Shown in pieces: positions 1 through 43,574 of a stretch of DNA of 43,574 bases. Made by a program: the position numbers and the translations under genes. Location: NCBI GenBank assembly GCA_013288485.1, contig JABDBW010000013.1:1-43574 (forward strand), given 5' to 3'. Source of the DNA: Bacteroidota bacterium. Its GTDB lineage: Bacteria > Bacteroidota > Bacteroidia > Sphingobacteriales > Sphingobacteriaceae. The notes under the pieces were generated by a model. That model had not been told where the DNA came from. It was given only the letters and a program-made list of their open reading frames with translations, and made no database searches. Each line of letters begins with the position of its first letter. Position 1 is the first letter of the stretch.

Positions 1-1
1 A

Positions 2-1570
2 CAGGTAGGCGTAGCCAGTATGGGTTATGATGGCAATACCTGCAATATGCACCTTAACGACCTGGCTAAACTGGTTAAAAAAGGTATATGGAGCGAGGAT
101 TTGGTGGGGTTGGTATTCCATACAATCGGTGTGAGCGATGGCATGAGCAACGGCACGCCGGGTATGCGTTATTCGTTAGTGAGCCGCGATATAATTGCCG
201 ATTCGATAGAAGCGGTAGTTGGCGCGCAGTACTATGATGCCTTAATTGCCTTACCGGGCTGCGATAAAAACATGCCGGGTTCCATAATGGCCATGGGCAG
301 GTTGAACCGTCCGTCAATAATGGTATATGGCGGCACCATAAAACCCGGGCATTATAAAGGCGAGGATTTGAATATCATATCGGCATTTGAGGCTTTGGGC
401 AAAAAGATTGCCGGGCAAATGAATGAGGTTGACTTCAAAGAGATCATAAAACACTCCTGCCCCGGCGCGGGCGCATGTGGTGGCATTTATACAGCTAATA
501 CAATGGCCGCTGCTATTGAGGCATTGGGCATGAGTTTGCCCTACTCCTCATCAAACCCGGCATTGAGCGATGAAAAGAACGCTGAATGTTTAGCGGCCGG
601 CAAAGCGATAAAAATACTACTGGAGAAAGATATTAAACCGAGCGACATCATGACCCGCAAAGCATTTGAAAATGCTATGGTGGTAATTATGGTGCTGGGC
701 GGAAGCACCAATGCGGTGCTCCACATGATAGCTATGGCCAAAAGTGTCGACGTAAAATTAACGCAGGATGATTTTCAGCGGGTGAGCAACCGCATACCTG
801 TGCTGGCTGATATGAAGCCAAGCGGCAAATACATGATGGAGGACCTGCATAAGGTAGGCGGTGTACCCGCGGTAATGAAATACCTGCTGAAACAAGGCTG
901 GCTGCATGGTGAATGTTTAACCGTTACCGGAAAAACCATCGCCGAAAATTTAGCCGAAATACCCGAATTGAATTTTGATACCCAAAAAATAATATGGCCC
1001 GTTGAAAAACCGGTAAAGGCAACAGGCCACCTGCAAATACTATACGGCAATATTGCCACAGGTGGCAGCGTAGCCAAAATAAGCGGCAAAGAAGGTACTC
1101 ACTTTGAGGGCCCTGCCCGTGTTTTCGATGGTGAATTTGAACTGATACACGGCATACAAAGCGGCCGAGTCAAAGCCGGTGATGTGGTGGTTATCCGCAA
1201 CGAGGGCCCTAAAGGCGCGCCGGGTATGCCCGAAATGCTTAAACCAACATCGGCCATTTTTGGGGCGGGGTTAGGCGCTTCGGTAGCATTAATTACTGAT
1301 GGCCGTTTTAGCGGCGGTACACATGGTTTTGTGGTGGGCCACATCACCCCGGAAGCTTTTGACGGGGGAGGCATTGCCTTAATTAAAGATGAGGATAAAA
1401 TAATAATTGATGCCATTAACAATACCATCAATGTTATTTTAACCGACGAAGAAATGGCAGCCAGAAGGGCGGCATGGCAGCAACCCAAATTAAAAGTAAC
1501 CAAAGGCCTATTATACCGATATGCCAAAACTGTTACCACAGCCGCAGAAGGTTGCGTAACGGATGAATAG
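2..1570 (+). CDS. ilvD: Dihydroxy-acid dehydratase, 5' end cut by window
   Basis: Dehydrates 2,3-dihydroxy-isovalerate and 2,3-dihydroxy-3-methylvalerate to the 2-oxo acids, the third common step of valine and isoleucine synthesis, in the cytoplasm with an Fe-S cluster. The reading frame is open from base 2, before the first ATG at position 20, so the true start lies upstream. About 522 residues are present against the usual 555-570. All three cluster-ligand cysteine motifs are visible: NTCNMHL near the start, GCDKNMPG, and CPGAGACGG. The C-terminal motif [14 protein letters not shown] is typical of the IlvD/Edd family. It is the first visible gene of an ilv-leu operon, 104 nt before ilvB. 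The operon promoter is not in the window. Confidence 0.96.
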
Positions 1571-1665
1571 AGGTAAAAGGTTAAAGCTGAAAGGTAAAAG
1601 GCTTGACTAACTAAATTAAGAAAATCGGTGAAATCACTAAAACAATCAGTGAAATCACACAAAAA
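1571..1665. repeat. Heptamer-phased spacer repeats, ilvD-ilvB
   Basis: Directly after the ilvD stop, 1576-1603 reads as four diverged 7-nt units of the type AAAGGTA/AAAGGCT. A second block follows: the 14-mer AATCGGTGAAATCA at 1623-1636 recurs with one change at 1644-1657, exactly 21 nt (three heptamers) later. The same 14-mer occurs again before ilvC at 4197-4210. No terminator or promoter is evident. Confidence 0.7.
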
Positions 1666-1674
1666 TAAAACAGT

Positions 1675-3414
1675 ATGGAAGTTGCACAACAGGAAATACT
1701 AAACAAAACCGCAGAGAAGGAAACCGTAAATATTTTGGGTTCTGTTGCCTTATTGGAAGCATTGATAGCGGAAGGTGTTGATACCATCTTTGGTTATCCG
1801 GGAGGCGCCATTATGCCTATTTATGATGCTTTGTATGATTATAACGACAAGCTCGACCATATCCTGGTAAGGCATGAGCAGGGCGGCATACATGCCGGTC
1901 AGGGTTATGCGCGTACATCAGGAAAAGTGGGTGTAGTATTCGCCACAAGCGGACCGGGCGCTACCAACCTGGTAACAGGTTTGGCCGATGCACAAATAGA
2001 CAGCACGCCTTTAGTATGTATAACCGGGCAGGTATTCGCCCATTTATTAGGGACGGATGCTTTCCAGGAAACAGATGTGATCAATATTACCAACCCGGTT
2101 ACCAAGTGGAACTACCAGGTAACTGATGCTACCGAAATTCCGGAAGTATTGGCCAAAGCATTTTATATTGCCAAAAGCGGCAGGCCGGGGCCGGTATTAA
2201 TTGATATTACCAAGAACGCCCAAATTCAGCTGTTTGATTACGAAGGTTATACGCCTTGTAACCATATCCGCAGTTACCGGCCAAAGCCAATAGTGCGTAT
2301 GCCATACGTTGAGCAGGCTGCCGAATTAATTAACAAAGCCAAAAAACCATTTATTATATGGGGCCAAGGCGTTGTATTAGGCAGCGCCGAACAGGAGTTT
2401 AAAACTTTTGTTGAAAAAAGCGGTATTCCCGCCGCCTGGACCATTTTAGGCGCGGGCGCTATTCCAACAAGCCACCCGCTTAATGTGGGGATGCTGGGTA
2501 TGCACGGAAACTATGGCCCGAATGTATTAACCAACGAGTGCGATGTATTGATTGCTATCGGGATGCGTTTTGACGACCGTGTTACGGGCCGCTTGGATAA
2601 ATATGCCAAACAAGCCAAGGTTATCCATTTGGATATTGACCCTGCGGAAATAGATAAAAATGTTAAAACAACCGTACCCGTTTGGGGCGATTGTAAAGAA
2701 ACCCTTCCTTTGTTAACCGCGTTGGTTGAACAAAAACAACATACCGCGTGGTTAAATAAATTCAGGGGTTATACAAAGCAGGAAGTTGAGGCGGTAATTC
2801 ATGATGAATTAAACCCAACCTCGGGCGAAATGACCATGGGCGAAGTGATCAAACAACTAAACGACCTTACCCACGGCGAAGCCATAATTGTTACCGATGT
2901 TGGCCAGCACCAAATGGTGGCCTGCCGGTACGCACAGTTTAATAATACACGCAGCAATATTACCAGCGGCGGCCTCGGTACTATGGGATTTGCATTGCCC
3001 GCGGCCATAGGCGCTAAATACGGAGCGCAAGACAAAACTGTTGTGGCTATCATAGGCGATGGCGGTTTCCAAATGACCTTACAGGAACTGGGCACTATTA
3101 TGCAAACAGGGGTTGATGTAAAGATCATCATTCTTAACAACCGTTTTTTAGGTATGGTGCGCCAATGGCAGGAGTTGTTTAATGACCGCAGATATTCATT
3201 TGTTGATATTGAAAGCCCTGATTTTGTGGCAGTAGCCGCGGCTTACCGTATACCGGGTAAATGTGTGAACGAGCGGGCAGAGTTGCAGGGTGCATTAAAG
3301 GAAATGATAAATAGTAAAGGTTCGTTCCTGCTTGAAGTAATGGTAACCAAGGAAAATAATGTGTTCCCAATGGTGCCGCAGGGATGCAGTGTAAGTGAGA
3401 TAAGGCTAAAATAA
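1675..3414 (+). CDS. ilvB: Acetolactate synthase, large catalytic subunit
   Basis: Thiamine-diphosphate enzyme that condenses two pyruvates to acetolactate, or pyruvate with 2-oxobutyrate to acetohydroxybutyrate, the first common step of the valine/isoleucine pathway. At 579 aa it has the normal length. The N-terminal PYR domain carries the catalytic-glutamate region (HEQGGIHAGQGYAR), followed by the ATSGPGATN motif. The C-terminal PP domain has the ThDP/Mg signature GDGGFQMT followed by LNNRFLGMVRQWQ, typical of AHAS. The ATG at 1675 fits the family start. The regulatory subunit ilvN follows after a repeat-filled spacer, so the holoenzyme is encoded together. The name ilvB is used generically; ilvI or ilvG would be equally defensible. 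Confidence 0.97.
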   Translation: MEVAQQEILNKTAEKETVNILGSVALLEALIAEGVDTIFGYPGGAIMPIYDALYDYNDKLDHILVRHEQGGIHAGQGYARTSGKVGVVFATSGPGATNLVTGLADAQIDSTPLVCITGQVFAHLLGTDAFQETDVINITNPVTKWNYQVTDATEIPEVLAKAFYIAKSGRPGPVLIDITKNAQIQLFDYEGYTPCNHIRSYRPKPIVRMPYVEQAAELINKAKKPFIIWGQGVVLGSAEQEFKTFVEKSGIPAAWTILGAGAIPTSHPLNVGMLGMHGNYGPNVLTNECDVLIAIGMRFDDRVTGRLDKYAKQAKVIHLDIDPAEIDKNVKTTVPVWGDCKETLPLLTALVEQKQHTAWLNKFRGYTKQEVEAVIHDELNPTSGEMTMGEVIKQLNDLTHGEAIIVTDVGQHQMVACRYAQFNNTRSNITSGGLGTMGFALPAAIGAKYGAQDKTVVAIIGDGGFQMTLQELGTIMQTGVDVKIIILNNRFLGMVRQWQELFNDRRYSFVDIESPDFVAVAAAYRIPGKCVNERAELQGALKEMINSKGSFLLEVMVTKENNVFPMVPQGCSVSEIRLK

Positions 3415-3418
3415 GGTG

Positions 3419-3501
3419 AAAGGTAAAAGCCGAAAGCTAAAAGGTAAGAATAACCTAATGACAGCGAAGCGAAATGACTAATGACCAATGACTAATGACT
3501 A
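3419..3501. repeat. Two heptamer arrays, ilvB-ilvN spacer
   Basis: 3419-3446 is four 7-nt units of AAAGGTA type, resembling the array after ilvD. 3474-3501 is four near-perfect ATGACTA units; the second reads ATGACCA. An in-frame ATG at 3495 belongs to the last unit and is probably not the ilvN start. Confidence 0.75.
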
Positions 3502-3512
3502 ATTTTAAGACA

Positions 3513-4118
3513 ATGAGCAATCAGGATATAGAAAAGCAGGAATATAACATCACCGTTTATACAGAAAACCAGATAGGTTTACTGAGCCGGATAGCTATTA
3601 TATTCACACGCCGTAAAATAAATATTGATAGTTTGAATACTTCTCCGTCGGAGATCGAGAGTATTCACCGCTTTAATATCGTAATAACCGAATCGGAAGA
3701 AGTGGTACGTAAGCTTACCCGCCAGATAGAAAAACAGGTGGAAGTATTAAAAGTGTATTACCATACCAATGAAGATGTGATATGGCAGGAACTGGCGCTT
3801 TACAAAGTATCAACCGATGTAATTGCCGAGAAGGTAAGCGTTGAGCGTTTGCTGCGCGAAAATGGCGCGCGGGCTGTGGTTATCCGTAAAGATTATACAG
3901 TTTTTGAAACAACGGGCCATCGCGAAGAAACTGATAACCTGATCAATATATTACAGCCTTACGGACTGATAGAATTTGTGCGCAGCGCCCGGGTAGCGAT
4001 CATTAAAAACAGTGAAGGTTTTAACGCTAAACTACGTGAATTTGAACGCCTGGAACCGGGTGAGGAAGTAATAGAGAATGAATATTTAAATAAAGGAGCG
4101 AAAGTATTCACAATGTAA
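3513..4118 (+). CDS. ilvN: Acetolactate synthase, small regulatory subunit
   Basis: Regulatory subunit of acetohydroxyacid synthase; it activates the catalytic subunit and usually confers valine feedback. The N-terminal ACT domain is clear (YNITVYTENQIGLLSRIA, then RRKINIDSLNTSPSE). A C-terminal ALS-small-subunit domain follows, containing GARAVVIRKDYTVFETTGH and FVRSARVAIIK. I place the start at ATG 3513 (201 aa) rather than the in-frame ATG at 3495, because the latter lies inside a tandem ATGACTA repeat and adds only six non-family residues. It sits directly downstream of its partner ilvB. Confidence 0.95.
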   Translation: MSNQDIEKQEYNITVYTENQIGLLSRIAIIFTRRKINIDSLNTSPSEIESIHRFNIVITESEEVVRKLTRQIEKQVEVLKVYYHTNEDVIWQELALYKVSTDVIAEKVSVERLLRENGARAVVIRKDYTVFETTGHREETDNLINILQPYGLIEFVRSARVAIIKNSEGFNAKLREFERLEPGEEVIENEYLNKGAKVFTM

Positions 4119-4122
4119 GCTG

Positions 4123-4210
4123 AAAGGCGAAAGCTAAAAGCAAAAAGTAAAAAGTAAATTAAAACATAATTAAGTAACATAAACCAACCGATGAAAAATC
4201 GGTGAAATCA
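4123..4210. repeat. Heptamer array, ilvN-ilvC spacer
   Basis: 4123-4157 is five consecutive 7-nt units beginning AAAG, ending in two identical AAAGTAA units. At 4197-4210 the 14-mer AATCGGTGAAATCA repeats the copy at 1623-1636 upstream of ilvB. The spacer therefore combines the two word types of the ilvD-ilvB spacer in the same order. Confidence 0.72.
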
Positions 4211-4229
4211 AACAATAAAAACTAAAACA

Positions 4230-5288
4230 ATGGCAAAATTAATTTTCGGCACTACTGAAGAAAATGTAGTAACCCGCGAGGAGTTCCCTTTATCAAAGGC
4301 ACAAAGCATTTTAAAAAATGAAGTAGTAGCTGTTATCGGCTATGGCGTTCAGGGCCCCGGCCAGGCGCTTAATCAAAAAGACAATGGTATCAACGTTATT
4401 GTTGGCCAACGTAAAAATTCAAAAACATGGGATAAAGCTATCAGCGATGGCTTTGTACCGGGCGAAACCCTTTTTGAAATTGAAGAAGCATTACAAAGAG
4501 GGACCGTAATTTGCTATTTATTAAGCGACGCGGCACAAATTGCTTTATGGCCAACGGTTAAAAAACACTTAACCCCAGGCAAAGCGCTATATTTTTCACA
4601 TGGCTTTGGTATCACTTTTAATGAGCAAACCGGCATTGTTCCGCCAAAGGATGTTGACGTGTTTTTAGTTGCTCCTAAAGGATCAGGCACTTCATTGCGC
4701 CGTATGTTTTTACAGGGCCGCGGCTTAAATTCAAGCTACGCGATATTCCAGGATGCTACAGGGCGTGCTTTCGACCGCGTTATCGCTTTAGGTATAGCTG
4801 TGGGCAGCGGTTATTTATTTGAAACCGATTTCCGTAAAGAAGTATTCAGCGACCTTACCGGCGAACGTGGTACGCTGATGGGATGTATACAGGGTATTTT
4901 TGCTGCACAGTATGAAGTATTGCGCAGTAATGGCCACTCCCCTTCCGAGTCGTTTAACGAAACAGTTGAAGAATTAACCCAATCATTAATGCCATTGGTT
5001 GCTGAAAACGGCATGGACTGGATGTATGCCAATTGCTCAACAACCGCACAACGCGGTGCGCTGGATTGGTGGAAAAAATTCCGCGATGCTACAAAACCGG
5101 TATTTGAAGACCTGTACAAAAGCGTGGCAACAGGTGTTGAATCGCAAAAATCAATTGATTCAAACAGCAAAACTGATTACCGCGAAAAATTAGACGCGGA
5201 ATTGAAAGAACTGCGTGATAGCGAGCTATGGCAGGCAGGTAAAACTGTACGCAGTTTAAGGCCGGAAAACCAGGCTGTAGAAGCGTAA
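4230..5288 (+). CDS. ilvC: Ketol-acid reductoisomerase (NADP+)
   Basis: Isomerises and reduces acetolactate and acetohydroxybutyrate to the dihydroxy acids, between AHAS and IlvD in valine/isoleucine synthesis. The Rossmann nucleotide-binding motif VIGYGVQGPGQA lies near residues 35-46, followed by VIVGQRKNSKTW. The C-terminal knotted domain contains the metal/substrate region (FRKEVFSDLTGERGTLMG) and a conserved C-terminal block (DWMYANCSTTAQRGALDW). At 352 aa it is close to the length I associate with Bacteroidota KARIs. The start ATGGCAAAATTA fits the family. It lies between ilvN and leuA in the operon. Confidence 0.96.
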   Translation: MAKLIFGTTEENVVTREEFPLSKAQSILKNEVVAVIGYGVQGPGQALNQKDNGINVIVGQRKNSKTWDKAISDGFVPGETLFEIEEALQRGTVICYLLSDAAQIALWPTVKKHLTPGKALYFSHGFGITFNEQTGIVPPKDVDVFLVAPKGSGTSLRRMFLQGRGLNSSYAIFQDATGRAFDRVIALGIAVGSGYLFETDFRKEVFSDLTGERGTLMGCIQGIFAAQYEVLRSNGHSPSESFNETVEELTQSLMPLVAENGMDWMYANCSTTAQRGALDWWKKFRDATKPVFEDLYKSVATGVESQKSIDSNSKTDYREKLDAELKELRDSELWQAGKTVRSLRPENQAVEA

Positions 5289-5291
5289 TAT

Positions 5292-5361
5292 CAGTCTTGA
5301 GTTTTGAGTCTTAAGTAGTGAGCAAGCTACTTAAGACTTTAGACTCAGGACTTTAGACTAA
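5292..5361. repeat. Ten heptamers with hairpin, ilvC-leuA spacer
   Basis: Seventy nucleotides that can be cut without remainder into ten 7-nt words of GAGTCTT or AGACTTT type. The two word types are reverse complements, so the array folds back. A perfect 11-bp stem pairs 5308-5318 (GTCTTAAGTAG) with 5327-5337, with an 8-nt loop. Flanking words extend the pairing imperfectly. No U-tract follows, so it does not look like an intrinsic terminator; a role in mRNA processing or stability is possible. Confidence 0.78.
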
Positions 5362-5382
5362 CTATTAAATACTTAAGAAACT

Positions 5383-6546
5383 ATGTTACACGATCCCAAC
5401 CGAGTCTATGTTTTTGATACCACGCTTCGCGATGGCGAGCAGGTACCGGGCTGTCAACTGACTACCCCAGAGAAAATAGAAATAGCCCATGAACTGGAAG
5501 CATTGGGCGTGGATATTATTGAAGCCGGTTTCCCTATATCAAGCCCCGGCGATTTTCAAAGCGTGGTAGAAATATCAAAAGCTGTGAAAAACCCAACCGT
5601 ATGCGCCCTTACCCGCGCTATAAAAGGGGACATAGATGTTGCTGTTGAGGCATTAAAATACGCCCGGCGTCCACGAATACACACCGGTATCGGATCGTCA
5701 GACATGCACATTAAAAACAAATTTAACAGCACCCGCGAGGAGATATTGATACGTGCTGTTGAAGCTGTAAAATATGCCAAAAAATTTGTTGAGGATATTG
5801 AGTTTTATGCCGAGGATGCCGGCCGTGCCGACATTCATTTCCTGGCAAAAATGATAGAGGCTGTTATTGCAGCGGGCGCTACGGTAGTAAATATACCTGA
5901 TACCAACGGCTACTGCCTGCCTGATCAATACGGCGAAAAAATAAAATTTTTAAAAGAGAACGTAAAAAATATTGATAAAGCCGTTATTTCGGTGCATTGC
6001 CATAATGACCTGGGTTTAGCCACTGCAAACTCGGTAGCCGGCCTGCAAAATGGCGCCCGCCAAATTGAGGGTACTATAAACGGAATTGGTGAGCGGGCGG
6101 GCAATACTTCTATAGAGGAAGTAGTGATGATTTTAAAAACACATCAAAATTTAGGCTTGCATACCAACATCAATACGAAGAATTTTTATGAGCTGAGCCA
6201 AATGGTAAGCACACAAATGCGTATGCCGGTACAGCCCAATAAAGCCATAGTTGGCAGCAATGCTTTCGCGCATAGTTCGGGTATACACCAGGACGGGTTC
6301 CTGAAAAATCGCGAAAATTATGAGATCATCAGGCCCGAAGATGTTGGTTTCCCTAACGCGAGTATAGTGCTTACCGCGCGCAGCGGCAGGCACGCCTTAA
6401 AGTTCCATTTGGAGCGTTTAGGGTATAACCTGAGCAAAGAAGAATTAGCTAATGCTTATCATCGCTTTTTGACATTGGCTGATAGTAAATTAGATATAAC
6501 TGATGAAGATCTGCTAATATTGGCAGGCGACAAGAAATTTGCATAA
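5383..6546 (+). CDS. leuA: 2-Isopropylmalate synthase, short form without regulatory domain
   Basis: Condenses 2-oxoisovalerate with acetyl-CoA, the committing step of leucine synthesis. The catalytic TIM barrel is complete, with [13 protein letters not shown] at the N terminus, the metal-ligand motif [14 protein letters not shown], and [15 protein letters not shown] in the linker region. The protein stops at 387 aa, right after the helical linker ([17 protein letters not shown]). Full-length LeuA of about 510-520 aa begins its leucine-binding dimerisation domain there. The stop is followed by a normal intergenic spacer and I see no frameshifted remnant, so the truncation looks native. Homocitrate synthase is an alternative, but the leuCDB context argues for LeuA. 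Confidence 0.92.
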
Positions 6547-6568
6547 CCTGCCTTTTCAAAAAGAGGTG

Positions 6569-6582
6569 AATTATAAATTATA
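6569..6582. repeat. Two AATTATA heptamers, leuA-leuC spacer
   Basis: The 41-nt spacer holds two adjacent identical heptamers (AATTATA) just upstream of the leuC start. In such an AT-rich stretch this could be chance. It is listed because every other spacer of the operon also shows a 7-nt step. Confidence 0.4.
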
Positions 6583-6587
6583 AAAAA

Positions 6588-7994
6588 ATGAGCAAGACAT
6601 TATTTGATAAAGTGTGGGACACACATGTGGTACGTAAAATTGAAGGCGGCCCCGATGTACTTTTTATCGACCGCCATCTTATACACGAAGTTACAAGCCC
6701 GGTAGCCTTTTTAGGGTTAAAGAGCCGCGGAATAAAGGTTTTATACCCCAACCGTACGTTTGCTACGGCCGATCATAACACGCCAACCATTAACCAGCAT
6801 TTGCCGGTTGCCGATCCGCTTTCGGCTAACCAATTAAAAGCGTTGGAATCAAATTCTAATGAGTATGGCATAAGCTACTGGGGGTTGGGCCATCAAAAAA
6901 ATGGTATCGTACACGTTGTTGGTCCTGAATATGGCATTACGCAGCCGGGCGCTACGATTGTTTGCGGCGACTCGCATACCTCTACCCACGGCGCTTTTGG
7001 TGCCATAGCTTTTGGTATCGGCACTTCCGAAGTAGAAATGGTTTTGGCCACGCAATGTATTATGCAGCCAAAACCTAAAAAAATGCGCATTAATATCAAC
7101 GGAAAATTAGGGGTAGGCGTTACACCGAAAGATGTAGCCTTATTTATTATTTCGCAGTTGACCACTTCGGGTGCGACCGGGTATTTTGTTGAATATGCCG
7201 GTGATGTTTTTGAAAACATGAGTATGGAAGGCCGCATGACGGTTTGTAATTTAAGTATTGAAATGGGCGCCCGCGGCGGCATGATAGCCCCGGATGAAAC
7301 CACGATAAATTATGTAAAAGGCCGTGAATTTACCCCTAAAAGCGAAGCCTGGGATAAAGCGCTTGCCTATTATAAAACATTAAAGACCGATGCCGATGCT
7401 GTTTTTGATAAAGAACTGACATTTGATGGCTCCGCTATTGAACCCATGATAACCTACGGAACAAACCCGGGCATGGGCATGGGAATTTCTCATGACATTC
7501 CTGATGCTGCCCATGCGGAAGGCGGCGCGGCAACCTATGCCAAATCCCTGGGCTATATGGGTTTCCATGAAGGCGATTCAATGATAGGCAAACCGGTTGA
7601 TTTTGTGTTTGTTGGCAGTTGTACCAATGGCCGCATCGAAGATTTCCGGGCGTTTACTTCGTTAGTAAAAGGTAAACATAAAGCTGCTAATGTTACGGCC
7701 TGGTTGGTGCCCGGATCGCACATTGTGGAGGCACAAATTAAAGAAGAAGGCTTGCTGGATATTTTAACGGAAGCCGGGTTTGAATTGCGCCAGCCGGGCT
7801 GCTCGGCTTGCTTAGCGATGAACGATGATAAGGTGCCCGCCGGCAAATACGCGGTAAGTACCTCGAACAGGAATTTTGAGGGCAGGCAGGGCCCCGGTTC
7901 ACGAACCATGTTGGCCAGTCCGTTAGTTGCCGCAGCGGCGGCAGTTACAGGTAAAGTTACAGACCCGAGAACGTTAATTGAAGAATTGGTTTAA
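6588..7994 (+). CDS. leuC: 3-Isopropylmalate dehydratase, large subunit
   Basis: Aconitase-superfamily subunit that, with LeuD, isomerises 2- to 3-isopropylmalate through a [4Fe-4S] cluster; the same enzyme can process citramalate. The 468-aa length matches LeuC. Cluster-ligand cysteines are C345 (GSCTNGR) and C405/C408 (GCSACLAMN). Other family motifs are TVADHNTPT-like (ATADHNTPT), [13 protein letters not shown], and the C-terminal [14 protein letters not shown]. The start follows an A-rich stretch. It is cotranscribed with leuD. Confidence 0.97.
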
Positions 7995-8002
7995 TAGATA
8001 AT

Positions 8003-8067
8003 AGTTCATGGATCATAGTTCATAGCTAAAATTTAAAAGCACCATGAACCATGATCCATGAACCATA
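8003..8067. repeat. Inverted heptamer repeat, leuC-leuD spacer
   Basis: Left arm 8006-8024 and right arm 8044-8062 are reverse complements with one mismatch in 19. Both arms are built from 7-nt words (GTTCATG/GATCATA on the left, CCATGAA/CCATGAT on the right). Essentially the same right-arm sequence recurs at 27692-27714 between rplY and prs with one difference in 23 positions, so this is a dispersed repeat family. An in-frame ATG at 8058 falls inside the right arm. Confidence 0.82.
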
Positions 8068-8078
8068 AACAACAAATT

Positions 8079-8675
8079 ATGGCTTACGATAAATTTAACA
8101 TACTAAAAAGCACCGCGGTTCCGCTTCCGATAGAAAATATAGATACCGACCAGATCATCCCTGCGCGCTTTTTAAAAGCGACAGAACGGGTTGGATTTGG
8201 CGATAATCTTTTCCGCGACTGGAGATATAATCCCGATAATACACCCAAAAAAGACTTTGTTTTGAACAACCCGGTTTTCAGCGGTAAAATTTTAGTGGGC
8301 GGTAAAAACTTTGGCTCAGGTTCGTCCAGGGAACATGCCGCGTGGGCCATTTATGATTATGGTTTCCGGTGCGTTGTATCCAGCTTTTTCGCTGATATTT
8401 TCAGGGGTAATTGCCTAAACATAGGCGTGCTGCCTGTACAGGTAAGCCCTGAATTTGCTGAAAAAATATTTGCGGCAATTTTTGCTGACCCAAAAACGGA
8501 AATTGAAGTAAATTTACCGGCGCAAACCATCACACTTTTAGCCACAGGCGAAAAAGAAACGTTCGACATTAATTCGTACAAAAAAAATAATATGCTTAAT
8601 GGCTTTGATGATATTGACTATCTGCAAAGCATAAAACCTGAAATTGAGGAGTTTGCAGCGCATCTCCCACTTTAA
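8079..8675 (+). CDS. leuD: 3-Isopropylmalate dehydratase, small subunit
   Basis: Swivel-domain partner of LeuC in leucine synthesis and, by inference here, in citramalate isomerisation. The start ATG 8079 (198 aa, [17 protein letters not shown]) is preferred over the in-frame ATG 8058, which lies in the spacer repeat. Family motifs are [13 protein letters not shown], the substrate-recognition segment [13 protein letters not shown], and [14 protein letters not shown] normal-length small subunit. Confidence 0.96.
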
Positions 8676-8690
8676 AATATAAACGAATAA

Positions 8691-8785
8691 CACTTTGTGC
8701 CCTCTGCGACTTTTCTTAGTGCCCTCTGTGGTTAATTTGTAATTTAAACACAGAGAGCACTAAGGTTCACAAAGTACACTGAGGT
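8691..8785. repeat. Dyad-symmetric spacer repeat, leuD-cimA
   Basis: The left half carries CTTTGTGCCCTCTG and CTTAGTGCCCTCTGTGG. The right half (8748-8784) carries the complementary words in five 7-nt steps such as CACAGAG and CAAAGTA. The arms 8715-8733 and about 8747-8764 pair over most of their length. I have seen comparable CTTTGTG/CACAGAG intergenic repeats in many bacterial genomes (recollection, not a search). Its end abuts a TTG codon at 8787 that opens the cimA frame. Confidence 0.7.
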
Positions 8786-8810
8786 ATTGAACCAGCCGAA
8801 ACCAAAAATA

Positions 8811-10328
8811 ATGGACAGAAGAAAAATAGAGATAATGGACACTACGCTTCGCGATGGGGAACAAACATCGGGTGTATCTTTTTCCATTTCAGAAAAACTA
8901 ACCATAACCCAATTGTTATTGGAAGAGCTTAAAGTGGACAGGGTTGAGATCGCTTCCGCGCGCGTATCGGAGGGAGAATTTCAGGCTGTTAAATCTATTT
9001 TAAACTGGGCAGAAACAAACGGTTATGCCGACAGGATAGAAGTGTTGTCGTTTGTAGATAACGGCGTTTCCATCGACTGGATGGTAAAATCGGGCGTTAA
9101 GGTTCAGAACCTGTTAACCAAAGGCTCGTTGAACCATTTAACACACCAGCTTAAAAAAACACCTGAACAGCATTTTTCGGAAATAAAGCAAGTAATTGAC
9201 CTGGCAACCAGTAAAAACATTGCTACCAATGTGTACCTGGAAGATTGGAGCAATGGTATGCGCAATTCGCCTGGTTATGTTTTCCAATACTTAGATTTCC
9301 TGGTTACACAGCCTGTAAAAAGGATAATGCTGCCGGATACGCTCGGAATTTTAACCCCGGAGGAAACCTTTAAATTTTTAACATCAATAAAATCAAAATA
9401 CCCAACTATTCATTTTGATTTCCACGCACATAATGATTACGACCTGGGCACGGCCAATGTTCTGGAGGCCGTTAAAGCCGGAATAAATGGTTTGCATTTA
9501 ACCGTAAACGGCATGGGTGAGCGGGCAGGAAACGCCGCAATGGCCAGCGCTATTGCTGTAATTCATGATTTTGCGCCCCACGTTGAATTACGGCTCAAAG
9601 AATCTTCCATTTATTCGGTGAGTAAACTGGTTGAAACCTTTTCGGGTGTCCGCATTCCTTCTAACAAGCCTATTGTTGGTGATAATGTGTTTACACAAAC
9701 AGCCGGTATACATGCTGACGGCGACAATAAAAACAATCTATATTTCAATGATCTCCTTCCCGAGCGGTTTGGCAGAAAGCGCGAATATGCACTCGGAAAA
9801 ACATCAGGCAAGGCAAACATTGAAAAAAACCTGCAGGAATTGGGGTTGAAACTAAACGACGCCGACCTGAAAAAAGTTACCCAGCGCGTTATTGAATTAG
9901 GCGACAGGAAAGAAACCGTAACTAAAGAGGACCTCCCTTACATTATCTCTGATGTGCTGGATAGCAGCCTTTATGGCGAAAAGGTTATTGTAGAATCGTA
10001 TGTATTGATGAATTCTATGGGCCTGCGTCCTTCGGCAACCATTTCTGTGCGTATTGATGGCGAAAAGTTTGAAGAGAACGCGCAGGGCGATGGCCAGTTT
10101 GATGCCTTTATGAACGCGCTCGCCAATGTTTATACCAGGAAAAACCGATGTTTGCCAAAGCTGATAGATTACGCGGTGCGGATAGCCCCCGGCAGTAGCT
10201 CCGACGCCTTGTGCGAAACGATTATTACATGGCAAACAGATAAGAAAAAATTTATAACCAGGGGGCTCGATTCAGACCAAACGGTTTGCGCTATTAAAGC
10301 TACCCAGAAAATGCTGAATATTATTTAG
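8811..10328 (+). CDS. cimA: Probable (R)-citramalate synthase with regulatory domain
   Basis: DRE-TIM acyltransferase, proposed to condense pyruvate with acetyl-CoA to (R)-citramalate, the entry to threonine-independent isoleucine synthesis. From ATG 8811 (505 aa) the barrel has the catalytic R14-D15 in TLRDGEQT, HAHNDYDLGTAN as metal site, and GMGERAGNAA. The text resembles Leptospira CimA as I recall it, e.g. DRVEIASARVSEGE, NLLTKGSLNHL and NVYLEDWSNGMRNSP. L79, L102 and Y142 align with that enzyme's recalled pyruvate pocket (Leu81/Leu104/Tyr144). A C-terminal LeuA-type allosteric domain (about residues 385-505) is present. The frame opens at TTG 8787, but ATG 8811 fits the family better. 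It sits between leuD and leuB, whose enzymes complete the route to 2-oxobutyrate. Automatic annotation would probably call it isopropylmalate synthase. Confidence 0.85.
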   Translation: MDRRKIEIMDTTLRDGEQTSGVSFSISEKLTITQLLLEELKVDRVEIASARVSEGEFQAVKSILNWAETNGYADRIEVLSFVDNGVSIDWMVKSGVKVQNLLTKGSLNHLTHQLKKTPEQHFSEIKQVIDLATSKNIATNVYLEDWSNGMRNSPGYVFQYLDFLVTQPVKRIMLPDTLGILTPEETFKFLTSIKSKYPTIHFDFHAHNDYDLGTANVLEAVKAGINGLHLTVNGMGERAGNAAMASAIAVIHDFAPHVELRLKESSIYSVSKLVETFSGVRIPSNKPIVGDNVFTQTAGIHADGDNKNNLYFNDLLPERFGRKREYALGKTSGKANIEKNLQELGLKLNDADLKKVTQRVIELGDRKETVTKEDLPYIISDVLDSSLYGEKVIVESYVLMNSMGLRPSATISVRIDGEKFEENAQGDGQFDAFMNALANVYTRKNRCLPKLIDYAVRIAPGSSSDALCETIITWQTDKKKFITRGLDSDQTVCAIKATQKMLNII

Positions 10329-10356
10329 AGTCAGGAATTAAGAAACAAGAATCAAG
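10329..10356. repeat. Heptamer array, cimA-leuB spacer
   Basis: Directly after the cimA stop, four 7-nt units follow in phase. The last three share the ending AAG (AATTAAG at 10336, AAACAAG at 10343, AATCAAG at 10350). The array fills most of the 42-nt spacer before leuB. No dyad symmetry here. Confidence 0.6.
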
Positions 10357-10370
10357 ACATATATATCAAA

Positions 10371-11429
10371 ATGAAATTAAATATCGCACTTTTAGCAGGA
10401 GACGGAATTGGCCCCGAGGTTATTGACCAGGCTGTTAAAGTATCTAACGCTGTAGCAAAAAAATTCAACCACGAAATAACCTGGACAGCCGCCTTAACCG
10501 GCGCTTGCGCTATAGATGCGGTTGGCGAACCGTACCCGGATTCGACACATGAGGTTTGTATGGCAGCCGACGCGGTTTTATTTGGTGCCATAGGCCATCC
10601 CCGTTTTGATAATGATCCGAAAGCTACCGTTCGCCCCGAACAGGGATTGCTGAAAATGCGTAAAAAACTGGGGTTGTTCGCTAACGTTCGCCCAACATTT
10701 ACTTTTCCTTCATTAATTGATAACTCACCACTTAAAAGAGAGCGTATTGAAGGTACAGACCTCATCATTCTGCGTGAGCTGACCGGCGGCATTTATTTTG
10801 GCGAAAGAGGCAGAAAAGATGATGGAAATACCGCTTTCGATACCTGTACTTATACCCGGGCAGAGGTTCAGCGCCTGGCTAAGTTAGGTTTTGAAATGGC
10901 AATGGCCCGAAGTAAAAAACTATGCTGCGTTGATAAAGCCAATGTATTGGAAACTTCCCGTTTATGGCGGGAAACCGTACAGGACATGGAAAAAGATTTC
11001 CCCGAAGTTACCGTAAGCTATGAGTTTGTTGATGCCGTTGCCATGCGTTTGGTGCAGTGGCCAAATACTTATGATGTATTGATAACCGAAAATTTGTTCG
11101 GCGATATTTTAACGGATGAGGCATCAGTAATTTCGGGCTCTATGGGGTTGATGCCGTCTGCTTCAATAGGTATACATACCTCTTTGTTTGAGCCCATTCA
11201 CGGTTCTTACCCCCAGGCAGCAGGCAAAGACATTGCCAACCCATTGGCTACTGTGCTATCTGCCGCTATGATGTTTGAAGATGCTTTCGGGTTAAAAGAA
11301 GAAGCAGAACTGATAAGGGCGGTGGTAAACAAATCATTGGCTGAAGGAATTGTAACAGAGGACCTGGCCGGGAAAAATAAAGCCTACAAAACAAGCGAAG
11401 TAGGCGATTGGCTGGCTAAAAATATATAG
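10371..11429 (+). CDS. leuB: 3-Isopropylmalate dehydrogenase
   Basis: NAD-dependent oxidative decarboxylase giving 2-oxoisocaproate for leucine. The same family oxidises 3-methylmalate to 2-oxobutyrate, which would complete the citramalate branch with the upstream cimA. It is 352 aa, the usual size. Motifs are ALLAGDGIGPEV at the N terminus, NVRPTFTFPSL, RELTGGIYFGERG, DKANVLETSRLWR, and the metal-binding/C-terminal signatures ENLFGDILTDEAS and FEPIHGSYPQAAGK. It is the last gene of the ilv-leu operon. I see no convincing intrinsic terminator in the following 125 nt. Confidence 0.97.
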   Translation: MKLNIALLAGDGIGPEVIDQAVKVSNAVAKKFNHEITWTAALTGACAIDAVGEPYPDSTHEVCMAADAVLFGAIGHPRFDNDPKATVRPEQGLLKMRKKLGLFANVRPTFTFPSLIDNSPLKRERIEGTDLIILRELTGGIYFGERGRKDDGNTAFDTCTYTRAEVQRLAKLGFEMAMARSKKLCCVDKANVLETSRLWRETVQDMEKDFPEVTVSYEFVDAVAMRLVQWPNTYDVLITENLFGDILTDEASVISGSMGLMPSASIGIHTSLFEPIHGSYPQAAGKDIANPLATVLSAAMMFEDAFGLKEEAELIRAVVNKSLAEGIVTEDLAGKNKAYKTSEVGDWLAKNI

Positions 11430-11498
11430 CGCCTGCCAGCACCTGCGGCAAAGTTTAGCTCAAACTAGTATTGGATGGCGCATTTTTTGCTGATAAAT

Positions 11499-11506
11499 TA
11501 TTTTTG
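11499..11506 (+). promoter_or_regulatory. Candidate -7 element (TAnnTTTG)
   Basis: TATTTTTG matches the Bacteroidota -7 consensus and lies about 50 nt before the lipoprotein start. A TTG at 11471 is 25 nt upstream, slightly too far for an ideal -33 element. AT-richness makes chance matches likely. Confidence 0.3.
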
Positions 11507-11554
11507 AGTCGATATACCATATTGGACAAATTATCGTATTTACTAATAATAGCC

Positions 11555-11989
11555 ATGAAAACACATCTTAATTTTTTACCATTATTACTACTGTTGCCAT
11601 TTGCAGCATGTACCAAATCATCCGACAGTTCAACCACTCCCGTAAATCTGCCAAGGGGAAATTTTGCAGGGCCATTTATGCTTGTGCATCAAAGTTCGCT
11701 AACGGGTAAGCTGGATACGTCTTATGCCAATATCACTTTATCACTTTCTCCATCAGGAAATTTTGCAGTAGGAGGAGATACAAGTAAAATTCAGGCCGGC
11801 AGTTTTGGCACATATAGCGGAGATGCTACGACCATTAATTTTATTGACGTCACAATTAACAAACGGACCCAAAATACTGCAAAAAAACATTTGAACGGCA
11901 CATTTAACTATACTTATGGCAATTCAAACCTGAAAATGACTTTGGTGGCCGATACGTTGTTTTATAATTATAACCTGACAAATTATTAA
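11555..11989 (+). CDS. Small lipoprotein of unknown function
   Basis: A 144-aa predicted lipoprotein. From ATG 11555 the N terminus is a type II signal peptide (MKTHLNFLPLLLLLPFAAC) with lipobox AAC followed by a Ser/Thr-rich tether (TKSSDSSTTPV). The remaining 110 residues look beta-rich with alternating hydrophobic residues and several Gly/Asn turns, as in small periplasmic beta-sandwich proteins. I do not recognise the family. The frame is open from a TTG at 11471, but that start would bury the signal peptide. It lies between leuB (+) and a convergent gene, and is probably transcribed separately. Confidence 0.8.
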   Translation: MKTHLNFLPLLLLLPFAACTKSSDSSTTPVNLPRGNFAGPFMLVHQSSLTGKLDTSYANITLSLSPSGNFAVGGDTSKIQAGSFGTYSGDATTINFIDVTINKRTQNTAKKHLNGTFNYTYGNSNLKMTLVADTLFYNYNLTNY

Positions 11990-12049
11990 ACTTGAAAAGT
12001 AGTCAGATAATCTGAAAAGATGATTTGCAGTGGTGAGTGTCTGCCAATA

Positions 12050-12733
12050 TCATTGGCTGACGAGTCTATCCAATTTACGCTTCTCCGGAGGCAAAGCCTT
12101 ATATTTTTTGTAAGAATCGTTGATATAAGCAGCTAAAGAGGGGCCGTTATTATTGTGTATAAACGCGTATGTAGGGCGGTATAATGCCATAAAATTTTCC
12201 AGTTCTATTCCTTTTAAGGGAACAATACTTCCTACATAAGCTACAGTAAATACTTCATCAACATGGCGTTCCTGTTCCTCTGTGGCAAAAAAGTGTTTTA
12301 GCCGGCGCGCGTCCTTTCCTTCTTTTGAAAACCAGGTGCTGGGCGAAAGCACATAAACCTTACTTTTAGTATATACTTCCGGATATTCAGTATGCGGATC
12401 AAAGGTTGTTCTGGATGAATTGATATTAACTTGGCGTAAGGATATGCTGATCGGTCTCAATTCGATGCTTTTTGGCTTCATATCTATCACATACAAGGTA
12501 TCAGCCATATAGCCGGGCGAATCAAAAATAAGCAAGTGCCCCGGTTCGGCCTTTATGGCAAACCTGCCCTCGTTGTCTGCCAATGTTATTTTCTTGTTGC
12601 TGGTATCGCGGATGAAAACATTTGTTAATTTTTCATGGGTACCTGTTTCGGTTATACTTCCTTTTAAAAGCTCCTGGGCATTCGCTGCACGGGCAGTTAA
12701 CAATACAACGAAAAATATAAAAAACCGTTTCAT
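12050..12733 (-). CDS. Secreted protein with carboxypeptidase-regulatory-like domain
   Basis: A 227-aa exported protein. Residues 1-19 form a Sec signal peptide (MKRFFIFFVVLLTARAANA). Residues 20-100 form a carboxypeptidase D regulatory-like beta-sandwich (LLKGSITETGTHEKLTNVFI, then DNEGRFAIKAEPGHLLIF), the domain that also opens many Bacteroidota outer-membrane transporters. The C-terminal 120 residues are mixed helical and charged, with no recognised motif. Such stand-alone proteins are common in Bacteroidota and their role is unknown. It is downstream of the M1 peptidase gene on the same strand but separated from it by a terminator. Confidence 0.78.
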   Translation of the reverse strand: MKRFFIFFVVLLTARAANAQELLKGSITETGTHEKLTNVFIRDTSNKKITLADNEGRFAIKAEPGHLLIFDSPGYMADTLYVIDMKPKSIELRPISISLRQVNINSSRTTFDPHTEYPEVYTKSKVYVLSPSTWFSKEGKDARRLKHFFATEEQERHVDEVFTVAYVGSIVPLKGIELENFMALYRPTYAFIHNNNGPSLAAYINDSYKKYKALPPEKRKLDRLVSQ

Positions 12734-12814
12734 GGCAAACCAATTATTCCGTTAAGCTAACTCAATTATAATACCAATAGTTACCCAAACCAAACATTTA
12801 ACAAATAGATTACA

Positions 12815-12841
12815 AACAAAAAACCCGGCTCAACACCGGGT
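12815..12841 (-). terminator. Intrinsic terminator after M1 peptidase gene
   Basis: Six-base-pair GC-rich stem ACCCGG (12823-12828) with CCGGGT (12836-12841) and a 7-nt loop. On the - strand it is followed by a T-rich run (complement of 12815-12822). It lies 19 nt past the end of the M1 peptidase gene. Confidence 0.85.
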
Positions 12842-12859
12842 CTTTTTATTTATTTGGTT

Positions 12860-14971
12860 TTATTTTTTGCTTGTCCAAACATTATTTGCCGGATTATAAT
12901 CGGGCAATGTGGAGTCGGGGTTATAGGTAACCGATTCGATCGCTTCGGTAGATGGGTACCTGAACGACCAGCTCGCGTTACGTTCCCATATTTCGGCGGT
13001 AAAATTAACACGGTCGGTTTTACCGCTAACTGTTTTTATTTCCAGTACCACAGGCATAGCCATTTTCTCCAGGTTATCAATGGTAATAATTGCCCCTTTT
13101 GCCGGGTCATTATCAACATATTTAACATCGCGTACGGCTACATCCAGGCGCCAGGTATTTTCAAACCAGCCTCGCCAAAACCACTGCAGGCTTTCGCCGG
13201 AAGCGTTTTCTATAGTGCGGAAAAAATCATCAGGCGTAGGGTGCTTATAGGCCCACCGCTGAATATAGGTTTTAAACGCGAAATCGAAACGTTCAGGGCC
13301 TAATATTTGCTCGCGGAGCATTACTAAACCCGCGCTGGGCTTGCTGTATAATAAAGTACCGTTGTTGGTTTCCTTCAGGTTATCCGGGTTGCTCAATATG
13401 GGTTCGAGTGTTGAGCGGGTAAAGGCATTCCAGGTAAACGATAGCTGGGCCGGATTTGGAGCCCTGTAGAATTCGCCTTTTAATGAGTTTTTGGTCGAAA
13501 GCGTATTAATAAAGGTATTAAAGCCTTCGTCCATCCAGCCATATAAACGTTCGTTTGATCCTACGATCATCGGGAACCAGGTATGGCCAAATTCATGATC
13601 AATTACGCCCCAGCCGCCGCCCAGGCTGCAAAACACTATGCCCGGGTATTCCATGCCGCCCGCCTTTCCTGCAACGCCGGTAGCGTTAGGATAAGGATAC
13701 TCAAACCATTTATTTGAATTATATTCCAACGAGGCTTTTATCATCTCGGTTCCGCGGCTCCATTGCGGGGCCCTGAACCCTGTGGCGCCGGGTTGTGAGG
13801 CGCTTTCAACCGGGTAAGCAGAAATAGCCATCGATTTTCTTCCGCTGGGCAAATTCAGTTTCGCGGCGTCGATAATAAACGCTGCCGATGCCCCCCATGA
13901 AGCATCACGGGCATTATGTATCTGGAAATGCCAGGTTAATTCTTTTTTACCCGCCGGGCGCGATGCCGGGTCGGTAACTTCAGCAGCAGTGCGTATCATT
14001 ACCGTTTTATCGCTTTGCGCCGCTTGTGCCCATCTTTTTTGCTGTTCGGGTGTATAAACATCTTTCGGGTTCAGCAACTCGCCCGAGCATACTACAATAT
14101 CTTTGGCAGGCGCGGTAATATTTATATCAAAATCACCATACTCCAGGTAAAACTCACTTTCGCCGGTATAGGGCAAAGTGTTCCAGCCAATAATATCATC
14201 ATACACGCACATCCGCGGGTACCATTGTGCCACCTGGAATATTTTACCATTTTTTGATTGGTCGGTGTTGATTATCCCCATGCGGTCTGAACCATAATCG
14301 GGCGATATAAAGGAGTATTCTATCTTTAATTTTAACTGTCCGCCGGTAGGGTCAATACCTTTAGGCAAAAACACCTGCATACGGGTATCATTCACCAGGA
14401 ATTTAGCATCGGTTGCTGTTGTGGTTTTACTTCCTTTAGGCGTTACTAATATTTTAATTGATTTTATTTTAAAGCCCGCGTCAAATATCTGCCCCCTGCC
14501 CCAGTTACGGCTTTGCGGGATACCTGCGGCGTTTAACGGAACTTGTTTATTTCCTCTTGAATCTAGTTGAAATAAATTCTGGTCTAACTGCATCCATATA
14601 AAGCTCAATTTTTCGGGGCTGTTATTGGTATAGGTTAATACCTCGGTTCCGGTAATTTCGTTGGTTTCGTCGTTAAGTTTAGCGGCCAACTGGTAGTCGG
14701 CACGGTTTTGCCAGTATTTTGGCCCTGGCGAACCATCAGACGCACGGTATTCATTCCCGTTTTTTGTAAAGAAAAACGGCTTCCACACGTCATGATAATC
14801 ATATTTTGAGGCAGGCGCGTTGGGATCGGGAACATCAACAGCGCGGCCCGTGCGTGCCGCAGGTGGTGTGTTTGGATTAGGTGTTGTTTGCGCGGGAGTT
14901 GTTTGTGCTTTAGCGGTGGCAATAATTGCCAAAAAAGCCAGTGCTAAACGGGCTGTAACGTTAAATTTCAT
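12860..14971 (-). CDS. Secreted M1 family metallopeptidase
   Basis: Zinc metallopeptidase of the M1 (aminopeptidase N / LTA4 hydrolase) family, exported through the signal peptide [22 protein letters not shown]. The zinc site is complete: H459-E460-F-G-H463 and, 18 residues later, E482 (WMDEGFNTF). The exopeptidase motif appears as GGMEYPG (residues 438-444) instead of canonical GAMEN, a variant I associate with uncharacterised bacterial M1 proteins. An N-terminal beta-rich domain (about 60-300) precedes the thermolysin-like domain, and the C-terminal part after about 590 is beta-rich. Length 703 aa. A Pro/Thr-rich stretch (residues 24-52) follows the signal peptide. It probably degrades periplasmic or imported peptides. 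Confidence 0.92.
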
Positions 14972-15062
14972 CAGTTAATTTTGTTAATTCAACCGTAAAA
15001 TTATAAAAATATGCGAATAGTGAGCTACGTAAACAAATTATTACGTCTCTACCCCGTATTAT

Positions 15063-15404
15063 TTAAAAATGCTGCTGATAAACCCGCTCGTCGAACCCGA
15101 AAAATAAAAAATCTCCGTCCTCAATTACCGGCCTCTTTATCATACTTGTTTTTTGCTGTAATAATTGTAAAGCATCTGTTTTAGTTTTTATGCTCTCTTT
15201 CTCTTCGGGGTCAAGTTGTTTCCAGGTTAGCCCTTGTTTGTTCATGAATTTTTCATATCCTGCCTTAGTGTCCCATTCCTGTAATTTATCCATAGTTATG
15301 CCCAGTTTTTTAAAATCATGGAACTTATAATCAACGTGGTTAGCCTTAAACCAATCCAACGCTTTTTTAACCGTATTGCAGTTGGTAATGCCGTAAACTT
15401 TCAT
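15063..15404 (-). CDS. ArsC/Spx-family thioredoxin-fold protein (YffB-like)
   Basis: A 113-aa protein of the arsenate reductase ArsC/Spx superfamily, closest in pattern to the YffB group. The first strand and active-site loop read MKVYGITNCNTVKKALDWF, with a single catalytic-type cysteine at residue 9 (NCNTVKKA). The family Arg-Pro (IKRPVIEDGD) and the ending VYQQHF are present. YffB-like proteins are thought to be glutathione- or thiol-dependent reductases; true arsenate activity is doubtful. It starts only 5 nt after the stop of the outer-membrane barrel gene on the same strand, so the two are probably cotranscribed. Three other barrel-class genes upstream do not show a thioredoxin partner. 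Confidence 0.85.
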   Translation of the reverse strand: MKVYGITNCNTVKKALDWFKANHVDYKFHDFKKLGITMDKLQEWDTKAGYEKFMNKQGLTWKQLDPEEKESIKTKTDALQLLQQKTSMIKRPVIEDGDFLFFGFDERVYQQHF

Positions 15405-15409
15405 AATTA

Positions 15410-17899
15410 TTAATTTGATATAGGAACAGGAGGATTTGAAGTATTAGGCTTTGTATTTTTTGTAGTATCGTCGTTATGTATTACCCGTTCATTTTTCCTT
15501 ATCGCATCTTTTAATTTTCCGAAACGATAATTCAAACTTACACTATATACTCTTAAATAATTCTGATTATAGCTTACCTGTGTAAAATTAGCGCCATTGG
15601 TATGGTTTATATTATTGCGAAATTTAGTAAACGGATTGCTCACAGAAGCTGATACAGTTAATTTGCTTTTCACTATTTCTTTGCTGCCGCTAAACGCCGA
15701 ATACAGGTACGAATTTGATTTTCCCTGTAAAGAAATATAGGGGCTGTTAAAGTTTAAATTACCATTTATACGGTAGCCCTTTTTAAATTTATACCCTGTT
15801 GATGCATTAAAGTACCCCTGTATACCCTTGTTATTTGTTAGTATGCCGTTAACTGTGCCGGCTATCCATATATAATTCAGGTTCCCGTTAAGGCTGAAGT
15901 TCCAAACCCTGGTTATGGGGTAATTGATGTTGAAATTACTGCCCAGCATACGGTTTTTACCTACATTAGCATAAGTAGAACTGGTTATGCCGGTGGCAGG
16001 GTCGAAAATAGATATTTGCTGTATGGTATTGCTTGCTACGCTATAACTTAAACCAATATTGATAGATCCTTTATTAAACCGGCTATAATTTAGCTGGAAG
16101 TTATTACTTACCACCGGCTTTAAATTAGGATTACCCGCATTTACAAAATTAGGATTTGAACGATCTACGAACGGGTTCAGCGTACTTATACCGGGCCGCG
16201 AAACCCGCTGGGTAAATCCGAAGTTTATATTACTTAAGTCTGCAAATTTTCTGTTCAAAGAAACAGACGGTATAAAATTTAAATAATGCTGATCGACATT
16301 TGAGGCCGTTGTAATAAAATCGGCGTTAATTATCGTTTCCTCTAATCGCCCTCCCGCTTTAAATCCCCACTGTTTATTAATATTATATTGGTAAGAATTA
16401 TAAGCGCTTAATATATTTTGGGTATTATTATAGGCATTTGTACGCAATGGATTCAGGTCATACTGCATCAAGCCGGGGTTCAGCGGATCATATCGTAAAG
16501 AATCGTACTCAAAATTACTGTTACCATTCCTGATTATACCTTTTAAACCTGCTTCAAAATTTACGCCGTTTACTGTTTGAGCATAATCTGTTTGTATGGT
16601 TTGCTCCTTTGATATTTCTTTATTGTTTTGCTGGTAGTCGGGATTTCCTAAAACAGGGTAACCTATACGATCGGTAATTCCCAGGATATTAAACTGGTTA
16701 TTATTGGCCAGCGTAAATTTATAAGAGAACGTCAATATCTGGTCTTTGCGGTGTTCAAACCCTTTCTGGTAGTTAAACCCTACATCAAAACCGTCATAAT
16801 GGCCCTTGCCATTATTTGCAATATCGTAAGCCTGGGCAACTGTATTGGTCGAATCGGTTTTGCTGGAATACCTGTCGCTGAATGAAGTTGAATTTCCGCC
16901 GTTAATATTAAATTCGGCGGTAAGCAGATTTAAGGTATCGGGTTCGTAACTAAACTCTGTTCCGATATAACCGCTGTGGGCATCTGAATAGCGGATACCC
17001 GATTGCGTAAGGTCGCTGGCGCCCTGCCCGGTAGTGATGCGGCTGTTCATGCTGGTTGTTTGCGGATATTTATAATGATTAAGGCCGTAATAGGAAGCAA
17101 CACCAAACTTGCCGCTTTTGTAGGTAAACGACCCGCCCAGGCCGGGGCCGCCAACCGGCGACCTGTAATTTAGGTTTATACTACCATTGTAACCATTATC
17201 AATTTTTTTATTAGTGATAATATTTATTATACCGGCCAGCCCCTCGCTGTCGTACTTCGCAGGGGGCGTTGTAATTACCTCTATTTTTTGTATACTCGAA
17301 GCGGGCATCGACCTGAAAATATCTTTCGGGCTATGCACCACCAGGCTGGAAGGTTTGCCATTTATCAATATCTTGTAATCGCCGCTGCCTTTTAATAATA
17401 TGTTATCATCAGCATCTAATGATATTAACGGAACTTTCCGCAGCATATCCAAAACGCTCAACACCTTACTTTCCGGATCGGCCTGAATATCGTAACTAAG
17501 ACGGTCGACTTCCTGCGTTACTAACGGCTTTTCGGCAGTTATGTTAACCTCATTTAAACCATTTGCCGAAGACGCCATAATTATTTTACCCACATCGGTA
17601 ATAACGTCTTTGCCGGTAATATTAATGATTTTTGTTTTATAGCCTAATGACGATAAGGACAGCTTATAAACACGTGATACTACCTGGTCAAATTCAAACG
17701 TACCGTCATCCTTTGCCAAAGTGCTTGTTGTAGGCTGTTTGGTAGCCGCGTTAATTAAAGAAACGGTAACATACCCCAACGGCGTGTTGGTGGCCGAATC
17801 TATCAGTACCCCTTTAATTGTTATTATTTTACGGTTGTTTTGGGCTATAGCAATAATACACAAGCAAGAGCATAGTACTGTAAGTACAGTTTTTTTCAT
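15410..17899 (-). CDS. Outer-membrane beta-barrel protein, TonB-receptor-like (paralogue 3)
   Basis: An 829-aa outer-membrane protein with signal peptide (MKKTVLTVLCSCLCIIAIAQ), a carboxypeptidase-regulatory-like domain (about residues 25-110: IKGVLIDSATNTPLGYVTVS), a plug-like domain (about 125-225, containing DRLSYDIQADPESKVLSVLDM and PPAKYDSEGLAGIINIIT), and a C-terminal barrel. The start at 17899 is chosen over a TTG at 17962, which would add 21 residues before the signal peptide. No TonB box is obvious. It is the most divergent of three tandem paralogues and ends in the same NDDT-containing tail. The substrate is unknown. Downstream, the YffB-like gene follows after 5 nt. Confidence 0.88.
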   Translation of the reverse strand: MKKTVLTVLCSCLCIIAIAQNNRKIITIKGVLIDSATNTPLGYVTVSLINAATKQPTTSTLAKDDGTFEFDQVVSRVYKLSLSSLGYKTKIINITGKDVITDVGKIIMASSANGLNEVNITAEKPLVTQEVDRLSYDIQADPESKVLSVLDMLRKVPLISLDADDNILLKGSGDYKILINGKPSSLVVHSPKDIFRSMPASSIQKIEVITTPPAKYDSEGLAGIINIITNKKIDNGYNGSINLNYRSPVGGPGLGGSFTYKSGKFGVASYYGLNHYKYPQTTSMNSRITTGQGASDLTQSGIRYSDAHSGYIGTEFSYEPDTLNLLTAEFNINGGNSTSFSDRYSSKTDSTNTVAQAYDIANNGKGHYDGFDVGFNYQKGFEHRKDQILTFSYKFTLANNNQFNILGITDRIGYPVLGNPDYQQNNKEISKEQTIQTDYAQTVNGVNFEAGLKGIIRNGNSNFEYDSLRYDPLNPGLMQYDLNPLRTNAYNNTQNILSAYNSYQYNINKQWGFKAGGRLEETIINADFITTASNVDQHYLNFIPSVSLNRKFADLSNINFGFTQRVSRPGISTLNPFVDRSNPNFVNAGNPNLKPVVSNNFQLNYSRFNKGSINIGLSYSVASNTIQQISIFDPATGITSSTYANVGKNRMLGSNFNINYPITRVWNFSLNGNLNYIWIAGTVNGILTNNKGIQGYFNASTGYKFKKGYRINGNLNFNSPYISLQGKSNSYLYSAFSGSKEIVKSKLTVSASVSNPFTKFRNNINHTNGANFTQVSYNQNYLRVYSVSLNYRFGKLKDAIRKNERVIHNDDTTKNTKPNTSNPPVPISN

Positions 17900-18055
17900 A
17901 AGTTCCGGTAGCGCTTTATCATATCTATTTAAACAGGGTTTAAATATGCTGCGATTTACCAAAAATTGGCTTCATTACCGAAAGCGTAACAAGAGTATTA
18001 CTTATTTATTGGTTTGATATGAATATTCGACCAAATATTGCAAAAATGGCAATGT

Positions 18056-20467
18056 TTAGTTCCTGCCGCCGCTACTTGTATCATCATTACTAATGCCGCG
18101 CTGATTTTTTTTGATGGCGCTGTTTAGCTTGCCAAACTTATACACAAAGTTAAACCCGGCTGTGCGATAATAATTTAAGAAATAATTATACGTCTGAAAA
18201 TCGGGTGTTTTTGTAAAGAAATCAAGCTTGTTAAACTTGCTGAAAGGATTACCCACAAATAAAGAAAAAGTAGCCTTTTTATTAGCCATATCCTTTGATG
18301 CCTCAACACTATTACTGAAATACCAGTTGTCCCTGCCCTCCAGCAATACATACCGGCTATCAAAGCCAAGGTTTACACCTATGCGATAACCATCATTAAA
18401 TTTATAGCTGGTGTAAGTAAATAGATGGCCCTGCTGCCCGCTGTTGGTAAAGGGGCTACCATTATAGGTCCCGTTTAACCATACCTGCAATAATTCGGAA
18501 TTAATATTTATACCAATTTTCTTACTTATCGGGTACTGAATATTTGCATCCACGCCGAGGCGCTTATCTTTACCCACATTAGCAAACGTTGTAGTAGTTA
18601 CCGCGTTGTTAACGGTAACTATATTTTGAATAGTATTATCGGCAAATGTATAATGTGTGCTAAGGTTTATAGAGCCTTTGGCAAAATTGCCATAACTTAA
18701 TTCAAAATTATTGTTAACGGCGGGCCGCAATGCAGGGTTACCTATATTAATAAAATTAGGGTTTGACAGGTCGGTAAACGGGTTTAACTGGTTGATACCC
18801 GGCCGTTGAATACGTTGTGTAAACCCAAAGGTAAGGCTGCTGGTGGCGTTTATAGTTCGCTGTGCTGAAACAGAAGGGACCAGGTTATTATAATCCTGGT
18901 TAAAAGCACCGCCACCGGTTGCTGTAAAATCGGCGTTTATGTTGGTACGCTCCAACCGCAAGCCGCCTTTAAATGTCCATTTAGCAAATTTTAGCTGGTA
19001 CGAGTTATAAAGGCTGTATACATTTTGATGATAGGTAAAGTTATTGGTTTGCTTTGCCGCTGTTTGATATTGGTTGTTGGCTGCAAGCGTATCGTTGTGG
19101 AAATCGCTAAAGTTATTACGCAATATCATTTTACCGCCCGCCTCAATGGTGAGCGTCTTTAACGGCTGTATATAATCCAGTTGGGTGGTATATTCCTTTG
19201 AACCCGAATTATTATACTGGCGGTAATTTGGCGAATGGTAATTCAGCGTTTGATCGGCGCTTACATCGTTAAATTGATTGTTATTTGAATAATTATAGTT
19301 GTATGAAGCTGTTAATAACTGATTTTTATTATGCTTAAACCCAAGCTGGTAGTTGATGCCAATGTCTGTCCCCATGTTGTTACCAGTACCGTTATTGAGC
19401 AAATGATACGCTTGTGAAATAGCATTATTTGCATCGCGCTGGGTGGTGAGCTGGTCATTACCGGTTGAATTAACGCCGTTAAAATGATTAATAGTGGCGG
19501 AGATCAAATTCAAGGTATCAAACTCAAAACTTAACTCATTACTGGTATAGGTATTGCTGCCGCCGCGATATTGCATACCGCTTTGCACCAACGAAGATAA
19601 CGGGCTGTTAAAAGTACTTGTATTCCCAAATTCGGAACCTAAATATGGCCGCCTTCCGCTGCCAACATAGCCGCTATAGCCTATTTTACCTTGTTTTATA
19701 GTAAGGTTAAGGTTACCCCTATAACCATACACGGTATTATAATTTACCCCAGCCGAGCCATTGTAACCCTGGTCGGCTTTCTTTTTGGTAATGATATTGA
19801 TGATACCCGCCAAACCTTCCGCGTCATATTTGGCAGGGGGCGTGGTAATAACTTCAATCTTCACAATATTACTGGCTGGCATTGATTTCAGTATATCCGA
19901 TGGGTTATGGGCCATCATTGCCGACTCCCTGCCATTGATCAATATTTTATAATCGCCGCTGCCACGCAGTTTGATATTATCCGTAGCATCAACTGATAGC
20001 AGGGGCACTTTGCGTATCATATCCAGTGCGGTAATAATTTTGCTTTCGGGGTCAGCCTGCACATCGTAGCTTAAGCGGTCAACCTCCTGCTTCATTAACG
20101 GTTTAACGCCGGTAATAGTAACAGCATCAAGTTGGTTGGTAGATGGCGAGAGTACAATTTTGCCCATATCAATTACCAAAACTGTATCCTTTAGTATTAC
20201 CTGTTTATTTTTATAGCCCATATTTGCCAATACCAGTTGATATTTACCGGCAGGTACGGTTAATTCAAAATAACCGTCGTCCTTAGCTAAAGTGCTTTTA
20301 ACCGATGCCTGCGTTTTGGCGTTTTGTAAAGCAACGGTAACATAGCCTATTGCCTGATTGGTTACCGAGTCGGTAATGGTGCCTTTAACGGTTAAAGTTT
20401 TTTGAGTTTGGCCAAAAACTGATACAGAGAAAAAAATGGTGAAGAAGATAAGTATCAGTTTTTTCAT
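18056..20467 (-). CDS. Outer-membrane beta-barrel protein, TonB-receptor-like (paralogue 2)
   Basis: An 803-aa protein with signal peptide (MKKLILIFFTIFFSVSVFGQ), carboxypeptidase-regulatory-like domain (TVKGTITDSVTNQAIGYVTV), plug-like domain (MKQEVDRLSYDVQADPES, then TPPAKYDAEGLAGIINIIT) and a long barrel. Its first 240 residues are very similar to the protein encoded at 20563-23025. The barrel regions differ more, mostly in loops, as expected when ligand-binding parts diverge after duplication. The final strand is followed by a hydrophilic tail with KFGKL...NDDT instead of a terminal aromatic residue. The name TonB-dependent receptor is by architecture only; transport was not inferable. 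Confidence 0.88.
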   Translation of the reverse strand: MKKLILIFFTIFFSVSVFGQTQKTLTVKGTITDSVTNQAIGYVTVALQNAKTQASVKSTLAKDDGYFELTVPAGKYQLVLANMGYKNKQVILKDTVLVIDMGKIVLSPSTNQLDAVTITGVKPLMKQEVDRLSYDVQADPESKIITALDMIRKVPLLSVDATDNIKLRGSGDYKILINGRESAMMAHNPSDILKSMPASNIVKIEVITTPPAKYDAEGLAGIINIITKKKADQGYNGSAGVNYNTVYGYRGNLNLTIKQGKIGYSGYVGSGRRPYLGSEFGNTSTFNSPLSSLVQSGMQYRGGSNTYTSNELSFEFDTLNLISATINHFNGVNSTGNDQLTTQRDANNAISQAYHLLNNGTGNNMGTDIGINYQLGFKHNKNQLLTASYNYNYSNNNQFNDVSADQTLNYHSPNYRQYNNSGSKEYTTQLDYIQPLKTLTIEAGGKMILRNNFSDFHNDTLAANNQYQTAAKQTNNFTYHQNVYSLYNSYQLKFAKWTFKGGLRLERTNINADFTATGGGAFNQDYNNLVPSVSAQRTINATSSLTFGFTQRIQRPGINQLNPFTDLSNPNFINIGNPALRPAVNNNFELSYGNFAKGSINLSTHYTFADNTIQNIVTVNNAVTTTTFANVGKDKRLGVDANIQYPISKKIGININSELLQVWLNGTYNGSPFTNSGQQGHLFTYTSYKFNDGYRIGVNLGFDSRYVLLEGRDNWYFSNSVEASKDMANKKATFSLFVGNPFSKFNKLDFFTKTPDFQTYNYFLNYYRTAGFNFVYKFGKLNSAIKKNQRGISNDDTSSGGRN

Positions 20468-20512
20468 AAGCGATCAGTTAATAAGACACGAAAGTCAGCA
20501 TCCCGTTGCAGA
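20468..20512 (-). promoter_or_regulatory. Conserved 45-nt leader, copy B
   Basis: The 45 nt directly before the start codon match the leader of the neighbouring paralogue (23026-23070) at 37 of 45 positions, with no gaps. Mismatches cluster in a 6-nt block. The conserved parts include GTGTCTTATTA and AACGGGAT on the - strand. Retention could be recent duplication or a shared post-transcriptional control site. Confidence 0.55.
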
Positions 20513-20562
20513 GAGAAGAATTTTTAATATTATTTTACTGTAAAATTATTTTTCGAACTATT

Positions 20563-23025
20563 TTAACCGCTGGCCCCGCTGCTTTTGCCGCCGCCTTTGG
20601 TATCATCATTATTAATGCCGTGCTGGTTCTTCTTAATATCGCTGGTTAGCTTGCCAAATTTATAATTAAACCTTACAGCAAAAGTGCGGTAGTAGTTTTG
20701 GTTATAGCCATATTGGTAAAAGTCGTTGGTGGTAGTAGTATTTGTGGACGTCATGAATTTACTGTAAGGGTTGTTTGCTACTAAGGATACCGTCGCGTTC
20801 TTCAGGAAAGTTTTTGAGAATACATATGACGAGTAAATATATTTATTGGTAGACCCCTGTAAAACAACGCTTCCGCTAAAATAGCCTGCATCAATGCCGA
20901 AGCGGTAACCTTTTCCAAATTTATACCCGGCATTAGCAAATACATTACCCATATAGCCGTCGTTTTTATAAAACTGCCCGTTGTATGCACCTTTTAACCA
21001 AATATGGCTCAATTGCGCATTCATGGTAAACGACAGCTTTTTTGTTGGATTAAGCGTAGTATTTAAATTTAAACCCAGGGTATTATTGCTGCCCAGGTTT
21101 TGAAAAGTGGTAACTGTTGCAGTATCGGCTTTTCCTCCGTTATTATTTATTTGCAGCCCGCTGACATTTTGTATAGAATTGTTCGAGAAAGCATAGCTAA
21201 GGCCCACATTAACGGGGCTTTTTGTAAAATTGCTGTAGTTCAGTTCAAACGTATAATCCAGCTCGGGCCTTAGGTTAGGGTTACCGGTATTTATAAATTT
21301 GGGATTAGATTGGTCAACAAACGGGTTAAGCTGAAATATGCCCGGACGCTGTATCCTGTCTGTAAATCCAAAATTAATACTGCTGGTTTTTAAATTACGC
21401 TGTATGGATACAGATGGTATCAGGTTATTGTAATCCTGGTTTACAGTACTTCCTGTTGAGGAAAAATTAGCATCAACCGTAGTGCGCTCTAAACGCAGAC
21501 CTGCTTTTGCGGTCCATTTTTCTAATTTTAACTGGTACGAGTTATACAAGCTATAAACATTTTGATGATAGTTAAAATCGTTGGTTTGGCTGGCATTGGT
21601 TACATATTTATTAGTTAGGCTATCGCGGTCATCCAAATGGTAATCACTGAAGTTATTTCGCAATATGGCCTTTACGCCTGCCTCTATCGTAATTTTTTTA
21701 AGCGGGTGCGCATAGTCCAGCTGGAACGTGTGCGCCCTGTTACCTGAATTATTATACTGCTGGAAGTCAGGAACTGCAACTGCCGGATAATTTATCCGTT
21801 CCGAGAAAAGGTTATCATTAAATTGCTTATTGGGCGAATAATCATATTTATAAGATACTGTGAGCAAACGGTCTTTTTGCTTTTTAAACCCTAATTGATA
21901 ATTTATACCGGCATCAAAACCCAGGAAAGTACCATTGCCGGTGTTTGCCTGTTCATAGTGCTGATCGGTACCACCTTTGCTGTTTACAAGGCTCGAAGAC
22001 TGGTCGAAAATTTGGTTAAAGTCATTACTGGACATTTCTACTGACGCTGTCAATAAATTAAGGCTATCTAGCTCATAGCTTAGTTCGGTATTTGCATAAG
22101 TAAAGGTTCCGCCGAAGGCACCTATGCCATTTTGGGTCAGTACCGATTGATCTGCAAAAAAGTCCTGAATGTTGCCGGCCCCTGATTGTTTGTTGATATT
22201 ACCCATAACGCCATGACCCGTGAAAGCCGATAAACCAAATTTTCCCTGTTTAAACGTGCCATTTAAATTAAGGGCCGGTCCAAAAATACTGTTCATACGT
22301 CCGTTAAGGCCCAGGTTATAGCCCTGGTCGGCATTTTTTTTGGTGATGATATTGATAATGCCCGCCAGTCCCTCCGCATCATACTTAGCGGGCGGTGTAG
22401 TTATCACTTCTATTTTTTCAACATTGGTAGCAGGCATGGCCTTTAATATATCCGATGGGTTCTTAGTCATCATTGCCGATTCGCGCCCGTTGATCAATAT
22501 TTTATAATTACCGTTCCCTTTCAGTTTAATATTGTCTGAAGCGTCAACAGATAATAGCGGTACTTTACGCATCATATCTAATGCCGAAATCGCTTTGCTT
22601 TCCGGGTCGGCCTGTACGTCATAGCTTATACGGTCAACCTCACGCGTCATTAATGGCTTTACTGCCGATATAGTAACCCCATCCAACTGCTTGTTAGATG
22701 GTGATAATATAATTTTTCCCATATTTATAAGGACAGTTGTATCAGTAATGGATACGGTTTTATTTTTATAACCCATATTAGCCAATACAAGCAAGTAGGT
22801 TTTACCGGCGGGTGCCGATAATTCAAAACTTCCATCGTCTTTAGCTAAGGTACTTTTAACCGGAGCTTTTGTTTTAGCATCCTGTAAGGCAACGGTAACG
22901 TAACCTATAGGCTGGTTGGTAACCGAGTCGGTAACGGTGCCTTTAACAATTAGAGTTTTTTGAGTTTGCCCAAATACTATTACAGAGAAACAAATGGTGA
23001 AGAAGGTAAGTATCAGTTTTTTCAT
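20563..23025 (-). CDS. Outer-membrane beta-barrel protein, TonB-receptor-like (paralogue 1)
   Basis: An 820-aa protein with the same architecture as its two downstream neighbours: signal peptide (MKKLILTFFTICFSVIVFGQ), carboxypeptidase-regulatory-like domain (residues 25-105), plug-like domain with PPAKYDAEGLAGIINIIT near 230, and a barrel ending in a tail with NNDDTKGGGKSSGASG. It is the first of three tandem - strand copies. It and paralogue 2 also share most of a 45-nt leader, so the duplication included upstream DNA. No TonB box, SusD partner or sigma/anti-sigma pair lies next to it, so a classical polysaccharide-utilisation locus is not supported. Confidence 0.88.
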   Translation of the reverse strand: MKKLILTFFTICFSVIVFGQTQKTLIVKGTVTDSVTNQPIGYVTVALQDAKTKAPVKSTLAKDDGSFELSAPAGKTYLLVLANMGYKNKTVSITDTTVLINMGKIILSPSNKQLDGVTISAVKPLMTREVDRISYDVQADPESKAISALDMMRKVPLLSVDASDNIKLKGNGNYKILINGRESAMMTKNPSDILKAMPATNVEKIEVITTPPAKYDAEGLAGIINIITKKNADQGYNLGLNGRMNSIFGPALNLNGTFKQGKFGLSAFTGHGVMGNINKQSGAGNIQDFFADQSVLTQNGIGAFGGTFTYANTELSYELDSLNLLTASVEMSSNDFNQIFDQSSSLVNSKGGTDQHYEQANTGNGTFLGFDAGINYQLGFKKQKDRLLTVSYKYDYSPNKQFNDNLFSERINYPAVAVPDFQQYNNSGNRAHTFQLDYAHPLKKITIEAGVKAILRNNFSDYHLDDRDSLTNKYVTNASQTNDFNYHQNVYSLYNSYQLKLEKWTAKAGLRLERTTVDANFSSTGSTVNQDYNNLIPSVSIQRNLKTSSINFGFTDRIQRPGIFQLNPFVDQSNPKFINTGNPNLRPELDYTFELNYSNFTKSPVNVGLSYAFSNNSIQNVSGLQINNNGGKADTATVTTFQNLGSNNTLGLNLNTTLNPTKKLSFTMNAQLSHIWLKGAYNGQFYKNDGYMGNVFANAGYKFGKGYRFGIDAGYFSGSVVLQGSTNKYIYSSYVFSKTFLKNATVSLVANNPYSKFMTSTNTTTTNDFYQYGYNQNYYRTFAVRFNYKFGKLTSDIKKNQHGINNDDTKGGGKSSGASG

Positions 23026-23070
23026 AAGCGTTCAGGTAATAAGACACGAAAATGTTTATCCCGTTACAGA
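23026..23070 (-). promoter_or_regulatory. Conserved 45-nt leader, copy A
   Basis: Partner of the leader at 20468-20512 (37 of 45 identical, ungapped), ending at the start codon of paralogue 1. Upstream of it, identity with copy B is lost, which sets the boundary of the duplicated block. Confidence 0.55.
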
Positions 23071-23145
23071 TTATGAAACTTTTAACATATTTTAACTATA
23101 AAGTTAGTTTTTTAACAATTAAGTGTTAAATTCAGAAAGCAAACA

Positions 23146-26100
23146 TCAATTTAAAATACTATGAAACTTGTTTTTATATTCTACCAGTTGGGCTTGAAAC
23201 CTGGTATTTAATTCTGCTTGCTTATTTTCCCTGGTCAATTGTTCCATACCGCTTAATATGAATAAACCTACCTGGACTACGTGCTGGTCGGTATCGGCAG
23301 GGTTATTTTGAAATACGCGGTAATTATAGTTTAGCTGGTCAACTACATATTTATCTATACTGTCAGCGTACTTATTTCCCATTTTCATCTTTTTTAGCTT
23401 GTATGCTGTGTCAACAATAAAATATTTATTTCTTACAATATCAATATGCGGATTCAGGTCGGGCATAACCTCATCATATTTATTCAAAGCTTTAAGCGCC
23501 ATATCAGGGTGATTTTCCTTTATCAAATTTTCTGTTAAATCAATAAATGAATTTAAAATTAAAGGATAAAACATTGTTTTTGATACCTCATCAAGGTATT
23601 TGGCATTCTTAAAATTTCCCCATTTATACTTGTTCATTATATTGTTATACATCACAATGCTGTTGGTTTTTCCCAATTCATTACCTTTTGAGGCGGTATC
23701 CGCTTTTAAAGGAATTAAATGATATACAAAACCTTCCTTATATAAATATTTTTGCAAGCCAATAAAGTCAGGCCCTCCAACTGTAGCTGTAAAACATATG
23801 GGCCTTTTCCAGTCGTTATGCGCCAAAATATCCAGCAATGCCAGGTTTTGTTTGGTGATATAATTCATGGGGAATGTCCATTCCATACTTGAGGCAATTT
23901 TACTTTTCTGGTCGGCAGGTATAACACCATTTTTAACTACATTATCAGCGTTAACGGTTATCTTAAAATTTTTAGTTGGAAGATAGTTATCTGTATTGCC
24001 ATTCTGGTATTCAACTTTGGTCCGGCTATCATCTGATGTTATAAAATCAAATACATCCTTTAATTCAACAGGGCCGGGAATCTTAGCATCCTTAAACGCG
24101 ATCATCTCCCGCGTACCTTCTTTATATTTATCAAAAGGCATAGTTATAGGCAGCGGGGCTGATTGATTTATTTTTCGCTGCATTTGAAGGATGTTCCAGT
24201 CGGCGCTAAATAAATTAAGATTAACCAAACGTACGTCGGGCCGTATTCCTTCCACCTCCTGGTCATACCATAAAGAGTAAGTATCATTATCGCCGCTATT
24301 AAACAAAATGGCATTAGGCGGGCATGACACCAGGTAATTATAAGCCATATCATGGGCCGTCAATTTTGTCGACCTGTCATGTGCCTTCCATTCTTTATTT
24401 GCTATTAATACCGGTGCTGCAAGCAAGCATACAACAGAAGCAATTATTGCCGAAATTTTAGCATTTACTTTTTTCCTGATCATTTCGGCCAGCGCGATTA
24501 CACCAAACCCTATCCAGATAGCAAACGCGTAAAAAGAGCCTACGTACGAATAATCACGCTCACGTGGTTGTAAACCTCCCTGATTAACATATAATATTAT
24601 ACCGACGCCGGTAAAAAACCATAACAACCCTATTATCATGGCATCGCGCTTGTTGCGCTTAAAATGATAAAGCATACCCAATAGGCCGATAATTAAAGGC
24701 AGGACATATAAGGGAGTGTAAGTATTATCGTTTATTAATGAATTTGGCAAATGCCTGCGGGCATCGAAAATACCCGATGTCCAGTTACCATCCGTACCGG
24801 TCATGCTTGCCTGTCCGTCCATTTGGTTATAGCGGCCGGCAAAATTCCATAAAAAATACCTGAAATACATTTGATACATCTGCCAGCTAAGCATAAAGCT
24901 GATATTATCCTTAAAAGTCGGAGTTTGGTTGTCGGCTAACTGCAGCCAGTTTTTATAAAATTGTGGCTGCGAATCCTGGGAGTCACTACTAAATATGCGG
25001 GGCAAAATAGTATTATGGTCATAAACCAGGTCTTGTTTTTTACCCATCGCCTCGTATTTACTTTTCCCTTTACGGTATATGGTAGCCCCTTCTACTTGGT
25101 CGATCGCTTTTGCATCAAAGTATGGCCCGTATAACAAAGGGCTTGGTACGTATTGTTCGCGGTTTAAATACCTGACTAAAGTAAAAGCATCATCAGGATG
25201 CCAGTTATTCAAATCTGTATTAGCTCTGGCCCTGATAGGAATATAGGTAAAAGAGCTATAGCCGAAATATATAAATGCTACGCATACTAAAGCTAAATTA
25301 AGCGCCGGTTTCTTTTTACGGATGCTGTAAATTATACCCCCAATTAATGCACTTATCAATAATAAAAGGAAAAAAATAGCCCCGGTGCCAAATCCCAGGC
25401 CGAGTGTATTAACAAAAAAGAGTTCAAAGTACCCTACGCCCCTAACGGTATCCTGTATAATACCATATTGAACAAACAACAACGTTGCAATGCCCGCTGC
25501 AAAGGCAATAAGTCCTTTTTTTATGGTGATGGTTTTAAAGCGCCTTAAATAATAAACCATTATAATGGCAGGTATGGCTAGCAGGCTCATTAAGTGTATA
25601 CCTATTGATAGGCCAATAACATAGGCTATTAATACAAGCCATTTATCTGCTCCGGGTTCATCAGCACGTGCTTCCCATTTTAATATAGCCCAAAAAACGA
25701 TAGCTATGCAAAGTATTGACTGTGCAAATACAATGGTCTCTACTGCCGAGAACCAAAAGGTATCGGTATAAGCAAATGCAAGCGCGCCAACCAAACCGGC
25801 ACCCATTATTAGTATAAGTTGCGATTGTTGTAATGCTTCAGTTTTATTAAAAAGCATCTTTTTTGATAATGCCGTAATGGTCCAGAACAAAAACATAATG
25901 GTTGCCCCGCTGGCCAGCGCACTGCCCATATTTGTAAAATAGGCCACTTTGGTATTGTTGCCTAATGATAATAAAGAAAACACTTTACCAATCATTGCAA
26001 ACAATGGATAACCCGGCTGATGGGATACCTGTAAACGAAACGCGCACGAAATAAATTCCCCGCAATCCCAGAAACTTACTGACGGCTCTAAAGTTAGGAT

Positions 26101-26166
26101 ATAGCTTACAGAGGCGGTGGCAAAACAAAGCCAGCCTAACAGATTATTGATCTTGTTGTAGTGCAT
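23146..26166 (-). CDS. DUF2723 / TMEM260-like membrane protein, divergent copy
   Basis: A 1006-aa polytopic inner-membrane protein of the DUF2723 family, related to the GT-C protein O-mannosyltransferase TMEM260. TM1 (residues 9-27) is followed by a loop with the putative catalytic acidic pair in SFWDCGEF (D34, E37). Multiple hydrophobic segments run to about residue 590, and a soluble C-terminal half carries GDNDTYSLWYDQEV and a helical, TPR-like end. Compared with the paralogue at 29069-32197 it lacks an insert of roughly 35-40 residues in the membrane domain. It also reads AVETIVF where the paralogue has AVESEVY (residues 141-147). Function is inferred: glycosyl transfer to exported proteins. 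It is downstream of pth on the same strand, separated by a palindrome. Confidence 0.87.
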   Translation of the reverse strand: MHYNKINNLLGWLCFATASVSYILTLEPSVSFWDCGEFISCAFRLQVSHQPGYPLFAMIGKVFSLLSLGNNTKVAYFTNMGSALASGATIMFLFWTITALSKKMLFNKTEALQQSQLILIMGAGLVGALAFAYTDTFWFSAVETIVFAQSILCIAIVFWAILKWEARADEPGADKWLVLIAYVIGLSIGIHLMSLLAIPAIIMVYYLRRFKTITIKKGLIAFAAGIATLLFVQYGIIQDTVRGVGYFELFFVNTLGLGFGTGAIFFLLLLISALIGGIIYSIRKKKPALNLALVCVAFIYFGYSSFTYIPIRARANTDLNNWHPDDAFTLVRYLNREQYVPSPLLYGPYFDAKAIDQVEGATIYRKGKSKYEAMGKKQDLVYDHNTILPRIFSSDSQDSQPQFYKNWLQLADNQTPTFKDNISFMLSWQMYQMYFRYFLWNFAGRYNQMDGQASMTGTDGNWTSGIFDARRHLPNSLINDNTYTPLYVLPLIIGLLGMLYHFKRNKRDAMIIGLLWFFTGVGIILYVNQGGLQPRERDYSYVGSFYAFAIWIGFGVIALAEMIRKKVNAKISAIIASVVCLLAAPVLIANKEWKAHDRSTKLTAHDMAYNYLVSCPPNAILFNSGDNDTYSLWYDQEVEGIRPDVRLVNLNLFSADWNILQMQRKINQSAPLPITMPFDKYKEGTREMIAFKDAKIPGPVELKDVFDFITSDDSRTKVEYQNGNTDNYLPTKNFKITVNADNVVKNGVIPADQKSKIASSMEWTFPMNYITKQNLALLDILAHNDWKRPICFTATVGGPDFIGLQKYLYKEGFVYHLIPLKADTASKGNELGKTNSIVMYNNIMNKYKWGNFKNAKYLDEVSKTMFYPLILNSFIDLTENLIKENHPDMALKALNKYDEVMPDLNPHIDIVRNKYFIVDTAYKLKKMKMGNKYADSIDKYVVDQLNYNYRVFQNNPADTDQHVVQVGLFILSGMEQLTRENKQAELNTRFQAQLVEYKNKFHSILN

Positions 26167-26209
26167 AAGGTGGGTGTAAATATTTTAACCTATTTACAGC
26201 TACCAAATT

Positions 26210-26231
26210 GGAGTTAATTTTTGTTAACTCC
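26210..26231. repeat. Short perfect inverted repeat upstream of DUF2723 gene
   Basis: GGAGTTAA (26210-26217) and TTAACTCC (26224-26231) form an 8-bp stem with a 6-nt loop, 43 nt before the start at 26166. It could be an operator or the end of the pth transcript. Confidence 0.45.
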
Positions 26232-26264
26232 TTGTGCCTTAACATTTTTTAACAAAATTTAACT

Positions 26265-26293
26265 ATTGGAGGTCACAAATTGTGACTTCCAAT
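26265..26293 (-). terminator. Palindrome immediately after pth stop
   Basis: A 29-nt near-perfect palindrome (14-nt arms, one mismatch, centre at 26279) begins at the base after the pth stop codon. The - strand sequence beyond it is T-rich but has no clean U-tract. Terminator is the likeliest role. The near absence of a loop would also suit a protein-binding site. Confidence 0.5.
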
Positions 26294-26854
26294 TCACTTA
26301 TTGTATTTGGTCATAGTCAATTCAGGACCAATGGCAACAAAGCTCTTTATTATTTCGATAGAACGGTCTATCAAAGCGGGCAGTTCCGGCAGTTCATCCT
26401 CATCAAATCCATTTAAAACATAGTCAACCTGGCGGCCTTTGGGGAAGTTATCGCTAACGCCAAAACGCAGGCGGGCGTAATTGTTATGGCCCAGCGTAGC
26501 TTCAATATGTTTAAGTCCGTTATGGCCGGCTGCGCTTCCCTGCGGCTTTAAACGTAAAGTACCTAAGGGCAACGCGATATCATCAACCACCACCAGCACA
26601 TTTTCGATGGGGATCTTCAATTCCTGCATCCAGTGGTTTAGGGCCTTGCCGCTTAAATTCATATAAGTGGTTGGCTTAATAAGATGCAGCATACGGCCCT
26701 TGTACGATACCTCGGTATAATAAGCCAAACGCATATGGCTGAACTTAACTCCCTCCTGCTTCGCTAGCTCGTCTAATATCATAAACCCGATGTTATGCCG
26801 CGTATCGGCATATTCCGGACCAATGTTACCTAAACCAATAATGAGATATTTCAT
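26294..26854 (-). CDS. pth: Peptidyl-tRNA hydrolase
   Basis: Cleaves peptidyl-tRNA dropped by stalled ribosomes, recycling tRNA. The 186 aa match bacterial Pth. The N terminus [15 protein letters not shown] leads to TRHNIGFM with the catalytic histidine. [20 protein letters not shown] carries the conserved aspartate, followed by [15 protein letters not shown] and YARLRFGV. It is the last gene of the tRNA-Gln-prs-rplY-pth block, an arrangement (prs-ctc-pth) seen in many bacteria. A 22-bp inverted repeat separates it from rplY. Confidence 0.96.
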
Positions 26855-26855
26855 G

Positions 26856-26995
26856 CCCCCTAACCCCCTAAAGGGGGGATTTTTAATTTGCGTATTGTAA
26901 GATGCTAAGTTAAAAGTAATATCAAATAAAAAGCGATAAGTTTAAAACCTATCGCTTTTACTCCTCCATTATTCCCCCTTTAGGGGGTTAGGGGG
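26856..26995. repeat. Perfect 22-bp inverted repeat pair in rplY-pth spacer
   Basis: The left arm 26856-26877 and right arm 26974-26995 are exact reverse complements (22 of 22). Each is C- or G-rich with CCCCCTAACCCCCT at its outer end. The arms bracket the rplY terminator hairpin. The left arm starts 2 nt from the pth start codon and the right arm ends 6 nt from the rplY stop, so the element occupies almost the whole spacer. Each arm is also internally self-complementary (CCCCCTAAAGGGGG). It resembles CCCCTAA/TTAGGGG intergenic repeats I recall from other Bacteroidota genomes. Confidence 0.85.
26922..26960 (-). terminator. Intrinsic terminator-like hairpin after rplY
   Basis: A 9-bp stem AAAGCGATA (26930-26938) with TATCGCTTT (26950-26958) and an 11-nt loop, followed on the - strand by a T-rich stretch. 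It sits 44 nt after rplY and would attenuate or separate pth from rplY transcription. Confidence 0.7.
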
Positions 26996-27001
26996 CTGGG
27001 T

Positions 27002-27583
27002 TTATTTTTTAGCTGCTGCTTCCTGTTCAGCCTGGCGTAACGCGCGCGAAGTCGTTACCGATACAATGGTATCTTCTTTTGAATTGGTAATAACATAGTT
27101 GCCTTCTTTCAAATCAGAAACCTTTACAGACTTACCAACTTCTAAACTTTCAATGCTTACATCAATAAAGTCTAAATGATCTTTAGGTAATGCTTTAATA
27201 CGTAGTTTACGCAATTTTTGCACCAGTTTACCACCTGTTTTTACGCCCGGGGAAGTTCCTGTTAAACGCACAGGGATCTCCATTGTAATAGGTTTTTTTT
27301 GATCCAGTAATAAAAAGTCTACATGCAGTATCTGTTCTGTTAATGGGTGGAACTGCAGATCTTTAATAATAGCCTGTGATTTTACACCAGCAATGTCTAA
27401 GTCGATGAAATGAACCACCGGAGTATAAACTACGGGCTTCAAATCAGCTGCGGACACTGAAAAGTGGGTTTGGGTTGGCCCACCGTAAAGTACTGCAGGT
27501 ACCAGGCTCTGGTAACGCAGTTCTTTAGCGTCTCTTTTCCCTACGTTCTCTCTTGGAGAACCGCTAATAGCAATTGATTTCAT
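27002..27583 (-). CDS. rplY: 50S ribosomal protein L25 / general stress protein Ctc
   Basis: Binds 5S rRNA in the large ribosomal subunit. This is the long, two-domain CTC/TL5 form (193 aa) rather than the 94-residue E. coli type. The N-terminal L25 domain begins MKSIAISGSPRENVGKRDAKELR and contains VPAVLYGG, DLQFHPLTEQILHVDF-type residues (about 75-90), then a C-terminal beta domain (IPVRLTGTSPGVKTGGKLV). The protein ends in an Ala/Glu/Lys-rich tail. It is downstream of prs, with a dispersed inverted repeat in the spacer. Confidence 0.95.
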   Translation of the reverse strand: MKSIAISGSPRENVGKRDAKELRYQSLVPAVLYGGPTQTHFSVSAADLKPVVYTPVVHFIDLDIAGVKSQAIIKDLQFHPLTEQILHVDFLLLDQKKPITMEIPVRLTGTSPGVKTGGKLVQKLRKLRIKALPKDHLDFIDVSIESLEVGKSVKVSDLKEGNYVITNSKEDTIVSVTTSRALRQAEQEAAAKK

Positions 27584-27607
27584 TTGTTTTTATTTATTTA
27601 TGTTTAG

Positions 27608-27714
27608 TTCATGGTTCATAGATCATTGTTAATGGTGATCTACTACCCATAAGTCTTTATTCTAATTATTTTCATAGCAACATGCCCAACTATGAACCAT
27701 GATCTATGAACCAT
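27608..27714. repeat. Inverted heptamer repeat, prs-rplY spacer
   Basis: Arms ATGGTTCATAGATCAT (27611-27626) and its exact reverse complement (27699-27714) are 72 nt apart and made of 7-nt words (GTTCATG, GTTCATA and, on the other side, ACCATGA). The right arm 27692-27714 differs at one of 23 positions from 8044-8066 in the leuC-leuD spacer, 19 kb away. Confidence 0.85.
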
Positions 27715-27723
27715 CACCCACGC

Positions 27724-28668
27724 TTAATCCACCTTAAACAACTGGCTGATAGAGCCGTGTTCATTCACATTGCTTATAGCTTTTGCAAACAGATCAGCTG
27801 TTGATAATACCTTTATCTTAGCGCTTTCGCGTTTCAGCGGAATGGTATCAGTAACTATCAATTCAGTTAAGGCCGAGCTTTCAATTATTTCGTAAGCCTT
27901 GCCCGAAAGTACCGGGTGTGTACAAACCGCGCGCACACTGCGCGCGCCGCGCTCCATTATTAATCCGGCTGCTTTTGCCAGTGTACCTGCTGTGTCGCAT
28001 ATATCATCGATCAGCACAATATCCTGGTCGGTAACATCACCTATCAGCGTCATTGATTCAATTTCGTTGGCGCGTTTACGGCGCTTATCGCAAATTACCA
28101 CTTCGGCATTAAAAAACTTGGCAAAGCCACGTGCCCGGTATGATCCGCCCATATCAGGCGAAGCAATGGTTAAATTACCCAACCCCAGGCTTTTTATATA
28201 CGGCACAAAAATGATAGACGCGTCCAAATGGTCAACCGGGATATCAAAAAATCCCTGTATCTGCGCGGCGTGCAGGTCCATGGTCATTATCCTGTTTATC
28301 CCCGCAGCTACCAATAAATTAGCAACCAGTTTTGAGCCAATGGCCACACGGGGTTTATCCTTCCTGTCTTGCCTGGCCAAACCAAAATAAGGAATAACAG
28401 CATTTACATAATGTGCCGATGCGCGTCGCGCGGCATCGATCATCATTAACAACTCCATCAGGTTATCAGTAGGTTGATGGGTTGATTGAATTAAAAAAAC
28501 ATCACAACCACGTACAGATTCTTCAAAATGAGGCTGAAATTCGCCATCACTAAATCGGGAAAGCACATAATCGCCCAGGTTGCTTCCGTAAGCCTCAGCA
28601 ATTTTTTCTGCCAGGTCCGTTGATCCGGAACCTGCAAATAACTTAACCGTATTAAATTGTAGAGGCAT
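27724..28668 (-). CDS. prs: Ribose-phosphate pyrophosphokinase (PRPP synthase)
   Basis: Makes PRPP from ribose-5-phosphate and ATP for nucleotide, histidine, tryptophan and NAD synthesis. The 314-aa class I enzyme starts MPLQFNTVKLFAGSGSTDLA. It has the ATP-site segment SRFSDGEFQPHFEESVRG, the flexible-loop/metal region DLHAAQIQGFFDIPVDHL, the phosphate-binding region SPDMGGSYRARGFA, and the PRPP signature VLIDDICDTAGT. It lies between tRNA-Gln and rplY on the - strand. Confidence 0.97.
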   Translation of the reverse strand: MPLQFNTVKLFAGSGSTDLAEKIAEAYGSNLGDYVLSRFSDGEFQPHFEESVRGCDVFLIQSTHQPTDNLMELLMMIDAARRASAHYVNAVIPYFGLARQDRKDKPRVAIGSKLVANLLVAAGINRIMTMDLHAAQIQGFFDIPVDHLDASIIFVPYIKSLGLGNLTIASPDMGGSYRARGFAKFFNAEVVICDKRRKRANEIESMTLIGDVTDQDIVLIDDICDTAGTLAKAAGLIMERGARSVRAVCTHPVLSGKAYEIIESSALTELIVTDTIPLKRESAKIKVLSTADLFAKAISNVNEHGSISQLFKVD

Positions 28669-28673
28669 TTTTT

Positions 28674-28778
28674 GATTTCGGATTTTAATTCGATCTATCC
28701 AAACCTTATAAAAAACAATTCGGATTTAAATTTTCCGCCAGACCTAAATCCGCAATCAAAAATTCGAAATCCGAAATC
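28674..28778. repeat. Nested heptamer inverted repeats, tRNA-Gln-prs spacer
   Basis: The outer arms GATTTCGGATTT (28674-28685) and reverse complement (28767-28778) pair perfectly over 12 nt. Inside, CGGATTTA (28721-28728) pairs with 28745-28752 over 8 nt. Right-arm words such as AATCCGC, AATTCGA and AATCCGA follow one another in 7-nt phase from about 28748 to 28778. It fills the spacer between the tRNA gene and prs. Confidence 0.75.
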
Positions 28779-28783
28779 TTATG

Positions 28784-28854
28784 TTGCCCGACCAGGATTC
28801 GAACCTAGACAAACGGTACCAAAAACCGTCGTACTACCATTATACTATCAGGCA
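28784..28854 (-). tRNA. tRNA-Gln (anticodon UUG)
   Basis: A 71-nt cloverleaf. The acceptor stem TGCCTGA pairs with TCGGGCA (one G-U). The D arm contains TATAATGGTAGTA. The anticodon stem ACGGT/ACCGT encloses the loop TTTTGGT, placing UUG at 34-36. The T arm has GGTTCGAATCC. Discriminator A is at 28784. CCA is not encoded, since the next bases are CAT. Read on the - strand, it precedes prs. Confidence 0.95.
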
Positions 28855-28891
28855 ATCTTCCGCTTCAAAACATCCGTTCCGAAAAGGAATG

Positions 28892-28921
28892 CAAATATAA
28901 GACGAAATTTTCAACTTCAAA
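28892..28921 (-). promoter_or_regulatory. Promoter for tRNA-Gln (and probably prs)
   Basis: On the - strand TTTG (28918-28921) and TATATTTG (28892-28899) are spaced by 18 nt, matching the Bacteroidota -33/-7 consensus TTTG / TAnnTTTG. Transcription would start about 30 nt before the mature tRNA. Confidence 0.65.
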
Positions 28922-29013
28922 AATCTAAATCTCAAAAAGTATTAAAGCATTTTTATACGGTAAATTGTATTAAAATGTGCTAAATACTGCGTGGCTGCAC
29001 TAAAACATCGGGT

Positions 29014-29021
29014 TAGTTTTG
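29014..29021 (+). promoter_or_regulatory. Candidate -7 element for DUF2723 gene
   Basis: TAGTTTTG fits TAnnTTTG and lies 48 nt before the start codon at 29069. No clear -33 element is seen. The rest of 28855-29013 holds only the divergent tRNA promoter. Confidence 0.3.
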
Positions 29022-29068
29022 TTACTTTCGGTTGCTGTTAAACCAATTTCCTTTTTGTAAATTTTAAA

Positions 29069-32000
29069 ATGAACTATAATAAAATCAACAACCTATTTGG
29101 CTGGATAGCCTTTATTATTGCCTCATTAACCTATATTTTAACCTTAGAGCCTTCTGCCAGTTTTTGGGATTGCGGCGAGTTTATTGCCTGTATATACCGT
29201 TTGCAGGTAGCGCACCAGCCCGGCGCGCCGCTGTTTACTATGATAGGTAAAGTTTTTTCGCTGCTATCATTCGGTAATGTTACCAAAGTTGCCTATTGGA
29301 CCAACATGGCTTCGGCATTGGCCAGCGGGGCCACTATTATGTTCCTGTTTTGGAGCATTACCGCCCTGGCAAAAAAAATACTTATTAAAAAGAATGAGGG
29401 CCTGACTTTTGCCAACGTAATACTTATTATGGGCGCGGGCATGGTTGGCGCGCTGGCTTACGCTTATTCTGATACATTTTGGTTCTCGGCAGTCGAATCG
29501 GAAGTTTACGCGCAATCATCCCTATGCACCGCTATTGTTTTTTGGGCCATATTAAAATGGGATGCACATGCCGATGAACCTTATGCCGGTAAATGGATAG
29601 TTTTTATTGCTTATGTAATGGGCCTTTCAATAGGCATACACTTGTTAAACCTGCTGGTAATACCGGCTATAGCATTGGTAATTTATTTTCGCAAATCAAC
29701 AAATATTACTACCTGGGGTACTATCCGGGCATTTTTATTGGGATGCATAGCGCTGGCGACCGTATTATGGGGTATTGTTCAATACACCGTAAAAGCGGCA
29801 GCGTTTGCTGATCTGTTTTTTGTTAATACCCTGGGCTTTGGTTTTGGCAGCGGGGCCATCATATTTTTTATATTGTTATTGGCCGCAATTGGTGCCGGTA
29901 TATTTTATACCCTAAAACCATCATTAACCGCAATTATTATTGCAGCTGTTTGTTTTGCATTAACCTTAGCTGTTTGCGCCGGTATTATAGGGCTGGCAAT
30001 AGCTTTAGCCCTAATAGCCTTATTGGAATATGTTGTTAAAATACGCGAAAAACGGTTTGCCCTGAACAGTTTTTTAGTTTGTACAGCTTTTATTCTATTC
30101 GGGTATAGTTCGTTCGTAATGATCGTGATACGGGCAAAGGCGGGTACTAATTTAAACAACAGCAACCCGCAGGATGCCTTCACGCTGAACGGTTACCTTA
30201 ACCGCGACCAGTACGGCGATACGCCGTTGCTATACGGCCAGTACTTCGATTCGAAACCTATTGAGCAAACTCCGGGAGCAACCATATACAGCAGGGGAAA
30301 AACCAAATACGAAATTGCCGGTAAAAAACAGCATACCGTTTACGACAGGAACACCATTTTTCCGCGAATATTCAGTCAAAAACCTGAACATATCGCATTT
30401 TATAAAATGTGGGGACATTTGGACGATAGCCAAAGCCCCACCTTCGCAGATAACCTCGGGTTCTTTTTTTCATGGCAAGTTAACCAAATGTACACGCGTT
30501 ACTTTTTATGGAACTTTGTTGGCCGCACCAACGAAATGGACGGGCAAGCCAACGGCATTGACGGCAACTGGATAAGCGGCTGGAACTTTAATAAACCCCT
30601 GCCCTACGCGGTAACAAAAAGCACAAGCTATAACCGGCTTTATTTTTTACCGCTGATATTGGGGTTGATGGGCGCGTTTTTCCATTTCAGGCGCAACCAA
30701 AAAGAAGCGGGGGTGGTTGGCGTGCTTTTCTTTTTTACAGGCATAGCCATATTGCTGTATCTTAACCAGGACCCGCTGCAGCCGCGCGAACGTGACTATG
30801 CTTATGCAGGTTCTTTTTATGCCTTCACGATCTGGATAGGCTTGTCTGTGCTTTTTATAGCTGACCTGATCGGCAAAAAGGAAAGGGCAAAAAACGCCGC
30901 CCTGCTATCGACCATATTTTGTTTGATGGTGGGACCATTGTTAATGGCGGGCCAGGAATGGAACGATCATGACCGATCGACTAAACTAACCCCGCATGAT
31001 ATGGCTTACAACTATTTAAACTCATGCGCGCCAAATGCCTTGTTATTTACTTATGGCGATAATGATACCTACCCTTTATGGTATATACAGGAAGTGGAAA
31101 ATGTGCGCCCCGATGTGCGTATTGTAAATTTAAGCCTGCTGGGTACCGATTGGTATATTAAGCAAATGAAAGCCAAAATGAACACGTCGGCCCCCGCGCC
31201 AATTACCATGCCTGATGAAAAATATAAAGCCGGTACGCGCGATGTGATCTATTACAACGACGCGAAAATACCGGGGCCATTAGAGCTGAATAAGGTGTTT
31301 GATTTTATAACATCAGACAATAAAGACGCCATGGCACAATACCAAAATGGCGACCAGGTTAATTACCTGCCTACCAAAAATTTAAAAATAACGGTTAACG
31401 CGGATGAAGTGATAAAAAATGGCGCAGTACCTGTTGAGGAAAAGGGTATGATAACGCCTGTTATGGAGTTTAAATACCCGGACAATTATGTAGCAAAGAA
31501 CAATTTAGCGCTGCTTGATATTTTGGCCCATAACAACTGGAAAAGGCCCATTTACTTTACCGTAACCGTACCCGAAGAGAGTATGATAGGTCTTGATAAA
31601 TACCTATATAACGAGGGGTTTGCCTATCGTTTACTACCGTTAAAACCCGATACCGCCGCGACCCCGCTGGAAAGCGCCAATACCCTGGTGATGTATAATA
31701 ACCTGGTAAATAAGTTTAAATGGGGCAACATGAAGAACGCCAGGTACCTTGACCATGAATCGTTAACTATGTTTTACCCCATGATAACTCATTTATATTT
31801 AACCCTGGCCCAAAACCTGTTAAAAGAGGGCCATGTTGACCTGGTTAAAAATACTTTACATAAATACATGGATGTTATGCCCGCTATATTACCGGTGCAG
31901 GAAGCCACGGTACGAAAATATTACCTGTCGGAAATTGCATACCGCGTTAACGAAAAGGACATGGCCGATAAGACTATTGCACAACTGGATGATTATATCA

Positions 32001-32197
32001 CCAATTCGCTCAGCTATTACTACGTTCTATTTAAAGATGGTAAAGCCGGTGTAAATAATAACGATATACGGTTTGACATGTCGCTGTTAAACGGACTGGT
32101 GGTGCTAACTAAAAACTTCAACCCGGCATTGAGCGCGAAATACAACAAGCAATTAGTTGATTATGCCGCGGAGTTTGGGGTGAGGTTAGGGCAGTAA
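29069..32197 (+). CDS. DUF2723 / TMEM260-like membrane glycosyltransferase candidate
   Basis: A 1042-aa paralogue of the - strand protein at 23146-26166, with near-identical opening (MNYNKINNLFGW versus MHYNKINNLLGW) and alignment without gaps through the first 150 residues. The putative catalytic loop SFWDCGEF (D34, E37) and AVESEVY (141-147, the sequence I regard as typical for the family) are intact. Membrane segments span residues 8 to about 620. A soluble domain follows with GDNDTYPLWYIQEVENVRPDV and a helical C-terminal region. It carries an extra hydrophobic stretch (about residues 288-325) that its paralogue lacks. The likely role, by homology to TMEM260, is O-mannosyl transfer to exported proteins; this is inference. 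Monocistronic, convergent with accA. Confidence 0.88.
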   Translation: MNYNKINNLFGWIAFIIASLTYILTLEPSASFWDCGEFIACIYRLQVAHQPGAPLFTMIGKVFSLLSFGNVTKVAYWTNMASALASGATIMFLFWSITALAKKILIKKNEGLTFANVILIMGAGMVGALAYAYSDTFWFSAVESEVYAQSSLCTAIVFWAILKWDAHADEPYAGKWIVFIAYVMGLSIGIHLLNLLVIPAIALVIYFRKSTNITTWGTIRAFLLGCIALATVLWGIVQYTVKAAAFADLFFVNTLGFGFGSGAIIFFILLLAAIGAGIFYTLKPSLTAIIIAAVCFALTLAVCAGIIGLAIALALIALLEYVVKIREKRFALNSFLVCTAFILFGYSSFVMIVIRAKAGTNLNNSNPQDAFTLNGYLNRDQYGDTPLLYGQYFDSKPIEQTPGATIYSRGKTKYEIAGKKQHTVYDRNTIFPRIFSQKPEHIAFYKMWGHLDDSQSPTFADNLGFFFSWQVNQMYTRYFLWNFVGRTNEMDGQANGIDGNWISGWNFNKPLPYAVTKSTSYNRLYFLPLILGLMGAFFHFRRNQKEAGVVGVLFFFTGIAILLYLNQDPLQPRERDYAYAGSFYAFTIWIGLSVLFIADLIGKKERAKNAALLSTIFCLMVGPLLMAGQEWNDHDRSTKLTPHDMAYNYLNSCAPNALLFTYGDNDTYPLWYIQEVENVRPDVRIVNLSLLGTDWYIKQMKAKMNTSAPAPITMPDEKYKAGTRDVIYYNDAKIPGPLELNKVFDFITSDNKDAMAQYQNGDQVNYLPTKNLKITVNADEVIKNGAVPVEEKGMITPVMEFKYPDNYVAKNNLALLDILAHNNWKRPIYFTVTVPEESMIGLDKYLYNEGFAYRLLPLKPDTAATPLESANTLVMYNNLVNKFKWGNMKNARYLDHESLTMFYPMITHLYLTLAQNLLKEGHVDLVKNTLHKYMDVMPAILPVQEATVRKYYLSEIAYRVNEKDMADKTIAQLDDYITNSLSYYYVLFKDGKAGVNNNDIRFDMSLLNGLVVLTKNFNPALSAKYNKQLVDYAAEFGVRLGQ

Positions 32198-32202
32198 ATT
32201 TG

Positions 32203-32297
32203 TCTGAACCATGATTTATAAGATTAAAAGATTTCGTGATTACTTGTATTATATTTAAATCAAGGGAATCAAAAAATCCTAAGAATCAGGGTTCAGA
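32203..32297. repeat. Inverted repeat between convergent genes
   Basis: TCTGAACCATGATT (32203-32216) and AATCAGGGTTCAGA (32284-32297) are reverse complements with one mismatch in 14. Between them GATT words on the left and AATC words on the right recur at 8-9 nt steps, not 7. It occupies the whole spacer between DUF2723 (+) and accA (-) and may act as a bidirectional transcript end. I recall similar GAACC...GGTTC elements in other Bacteroidota. Confidence 0.75.
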
Positions 32298-32299
32298 AA

Positions 32300-33256
32300 T
32301 CAATCCTCTACAACAACACCCATCGAACAGAATTTATTGATGCGTTCGGTTACCAACTCGTCAATGTTGCGGCTGGTTAGTGTTTTAAGATCTTTGATCA
32401 GGTGCTTTTTTAGCGTTGCGGCCATGGCTACCGGGTCCTGGTGGGCGCCGCCGAGGGGTTCTTTAATAACGCCGTCTATCAGTTTGTTTTTCAACATTTC
32501 GGTTGAGGTCAGCTTCAGCATTTCTGCCGCCCGTTCTTTTTGTTCCCAGGTTTTAAATAATATAGTTGAACAATTTTCGGGGGAAATAACCGAATACCAT
32601 GAATTATCAAGCATTAATACTCTGTCGCCAATACCTATGCCCAGCGCACCGCCCGATGCGCCTTCGCCAATAATTACACAAATAACGGGCACTTTTAAAA
32701 CCGACATTTCGAGCAGGTTGCGGGCTATTGCTTCGCCTTGCCCCCGTTCTTCCGCTTCCAGCCCCGGGAATGCGCCGGGTGTATCTATCAGCGTAACAAC
32801 AGGTTTATTGAATTTTTCGGCCAGTTTCATCAGCCGCAACGCTTTGCGATAACCTTCGGGGTTGGCCATACCAAAATTGCGGTACTGGCGCTCCTTGGTA
32901 TTGCGCCCTTTCTGATGGCCTATAAACATAACGGTTTGGCCATTTAAAGTACCGAAGCCTCCTATAATAGCTTTATCGTCGCCAACGGTACGGTCGCCAT
33001 GCAGTTCAATAAAATCATCACACATCAGCTCCAGGTATTGTAAGGTATAGGGCCTTTCGGGGTGGCGCGATATCTGTACCTTTTGCCAGCCGGTGAGGTT
33101 ATTATATACTGCCAGTTTGGTAGCTTCCAGTTTTTTCTCCAGTTCAATCACCGTTGCCGACATATCCAGCTTATTTTTATCCTCAACACCCTTCACCTTT
33201 TCAATCTGCTGAAGCAGGTCGGCCAATGGCTTTTCAAAATCAAATGTAATCTTCAT
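32300..33256 (-). CDS. accA: Acetyl-CoA carboxylase carboxyltransferase, alpha subunit
   Basis: Transfers the carboxyl group from biotin to acetyl-CoA with AccD, giving malonyl-CoA for fatty-acid synthesis. The 318 aa from ATG 33256 ([20 protein letters not shown]) match the family length of about 317-319. Motifs are [16 protein letters not shown] ([15 protein letters not shown]), [37 protein letters not shown], and [15 protein letters not shown]. The frame stays open to a TTG at 33307, and ATG 33298 would add 14 residues not seen in homologues I recall. I prefer 33256 on length, although the 33298 start lies closer to the upstream gene. An Spy-like gene precedes it on the same strand. Confidence 0.94.
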
Positions 33257-33303
33257 ACCAGCTAATGAGGGCGCTAAATTAAATAAATCTAACGGCATAT
33301 TTG

Positions 33304-33810
33304 TCAATCAGTTTTCTGCAACGTTGCCAGCTTATCATTTTGTTGCGGTGTTAACGCTTGCTGGGTGGCCAGGCAGGCTTGTAATATGGCGTTTTTTAAT
33401 TCGCCCTGGTACAAACCATAGCGGTTAGTGTAAAATATCAGGCTGCCGTCATCCATTTTATGATAACGGAAAAGGCTGTCAAGCATTTTTTCTGTAGCGA
33501 TCACAGAGCCTCCTATTTGTAGCCGGCGCCGGTGCATATAGGCCTTAATTTCAGTAATCTTTTGCACTTGATCAGGGTTAAGGGCAAGCTCTTTTTTCCA
33601 TTTGAGCGCTTTATCGGGCATCGGGTAATGGTTCATTTCGGCAACCTGCGCCATATCATCAGCGGCTTCGCCCTTTAAATAAGCCTGGTATTGCTTGTAC
33701 GTTAACGTGCGCGCAGGCGAATGTTTAACAACGCTATCCGTGTGCGATTGTGCCTTCGCCATAACATTAAAGAGTAGCAGCAGCGTAAAAAAAGATAAAG
33801 TTTTAAGCAT
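33304..33810 (-). CDS. Periplasmic Spy/CpxP-like protein
   Basis: A 168-aa exported protein with signal peptide ([20 protein letters not shown]). The mature part is helical and charged. It contains two LTxxQ-type segments, [13 protein letters not shown] near residue 77 and [13 protein letters not shown] near the C terminus, as in Spy/CpxP chaperones or metal-stress sensors. Identity to characterised members is not assured. The stop is 5 nt before an alternative ATG of accA (33298) and 47 nt before the preferred one, so cotranscription with accA is likely; no functional link is evident. Confidence 0.7.
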
Positions 33811-33917
33811 ATTATATTTTATTAAAACAAACGCAATTAGGGCGGCAAAGTTCGTTTAATTTAATAATTTTCGGGAATTGTTTTTTTTATGCCATTAATG
33901 TAAGCGCCATCCAAAAA

Positions 33918-33941
33918 AAATCTCCCGGCCGGGGGAGATTT
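33918..33941. repeat. GC-rich hairpin in divergent spacer before glyS
   Basis: AAATCTCCC (33918-33926) pairs with GGGAGATTT (33933-33941) around a GGCC-containing loop, followed by TTTAGAGGGGGCT. It lies between divergent genes, where no transcript needs to end, upstream of the glyS promoter candidate. Confidence 0.6.
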
Positions 33942-33964
33942 AGAGGGGGCTAATCAAAAAAATA

Positions 33965-33972
33965 TATCTTTG
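33965..33972 (+). promoter_or_regulatory. Candidate -7 element; nearly leaderless glyS transcript
   Basis: TATCTTTG followed by C matches TAnnTTTG. It lies only 8 nt before the glyS ATG, so the transcript would be leaderless or almost so. No distinct -33 TTTG is visible. Confidence 0.4.
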
Positions 33973-33980
33973 CCCCTATT

Positions 33981-35459
33981 ATGAGCAAGAATACCGACGA
34001 ACTTTTTAAAAATGTTATCGCCCACGCCAAAGAGTATGGCTTTGTTTTTCCAAGCAGCGAAATATACGATGGCTTAAGCGCCGTTTATGATTACGGCCAG
34101 TTTGGCTCCGAACTTAAAAACAACCTCAAGACCTACTGGTGGAAAGCCATGGTGCAAATGCACGAAAACATTGTTGGTATTGATTCGGCCATATTTATGC
34201 ACCCCAAAATATGGAAGGCCAGCGGCCATGTTGATGGTTTCAGCGATCCGATGATTGATAATAAAGACTCGAACAAACGCTACCGCGCTGACCAGTTGCT
34301 GGAAGATAAAATTGCCCGCTACGATAAAGATGGTAAAACCGATAAAGCCGAAGCCCTGCAAATAGCGATGGATGAGGCGCTGAAAAATGAAGATCTGCCA
34401 CGCCTTAGAGAACTAATAATAGAGCATGAAATTGCCGACCCCGTAAGCGGCACCCGCAACTGGACCGACGTGCGCCAGTTTAACCTCATGTTCAGCACAC
34501 AGATGGGCGCCATAGCTGACGATGCCGACCTGATCTATCTGCGCCCCGAAACCGCGCAGGGCATATTTGTAAATTATTTGAACGTACAAAAATCGGGCAG
34601 GATGAAAATTCCGTTTGGTATAGCGCAAATTGGCAAGGCTTTCCGTAACGAGGTTATAGCCAGGCAGTTCATTATCCGGATGCGCGAATTTGAGCAGATG
34701 GAAATGCAGTTTTTTGTCCGCCCCGGCACCGAGATGGAATGGTACAAGCAGTGGAAAGAAACCCGCCTGCAATGGCACCTTGCTTTAGGTACTGACGAGG
34801 CCAAATACCGCTTTCACGACCATGTAAAGCTGGCGCATTATGCCAATGCCGCGGTTGATATTGAATATGATTTCCCATTCGGGTTTAAAGAGGTGGAGGG
34901 CATACACAGCCGTACCGATTTCGATTTGAGCCAGCATCAAAAATTTTCGGGCAAAAAAATGCAGTATTTCGATCCGGAGCTGGACGCGGACGGCAAGCCT
35001 TATGGGAACTACATCCCTTATGTAATTGAAACCTCTATAGGTTTAGACCGTATGTTTTTACTCACCATGATCAATGCTTTTGACGAAGAAGATTTGAGCA
35101 CCGATGAGAAACAGGATAGCCGCACCGTATTGCGCCTGCACCCCTGCCTTGCCCCCGTTAAAGCGGCCATCTTCCCGCTCATTAAAAAAGACGGTCTGCC
35201 CGAAAAAGCGCGAGAGATAATGGATAAGCTAAAACTGGATTTTAACCTGCAATACGAAGAAAAAGACGCTATTGGTAAACGCTATCGCCGCCAGGATGCC
35301 ATTGGTACACCGTTTTGCATCACTGTTGACCATCAAACGTTAGAAGACAATACCGTAACCATTCGCCATCGCGATACCATGCAGCAGGAGCGTGTAGCCG
35401 CTGACGACCTGGATAAGATAATTGGAAAGTTGGTTAGCTGGAAAAATTTGTTGAGCTAA
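33981..35459 (+). CDS. glyS: Glycine--tRNA ligase (homodimeric type)
   Basis: Class II aminoacyl-tRNA synthetase charging tRNA-Gly. At 492 aa in a single chain it is the alpha2 form found in Bacteroidota, archaea and eukaryotes, not the alpha2beta2 GlyQ/GlyS of proteobacteria. Markers are FPSSEIYDGLSAVYDYGQFG near the N terminus, RPETAQGIFVNYLNV, the motif 2 region FRNEVIARQFIIRMREFEQME, and motif 3 VIETSIGLDRMFL. The C-terminal anticodon-binding domain follows (about residues 385-492). A strong terminator follows, so it is transcribed alone. Some databases use glyQS for this form. Confidence 0.96.
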   Translation: MSKNTDELFKNVIAHAKEYGFVFPSSEIYDGLSAVYDYGQFGSELKNNLKTYWWKAMVQMHENIVGIDSAIFMHPKIWKASGHVDGFSDPMIDNKDSNKRYRADQLLEDKIARYDKDGKTDKAEALQIAMDEALKNEDLPRLRELIIEHEIADPVSGTRNWTDVRQFNLMFSTQMGAIADDADLIYLRPETAQGIFVNYLNVQKSGRMKIPFGIAQIGKAFRNEVIARQFIIRMREFEQMEMQFFVRPGTEMEWYKQWKETRLQWHLALGTDEAKYRFHDHVKLAHYANAAVDIEYDFPFGFKEVEGIHSRTDFDLSQHQKFSGKKMQYFDPELDADGKPYGNYIPYVIETSIGLDRMFLLTMINAFDEEDLSTDEKQDSRTVLRLHPCLAPVKAAIFPLIKKDGLPEKAREIMDKLKLDFNLQYEEKDAIGKRYRRQDAIGTPFCITVDHQTLEDNTVTIRHRDTMQQERVAADDLDKIIGKLVSWKNLLS

Positions 35460-35500
35460 AAAATCTGTGTATACCTAACATCTTTAACAAAACAACAACC

Positions 35501-35530
35501 AAGTCCGTTTAAATACTAAACGGACTTTTT
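35501..35530 (+). terminator. Intrinsic terminator of glyS
   Basis: A perfect 11-bp stem AAGTCCGTTTA (35501-35511) with 35517-35527 and a 5-nt loop, ending in five Ts (35526-35530), 41 nt after the glyS stop. A textbook rho-independent terminator. Confidence 0.93.
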
Positions 35531-35626
35531 GCATTTAAAATAATTGTTAATTATTGTGTAATGCGTTTTTAAATAATAAATTATACTTTTATTTTTAATT
35601 TAATTTAACTAATTGACTGATCAGGA

Positions 35627-37834
35627 TTGAAACATTGTTGCGCTTTATTTTTTATTTTTTTCAATCTGGTTAGCTTTAACCTGTTTGCAAAGCTGCAAAA
35701 CAACAGCAACGACAGCCTGAAAAGGTTGATCTTAAATGCGCTAAAAAACACCACAAAACCGCCTGATACGCTTACTATTGGCCGCATTAACAAACTTGCC
35801 GACGGATATTTTGAATCTTTTCCCGATAGTACATTATACTATGGTAACCTCGCTATTAAATTATCAAAAAAAATAAACTACCCCCTGGGTATTGCCGATG
35901 GTACCGTACAGTTAGCTACTGTTAACACATTCAGAGGCAACTACACCGAATCGGCCAAAAATTATACCCTCGCTTTAAACATATACTTGCAGGTCCATAA
36001 CAGCCACGGCATTAGCATAAGCTATATTGGCCTGGGCCGTGTACAGGATTATTTAGGCAACTATGATAATGCCATCAACCTGTTTAATAAGGCACTCGCG
36101 TTAATTGCAAAAACACGCAATGAGGAAGATGAAGCCGAATGTTATAACATGATGGGTGTTACTTATGATAATAAGGGCGAATTTTCAAAAGCATTGGATA
36201 GCTACTTCAAATCGCTTATAATTAATATTAAACGTAAGGACGACCTGGCAGCTGCCGATAAATACAGCAATATTGGCGTTGTTATGCAGGAACTGGAGCT
36301 TTACCCAAAAGCTTTGGATTATTATAACCGCTCGTTTCAGCTTTGGAAAAAATTGGATGACAAGCAGGGCATCAGCGTAGCGACCCAAAATATAGGCGAA
36401 ACATTAATTTACCAAAAAAAATATAAGGAGGCTATTGGCTATTTAAATACCGCGTCGGCCCTTTTCCATCAGCTGGGCGACCAGGATGGCATAAGCCTGG
36501 TAGATTATGACCTGGGTTTGTATTATTATTATACCAACCATACCGATTTGGCTATTCATTATCTTAACCTTTCGCTGCTATCGGCTAAACAAAACAAAAT
36601 TAAATATAACAAGGCTAATGCCTACGTGGGGCTGGCCCTGGTATATAACCTGGAAAAAGATTATCAGCGTGCCTATAATTATGCGGTTAATGCACAACAT
36701 ACCGCCAATAATTTAGGGAGCCTGAACATAAAAGCCGATGCCACCTTACAGGTTAGCAAGGCATTGGCCGGACTAAAACAGTTTGAAGATGCCTATAACC
36801 AGCATAAGTTATATGTAGCTTTAAAAGACAGTATAGACAAAAATGAAAGTATTCATAAAGTAATGCTCTATAACCTGGAGATCGATTTTACGAAAAAGAA
36901 GAAAGAACTTACAGATCAGCAGAATTTAAAGGAAAATATTTACCAGCAAAAAATTCAGCGACAGGAAAGCGAAAACCAGGTTTATGCTGTTATTATTGGT
37001 ATTATGACTGTGCTTGTTGTGGTATATTACAGAGGAAAGCGTAAACAGCAAAAAATTAATGCTTTGTTAGCAGAAAAGAACATAGAAGTATTATCACAGC
37101 AGGAAGACCTGAATGACCAGGCAACTAAACTAAACGAGCTTAATTTATTAAAAGACAGGCTGATTGGCGTACTGGCCCACGACCTTAGGGCCCCTATAAG
37201 TACCCTAAGAGGGCTGTTTACCTTAATGATAGATGCCAGCATTAGCCGCGAAGAATTTATTGAAATGACGCCCCGGGTATTTAATACTTTGGAGCATACT
37301 TCCGACTTTTTGGATACCCTATTATTTTGGATAAACAGCCAGGTTGATAACAGCGAAAAAAACGTTAAAAGTTTTTATATAAATGATGTGGTTAGCCGCG
37401 AGTTAACACACATGGAGGATAAACTGCAGCAAAAAAATATAAAAGTAAATGTTAAAATAAAGCCCGACGCAATAGCATTAGCCGACCCAAATGCGGTAAG
37501 GATAGTGATCCATAATTTTTTAACCAATGCTATTAAATTCTCTAACCGCGACAGTATTATTGAAATATCAGCCAAGGCAGAAGATGGCGAAAGGGTTACA
37601 TTCTGTTTAAAAGACCATGGGGTTGGAATGACCGAGGAATACCTGGAAAATTTATTTAAAAACAGGGTAAACAGTTCGGTTGGCACAGAAAACGAAAGCG
37701 GCACCGGCATGGGCCTGCTGTTTTGTAAGGACCTTATAGAAAAAAACAAAGGTACTATATGGGTAACAAGCAGCCTGGGAGTTGGTTCCCAGTTGTGTTT
37801 TAGTTTACCGTTGGGAATTGAGGTAGTGGTTTAA
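35627..37834 (+). CDS. TPR-containing sensor histidine kinase, TTG start
   Basis: A 735-aa two-component sensor. A signal-peptide-like N terminus (residues 1-21) is followed by periplasmic TPR repeats (about 60-405, with units such as GNYDNAINLFNKAL and GEFSKALDSYFKSL). A coiled coil, one TM segment (451-468), a HisKA domain with phospho-acceptor H518 in AHDLRAP, and a HATPase_c domain follow. The ATPase domain has the N box N630-N634, DHGVGM (663-668) and GTGMGL (692-697). TTG 35627 is the only sensible start, because an in-frame stop precedes it at 35618 and no ATG occurs before the TPRs. No response regulator is adjacent, so this is an orphan kinase; the partner and signal are unknown. The downstream neighbour is HigBA. 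Confidence 0.9.
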   Translation: MKHCCALFFIFFNLVSFNLFAKLQNNSNDSLKRLILNALKNTTKPPDTLTIGRINKLADGYFESFPDSTLYYGNLAIKLSKKINYPLGIADGTVQLATVNTFRGNYTESAKNYTLALNIYLQVHNSHGISISYIGLGRVQDYLGNYDNAINLFNKALALIAKTRNEEDEAECYNMMGVTYDNKGEFSKALDSYFKSLIINIKRKDDLAAADKYSNIGVVMQELELYPKALDYYNRSFQLWKKLDDKQGISVATQNIGETLIYQKKYKEAIGYLNTASALFHQLGDQDGISLVDYDLGLYYYYTNHTDLAIHYLNLSLLSAKQNKIKYNKANAYVGLALVYNLEKDYQRAYNYAVNAQHTANNLGSLNIKADATLQVSKALAGLKQFEDAYNQHKLYVALKDSIDKNESIHKVMLYNLEIDFTKKKKELTDQQNLKENIYQQKIQRQESENQVYAVIIGIMTVLVVVYYRGKRKQQKINALLAEKNIEVLSQQEDLNDQATKLNELNLLKDRLIGVLAHDLRAPISTLRGLFTLMIDASISREEFIEMTPRVFNTLEHTSDFLDTLLFWINSQVDNSEKNVKSFYINDVVSRELTHMEDKLQQKNIKVNVKIKPDAIALADPNAVRIVIHNFLTNAIKFSNRDSIIEISAKAEDGERVTFCLKDHGVGMTEEYLENLFKNRVNSSVGTENESGTGMGLLFCKDLIEKNKGTIWVTSSLGVGSQLCFSLPLGIEVVV

Positions 37835-37872
37835 TAATAGCATCAATATTTTCCTGGCAAAATTTATCAAAA

Positions 37873-37910
37873 TTTGGTAAATTTTGATTTTTTACCTATT
37901 TTTGGTAAAA
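37873..37910 (+). promoter_or_regulatory. higBA promoter with overlapping operator half-sites
   Basis: TTTG (37873-37876), a 20-nt spacer and TATTTTTG (37897-37904) match the Bacteroidota -33/-7 consensus. Three alternating half-sites overlap it: GGTAAA (37876), TTTACC (37891) and GGTAAA (37904), giving two inverted pairs sharing the middle site. The -7 element lies between and under them, as expected for HigA autorepression. Confidence 0.65.
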
Positions 37911-37919
37911 CAAATAATA

Positions 37920-38237
37920 ATGAGAATTATTATAGAAGATGAGTACTTAGCAAATCTTTATGAAAACGGGCAGAGTTTGGGTAAACCAAAATTTGGCCAG
38001 CAAATTGAATTAGCTTTTATAAAAAGGGTTATACAACTTGAACAGGCGCCTGATACCAATACTTTAAGGCAGATCAAATCATTGCATTTTGAACAACTTA
38101 AAGGTAATTTAAAGGGCAAAAATTCAATTCGTGTTAAAGATGGCTTCAGACTAATTTTCAGGGTTGAAAAGGATGGCAATAATAAACGAATTGAAATAAT
38201 TGCTATCGAAGAACTTAATAATCATTACGCCAAATAA
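37920..38237 (+). CDS. higB: RelE/ParE-superfamily toxin, HigB type
   Basis: A 105-aa toxin predicted to be a ribosome-dependent mRNA interferase. The order toxin-then-antitoxin and the fold pattern are HigBA-like: an N-terminal helix, then KSLHFEQLKGNLKGKNSIRVKDGFRLIFRV. The latter matches the family core (HxLxG...S.R....RLIFR) with conserved basic residues for RNA binding. The start ATG 37920 is chosen over an upstream TTG that would place 12 residues over the promoter. It is followed by the antitoxin gene after 7 nt. It inserts between a histidine kinase and a convergent secreted-protein gene, a typical position for a mobile accessory module. Confidence 0.88.
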   Translation: MRIIIEDEYLANLYENGQSLGKPKFGQQIELAFIKRVIQLEQAPDTNTLRQIKSLHFEQLKGNLKGKNSIRVKDGFRLIFRVEKDGNNKRIEIIAIEELNNHYAK

Positions 38238-38244
38238 TAACGCT

Positions 38245-38535
38245 ATGGGAAATGTAGTTGATAAAAACGGTATAATATTAAAAACACCGGCCGCCTTTCA
38301 TCCGGGTGAGTTTTTGTTAGAGGAAGTGGAAGAAAGAGGTTTGAAAAAAACAGAATTTGCAAAAAGTATTGGCTTGCTGCCCGGCAACTTAAGCGAACTG
38401 TTTAAAGGCAAGCGCCATATTAATGCCCGGATAGCGGTAAGGCTTGAAAAAATACTGGATATAAGCGCCGAATATTGGATAGGCCTGCAAACCGCCTACG
38501 ACTTAACTATAGCACGCGAGTTAGAGCACGCGTAA
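38245..38535 (+). CDS. higA: HigA antitoxin, XRE-family HTH
   Basis: A 96-aa antitoxin and autorepressor. The family hallmark HPGEFLLEEVEERGLKKTEFA opens an XRE-type helix-turn-helix (about residues 18-70, recognition region LPGNLSELFKGKRHINARIA). The ending SAEYWIGLQTAYDLTIARELE is typical of HigA. Start at ATG 38245, 7 nt after higB; an upstream in-frame start would overlap higB by 38 nt. It likely binds the GGTAAA/TTTACC sites upstream of higB together with HigB. Confidence 0.92.
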   Translation: MGNVVDKNGIILKTPAAFHPGEFLLEEVEERGLKKTEFAKSIGLLPGNLSELFKGKRHINARIAVRLEKILDISAEYWIGLQTAYDLTIARELEHA

Positions 38536-38542
38536 TTCAGCC

Positions 38543-39445
38543 TTATTTTGCCAGCGTATATTCTCCCCAAAAATCAGTGGCCGATTGGCTTGCCATCCCG
38601 ACATCTGTTTTTACATATCTCATGCCTGTAACGTTTCCTGCCTGGTCATACGAATACGATGTAACACCATGTACCACTACGTCATTTATCATGAGCTGGT
38701 AAGCAAATTTTACAGGGTTGCTTACCGAAAGGTTAAGCTGTTTTAATCCTATAGCCAATTCATAGGTATAAGCCAGTTTACTATCAAACGACGACGCGGC
38801 TTTGATGCCATCCGCGTTGTAAACCGAAATTAATGAATCCACATCTTTTATCCCGTTAACGCGAATATATTTGGCTTTATTCGCCATGTTATTATTATTG
38901 ACAATGGCAAGCGAATCAGTATTTACAGGTGGGCTTTTGGTCGCTGTTCCGCTTGTACCTATCGTATTACCACCGTCACGACTATCACGTATTACAGTCA
39001 CACCCCCAGAGTAAGAAGTAAAAGAGTTAAGCCGCGAGAAAGCGGCACCAACGCTTACGCGGCCCAGGTTAGGTATAAACCTATTGTTTTTTTCAAACGA
39101 CGGATAGGTAATACTCATGCCGTCTTTATCCTTTTTTTGCCCCGATCTGTTTATGGTAAGCGTAACCCCGCCATTTATTATCCGCCTTATTATGGCAGGG
39201 TCGGTAGCCTGTATAACTACATAAAGGTTTTTATCGTCGTTAGCCATGGTATAATAAAAATCGGTATGCGTATTATATGCCTGGAACTGGTTGTTCCACT
39301 CGGTTGTCCTGCCATCAATTTTTATGCCGACTGGCGCACGAAGGCTAATTTGCTGTACATTGGGAAGGTTTTGCGCATTGGCGGCAAAGAAAATAAAGAC
39401 CCCAAAAAATACAGGCAGTAATTTAAGTAATGGGACTTTTTTCAT
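38543..39445 (-). CDS. Secreted CBM9/DOMON-like protein of unknown function
   Basis: A 300-aa exported protein with signal peptide (MKKVPLLKLLPVFFGVFIFFAANA). Residues 30-110 show the pattern of a CBM9-type beta-sandwich: a short IKIDGRTTEWNNQF opening, then YYTMANDDKNLYVVIQATD, as in family 9 carbohydrate-binding modules. The rest (120-300) is beta-rich with Ser/Thr/Asn-rich stretches and no catalytic motif I recognise. It could bind a sugar or sit on the cell surface; function unknown. Its stop is 7 nt from the end of higA on the other strand, so the two transcription units converge tightly. Confidence 0.75.
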   Translation of the reverse strand: MKKVPLLKLLPVFFGVFIFFAANAQNLPNVQQISLRAPVGIKIDGRTTEWNNQFQAYNTHTDFYYTMANDDKNLYVVIQATDPAIIRRIINGGVTLTINRSGQKKDKDGMSITYPSFEKNNRFIPNLGRVSVGAAFSRLNSFTSYSGGVTVIRDSRDGGNTIGTSGTATKSPPVNTDSLAIVNNNNMANKAKYIRVNGIKDVDSLISVYNADGIKAASSFDSKLAYTYELAIGLKQLNLSVSNPVKFAYQLMINDVVVHGVTSYSYDQAGNVTGMRYVKTDVGMASQSATDFWGEYTLAK

Positions 39446-39545
39446 GACAAGAAAAGTTTATAGCGGTTTATAGTTATATAAATATATTGACTATCAATAC
39501 ACTTATATAAAAATTAACAAATATTAACGTTTCGTTGCCTCGGCC

Positions 39546-39578
39546 AGACTTACGAAGTTTTAAAAACTTCGTAAGTCT
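39546..39578. repeat. Perfect 15-bp stem-loop between blaR1-like and CBM9-like genes
   Basis: AGACTTACGAAGTTT (39546-39560) is the exact reverse complement of 39564-39578, with a 3-nt loop. Both neighbours are on the - strand, yet the T-rich side lies on the + strand (GTTTATTTATG), so it is not a normal - strand terminator. It may be a dispersed element; I recall similar CTTACGAAGTTT palindromes in other Bacteroidota. Confidence 0.75.
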
Positions 39579-39589
39579 GTTTATTTATG

Positions 39590-41245
39590 TTATTTTCCAT
39601 ATCCTATCAACTCAATGGCAAGCGCTCTGTTGGGCGCATCTAATACTTTTTGATCAAGACGTACTTTAGGATATTTTTTTGTCCTCCCGAATAATGTAAA
39701 ACTAACGCCTACTACATAATTATTGTATTTCCCGTTAACTTTACCCGGAAATGTTTTTAGCATATTTATAACCTGCTCATCGCACCCGTAACCCAAACCG
39801 CTAACTAATTTTACATCGGTTATTTTATGATCTTTATCTACATTAAATTTGGCAACAACACTGCCTTGTATTTCATGGTCGAGCGCCTGTTGTGGGTATT
39901 CAACTCTATTACTGAATGATCTGAGCGCGTTAAAACCATCATCGTGTATCATTATTGGCATTGGCATTGGCGGCGGCGGCCCTGGTTTAAGTTTAAGCTC
40001 GCTTACTTTAACATCCGGGAATTTATAGCCAAATCTACGATATATCATATCTTCGCCTGAAGCATTGCCGGCACCTTTATAAATAACTACCCGGCCTGCT
40101 TTGTCATCAGCGTCTGAAATCTTTTTGCCCGATCTATTACTGATTATAGCAACATAATAAGTTTTACCATTAGCCGAATAACCGCCCTCTTCAATTTTAT
40201 ACCCTTTTGCATTAATATAGGTTTTTGCAGGTTTATAGTCAGCGGGCAGTTTCACAAACTCATCAATTTTAGTGTCTTGTGCGGCGGGTGCAGTTAGTGA
40301 GGTTTTTTTAGTTGATTTGACACTTAACGCTGCCATTGTTTTATTAGAAAACAATAAAAAAGCAATGGTGATTACGGGAACGATAGCAAGCCTGATTAAC
40401 CAGGCTGTAGCTGCGGAGGTAGTTTTACTCATCATGATTAATCGGTTTTTGGTTACTGAATAGTTGAATTGACTGGTTAGGTATAAGCTTTTGTTTTCAC
40501 TGGCTTTATCCAGCAATAAATATTGATAGCCTATTGTGTCACGGTAGTTTTCGATAACTGCCGCATCAGCTAAAAATTCATGGTTAAGCTGCATGGCCCT
40601 GCGGTACAAAAATATAAATGGGTTAAACCAACAAACCACCTGCAATAATTCAACTAATATTATATCCAACGAGTGCAATTGTTTTACATGCGTTTGTTCG
40701 TGGCAAATAATTTCGGGTTCAATTGAGTTGCTATGATACTTATCTTTATTAATAAAAATATATTTTAAAAAACTATGCGGAGTTACATCCTCATCAACTA
40801 ATACCAGTTTAGTATCACTATAGTTTATGATTGTATTTCTGGTAACAATGCGGCTGATATGATAACTGTTTCTGGCAAATCTTACCAACATTACCAGGGT
40901 AGTTATGCCATATAATAGAAGCAATACATCCGGCAGGTAATTATGCTTTGGCGTTTGTGAAACCTGTTGCAGAGCGGAACTGCTAACAGTTGTTGATATA
41001 GCGTGAACCTGAAATGTATTAGCAATCCTGGTTGACACAAGTTGTTCTGCAACTTGTTGCTGAAAACCAGGGATTTGCGGATAGGGTATATGAACAGTTA
41101 CTAAAGGAACCGTTAATGAAAATACCAAACTAAATAGCAAGTAAAACCTGTTAAAGCGGTATAAATTTTCGGACCCTAAGAAAACGCGGTATACCAATAA
41201 TAGTAAACCGGAACATAAAACGAAATTTACGATATAGTGTATCAT
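39590..41245 (-). CDS. BlaR1-like M56 metallopeptidase with TonB C-terminal domain
   Basis: A 551-aa membrane protease-transducer. TM helices lie at about residues 2-20, 33-52 and 104-122. The cytosolic M56 zinc site is H182-E183-Q-T-H186, with the third ligand E223 in NHEFLAD, and a further TM segment follows near 288-306. The periplasmic part has a proline-rich linker (GPPPPMPMPI, about residue 430) and a TonB-C domain (about 445-535: YPQQALDHEIQGSVVAKFNV). Beta-lactam-type BlaR1 proteins instead end in a penicillin-binding domain, so the signal here is probably not a beta-lactam. Its start overlaps the blaI stop by 4 nt (translational coupling). It likely cleaves or relieves the BlaI-type repressor. 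Confidence 0.88.
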   Translation of the reverse strand: MIHYIVNFVLCSGLLLLVYRVFLGSENLYRFNRFYLLFSLVFSLTVPLVTVHIPYPQIPGFQQQVAEQLVSTRIANTFQVHAISTTVSSSALQQVSQTPKHNYLPDVLLLLYGITTLVMLVRFARNSYHISRIVTRNTIINYSDTKLVLVDEDVTPHSFLKYIFINKDKYHSNSIEPEIICHEQTHVKQLHSLDIILVELLQVVCWFNPFIFLYRRAMQLNHEFLADAAVIENYRDTIGYQYLLLDKASENKSLYLTSQFNYSVTKNRLIMMSKTTSAATAWLIRLAIVPVITIAFLLFSNKTMAALSVKSTKKTSLTAPAAQDTKIDEFVKLPADYKPAKTYINAKGYKIEEGGYSANGKTYYVAIISNRSGKKISDADDKAGRVVIYKGAGNASGEDMIYRRFGYKFPDVKVSELKLKPGPPPPMPMPIMIHDDGFNALRSFSNRVEYPQQALDHEIQGSVVAKFNVDKDHKITDVKLVSGLGYGCDEQVINMLKTFPGKVNGKYNNYVVGVSFTLFGRTKKYPKVRLDQKVLDAPNRALAIELIGYGK

Positions 41246-41613
41246 TTTTCCCTCCTTTTAATTTCAAGATCAATAATTTTTTTAAGGTCCTCCAGTTCGG
41301 CAGGTGTAAGGTTGGATGAGGCTGTGAAGAACGAGGCAAACTGCAAAGCCGAATTATTAAAGTAATTTTTAATAATGCCGTTCACCTCCTTCGAGAAGTA
41401 AGCCGACTTTTTTACCAGCGGATAATATTGCCTGGAGTTACCAAATGTTTCGTAGCCGACAAAACCTTTATCCTGCATACGCTTTAGCAAAGTAGCAATG
41501 GTAGTGCCCGCGGGTTTGGGGTCGGGATAGCTTAGCAAAATGTCTTTCAGGAAAACTTTTTCATGCTGCCATATCAGTTCCATTAACTGTTCTTCTGATT
41601 TAGTGAGCTTCAT
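41242..41613 (-). CDS. BlaI/MecI-family transcriptional repressor
   Basis: A 123-aa winged-helix repressor. The N-terminal pattern MKLTKSEEQLMELIWQHE and DPKPAGTTIATLLKRMQDKG with YETFGNSRQYYPLVKK is characteristic of the BlaI/MecI/CopY family. The C-terminal part provides dimerisation and the protease-sensitive region. It is cotranscribed with the M56 protease (4-nt overlap) and faces a perfect palindromic operator 18 nt upstream of its start. Its targets beyond its own operon are not visible in the window. Confidence 0.92.
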   Translation of the reverse strand: MKLTKSEEQLMELIWQHEKVFLKDILLSYPDPKPAGTTIATLLKRMQDKGFVGYETFGNSRQYYPLVKKSAYFSKEVNGIIKNYFNNSALQFASFFTASSNLTPAELEDLKKIIDLEIKRREK

Positions 41614-41630
41614 ATTCTACTTATTTAGAG

Positions 41631-41654
41631 TTTACTCTACAATTGTAGAGTAAA
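41631..41654. promoter_or_regulatory. Perfect 24-bp palindromic BlaI-type operator
   Basis: The half-site TTTACTCTACAA (41631-41642) is followed directly by its exact reverse complement (41643-41654), giving CTACAATTGTAG at the centre. This contains the TACA..TGTA core of BlaI/MecI operators. It lies upstream of blaI and presumably mediates autorepression. Confidence 0.85.
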
Positions 41655-41691
41655 TAATTTAAATATGCAAATAAAAGTGAAAAATATTTTA

Positions 41692-41757
41692 GGTGGGTCC
41701 GGGTGGACCAGGTGGGTTCACCCCGGACCAAGTGGACCAGGTGGGCCAGGTGGTGCG
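41692..41757. repeat. G-rich nonamer repeat with internal hairpin
   Basis: Six 9-nt units of GGTGGACCA/GGTGGGCCA type in a 66-nt block in which all G-rich units lie on the + strand. The 14-mer GTGGACCAGGTGGG occurs at 41703 and again at 41732. GGTCCGGG (41696-41703) pairs with CCCGGACC (41722-41729). Base composition is far from the AT-rich surroundings. It sits between the BlaI operator and the glycosyltransferase promoter. No open reading frame uses it. Confidence 0.8.
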
Positions 41758-41802
41758 CTGCATCACTTACCAAAGGGTTACCTGCTTAAAGCAATATTTA
41801 TA

Positions 41803-41810
41803 TACATTTG
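41803..41810 (+). promoter_or_regulatory. Candidate -7 element for glycosyltransferase gene
   Basis: TACATTTG followed by C fits TAnnTTTG, 23 nt before the proposed TTG start at 41834. No clear -33 element is visible. Confidence 0.4.
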
Positions 41811-41833
41811 CATTGTTTTTTTGAATTAACCCA

Positions 41834-43549
41834 TTGCCATTGTCGCCTACACAAAAAGTCGTTCAGTCTGACAAACCCATCTGGTATTTTTTGTTATGCT
41901 GGACAATTTTTAACCTCGCGCAAGCTTACCGGTTAGAACTGCAGGCCGACGAAGCCTACTACTGGCTGTATTCGCGTTTTTTAGACTGGGGTTATTTCGA
42001 CCATCCGCCAATGGTGGCGCTGTTCATCCGTATTGGCGATACGTTGATGCATAATGAATTGGGCCTGCGCCTCCTTACGGTATTAACCAGCACAGCTTCT
42101 ATATACTTATTATGGCTCATCCTGAAAAAATACGCGGTGGACGCATGGGCGTTCATACTCGTTATATCGGGTATCTTCATCTTTCATATTTACGGGTTTA
42201 CCACTACGCCCGACGCGCCGCTATTCTTTTTCGCGGTGCTGTTCTATTTCTTTTACCAAAAATATATCGACCATGATAAATGGACGCTGGCCCTTGCCTT
42301 GGGTATAGTGGTTGCCTGTTTGCTTTACAGTAAGTACCATGCCGCGTTGCTTATTTTGTTTACCGTGGCGTGTAATATTAAATTATTAAAGCGGCCCTCG
42401 TTCTGGCTCATCGTTTTTTTGGCGGCAATACTATATATACCTCATATTTTATGGCAGGTGCAACACGGCTATCCATCGGTAAATTACCATTTGTATGACC
42501 GCTCGGCGGCTACTTACGATAGTGCCAATAGCTTTTTATACCTGCCCGGGCAACTGCTTATGGCCGGGCCCCTGATTGGATGGTTTTTATTTTATAAAGC
42601 ATTTACTGTAAAAATTAAAGATGCCTTTATCCGTTGCCTGCTGGTAAATTGTATTGGTACGCTGGTGTTCTTTTTCATCTCCACTTTCAGGGGCGAAGCA
42701 CAGCCGCATTGGACGCTTATAGCCTTCGCGCCGCTGGCTATGCTGGTATTAATAGGTTTTAAACAACCGGGCGGCAGGCCCGCGTGGTTTTATCCGGTTG
42801 CTATTATTAACATGCTGGTAATTGTGCTGTTCAGGTTAGGCGTGCTGTTCGCGGTACCTGTTGTTACGCAGATAGGGCAAATAAAAAGCTATTATGGTTA
42901 TAAAGATTGGGCGCATATAGTTAAGCAAAAGGCAGGCGACGCTTATGTTATTATGGATGATAATTTTCAAAACCCGGCCAAGTACGATTATTACAATAAT
43001 ACGCTGAAAGGCTTCTCGTACGATACAAGAAACTATAGGCGCACACAGTTTGATATATGGCCCATTGAAGAACAGATGCAGCACCAGCGGGCTTTGCACT
43101 TAACTGATGACCCTACAAAAAATACCACTGATTCCATAAAAATAAAAGTCGGTAAATGGTATGTTGAATGGATAGACGATGTGCGCACTTATCAAAAAGT
43201 AAAGGTCGAAATCCCTTATCATGAGCTAAAATTACATACCGGCGATAAAAAGGATATTGATTTAACCATTACAAATCCATATCCTTACCAAATAAACTTT
43301 AGCAACAATAAAACGCTGCACGAGGTAGCAATGGACGCGTGTTTTTACCGGGATGATGGTTCGGCATATACCCAAAGGGCCCCGGGCAGTTTTAACAATC
43401 TGGTTTTAAATGCCGGGGAAAGCAAACATTTTATTTTTAATATAAACTCGCCATCGCAAAAAGGAAAATACGAATTAATGTTCTCTATAAGCACCGCGCC
43501 CTTTGGGGGAAGCAAAAACAGCAATTTCATTGCCGTTGAAGTTGAATAA
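41834..43549 (+). CDS. Family 39-type (ArnT/PMT-like) membrane glycosyltransferase, TTG start
   Basis: A 571-aa GT-C fold glycosyltransferase that probably uses a polyprenyl-phosphate sugar on the periplasmic side of the inner membrane. The first loop after TM1 contains the acidic pair D39-E40 in LQADEAYYW, then FLDWGYFDHPPM, the hallmark of the PMT_2/GT39 group. Multiple TM segments follow to about residue 345. The last 115 residues (about 455-571) form a soluble beta-rich extension ending FIAVEVE, not part of the minimal enzyme. An in-frame stop at 41822 and the lack of any ATG before residue 60 force a non-ATG start. TTG 41834 is best, with TTG 41840 possible. Acceptor unknown (lipid, glycan or protein). 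Confidence 0.87.
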   Translation: MPLSPTQKVVQSDKPIWYFLLCWTIFNLAQAYRLELQADEAYYWLYSRFLDWGYFDHPPMVALFIRIGDTLMHNELGLRLLTVLTSTASIYLLWLILKKYAVDAWAFILVISGIFIFHIYGFTTTPDAPLFFFAVLFYFFYQKYIDHDKWTLALALGIVVACLLYSKYHAALLILFTVACNIKLLKRPSFWLIVFLAAILYIPHILWQVQHGYPSVNYHLYDRSAATYDSANSFLYLPGQLLMAGPLIGWFLFYKAFTVKIKDAFIRCLLVNCIGTLVFFFISTFRGEAQPHWTLIAFAPLAMLVLIGFKQPGGRPAWFYPVAIINMLVIVLFRLGVLFAVPVVTQIGQIKSYYGYKDWAHIVKQKAGDAYVIMDDNFQNPAKYDYYNNTLKGFSYDTRNYRRTQFDIWPIEEQMQHQRALHLTDDPTKNTTDSIKIKVGKWYVEWIDDVRTYQKVKVEIPYHELKLHTGDKKDIDLTITNPYPYQINFSNNKTLHEVAMDACFYRDDGSAYTQRAPGSFNNLVLNAGESKHFIFNINSPSQKGKYELMFSISTAPFGGSKNSNFIAVEVE

Positions 43550-43560
43550 AAATTGAACGC

Positions 43561-43574
43561 ATGTTTAAAAAAGC
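43561..43574 (+). other. Possible start of a further gene, cut by window end
   Basis: ATGTTTAAAAAAGC, 12 nt after the glycosyltransferase stop, could start another + strand gene (M-F-K-K). Fourteen bases do not allow identification. Confidence 0.3.

Follow-up and report, generated by a model that had tools for sequence, protein, structure and literature searches.

Tandem repeats with a 7-nt unit are known from several bacterial lineages and have so far been described word by word, each word receiving its own explanation (quadruplex formation or a protein-binding site). In the excerpts available of Rehm et al. 2015 (PMC4692102), G-rich heptad repeats of the GGGNATC and GGGGA(C/T)T types are reported for Xanthomonas and Nostoc. 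Paired inverted GGGAATC heptads in Xanthomonas form nearby convergent sites, one on each strand (Xcc, 70 cases; Xac, 75 cases), and the G strand is the coding strand just past stop codons and the non-coding strand just ahead of starts. TAACTGA direct repeats have been documented in Beggiatoaceae, Cyanobacteria and five Bacteroidetes (MacGregor 2015, PMC4679880, likewise in excerpt). The latter work, in which other heptamers accompany TAACTGA in the five Bacteroidetes, contradicts the first-pass annotation of the locus studied here, which knew of no heptad generality in Bacteroidota.

The window, i.e. the whole stretch of DNA analysed, consists of 43,574 nt of contig JABDBW010000013.1 (GCA_013288485.1) from a Bacteroidota bacterium of the Sphingobacteriaceae. 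We examined eight spacers of its ilv-leu operon (ilvD-ilvB, ilvB-ilvN, ilvN-ilvC, ilvC-leuA, leuA-leuC, leuC-leuD, leuD-cimA and cimA-leuB), comparing the best lag-7 run of each with 1000 shuffles and its stem with 200 shuffles. When pooled, these spacers had a lag-7 self-match of 0.473, versus 0.314±0.016 in 300 dinucleotide shuffles (z 9.8, 0/300), and lags 14 and 21 were likewise elevated; the lag-7 value for the coding DNA of the operon was 0.246 (z -2.2). The first-pass annotation had placed 7-nt words in all eight spacers, with a different word at most junctions. Seven spacers conformed, their best run being matched by no more than 5 of 1000 shuffles, but leuD-cimA did not: its inverted repeat has no clear 7-nt phase, and its best lag-7 run (score 6.0) was reached by 28 of 1000 shuffles (Table 1). 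The words do differ between junctions, but AAAGG/AAAGC-type words occupy three of them and reappear elsewhere; inspected by eye, the 21 strong runs of the window and the own-genome sample include eight of this type. Stems lay beyond all 200 shuffles in three of the eight spacers (ilvC-leuA, leuC-leuD and leuD-cimA). A partner arm was looked for but not found for the ilvD-ilvB run, and the ATGACTA run contains the ATG (3495) taken as the ilvN start by the ORF caller; the leuD start was set at 8079, and leuD was located by position in relatives. None of the window words AAAGGTA, AATGACT, AGTCTTG, AGTTCAT and AAGAATC has GGG within the unit, and TAACTGA is not among the window words. An Rfam scan of the window returned one tRNA and no other match.

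Table 1. Heptad runs and inverted repeats in the window, with run and stem scores and, in brackets, the number of shuffles matching them.
Feature	Position	Strand	Run score	Stem score	Remarks
ilvD-ilvB, AAAGG-type run	1571..1601	+	13.0 (3/1000)		begins at first base after ilvD stop; TRF period 7
ilvB-ilvN, AAAGG-type run	3415..3447	+	10.6		immediately after ilvB stop; TRF
ilvB-ilvN, ATGACTA run	3473..3503	+	19.6 (0/1000)		
ilvN-ilvC, AAAGC/AAAGG-type run	4122..4158	+	19.0 (1/1000)		
ilvC-leuA 5' arm, word AGTCTTG	5293..5318	+	10.4 (1/1000)	16.0 (0/200)	run 5293-5316
ilvC-leuA 3' arm, AGTCTTG on opposite strand	5327..5352	-			run 5329-5359; stem with 5293-5318; inverted pair
leuA-leuC, AATTATA	6569..6584	+	9.0 (5/1000)		2.3 copies, weak
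leuC-leuD 5' arm, word AGTTCAT	8001..8023	+	24.4 (0/1000)	18.0 (0/200)	run 7995-8076
leuC-leuD 3' arm, AGTTCAT on opposite strand	8044..8066	-			stem with 8001-8023
leuD-cimA, CTCTGTG-type inverted repeat	8715..8764	.		16.5 (0/200)	arms 8715-8738 and 8741-8764
cimA-leuB, AAGAATC-type run	10335..10357	+	9.4 (0/1000)		
AGTTCAT-type inverted pair outside the operon	27607..27720	.		18.5 (0/200)	runs 27607-27636 and 27688-27720; lag-7 z 4.4

When pooled, the remaining 17 spacers in the window had no lag-7 excess (z 0.8), although 27584-27723 had one (z 4.4). The ilv-leu spacers are a hotspot: a run score of at least 10 was reached in 5/8 of them and in 16/116 co-directional spacers of the genome sample (p 0.0035), the corresponding figures for a score of 12 being 3/8 and 14/116 (p 0.078). 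The first-pass annotation had held that the 7-nt phase is common while the word varies, and this was borne out beyond the operon. Strong lag-7 runs were present in 45 of 1082 intergenic regions from stretches of six genus genomes, versus none in a shuffle. Likewise, lag 7 was the strongest of 11 lags tested in 63 loci, mostly from Flavobacteriaceae (L018-L080), with 60 of 799 intergenic regions versus 2.7 shuffled. Gene calls were home-made, and short genes missed would enter the gap set; 9 of the 20 stretches of G053 and one of the 20 of G112 in the genome samples were nonexistent. Loci L117, L119, L131, L133 and L135 were dropped as duplicates of L001, L002, L005, L006 and L010, respectively, with L119 and L131 still included in the early lag scan (the analysis that also gave the L018-L080 count) and in the first G-U subset, from which redundancy was removed via shared 25-mers. 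Loci L216 and L226, chosen for phrase matches, were excluded from the genus lag count and from the pair, G-U, grammar and polarity counts.

The inverted geometry of the runs had not been mentioned in the first-pass annotation. In 60 non-redundant spacers with at least two runs, related run pairs, identified by word, were inverted in 39 cases and direct in one, a further 24 pairs being unrelated; the reversed and complemented controls gave 0 and 4 pairs, respectively. The inverted pairs carry one word on opposite strands, with G exceeding C in the 5' arm, such that the G-richer strand points inward, in 36 of 37. The G strand ran away from the nearest ORF in 119 of 139 runs, and partnerless runs followed this polarity in part (23:2 for G>C runs, 10:16 for C>G runs). 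No polarity was detected in L018-L080 (5 vs 3 pairs, 30/57 runs). The arms share a word, but copy-by-copy variants are hardly mirrored (z 2.5, with 20 pairs above and 16 below their own null); a strong mirror signal (z 9.5) came solely from pairs picked for their best stem, a selection that biases the value upward. Stem base pairs were G-C in 277 cases versus C-G in 122, and U-A in 344 versus A-U in 379.

A shared vocabulary was recognizable in the 120 genus genomes searched for AAAGG pairs and RVT_1. Inward-pointing AAAGG pairs gave 372 matches in 71 of the 120 genomes (at most 17 in one genome) and outward-pointing pairs four matches in two genomes, these and further whole-genome inward/outward counts including overlapping sub-matches; pairs with a permuted core gave no match in the 120 genomes. 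The words, which the first-pass annotation had seen to differ in sequence, are many but not free, and those at the same slot are more alike across species than those at different slots. In locus L011, TAACTGA itself occurs as an inverted pair after cimA. AGT lies within 24 of 65 distinct words (13.6 expected), but a common grammar AGTNNNN was rejected, the likelihood of the EM alignment of these words (29.0) not differing significantly from that of permuted words (21.8±4.7, maximum 33.2). Unit order was weakly retained as a copied phrase (21 matches versus 9 permuted; 6 versus 1 for exact matches).

Orthologous spacers were compared between relatives, and, as the first-pass annotation had considered might be seen, the words at fixed slots change, although they resemble each other. 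Words at the same slot in different species were closer than those at different slots (mean distance 2.96 versus 3.26), with 42 of 384 same-slot pairs and 109 of 2267 different-slot pairs within one mismatch (0/1000 label shuffles). Some orthologous slots are filled and others empty. The ATGACTA run is longer than its counterpart in the sister locus L116 by three units, i.e. exactly 21 nt, and gaps of at least 3 nt were multiples of 7 in 8/40 cases in orthologous heptad spacers versus 10/149 in other spacers (p 0.028); copy number therefore changes by whole 7-nt units, as in simple tandem repeats. In 6 of 80 aligned run pairs (0.02 expected), one phase was altered across at least three consecutive units (e.g. 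ACTTCAG ACTAAAG ACTTTAG in L124, ACTTGAT ACTAAAT ACTTTAT in L125), these six being best ungapped alignments with a free shift, which may align unrelated runs of similar words. Between L005 and L007, with 99.1% protein identity, four of nine spacers had an identity below 0.6, indicating replacement of whole spacers.

Four features were observed directly: a 7-nt period, inverted pairs of runs that share one word, a G-richer strand that points inward, and a change of word at fixed slots between relatives. The best explanation of these features, which we put forward tentatively, is that the arrays are runs of degenerate 7-nt words, many of them in opposed arms, that copy themselves by 7-nt slippage and by template switching from arm to arm. 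An inverted pair would fold back on single-stranded DNA during replication, and the nascent strand would, at its 3' terminus, either slip by one unit or copy from the other arm in whichever 7-nt register. Both arms would thereby stay in one word without becoming copy-by-copy mirror images, and arms that share a word but hardly its variants are expected from copying in free register; as a change in a single unit could spread, the word would drift while period and geometry persist. Polarity could arise if the 3' arm is copied from the 5' arm and base losses fall most often on C, which is the weakest step. The explanation is supported by the predominance of inverted over direct pairs and their inward polarity, by the gaps in multiples of 7 and the 21-nt difference from L116, by the closeness of same-slot words, by the phase changes and by the lack of a G-U excess in the stems. 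According to the excerpts of PMC8794818, template switching creates and repairs hairpins, and may account for a bias of G-C over C-G in stems. The same directional argument predicts an excess of U-A over A-U, which was not seen in our stems. Whole-spacer replacement between L005 and L007, the partial polarity of partnerless runs and the lack of polarity in L018-L080 also count against self-copying, and purely local copying would not give the shared AAAGG vocabulary, which calls for a preferred word or for some movement of words among loci.

REP elements, like the pairs described here, are short palindromes in gene gaps, present in tens per genome; they are linked to RAYT transposases. The pairs may be dispersed REP-like palindromes that RAYT or a similar transposase has mobilised into intergenic regions, with the heptads a sequence accident; we consider this unlikely, although a vocabulary common to many loci, filled and empty orthologous slots and whole-spacer swaps between sisters would be consistent with it. 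In 99 near-complete genomes, AAAGG match counts were correlated with Y1-transposase (Y1_Tnp) counts (Spearman 0.42, p 1.5e-5, uncorrected for phylogeny and genome size), but Y1 presence versus absence gave a p value of 0.097, and the own genome, 62% complete, had no Y1 match. Among the matches listed, and as judged by eye, GCAGCTA or TAGCTGC stood at the inner edge of several AAAGG pairs of G031, G117, G081 and G091. A constant palindrome flanking a Y1 transposase was not found here, the two RAYT loci examined of the many listed adjoining other palindromes, with no heptad run scoring above 7.6; the ends and length of the pairs are not constant either, and unit order is mildly kept. One AAAGG pair of G112 lies 3.5 kb from its Y1 gene, with none as near by eye among the other genomes listed, and a positional linkage to RAYT was rejected.

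RNA hairpins under selection between the genes of one transcript, protecting or separating messages, would fit the location of the pairs in gaps that are transcribed (median distances of 5-6 nt from the stop codon to the 5' arm and of 17-22 nt from the 3' arm to the next start), the ilv-leu hotspot in pooled data (16/40 versus 26/403 spacers, p 3e-8) and the alternation of several palindrome classes at identical slots. This explanation is rather improbable. On the transcribed strand, G-U did not exceed A-C (35 versus 40; 19 versus 37 in the first subset), so pairing looks maintained at the DNA level, and polarity persists in divergent (16/20) and convergent (10/11) gaps. Intrinsic terminators were rejected, a T-run of at least four following the stem in 4/57 cases versus 35/125 for other co-directional stems (p 0.0009). 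Co-directional gaps were not enriched in the six genus genomes (34/687 versus 5/174 convergent and 6/221 divergent; p 0.31 and 0.19), and G095 has no heptad runs in any of its nine ilv-leu spacers. In the ilv-leu loci, with duplicates removed, runs were found in 48/357 co-directional gaps versus 0/50 others; co-directional enrichment is not claimed, because these loci are mostly one operon and the genome samples gave no significant difference.

Alternatively, each inverted pair might mark a double-strand break that has been healed, the facing 3' ends in a gene gap having been extended by iterative 7-nt slippage copying of a short word and joined head to head, as in telomere fusion. This idea, which we regard as a long shot, would account for inward polarity, for one word in unmirrored arms and for one-sided runs, with no need for a reverse transcriptase; the inherited trait would then be period and polarity rather than sequence, with one rule for the heptads of Bacteroidota, Xanthomonas and Nostoc. 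Plain slippage, which would make the arrays simple sequence repeats with secondary pairing and polarity, is consistent with the 7-nt indels between relatives and with the report that, in many bacterial genomes, long simple repeats most often have a 7-nt unit (Mrazek 2007, via excerpts of PMC4679880 and PMC4692102). It is already disfavoured and seems very doubtful given the near-absence of direct pairs, the polarity in whole-genome counts and the recurrence of words. A shared generating mechanism, as proposed by the first-pass annotation, is likely, but plain slippage does not suffice, since many arrays are inverted arms of fixed polarity, which it does not yield. A DRT10/telomerase-type reverse transcriptase writing the runs from an RNA template is extremely unlikely: the polarity of the head-to-head pairs and the combination of fixed core and variable positions do resemble templated repeat addition, and DRT10 adds tandem repeats, of 9 nt in one system (PMC12632851, in excerpt), but RVT_1, present in 58/120 genomes, is uncorrelated with AAAGG pairs (Spearman 0.009, p 0.93), and 9 to 17 AAAGG matches occur in each of seven genomes that lack RVT_1 at a completeness of at least 90%, which largely refutes a present necessity and leaves a past role conceivable. 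Neither RNA-pairing selection nor terminators nor a required reverse transcriptase was indicated by the tests on the heptad pairs.

Heptad repeats in Bacteroidetes (PMC4679880) and paired inverted heptads of the same polarity in Xanthomonas (PMC4692102) are already published, as their excerpts make clear; we did not find many low-G heptad words, with drift at fixed slots, in the literature. Because an identical period, convergent pairing and polarity accompany numerous words, each with one or two Gs per unit, explanations tied to a particular word cannot be general. The arrays provide a measurable system, in which phase and direction persist despite turnover of the sequence among sister species, at slots with known empty states. 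If self-copying by slippage and template switching is correct, a genome can retain structure at a place without retaining sequence, which bears on the use of conserved intergenic hairpins as evidence of RNA function.

The following comparisons refer to the excerpted text of each report. The arrays resemble the repeats of Rehm et al. 2015 (PMC4692102) in having a 7-nt intergenic tandem unit with conserved and variable positions, and those of Xanthomonas in their convergent pairs and polarity (36/37 pairs inward, 119/139 runs), a likeness that does not extend to L018-L080 (30/57). They differ in comprising many words with one or two Gs per unit, rather than one G-tract word per genome explained by quadruplexes, and the window words lack quadruplex-capable G-tracts such as those of GGGNATC. 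Nostoc has few inverted pairs, unlike the arrays here, and the change of word at fixed slots is not described in these excerpts for Xanthomonas or Nostoc heptads. Like the TAACTGA repeats (PMC4679880), the arrays are intergenic heptads, a type sparse across phyla, with close relatives that have shorter, repeat-free spacers, and the Bacteroidetes TAACTGA spacers also contain other heptamers, as here. The TAACTGA study differs in dealing with one word, mostly immediately upstream of start codons and interpreted as protein-binding sites, and in reporting a single indirect repeat in its main genome. Finally, as in quasi-palindromes corrected by template switching (PMC8794818), the arms would be kept similar by copying between them, with the same asymmetry of G-C over C-G; the arms of quasi-palindromes turn into mirror copies, whereas those described here would retain a 7-nt word in free register.

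The first-pass annotation had placed tandem 7-nt words (heptads) in all eight spacers separating nine co-oriented window genes, ilvD, ilvB, ilvN, ilvC, leuA, leuC, leuD, cimA (citramalate-synthase-like) and leuB, named from their position and that annotation; relatives were identified by tblastn. The pooled spacers had a lag-7 self-match of 0.473, versus 0.314 in shuffles (z = 9.8), with further peaks at lags 14 and 21; no such peaks were found in the coding DNA of the operon. Seven of the eight spacers bore out the claim (best run reached by no more than 5/1000 shuffles), the exception being leuD-cimA (28/1000), which contains an inverted repeat without a 7-nt phase. The excess over shuffles extended beyond the operon: six genomes of the genus (stretches totalling 1.75 Mb, 1082 gene gaps) yielded 45 strong runs at lag 7, versus 0 in the shuffle control. 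Lag 14 gave 35 such runs, lags 8 and 16 gave 11 and lag 21 gave 9, while each remaining lag between 4 and 28 gave 0-9. In the sample from the source genome of the window (G000; a draft of 2.50 Mb, 62% complete, with the window as one of its contigs), a smaller excess at lags 8, 9 and 10 (six gaps each, versus 21 at lag 7; score ≥12) indicates that other periods exist. Among 63 comparison loci (L018-L080), mostly from Flavobacteriaceae by record title, lag 7 was detected in 60/799 gaps (2.7 in shuffles) and lag 14 in 34. Run density varied among genomes, being 15/149 co-directional gaps in G000 and 0/130 in another genome (G019). The ilv-leu operon was a hotspot in five pooled genomes (16/40 spacers versus 26/403 others, p = 3e-8; 10/40 versus 20/403 with a stricter threshold), and one genus genome had heptads in 0/9 of its ilv-leu spacers.

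Runs sharing a word were almost always inverted. In 60 non-redundant gaps holding at least two runs, such pairs lay on opposite strands in 39 cases and on the same strand in one, with 24 unrelated pairs; reversed and complemented control words gave 0 and 4 pairs, respectively. The 5' arm was richer in G than in C in 36/37 pairs, and the G-richer strand was directed away from the nearest ORF in 119/139 runs (co-directional gaps 93/108, divergent 16/20, convergent 10/11; genome samples alone 61/75). This rule was absent from the comparison loci L018-L080 (30/57 runs). In co-directional gaps, the 5' arm began a median of 5-6 nt past the stop codon, and a median of 17-22 nt separated the end of the 3' arm from the next start. 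Across 120 genomes of the genus, AAAGG pairs with G-richer strands facing each other gave 372 matches in 71 genomes, versus 4 in 2 for the outward arrangement; the corresponding values for AGTT pairs were 348 in 89 and 10 in 10, and backward controls of the two AGTT searches (TTGA/TCAA pair) gave 145 matches in 64 genomes versus 36 in 24. These match counts include overlapping sub-matches, so the genome counts are the safer figure.

The heptad vocabulary is limited and lineage-bound. An AGAAG core, with the letters of AAAGG reordered, was found in 0/120 genus genomes, and a phylum-wide draw of 395 genomes contained AAAGG pairs in only six: five of the six same-genus genomes and one from another family. 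The latter carries AAAGGTG inverted pairs (six overlapping matches at three listed places), possibly through transfer or independent origin. Certain phases of a word are near-constant and others variable (0.96, 0.97, 0.97, 0.91, 0.76, 0.77 and 0.48 over 25 AAAGGTA arrays). Mismatches tended to fall at particular phases across 86 arrays from Sphingobacteriaceae (z = 4.7), with no such tendency in 59 arrays from the comparison loci (z = 1.2), and the order of unit variants within runs was largely free.

Some orthologous spacers were empty (10-40 nt) and others filled; when close relatives were compared, a spacer was almost identical in the two or else different. In the closest sister locus, L116 (IlvC 99%), the leuC-leuD word was AGTTCAT, as in the window, whereas the ilvC-leuA word was GAGATTT rather than AGTCTTG, and a CCCCCTAA-type palindrome stood where the window has heptads in ilvD-ilvB and ilvN-ilvC. 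Between two loci with a mean protein identity of 99.1% (L005 and L007), 3/9 spacers exceeded 0.9 identity and 4/9 fell below 0.6. Words nevertheless retained some slot memory, and 6/80 aligned runs differed at one phase across at least three units. Alignment gaps between orthologous heptad spacers were multiples of 7 in 8/40 cases, versus 10/149 in other spacers (p = 0.028, indicative only, because aligned pairs overlap). Heptad slots in related species are also occupied by CCCCCTAACCCCC...AAAGGGGG palindromes, the polarity of which is contrary to that of heptads, with the C-rich arm first. The ilvN start given by the ORF caller falls within the ATGACTA run. Where the ilvB-ilvN slot is empty, orthologs start at ATGAGCAAT, so the run supplies an extra in-frame upstream ATG. 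LeuC was of two kinds in the 120 genomes, the window type (~90-99% identity among the top genomes listed) and, in many others, a type with 63-66% identity; this suggests two histories of the ilv-leu operon.

Features of the window and of loci bearing RAYT genes
Feature	Location	Strand	Remarks
ATGACTA run	3473-3503		ilvB-ilvN spacer
ilvN start	3495 or 3513		region 3495-3515, placed by eye; ORF caller 3495; ATGAGCAAT at 3513
leuD start	8079		placed by eye
ATCGGTGAAATCA-type unit, two copies	1624-1660		near ilvB start codon; type also in spacers of many relatives
ATCGGTGAAATCA-type unit, two copies	4187-4215		near ilvC start codon
CCCCCTAACCCCC...AAAGGGGG palindromes	26855-27001		8-nt direct repeat; also ilv spacers of L116, L002, L007, L015, L130
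tRNA gene	28784-28854	minus	sole Rfam match in window
TTTTCTACCGACGAGATGTTCC-type and TTTTCTACAAAGAGG-type inverted palindromes	L268:161-221; L267 ~245-268, ~815-840		adjoin RAYT genes

A quasi-palindrome able to recopy itself through slippage and template switching would fit the inverted one-word pairs, the arms in free register, the steps of 7 nt and the changes that sweep one phase. To explain the shared vocabulary, some spread from locus to locus, or a preference for certain words, is needed in addition. Counts of Y1 transposase (RAYT) genes and of AAAGG pairs were correlated (0.42, kinship not corrected for), but both RAYT loci examined adjoin other palindromes, probably the REP elements of these genes themselves. 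No test pointed to an RNA role for the hairpins: G-U numbered 35 against 40 A-C, stems lacked terminator T-runs, and polarity was identical in divergent and convergent gaps. There was likewise no indication that writing the runs needs a reverse transcriptase: the correlation with AAAGG pairs was 0.009, and the enzyme was absent from seven near-complete genomes holding 9 to 17 AAAGG matches.

Searches of open-licence papers for heptads in combination with hairpins, Bacteroidetes or the family yielded neither a description of many words with a common period and polarity nor one of words changing at a given slot. TAACTGA repeats were described by MacGregor 2015 (PMC4679880). Rehm et al. 2015 (PMC4692102) describe GGGAATC heptads in Xanthomonas, with convergent paired copies, obeying an ORF-relative strand rule, as do those of Nostoc, and offer quadruplexes as the explanation for G-rich heptads. 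The heptads reported here follow the same ORF-relative rule as those of Xanthomonas and Nostoc, and finding it again in a third phylum, where the words are G-poor, speaks against quadruplexes being the general cause.
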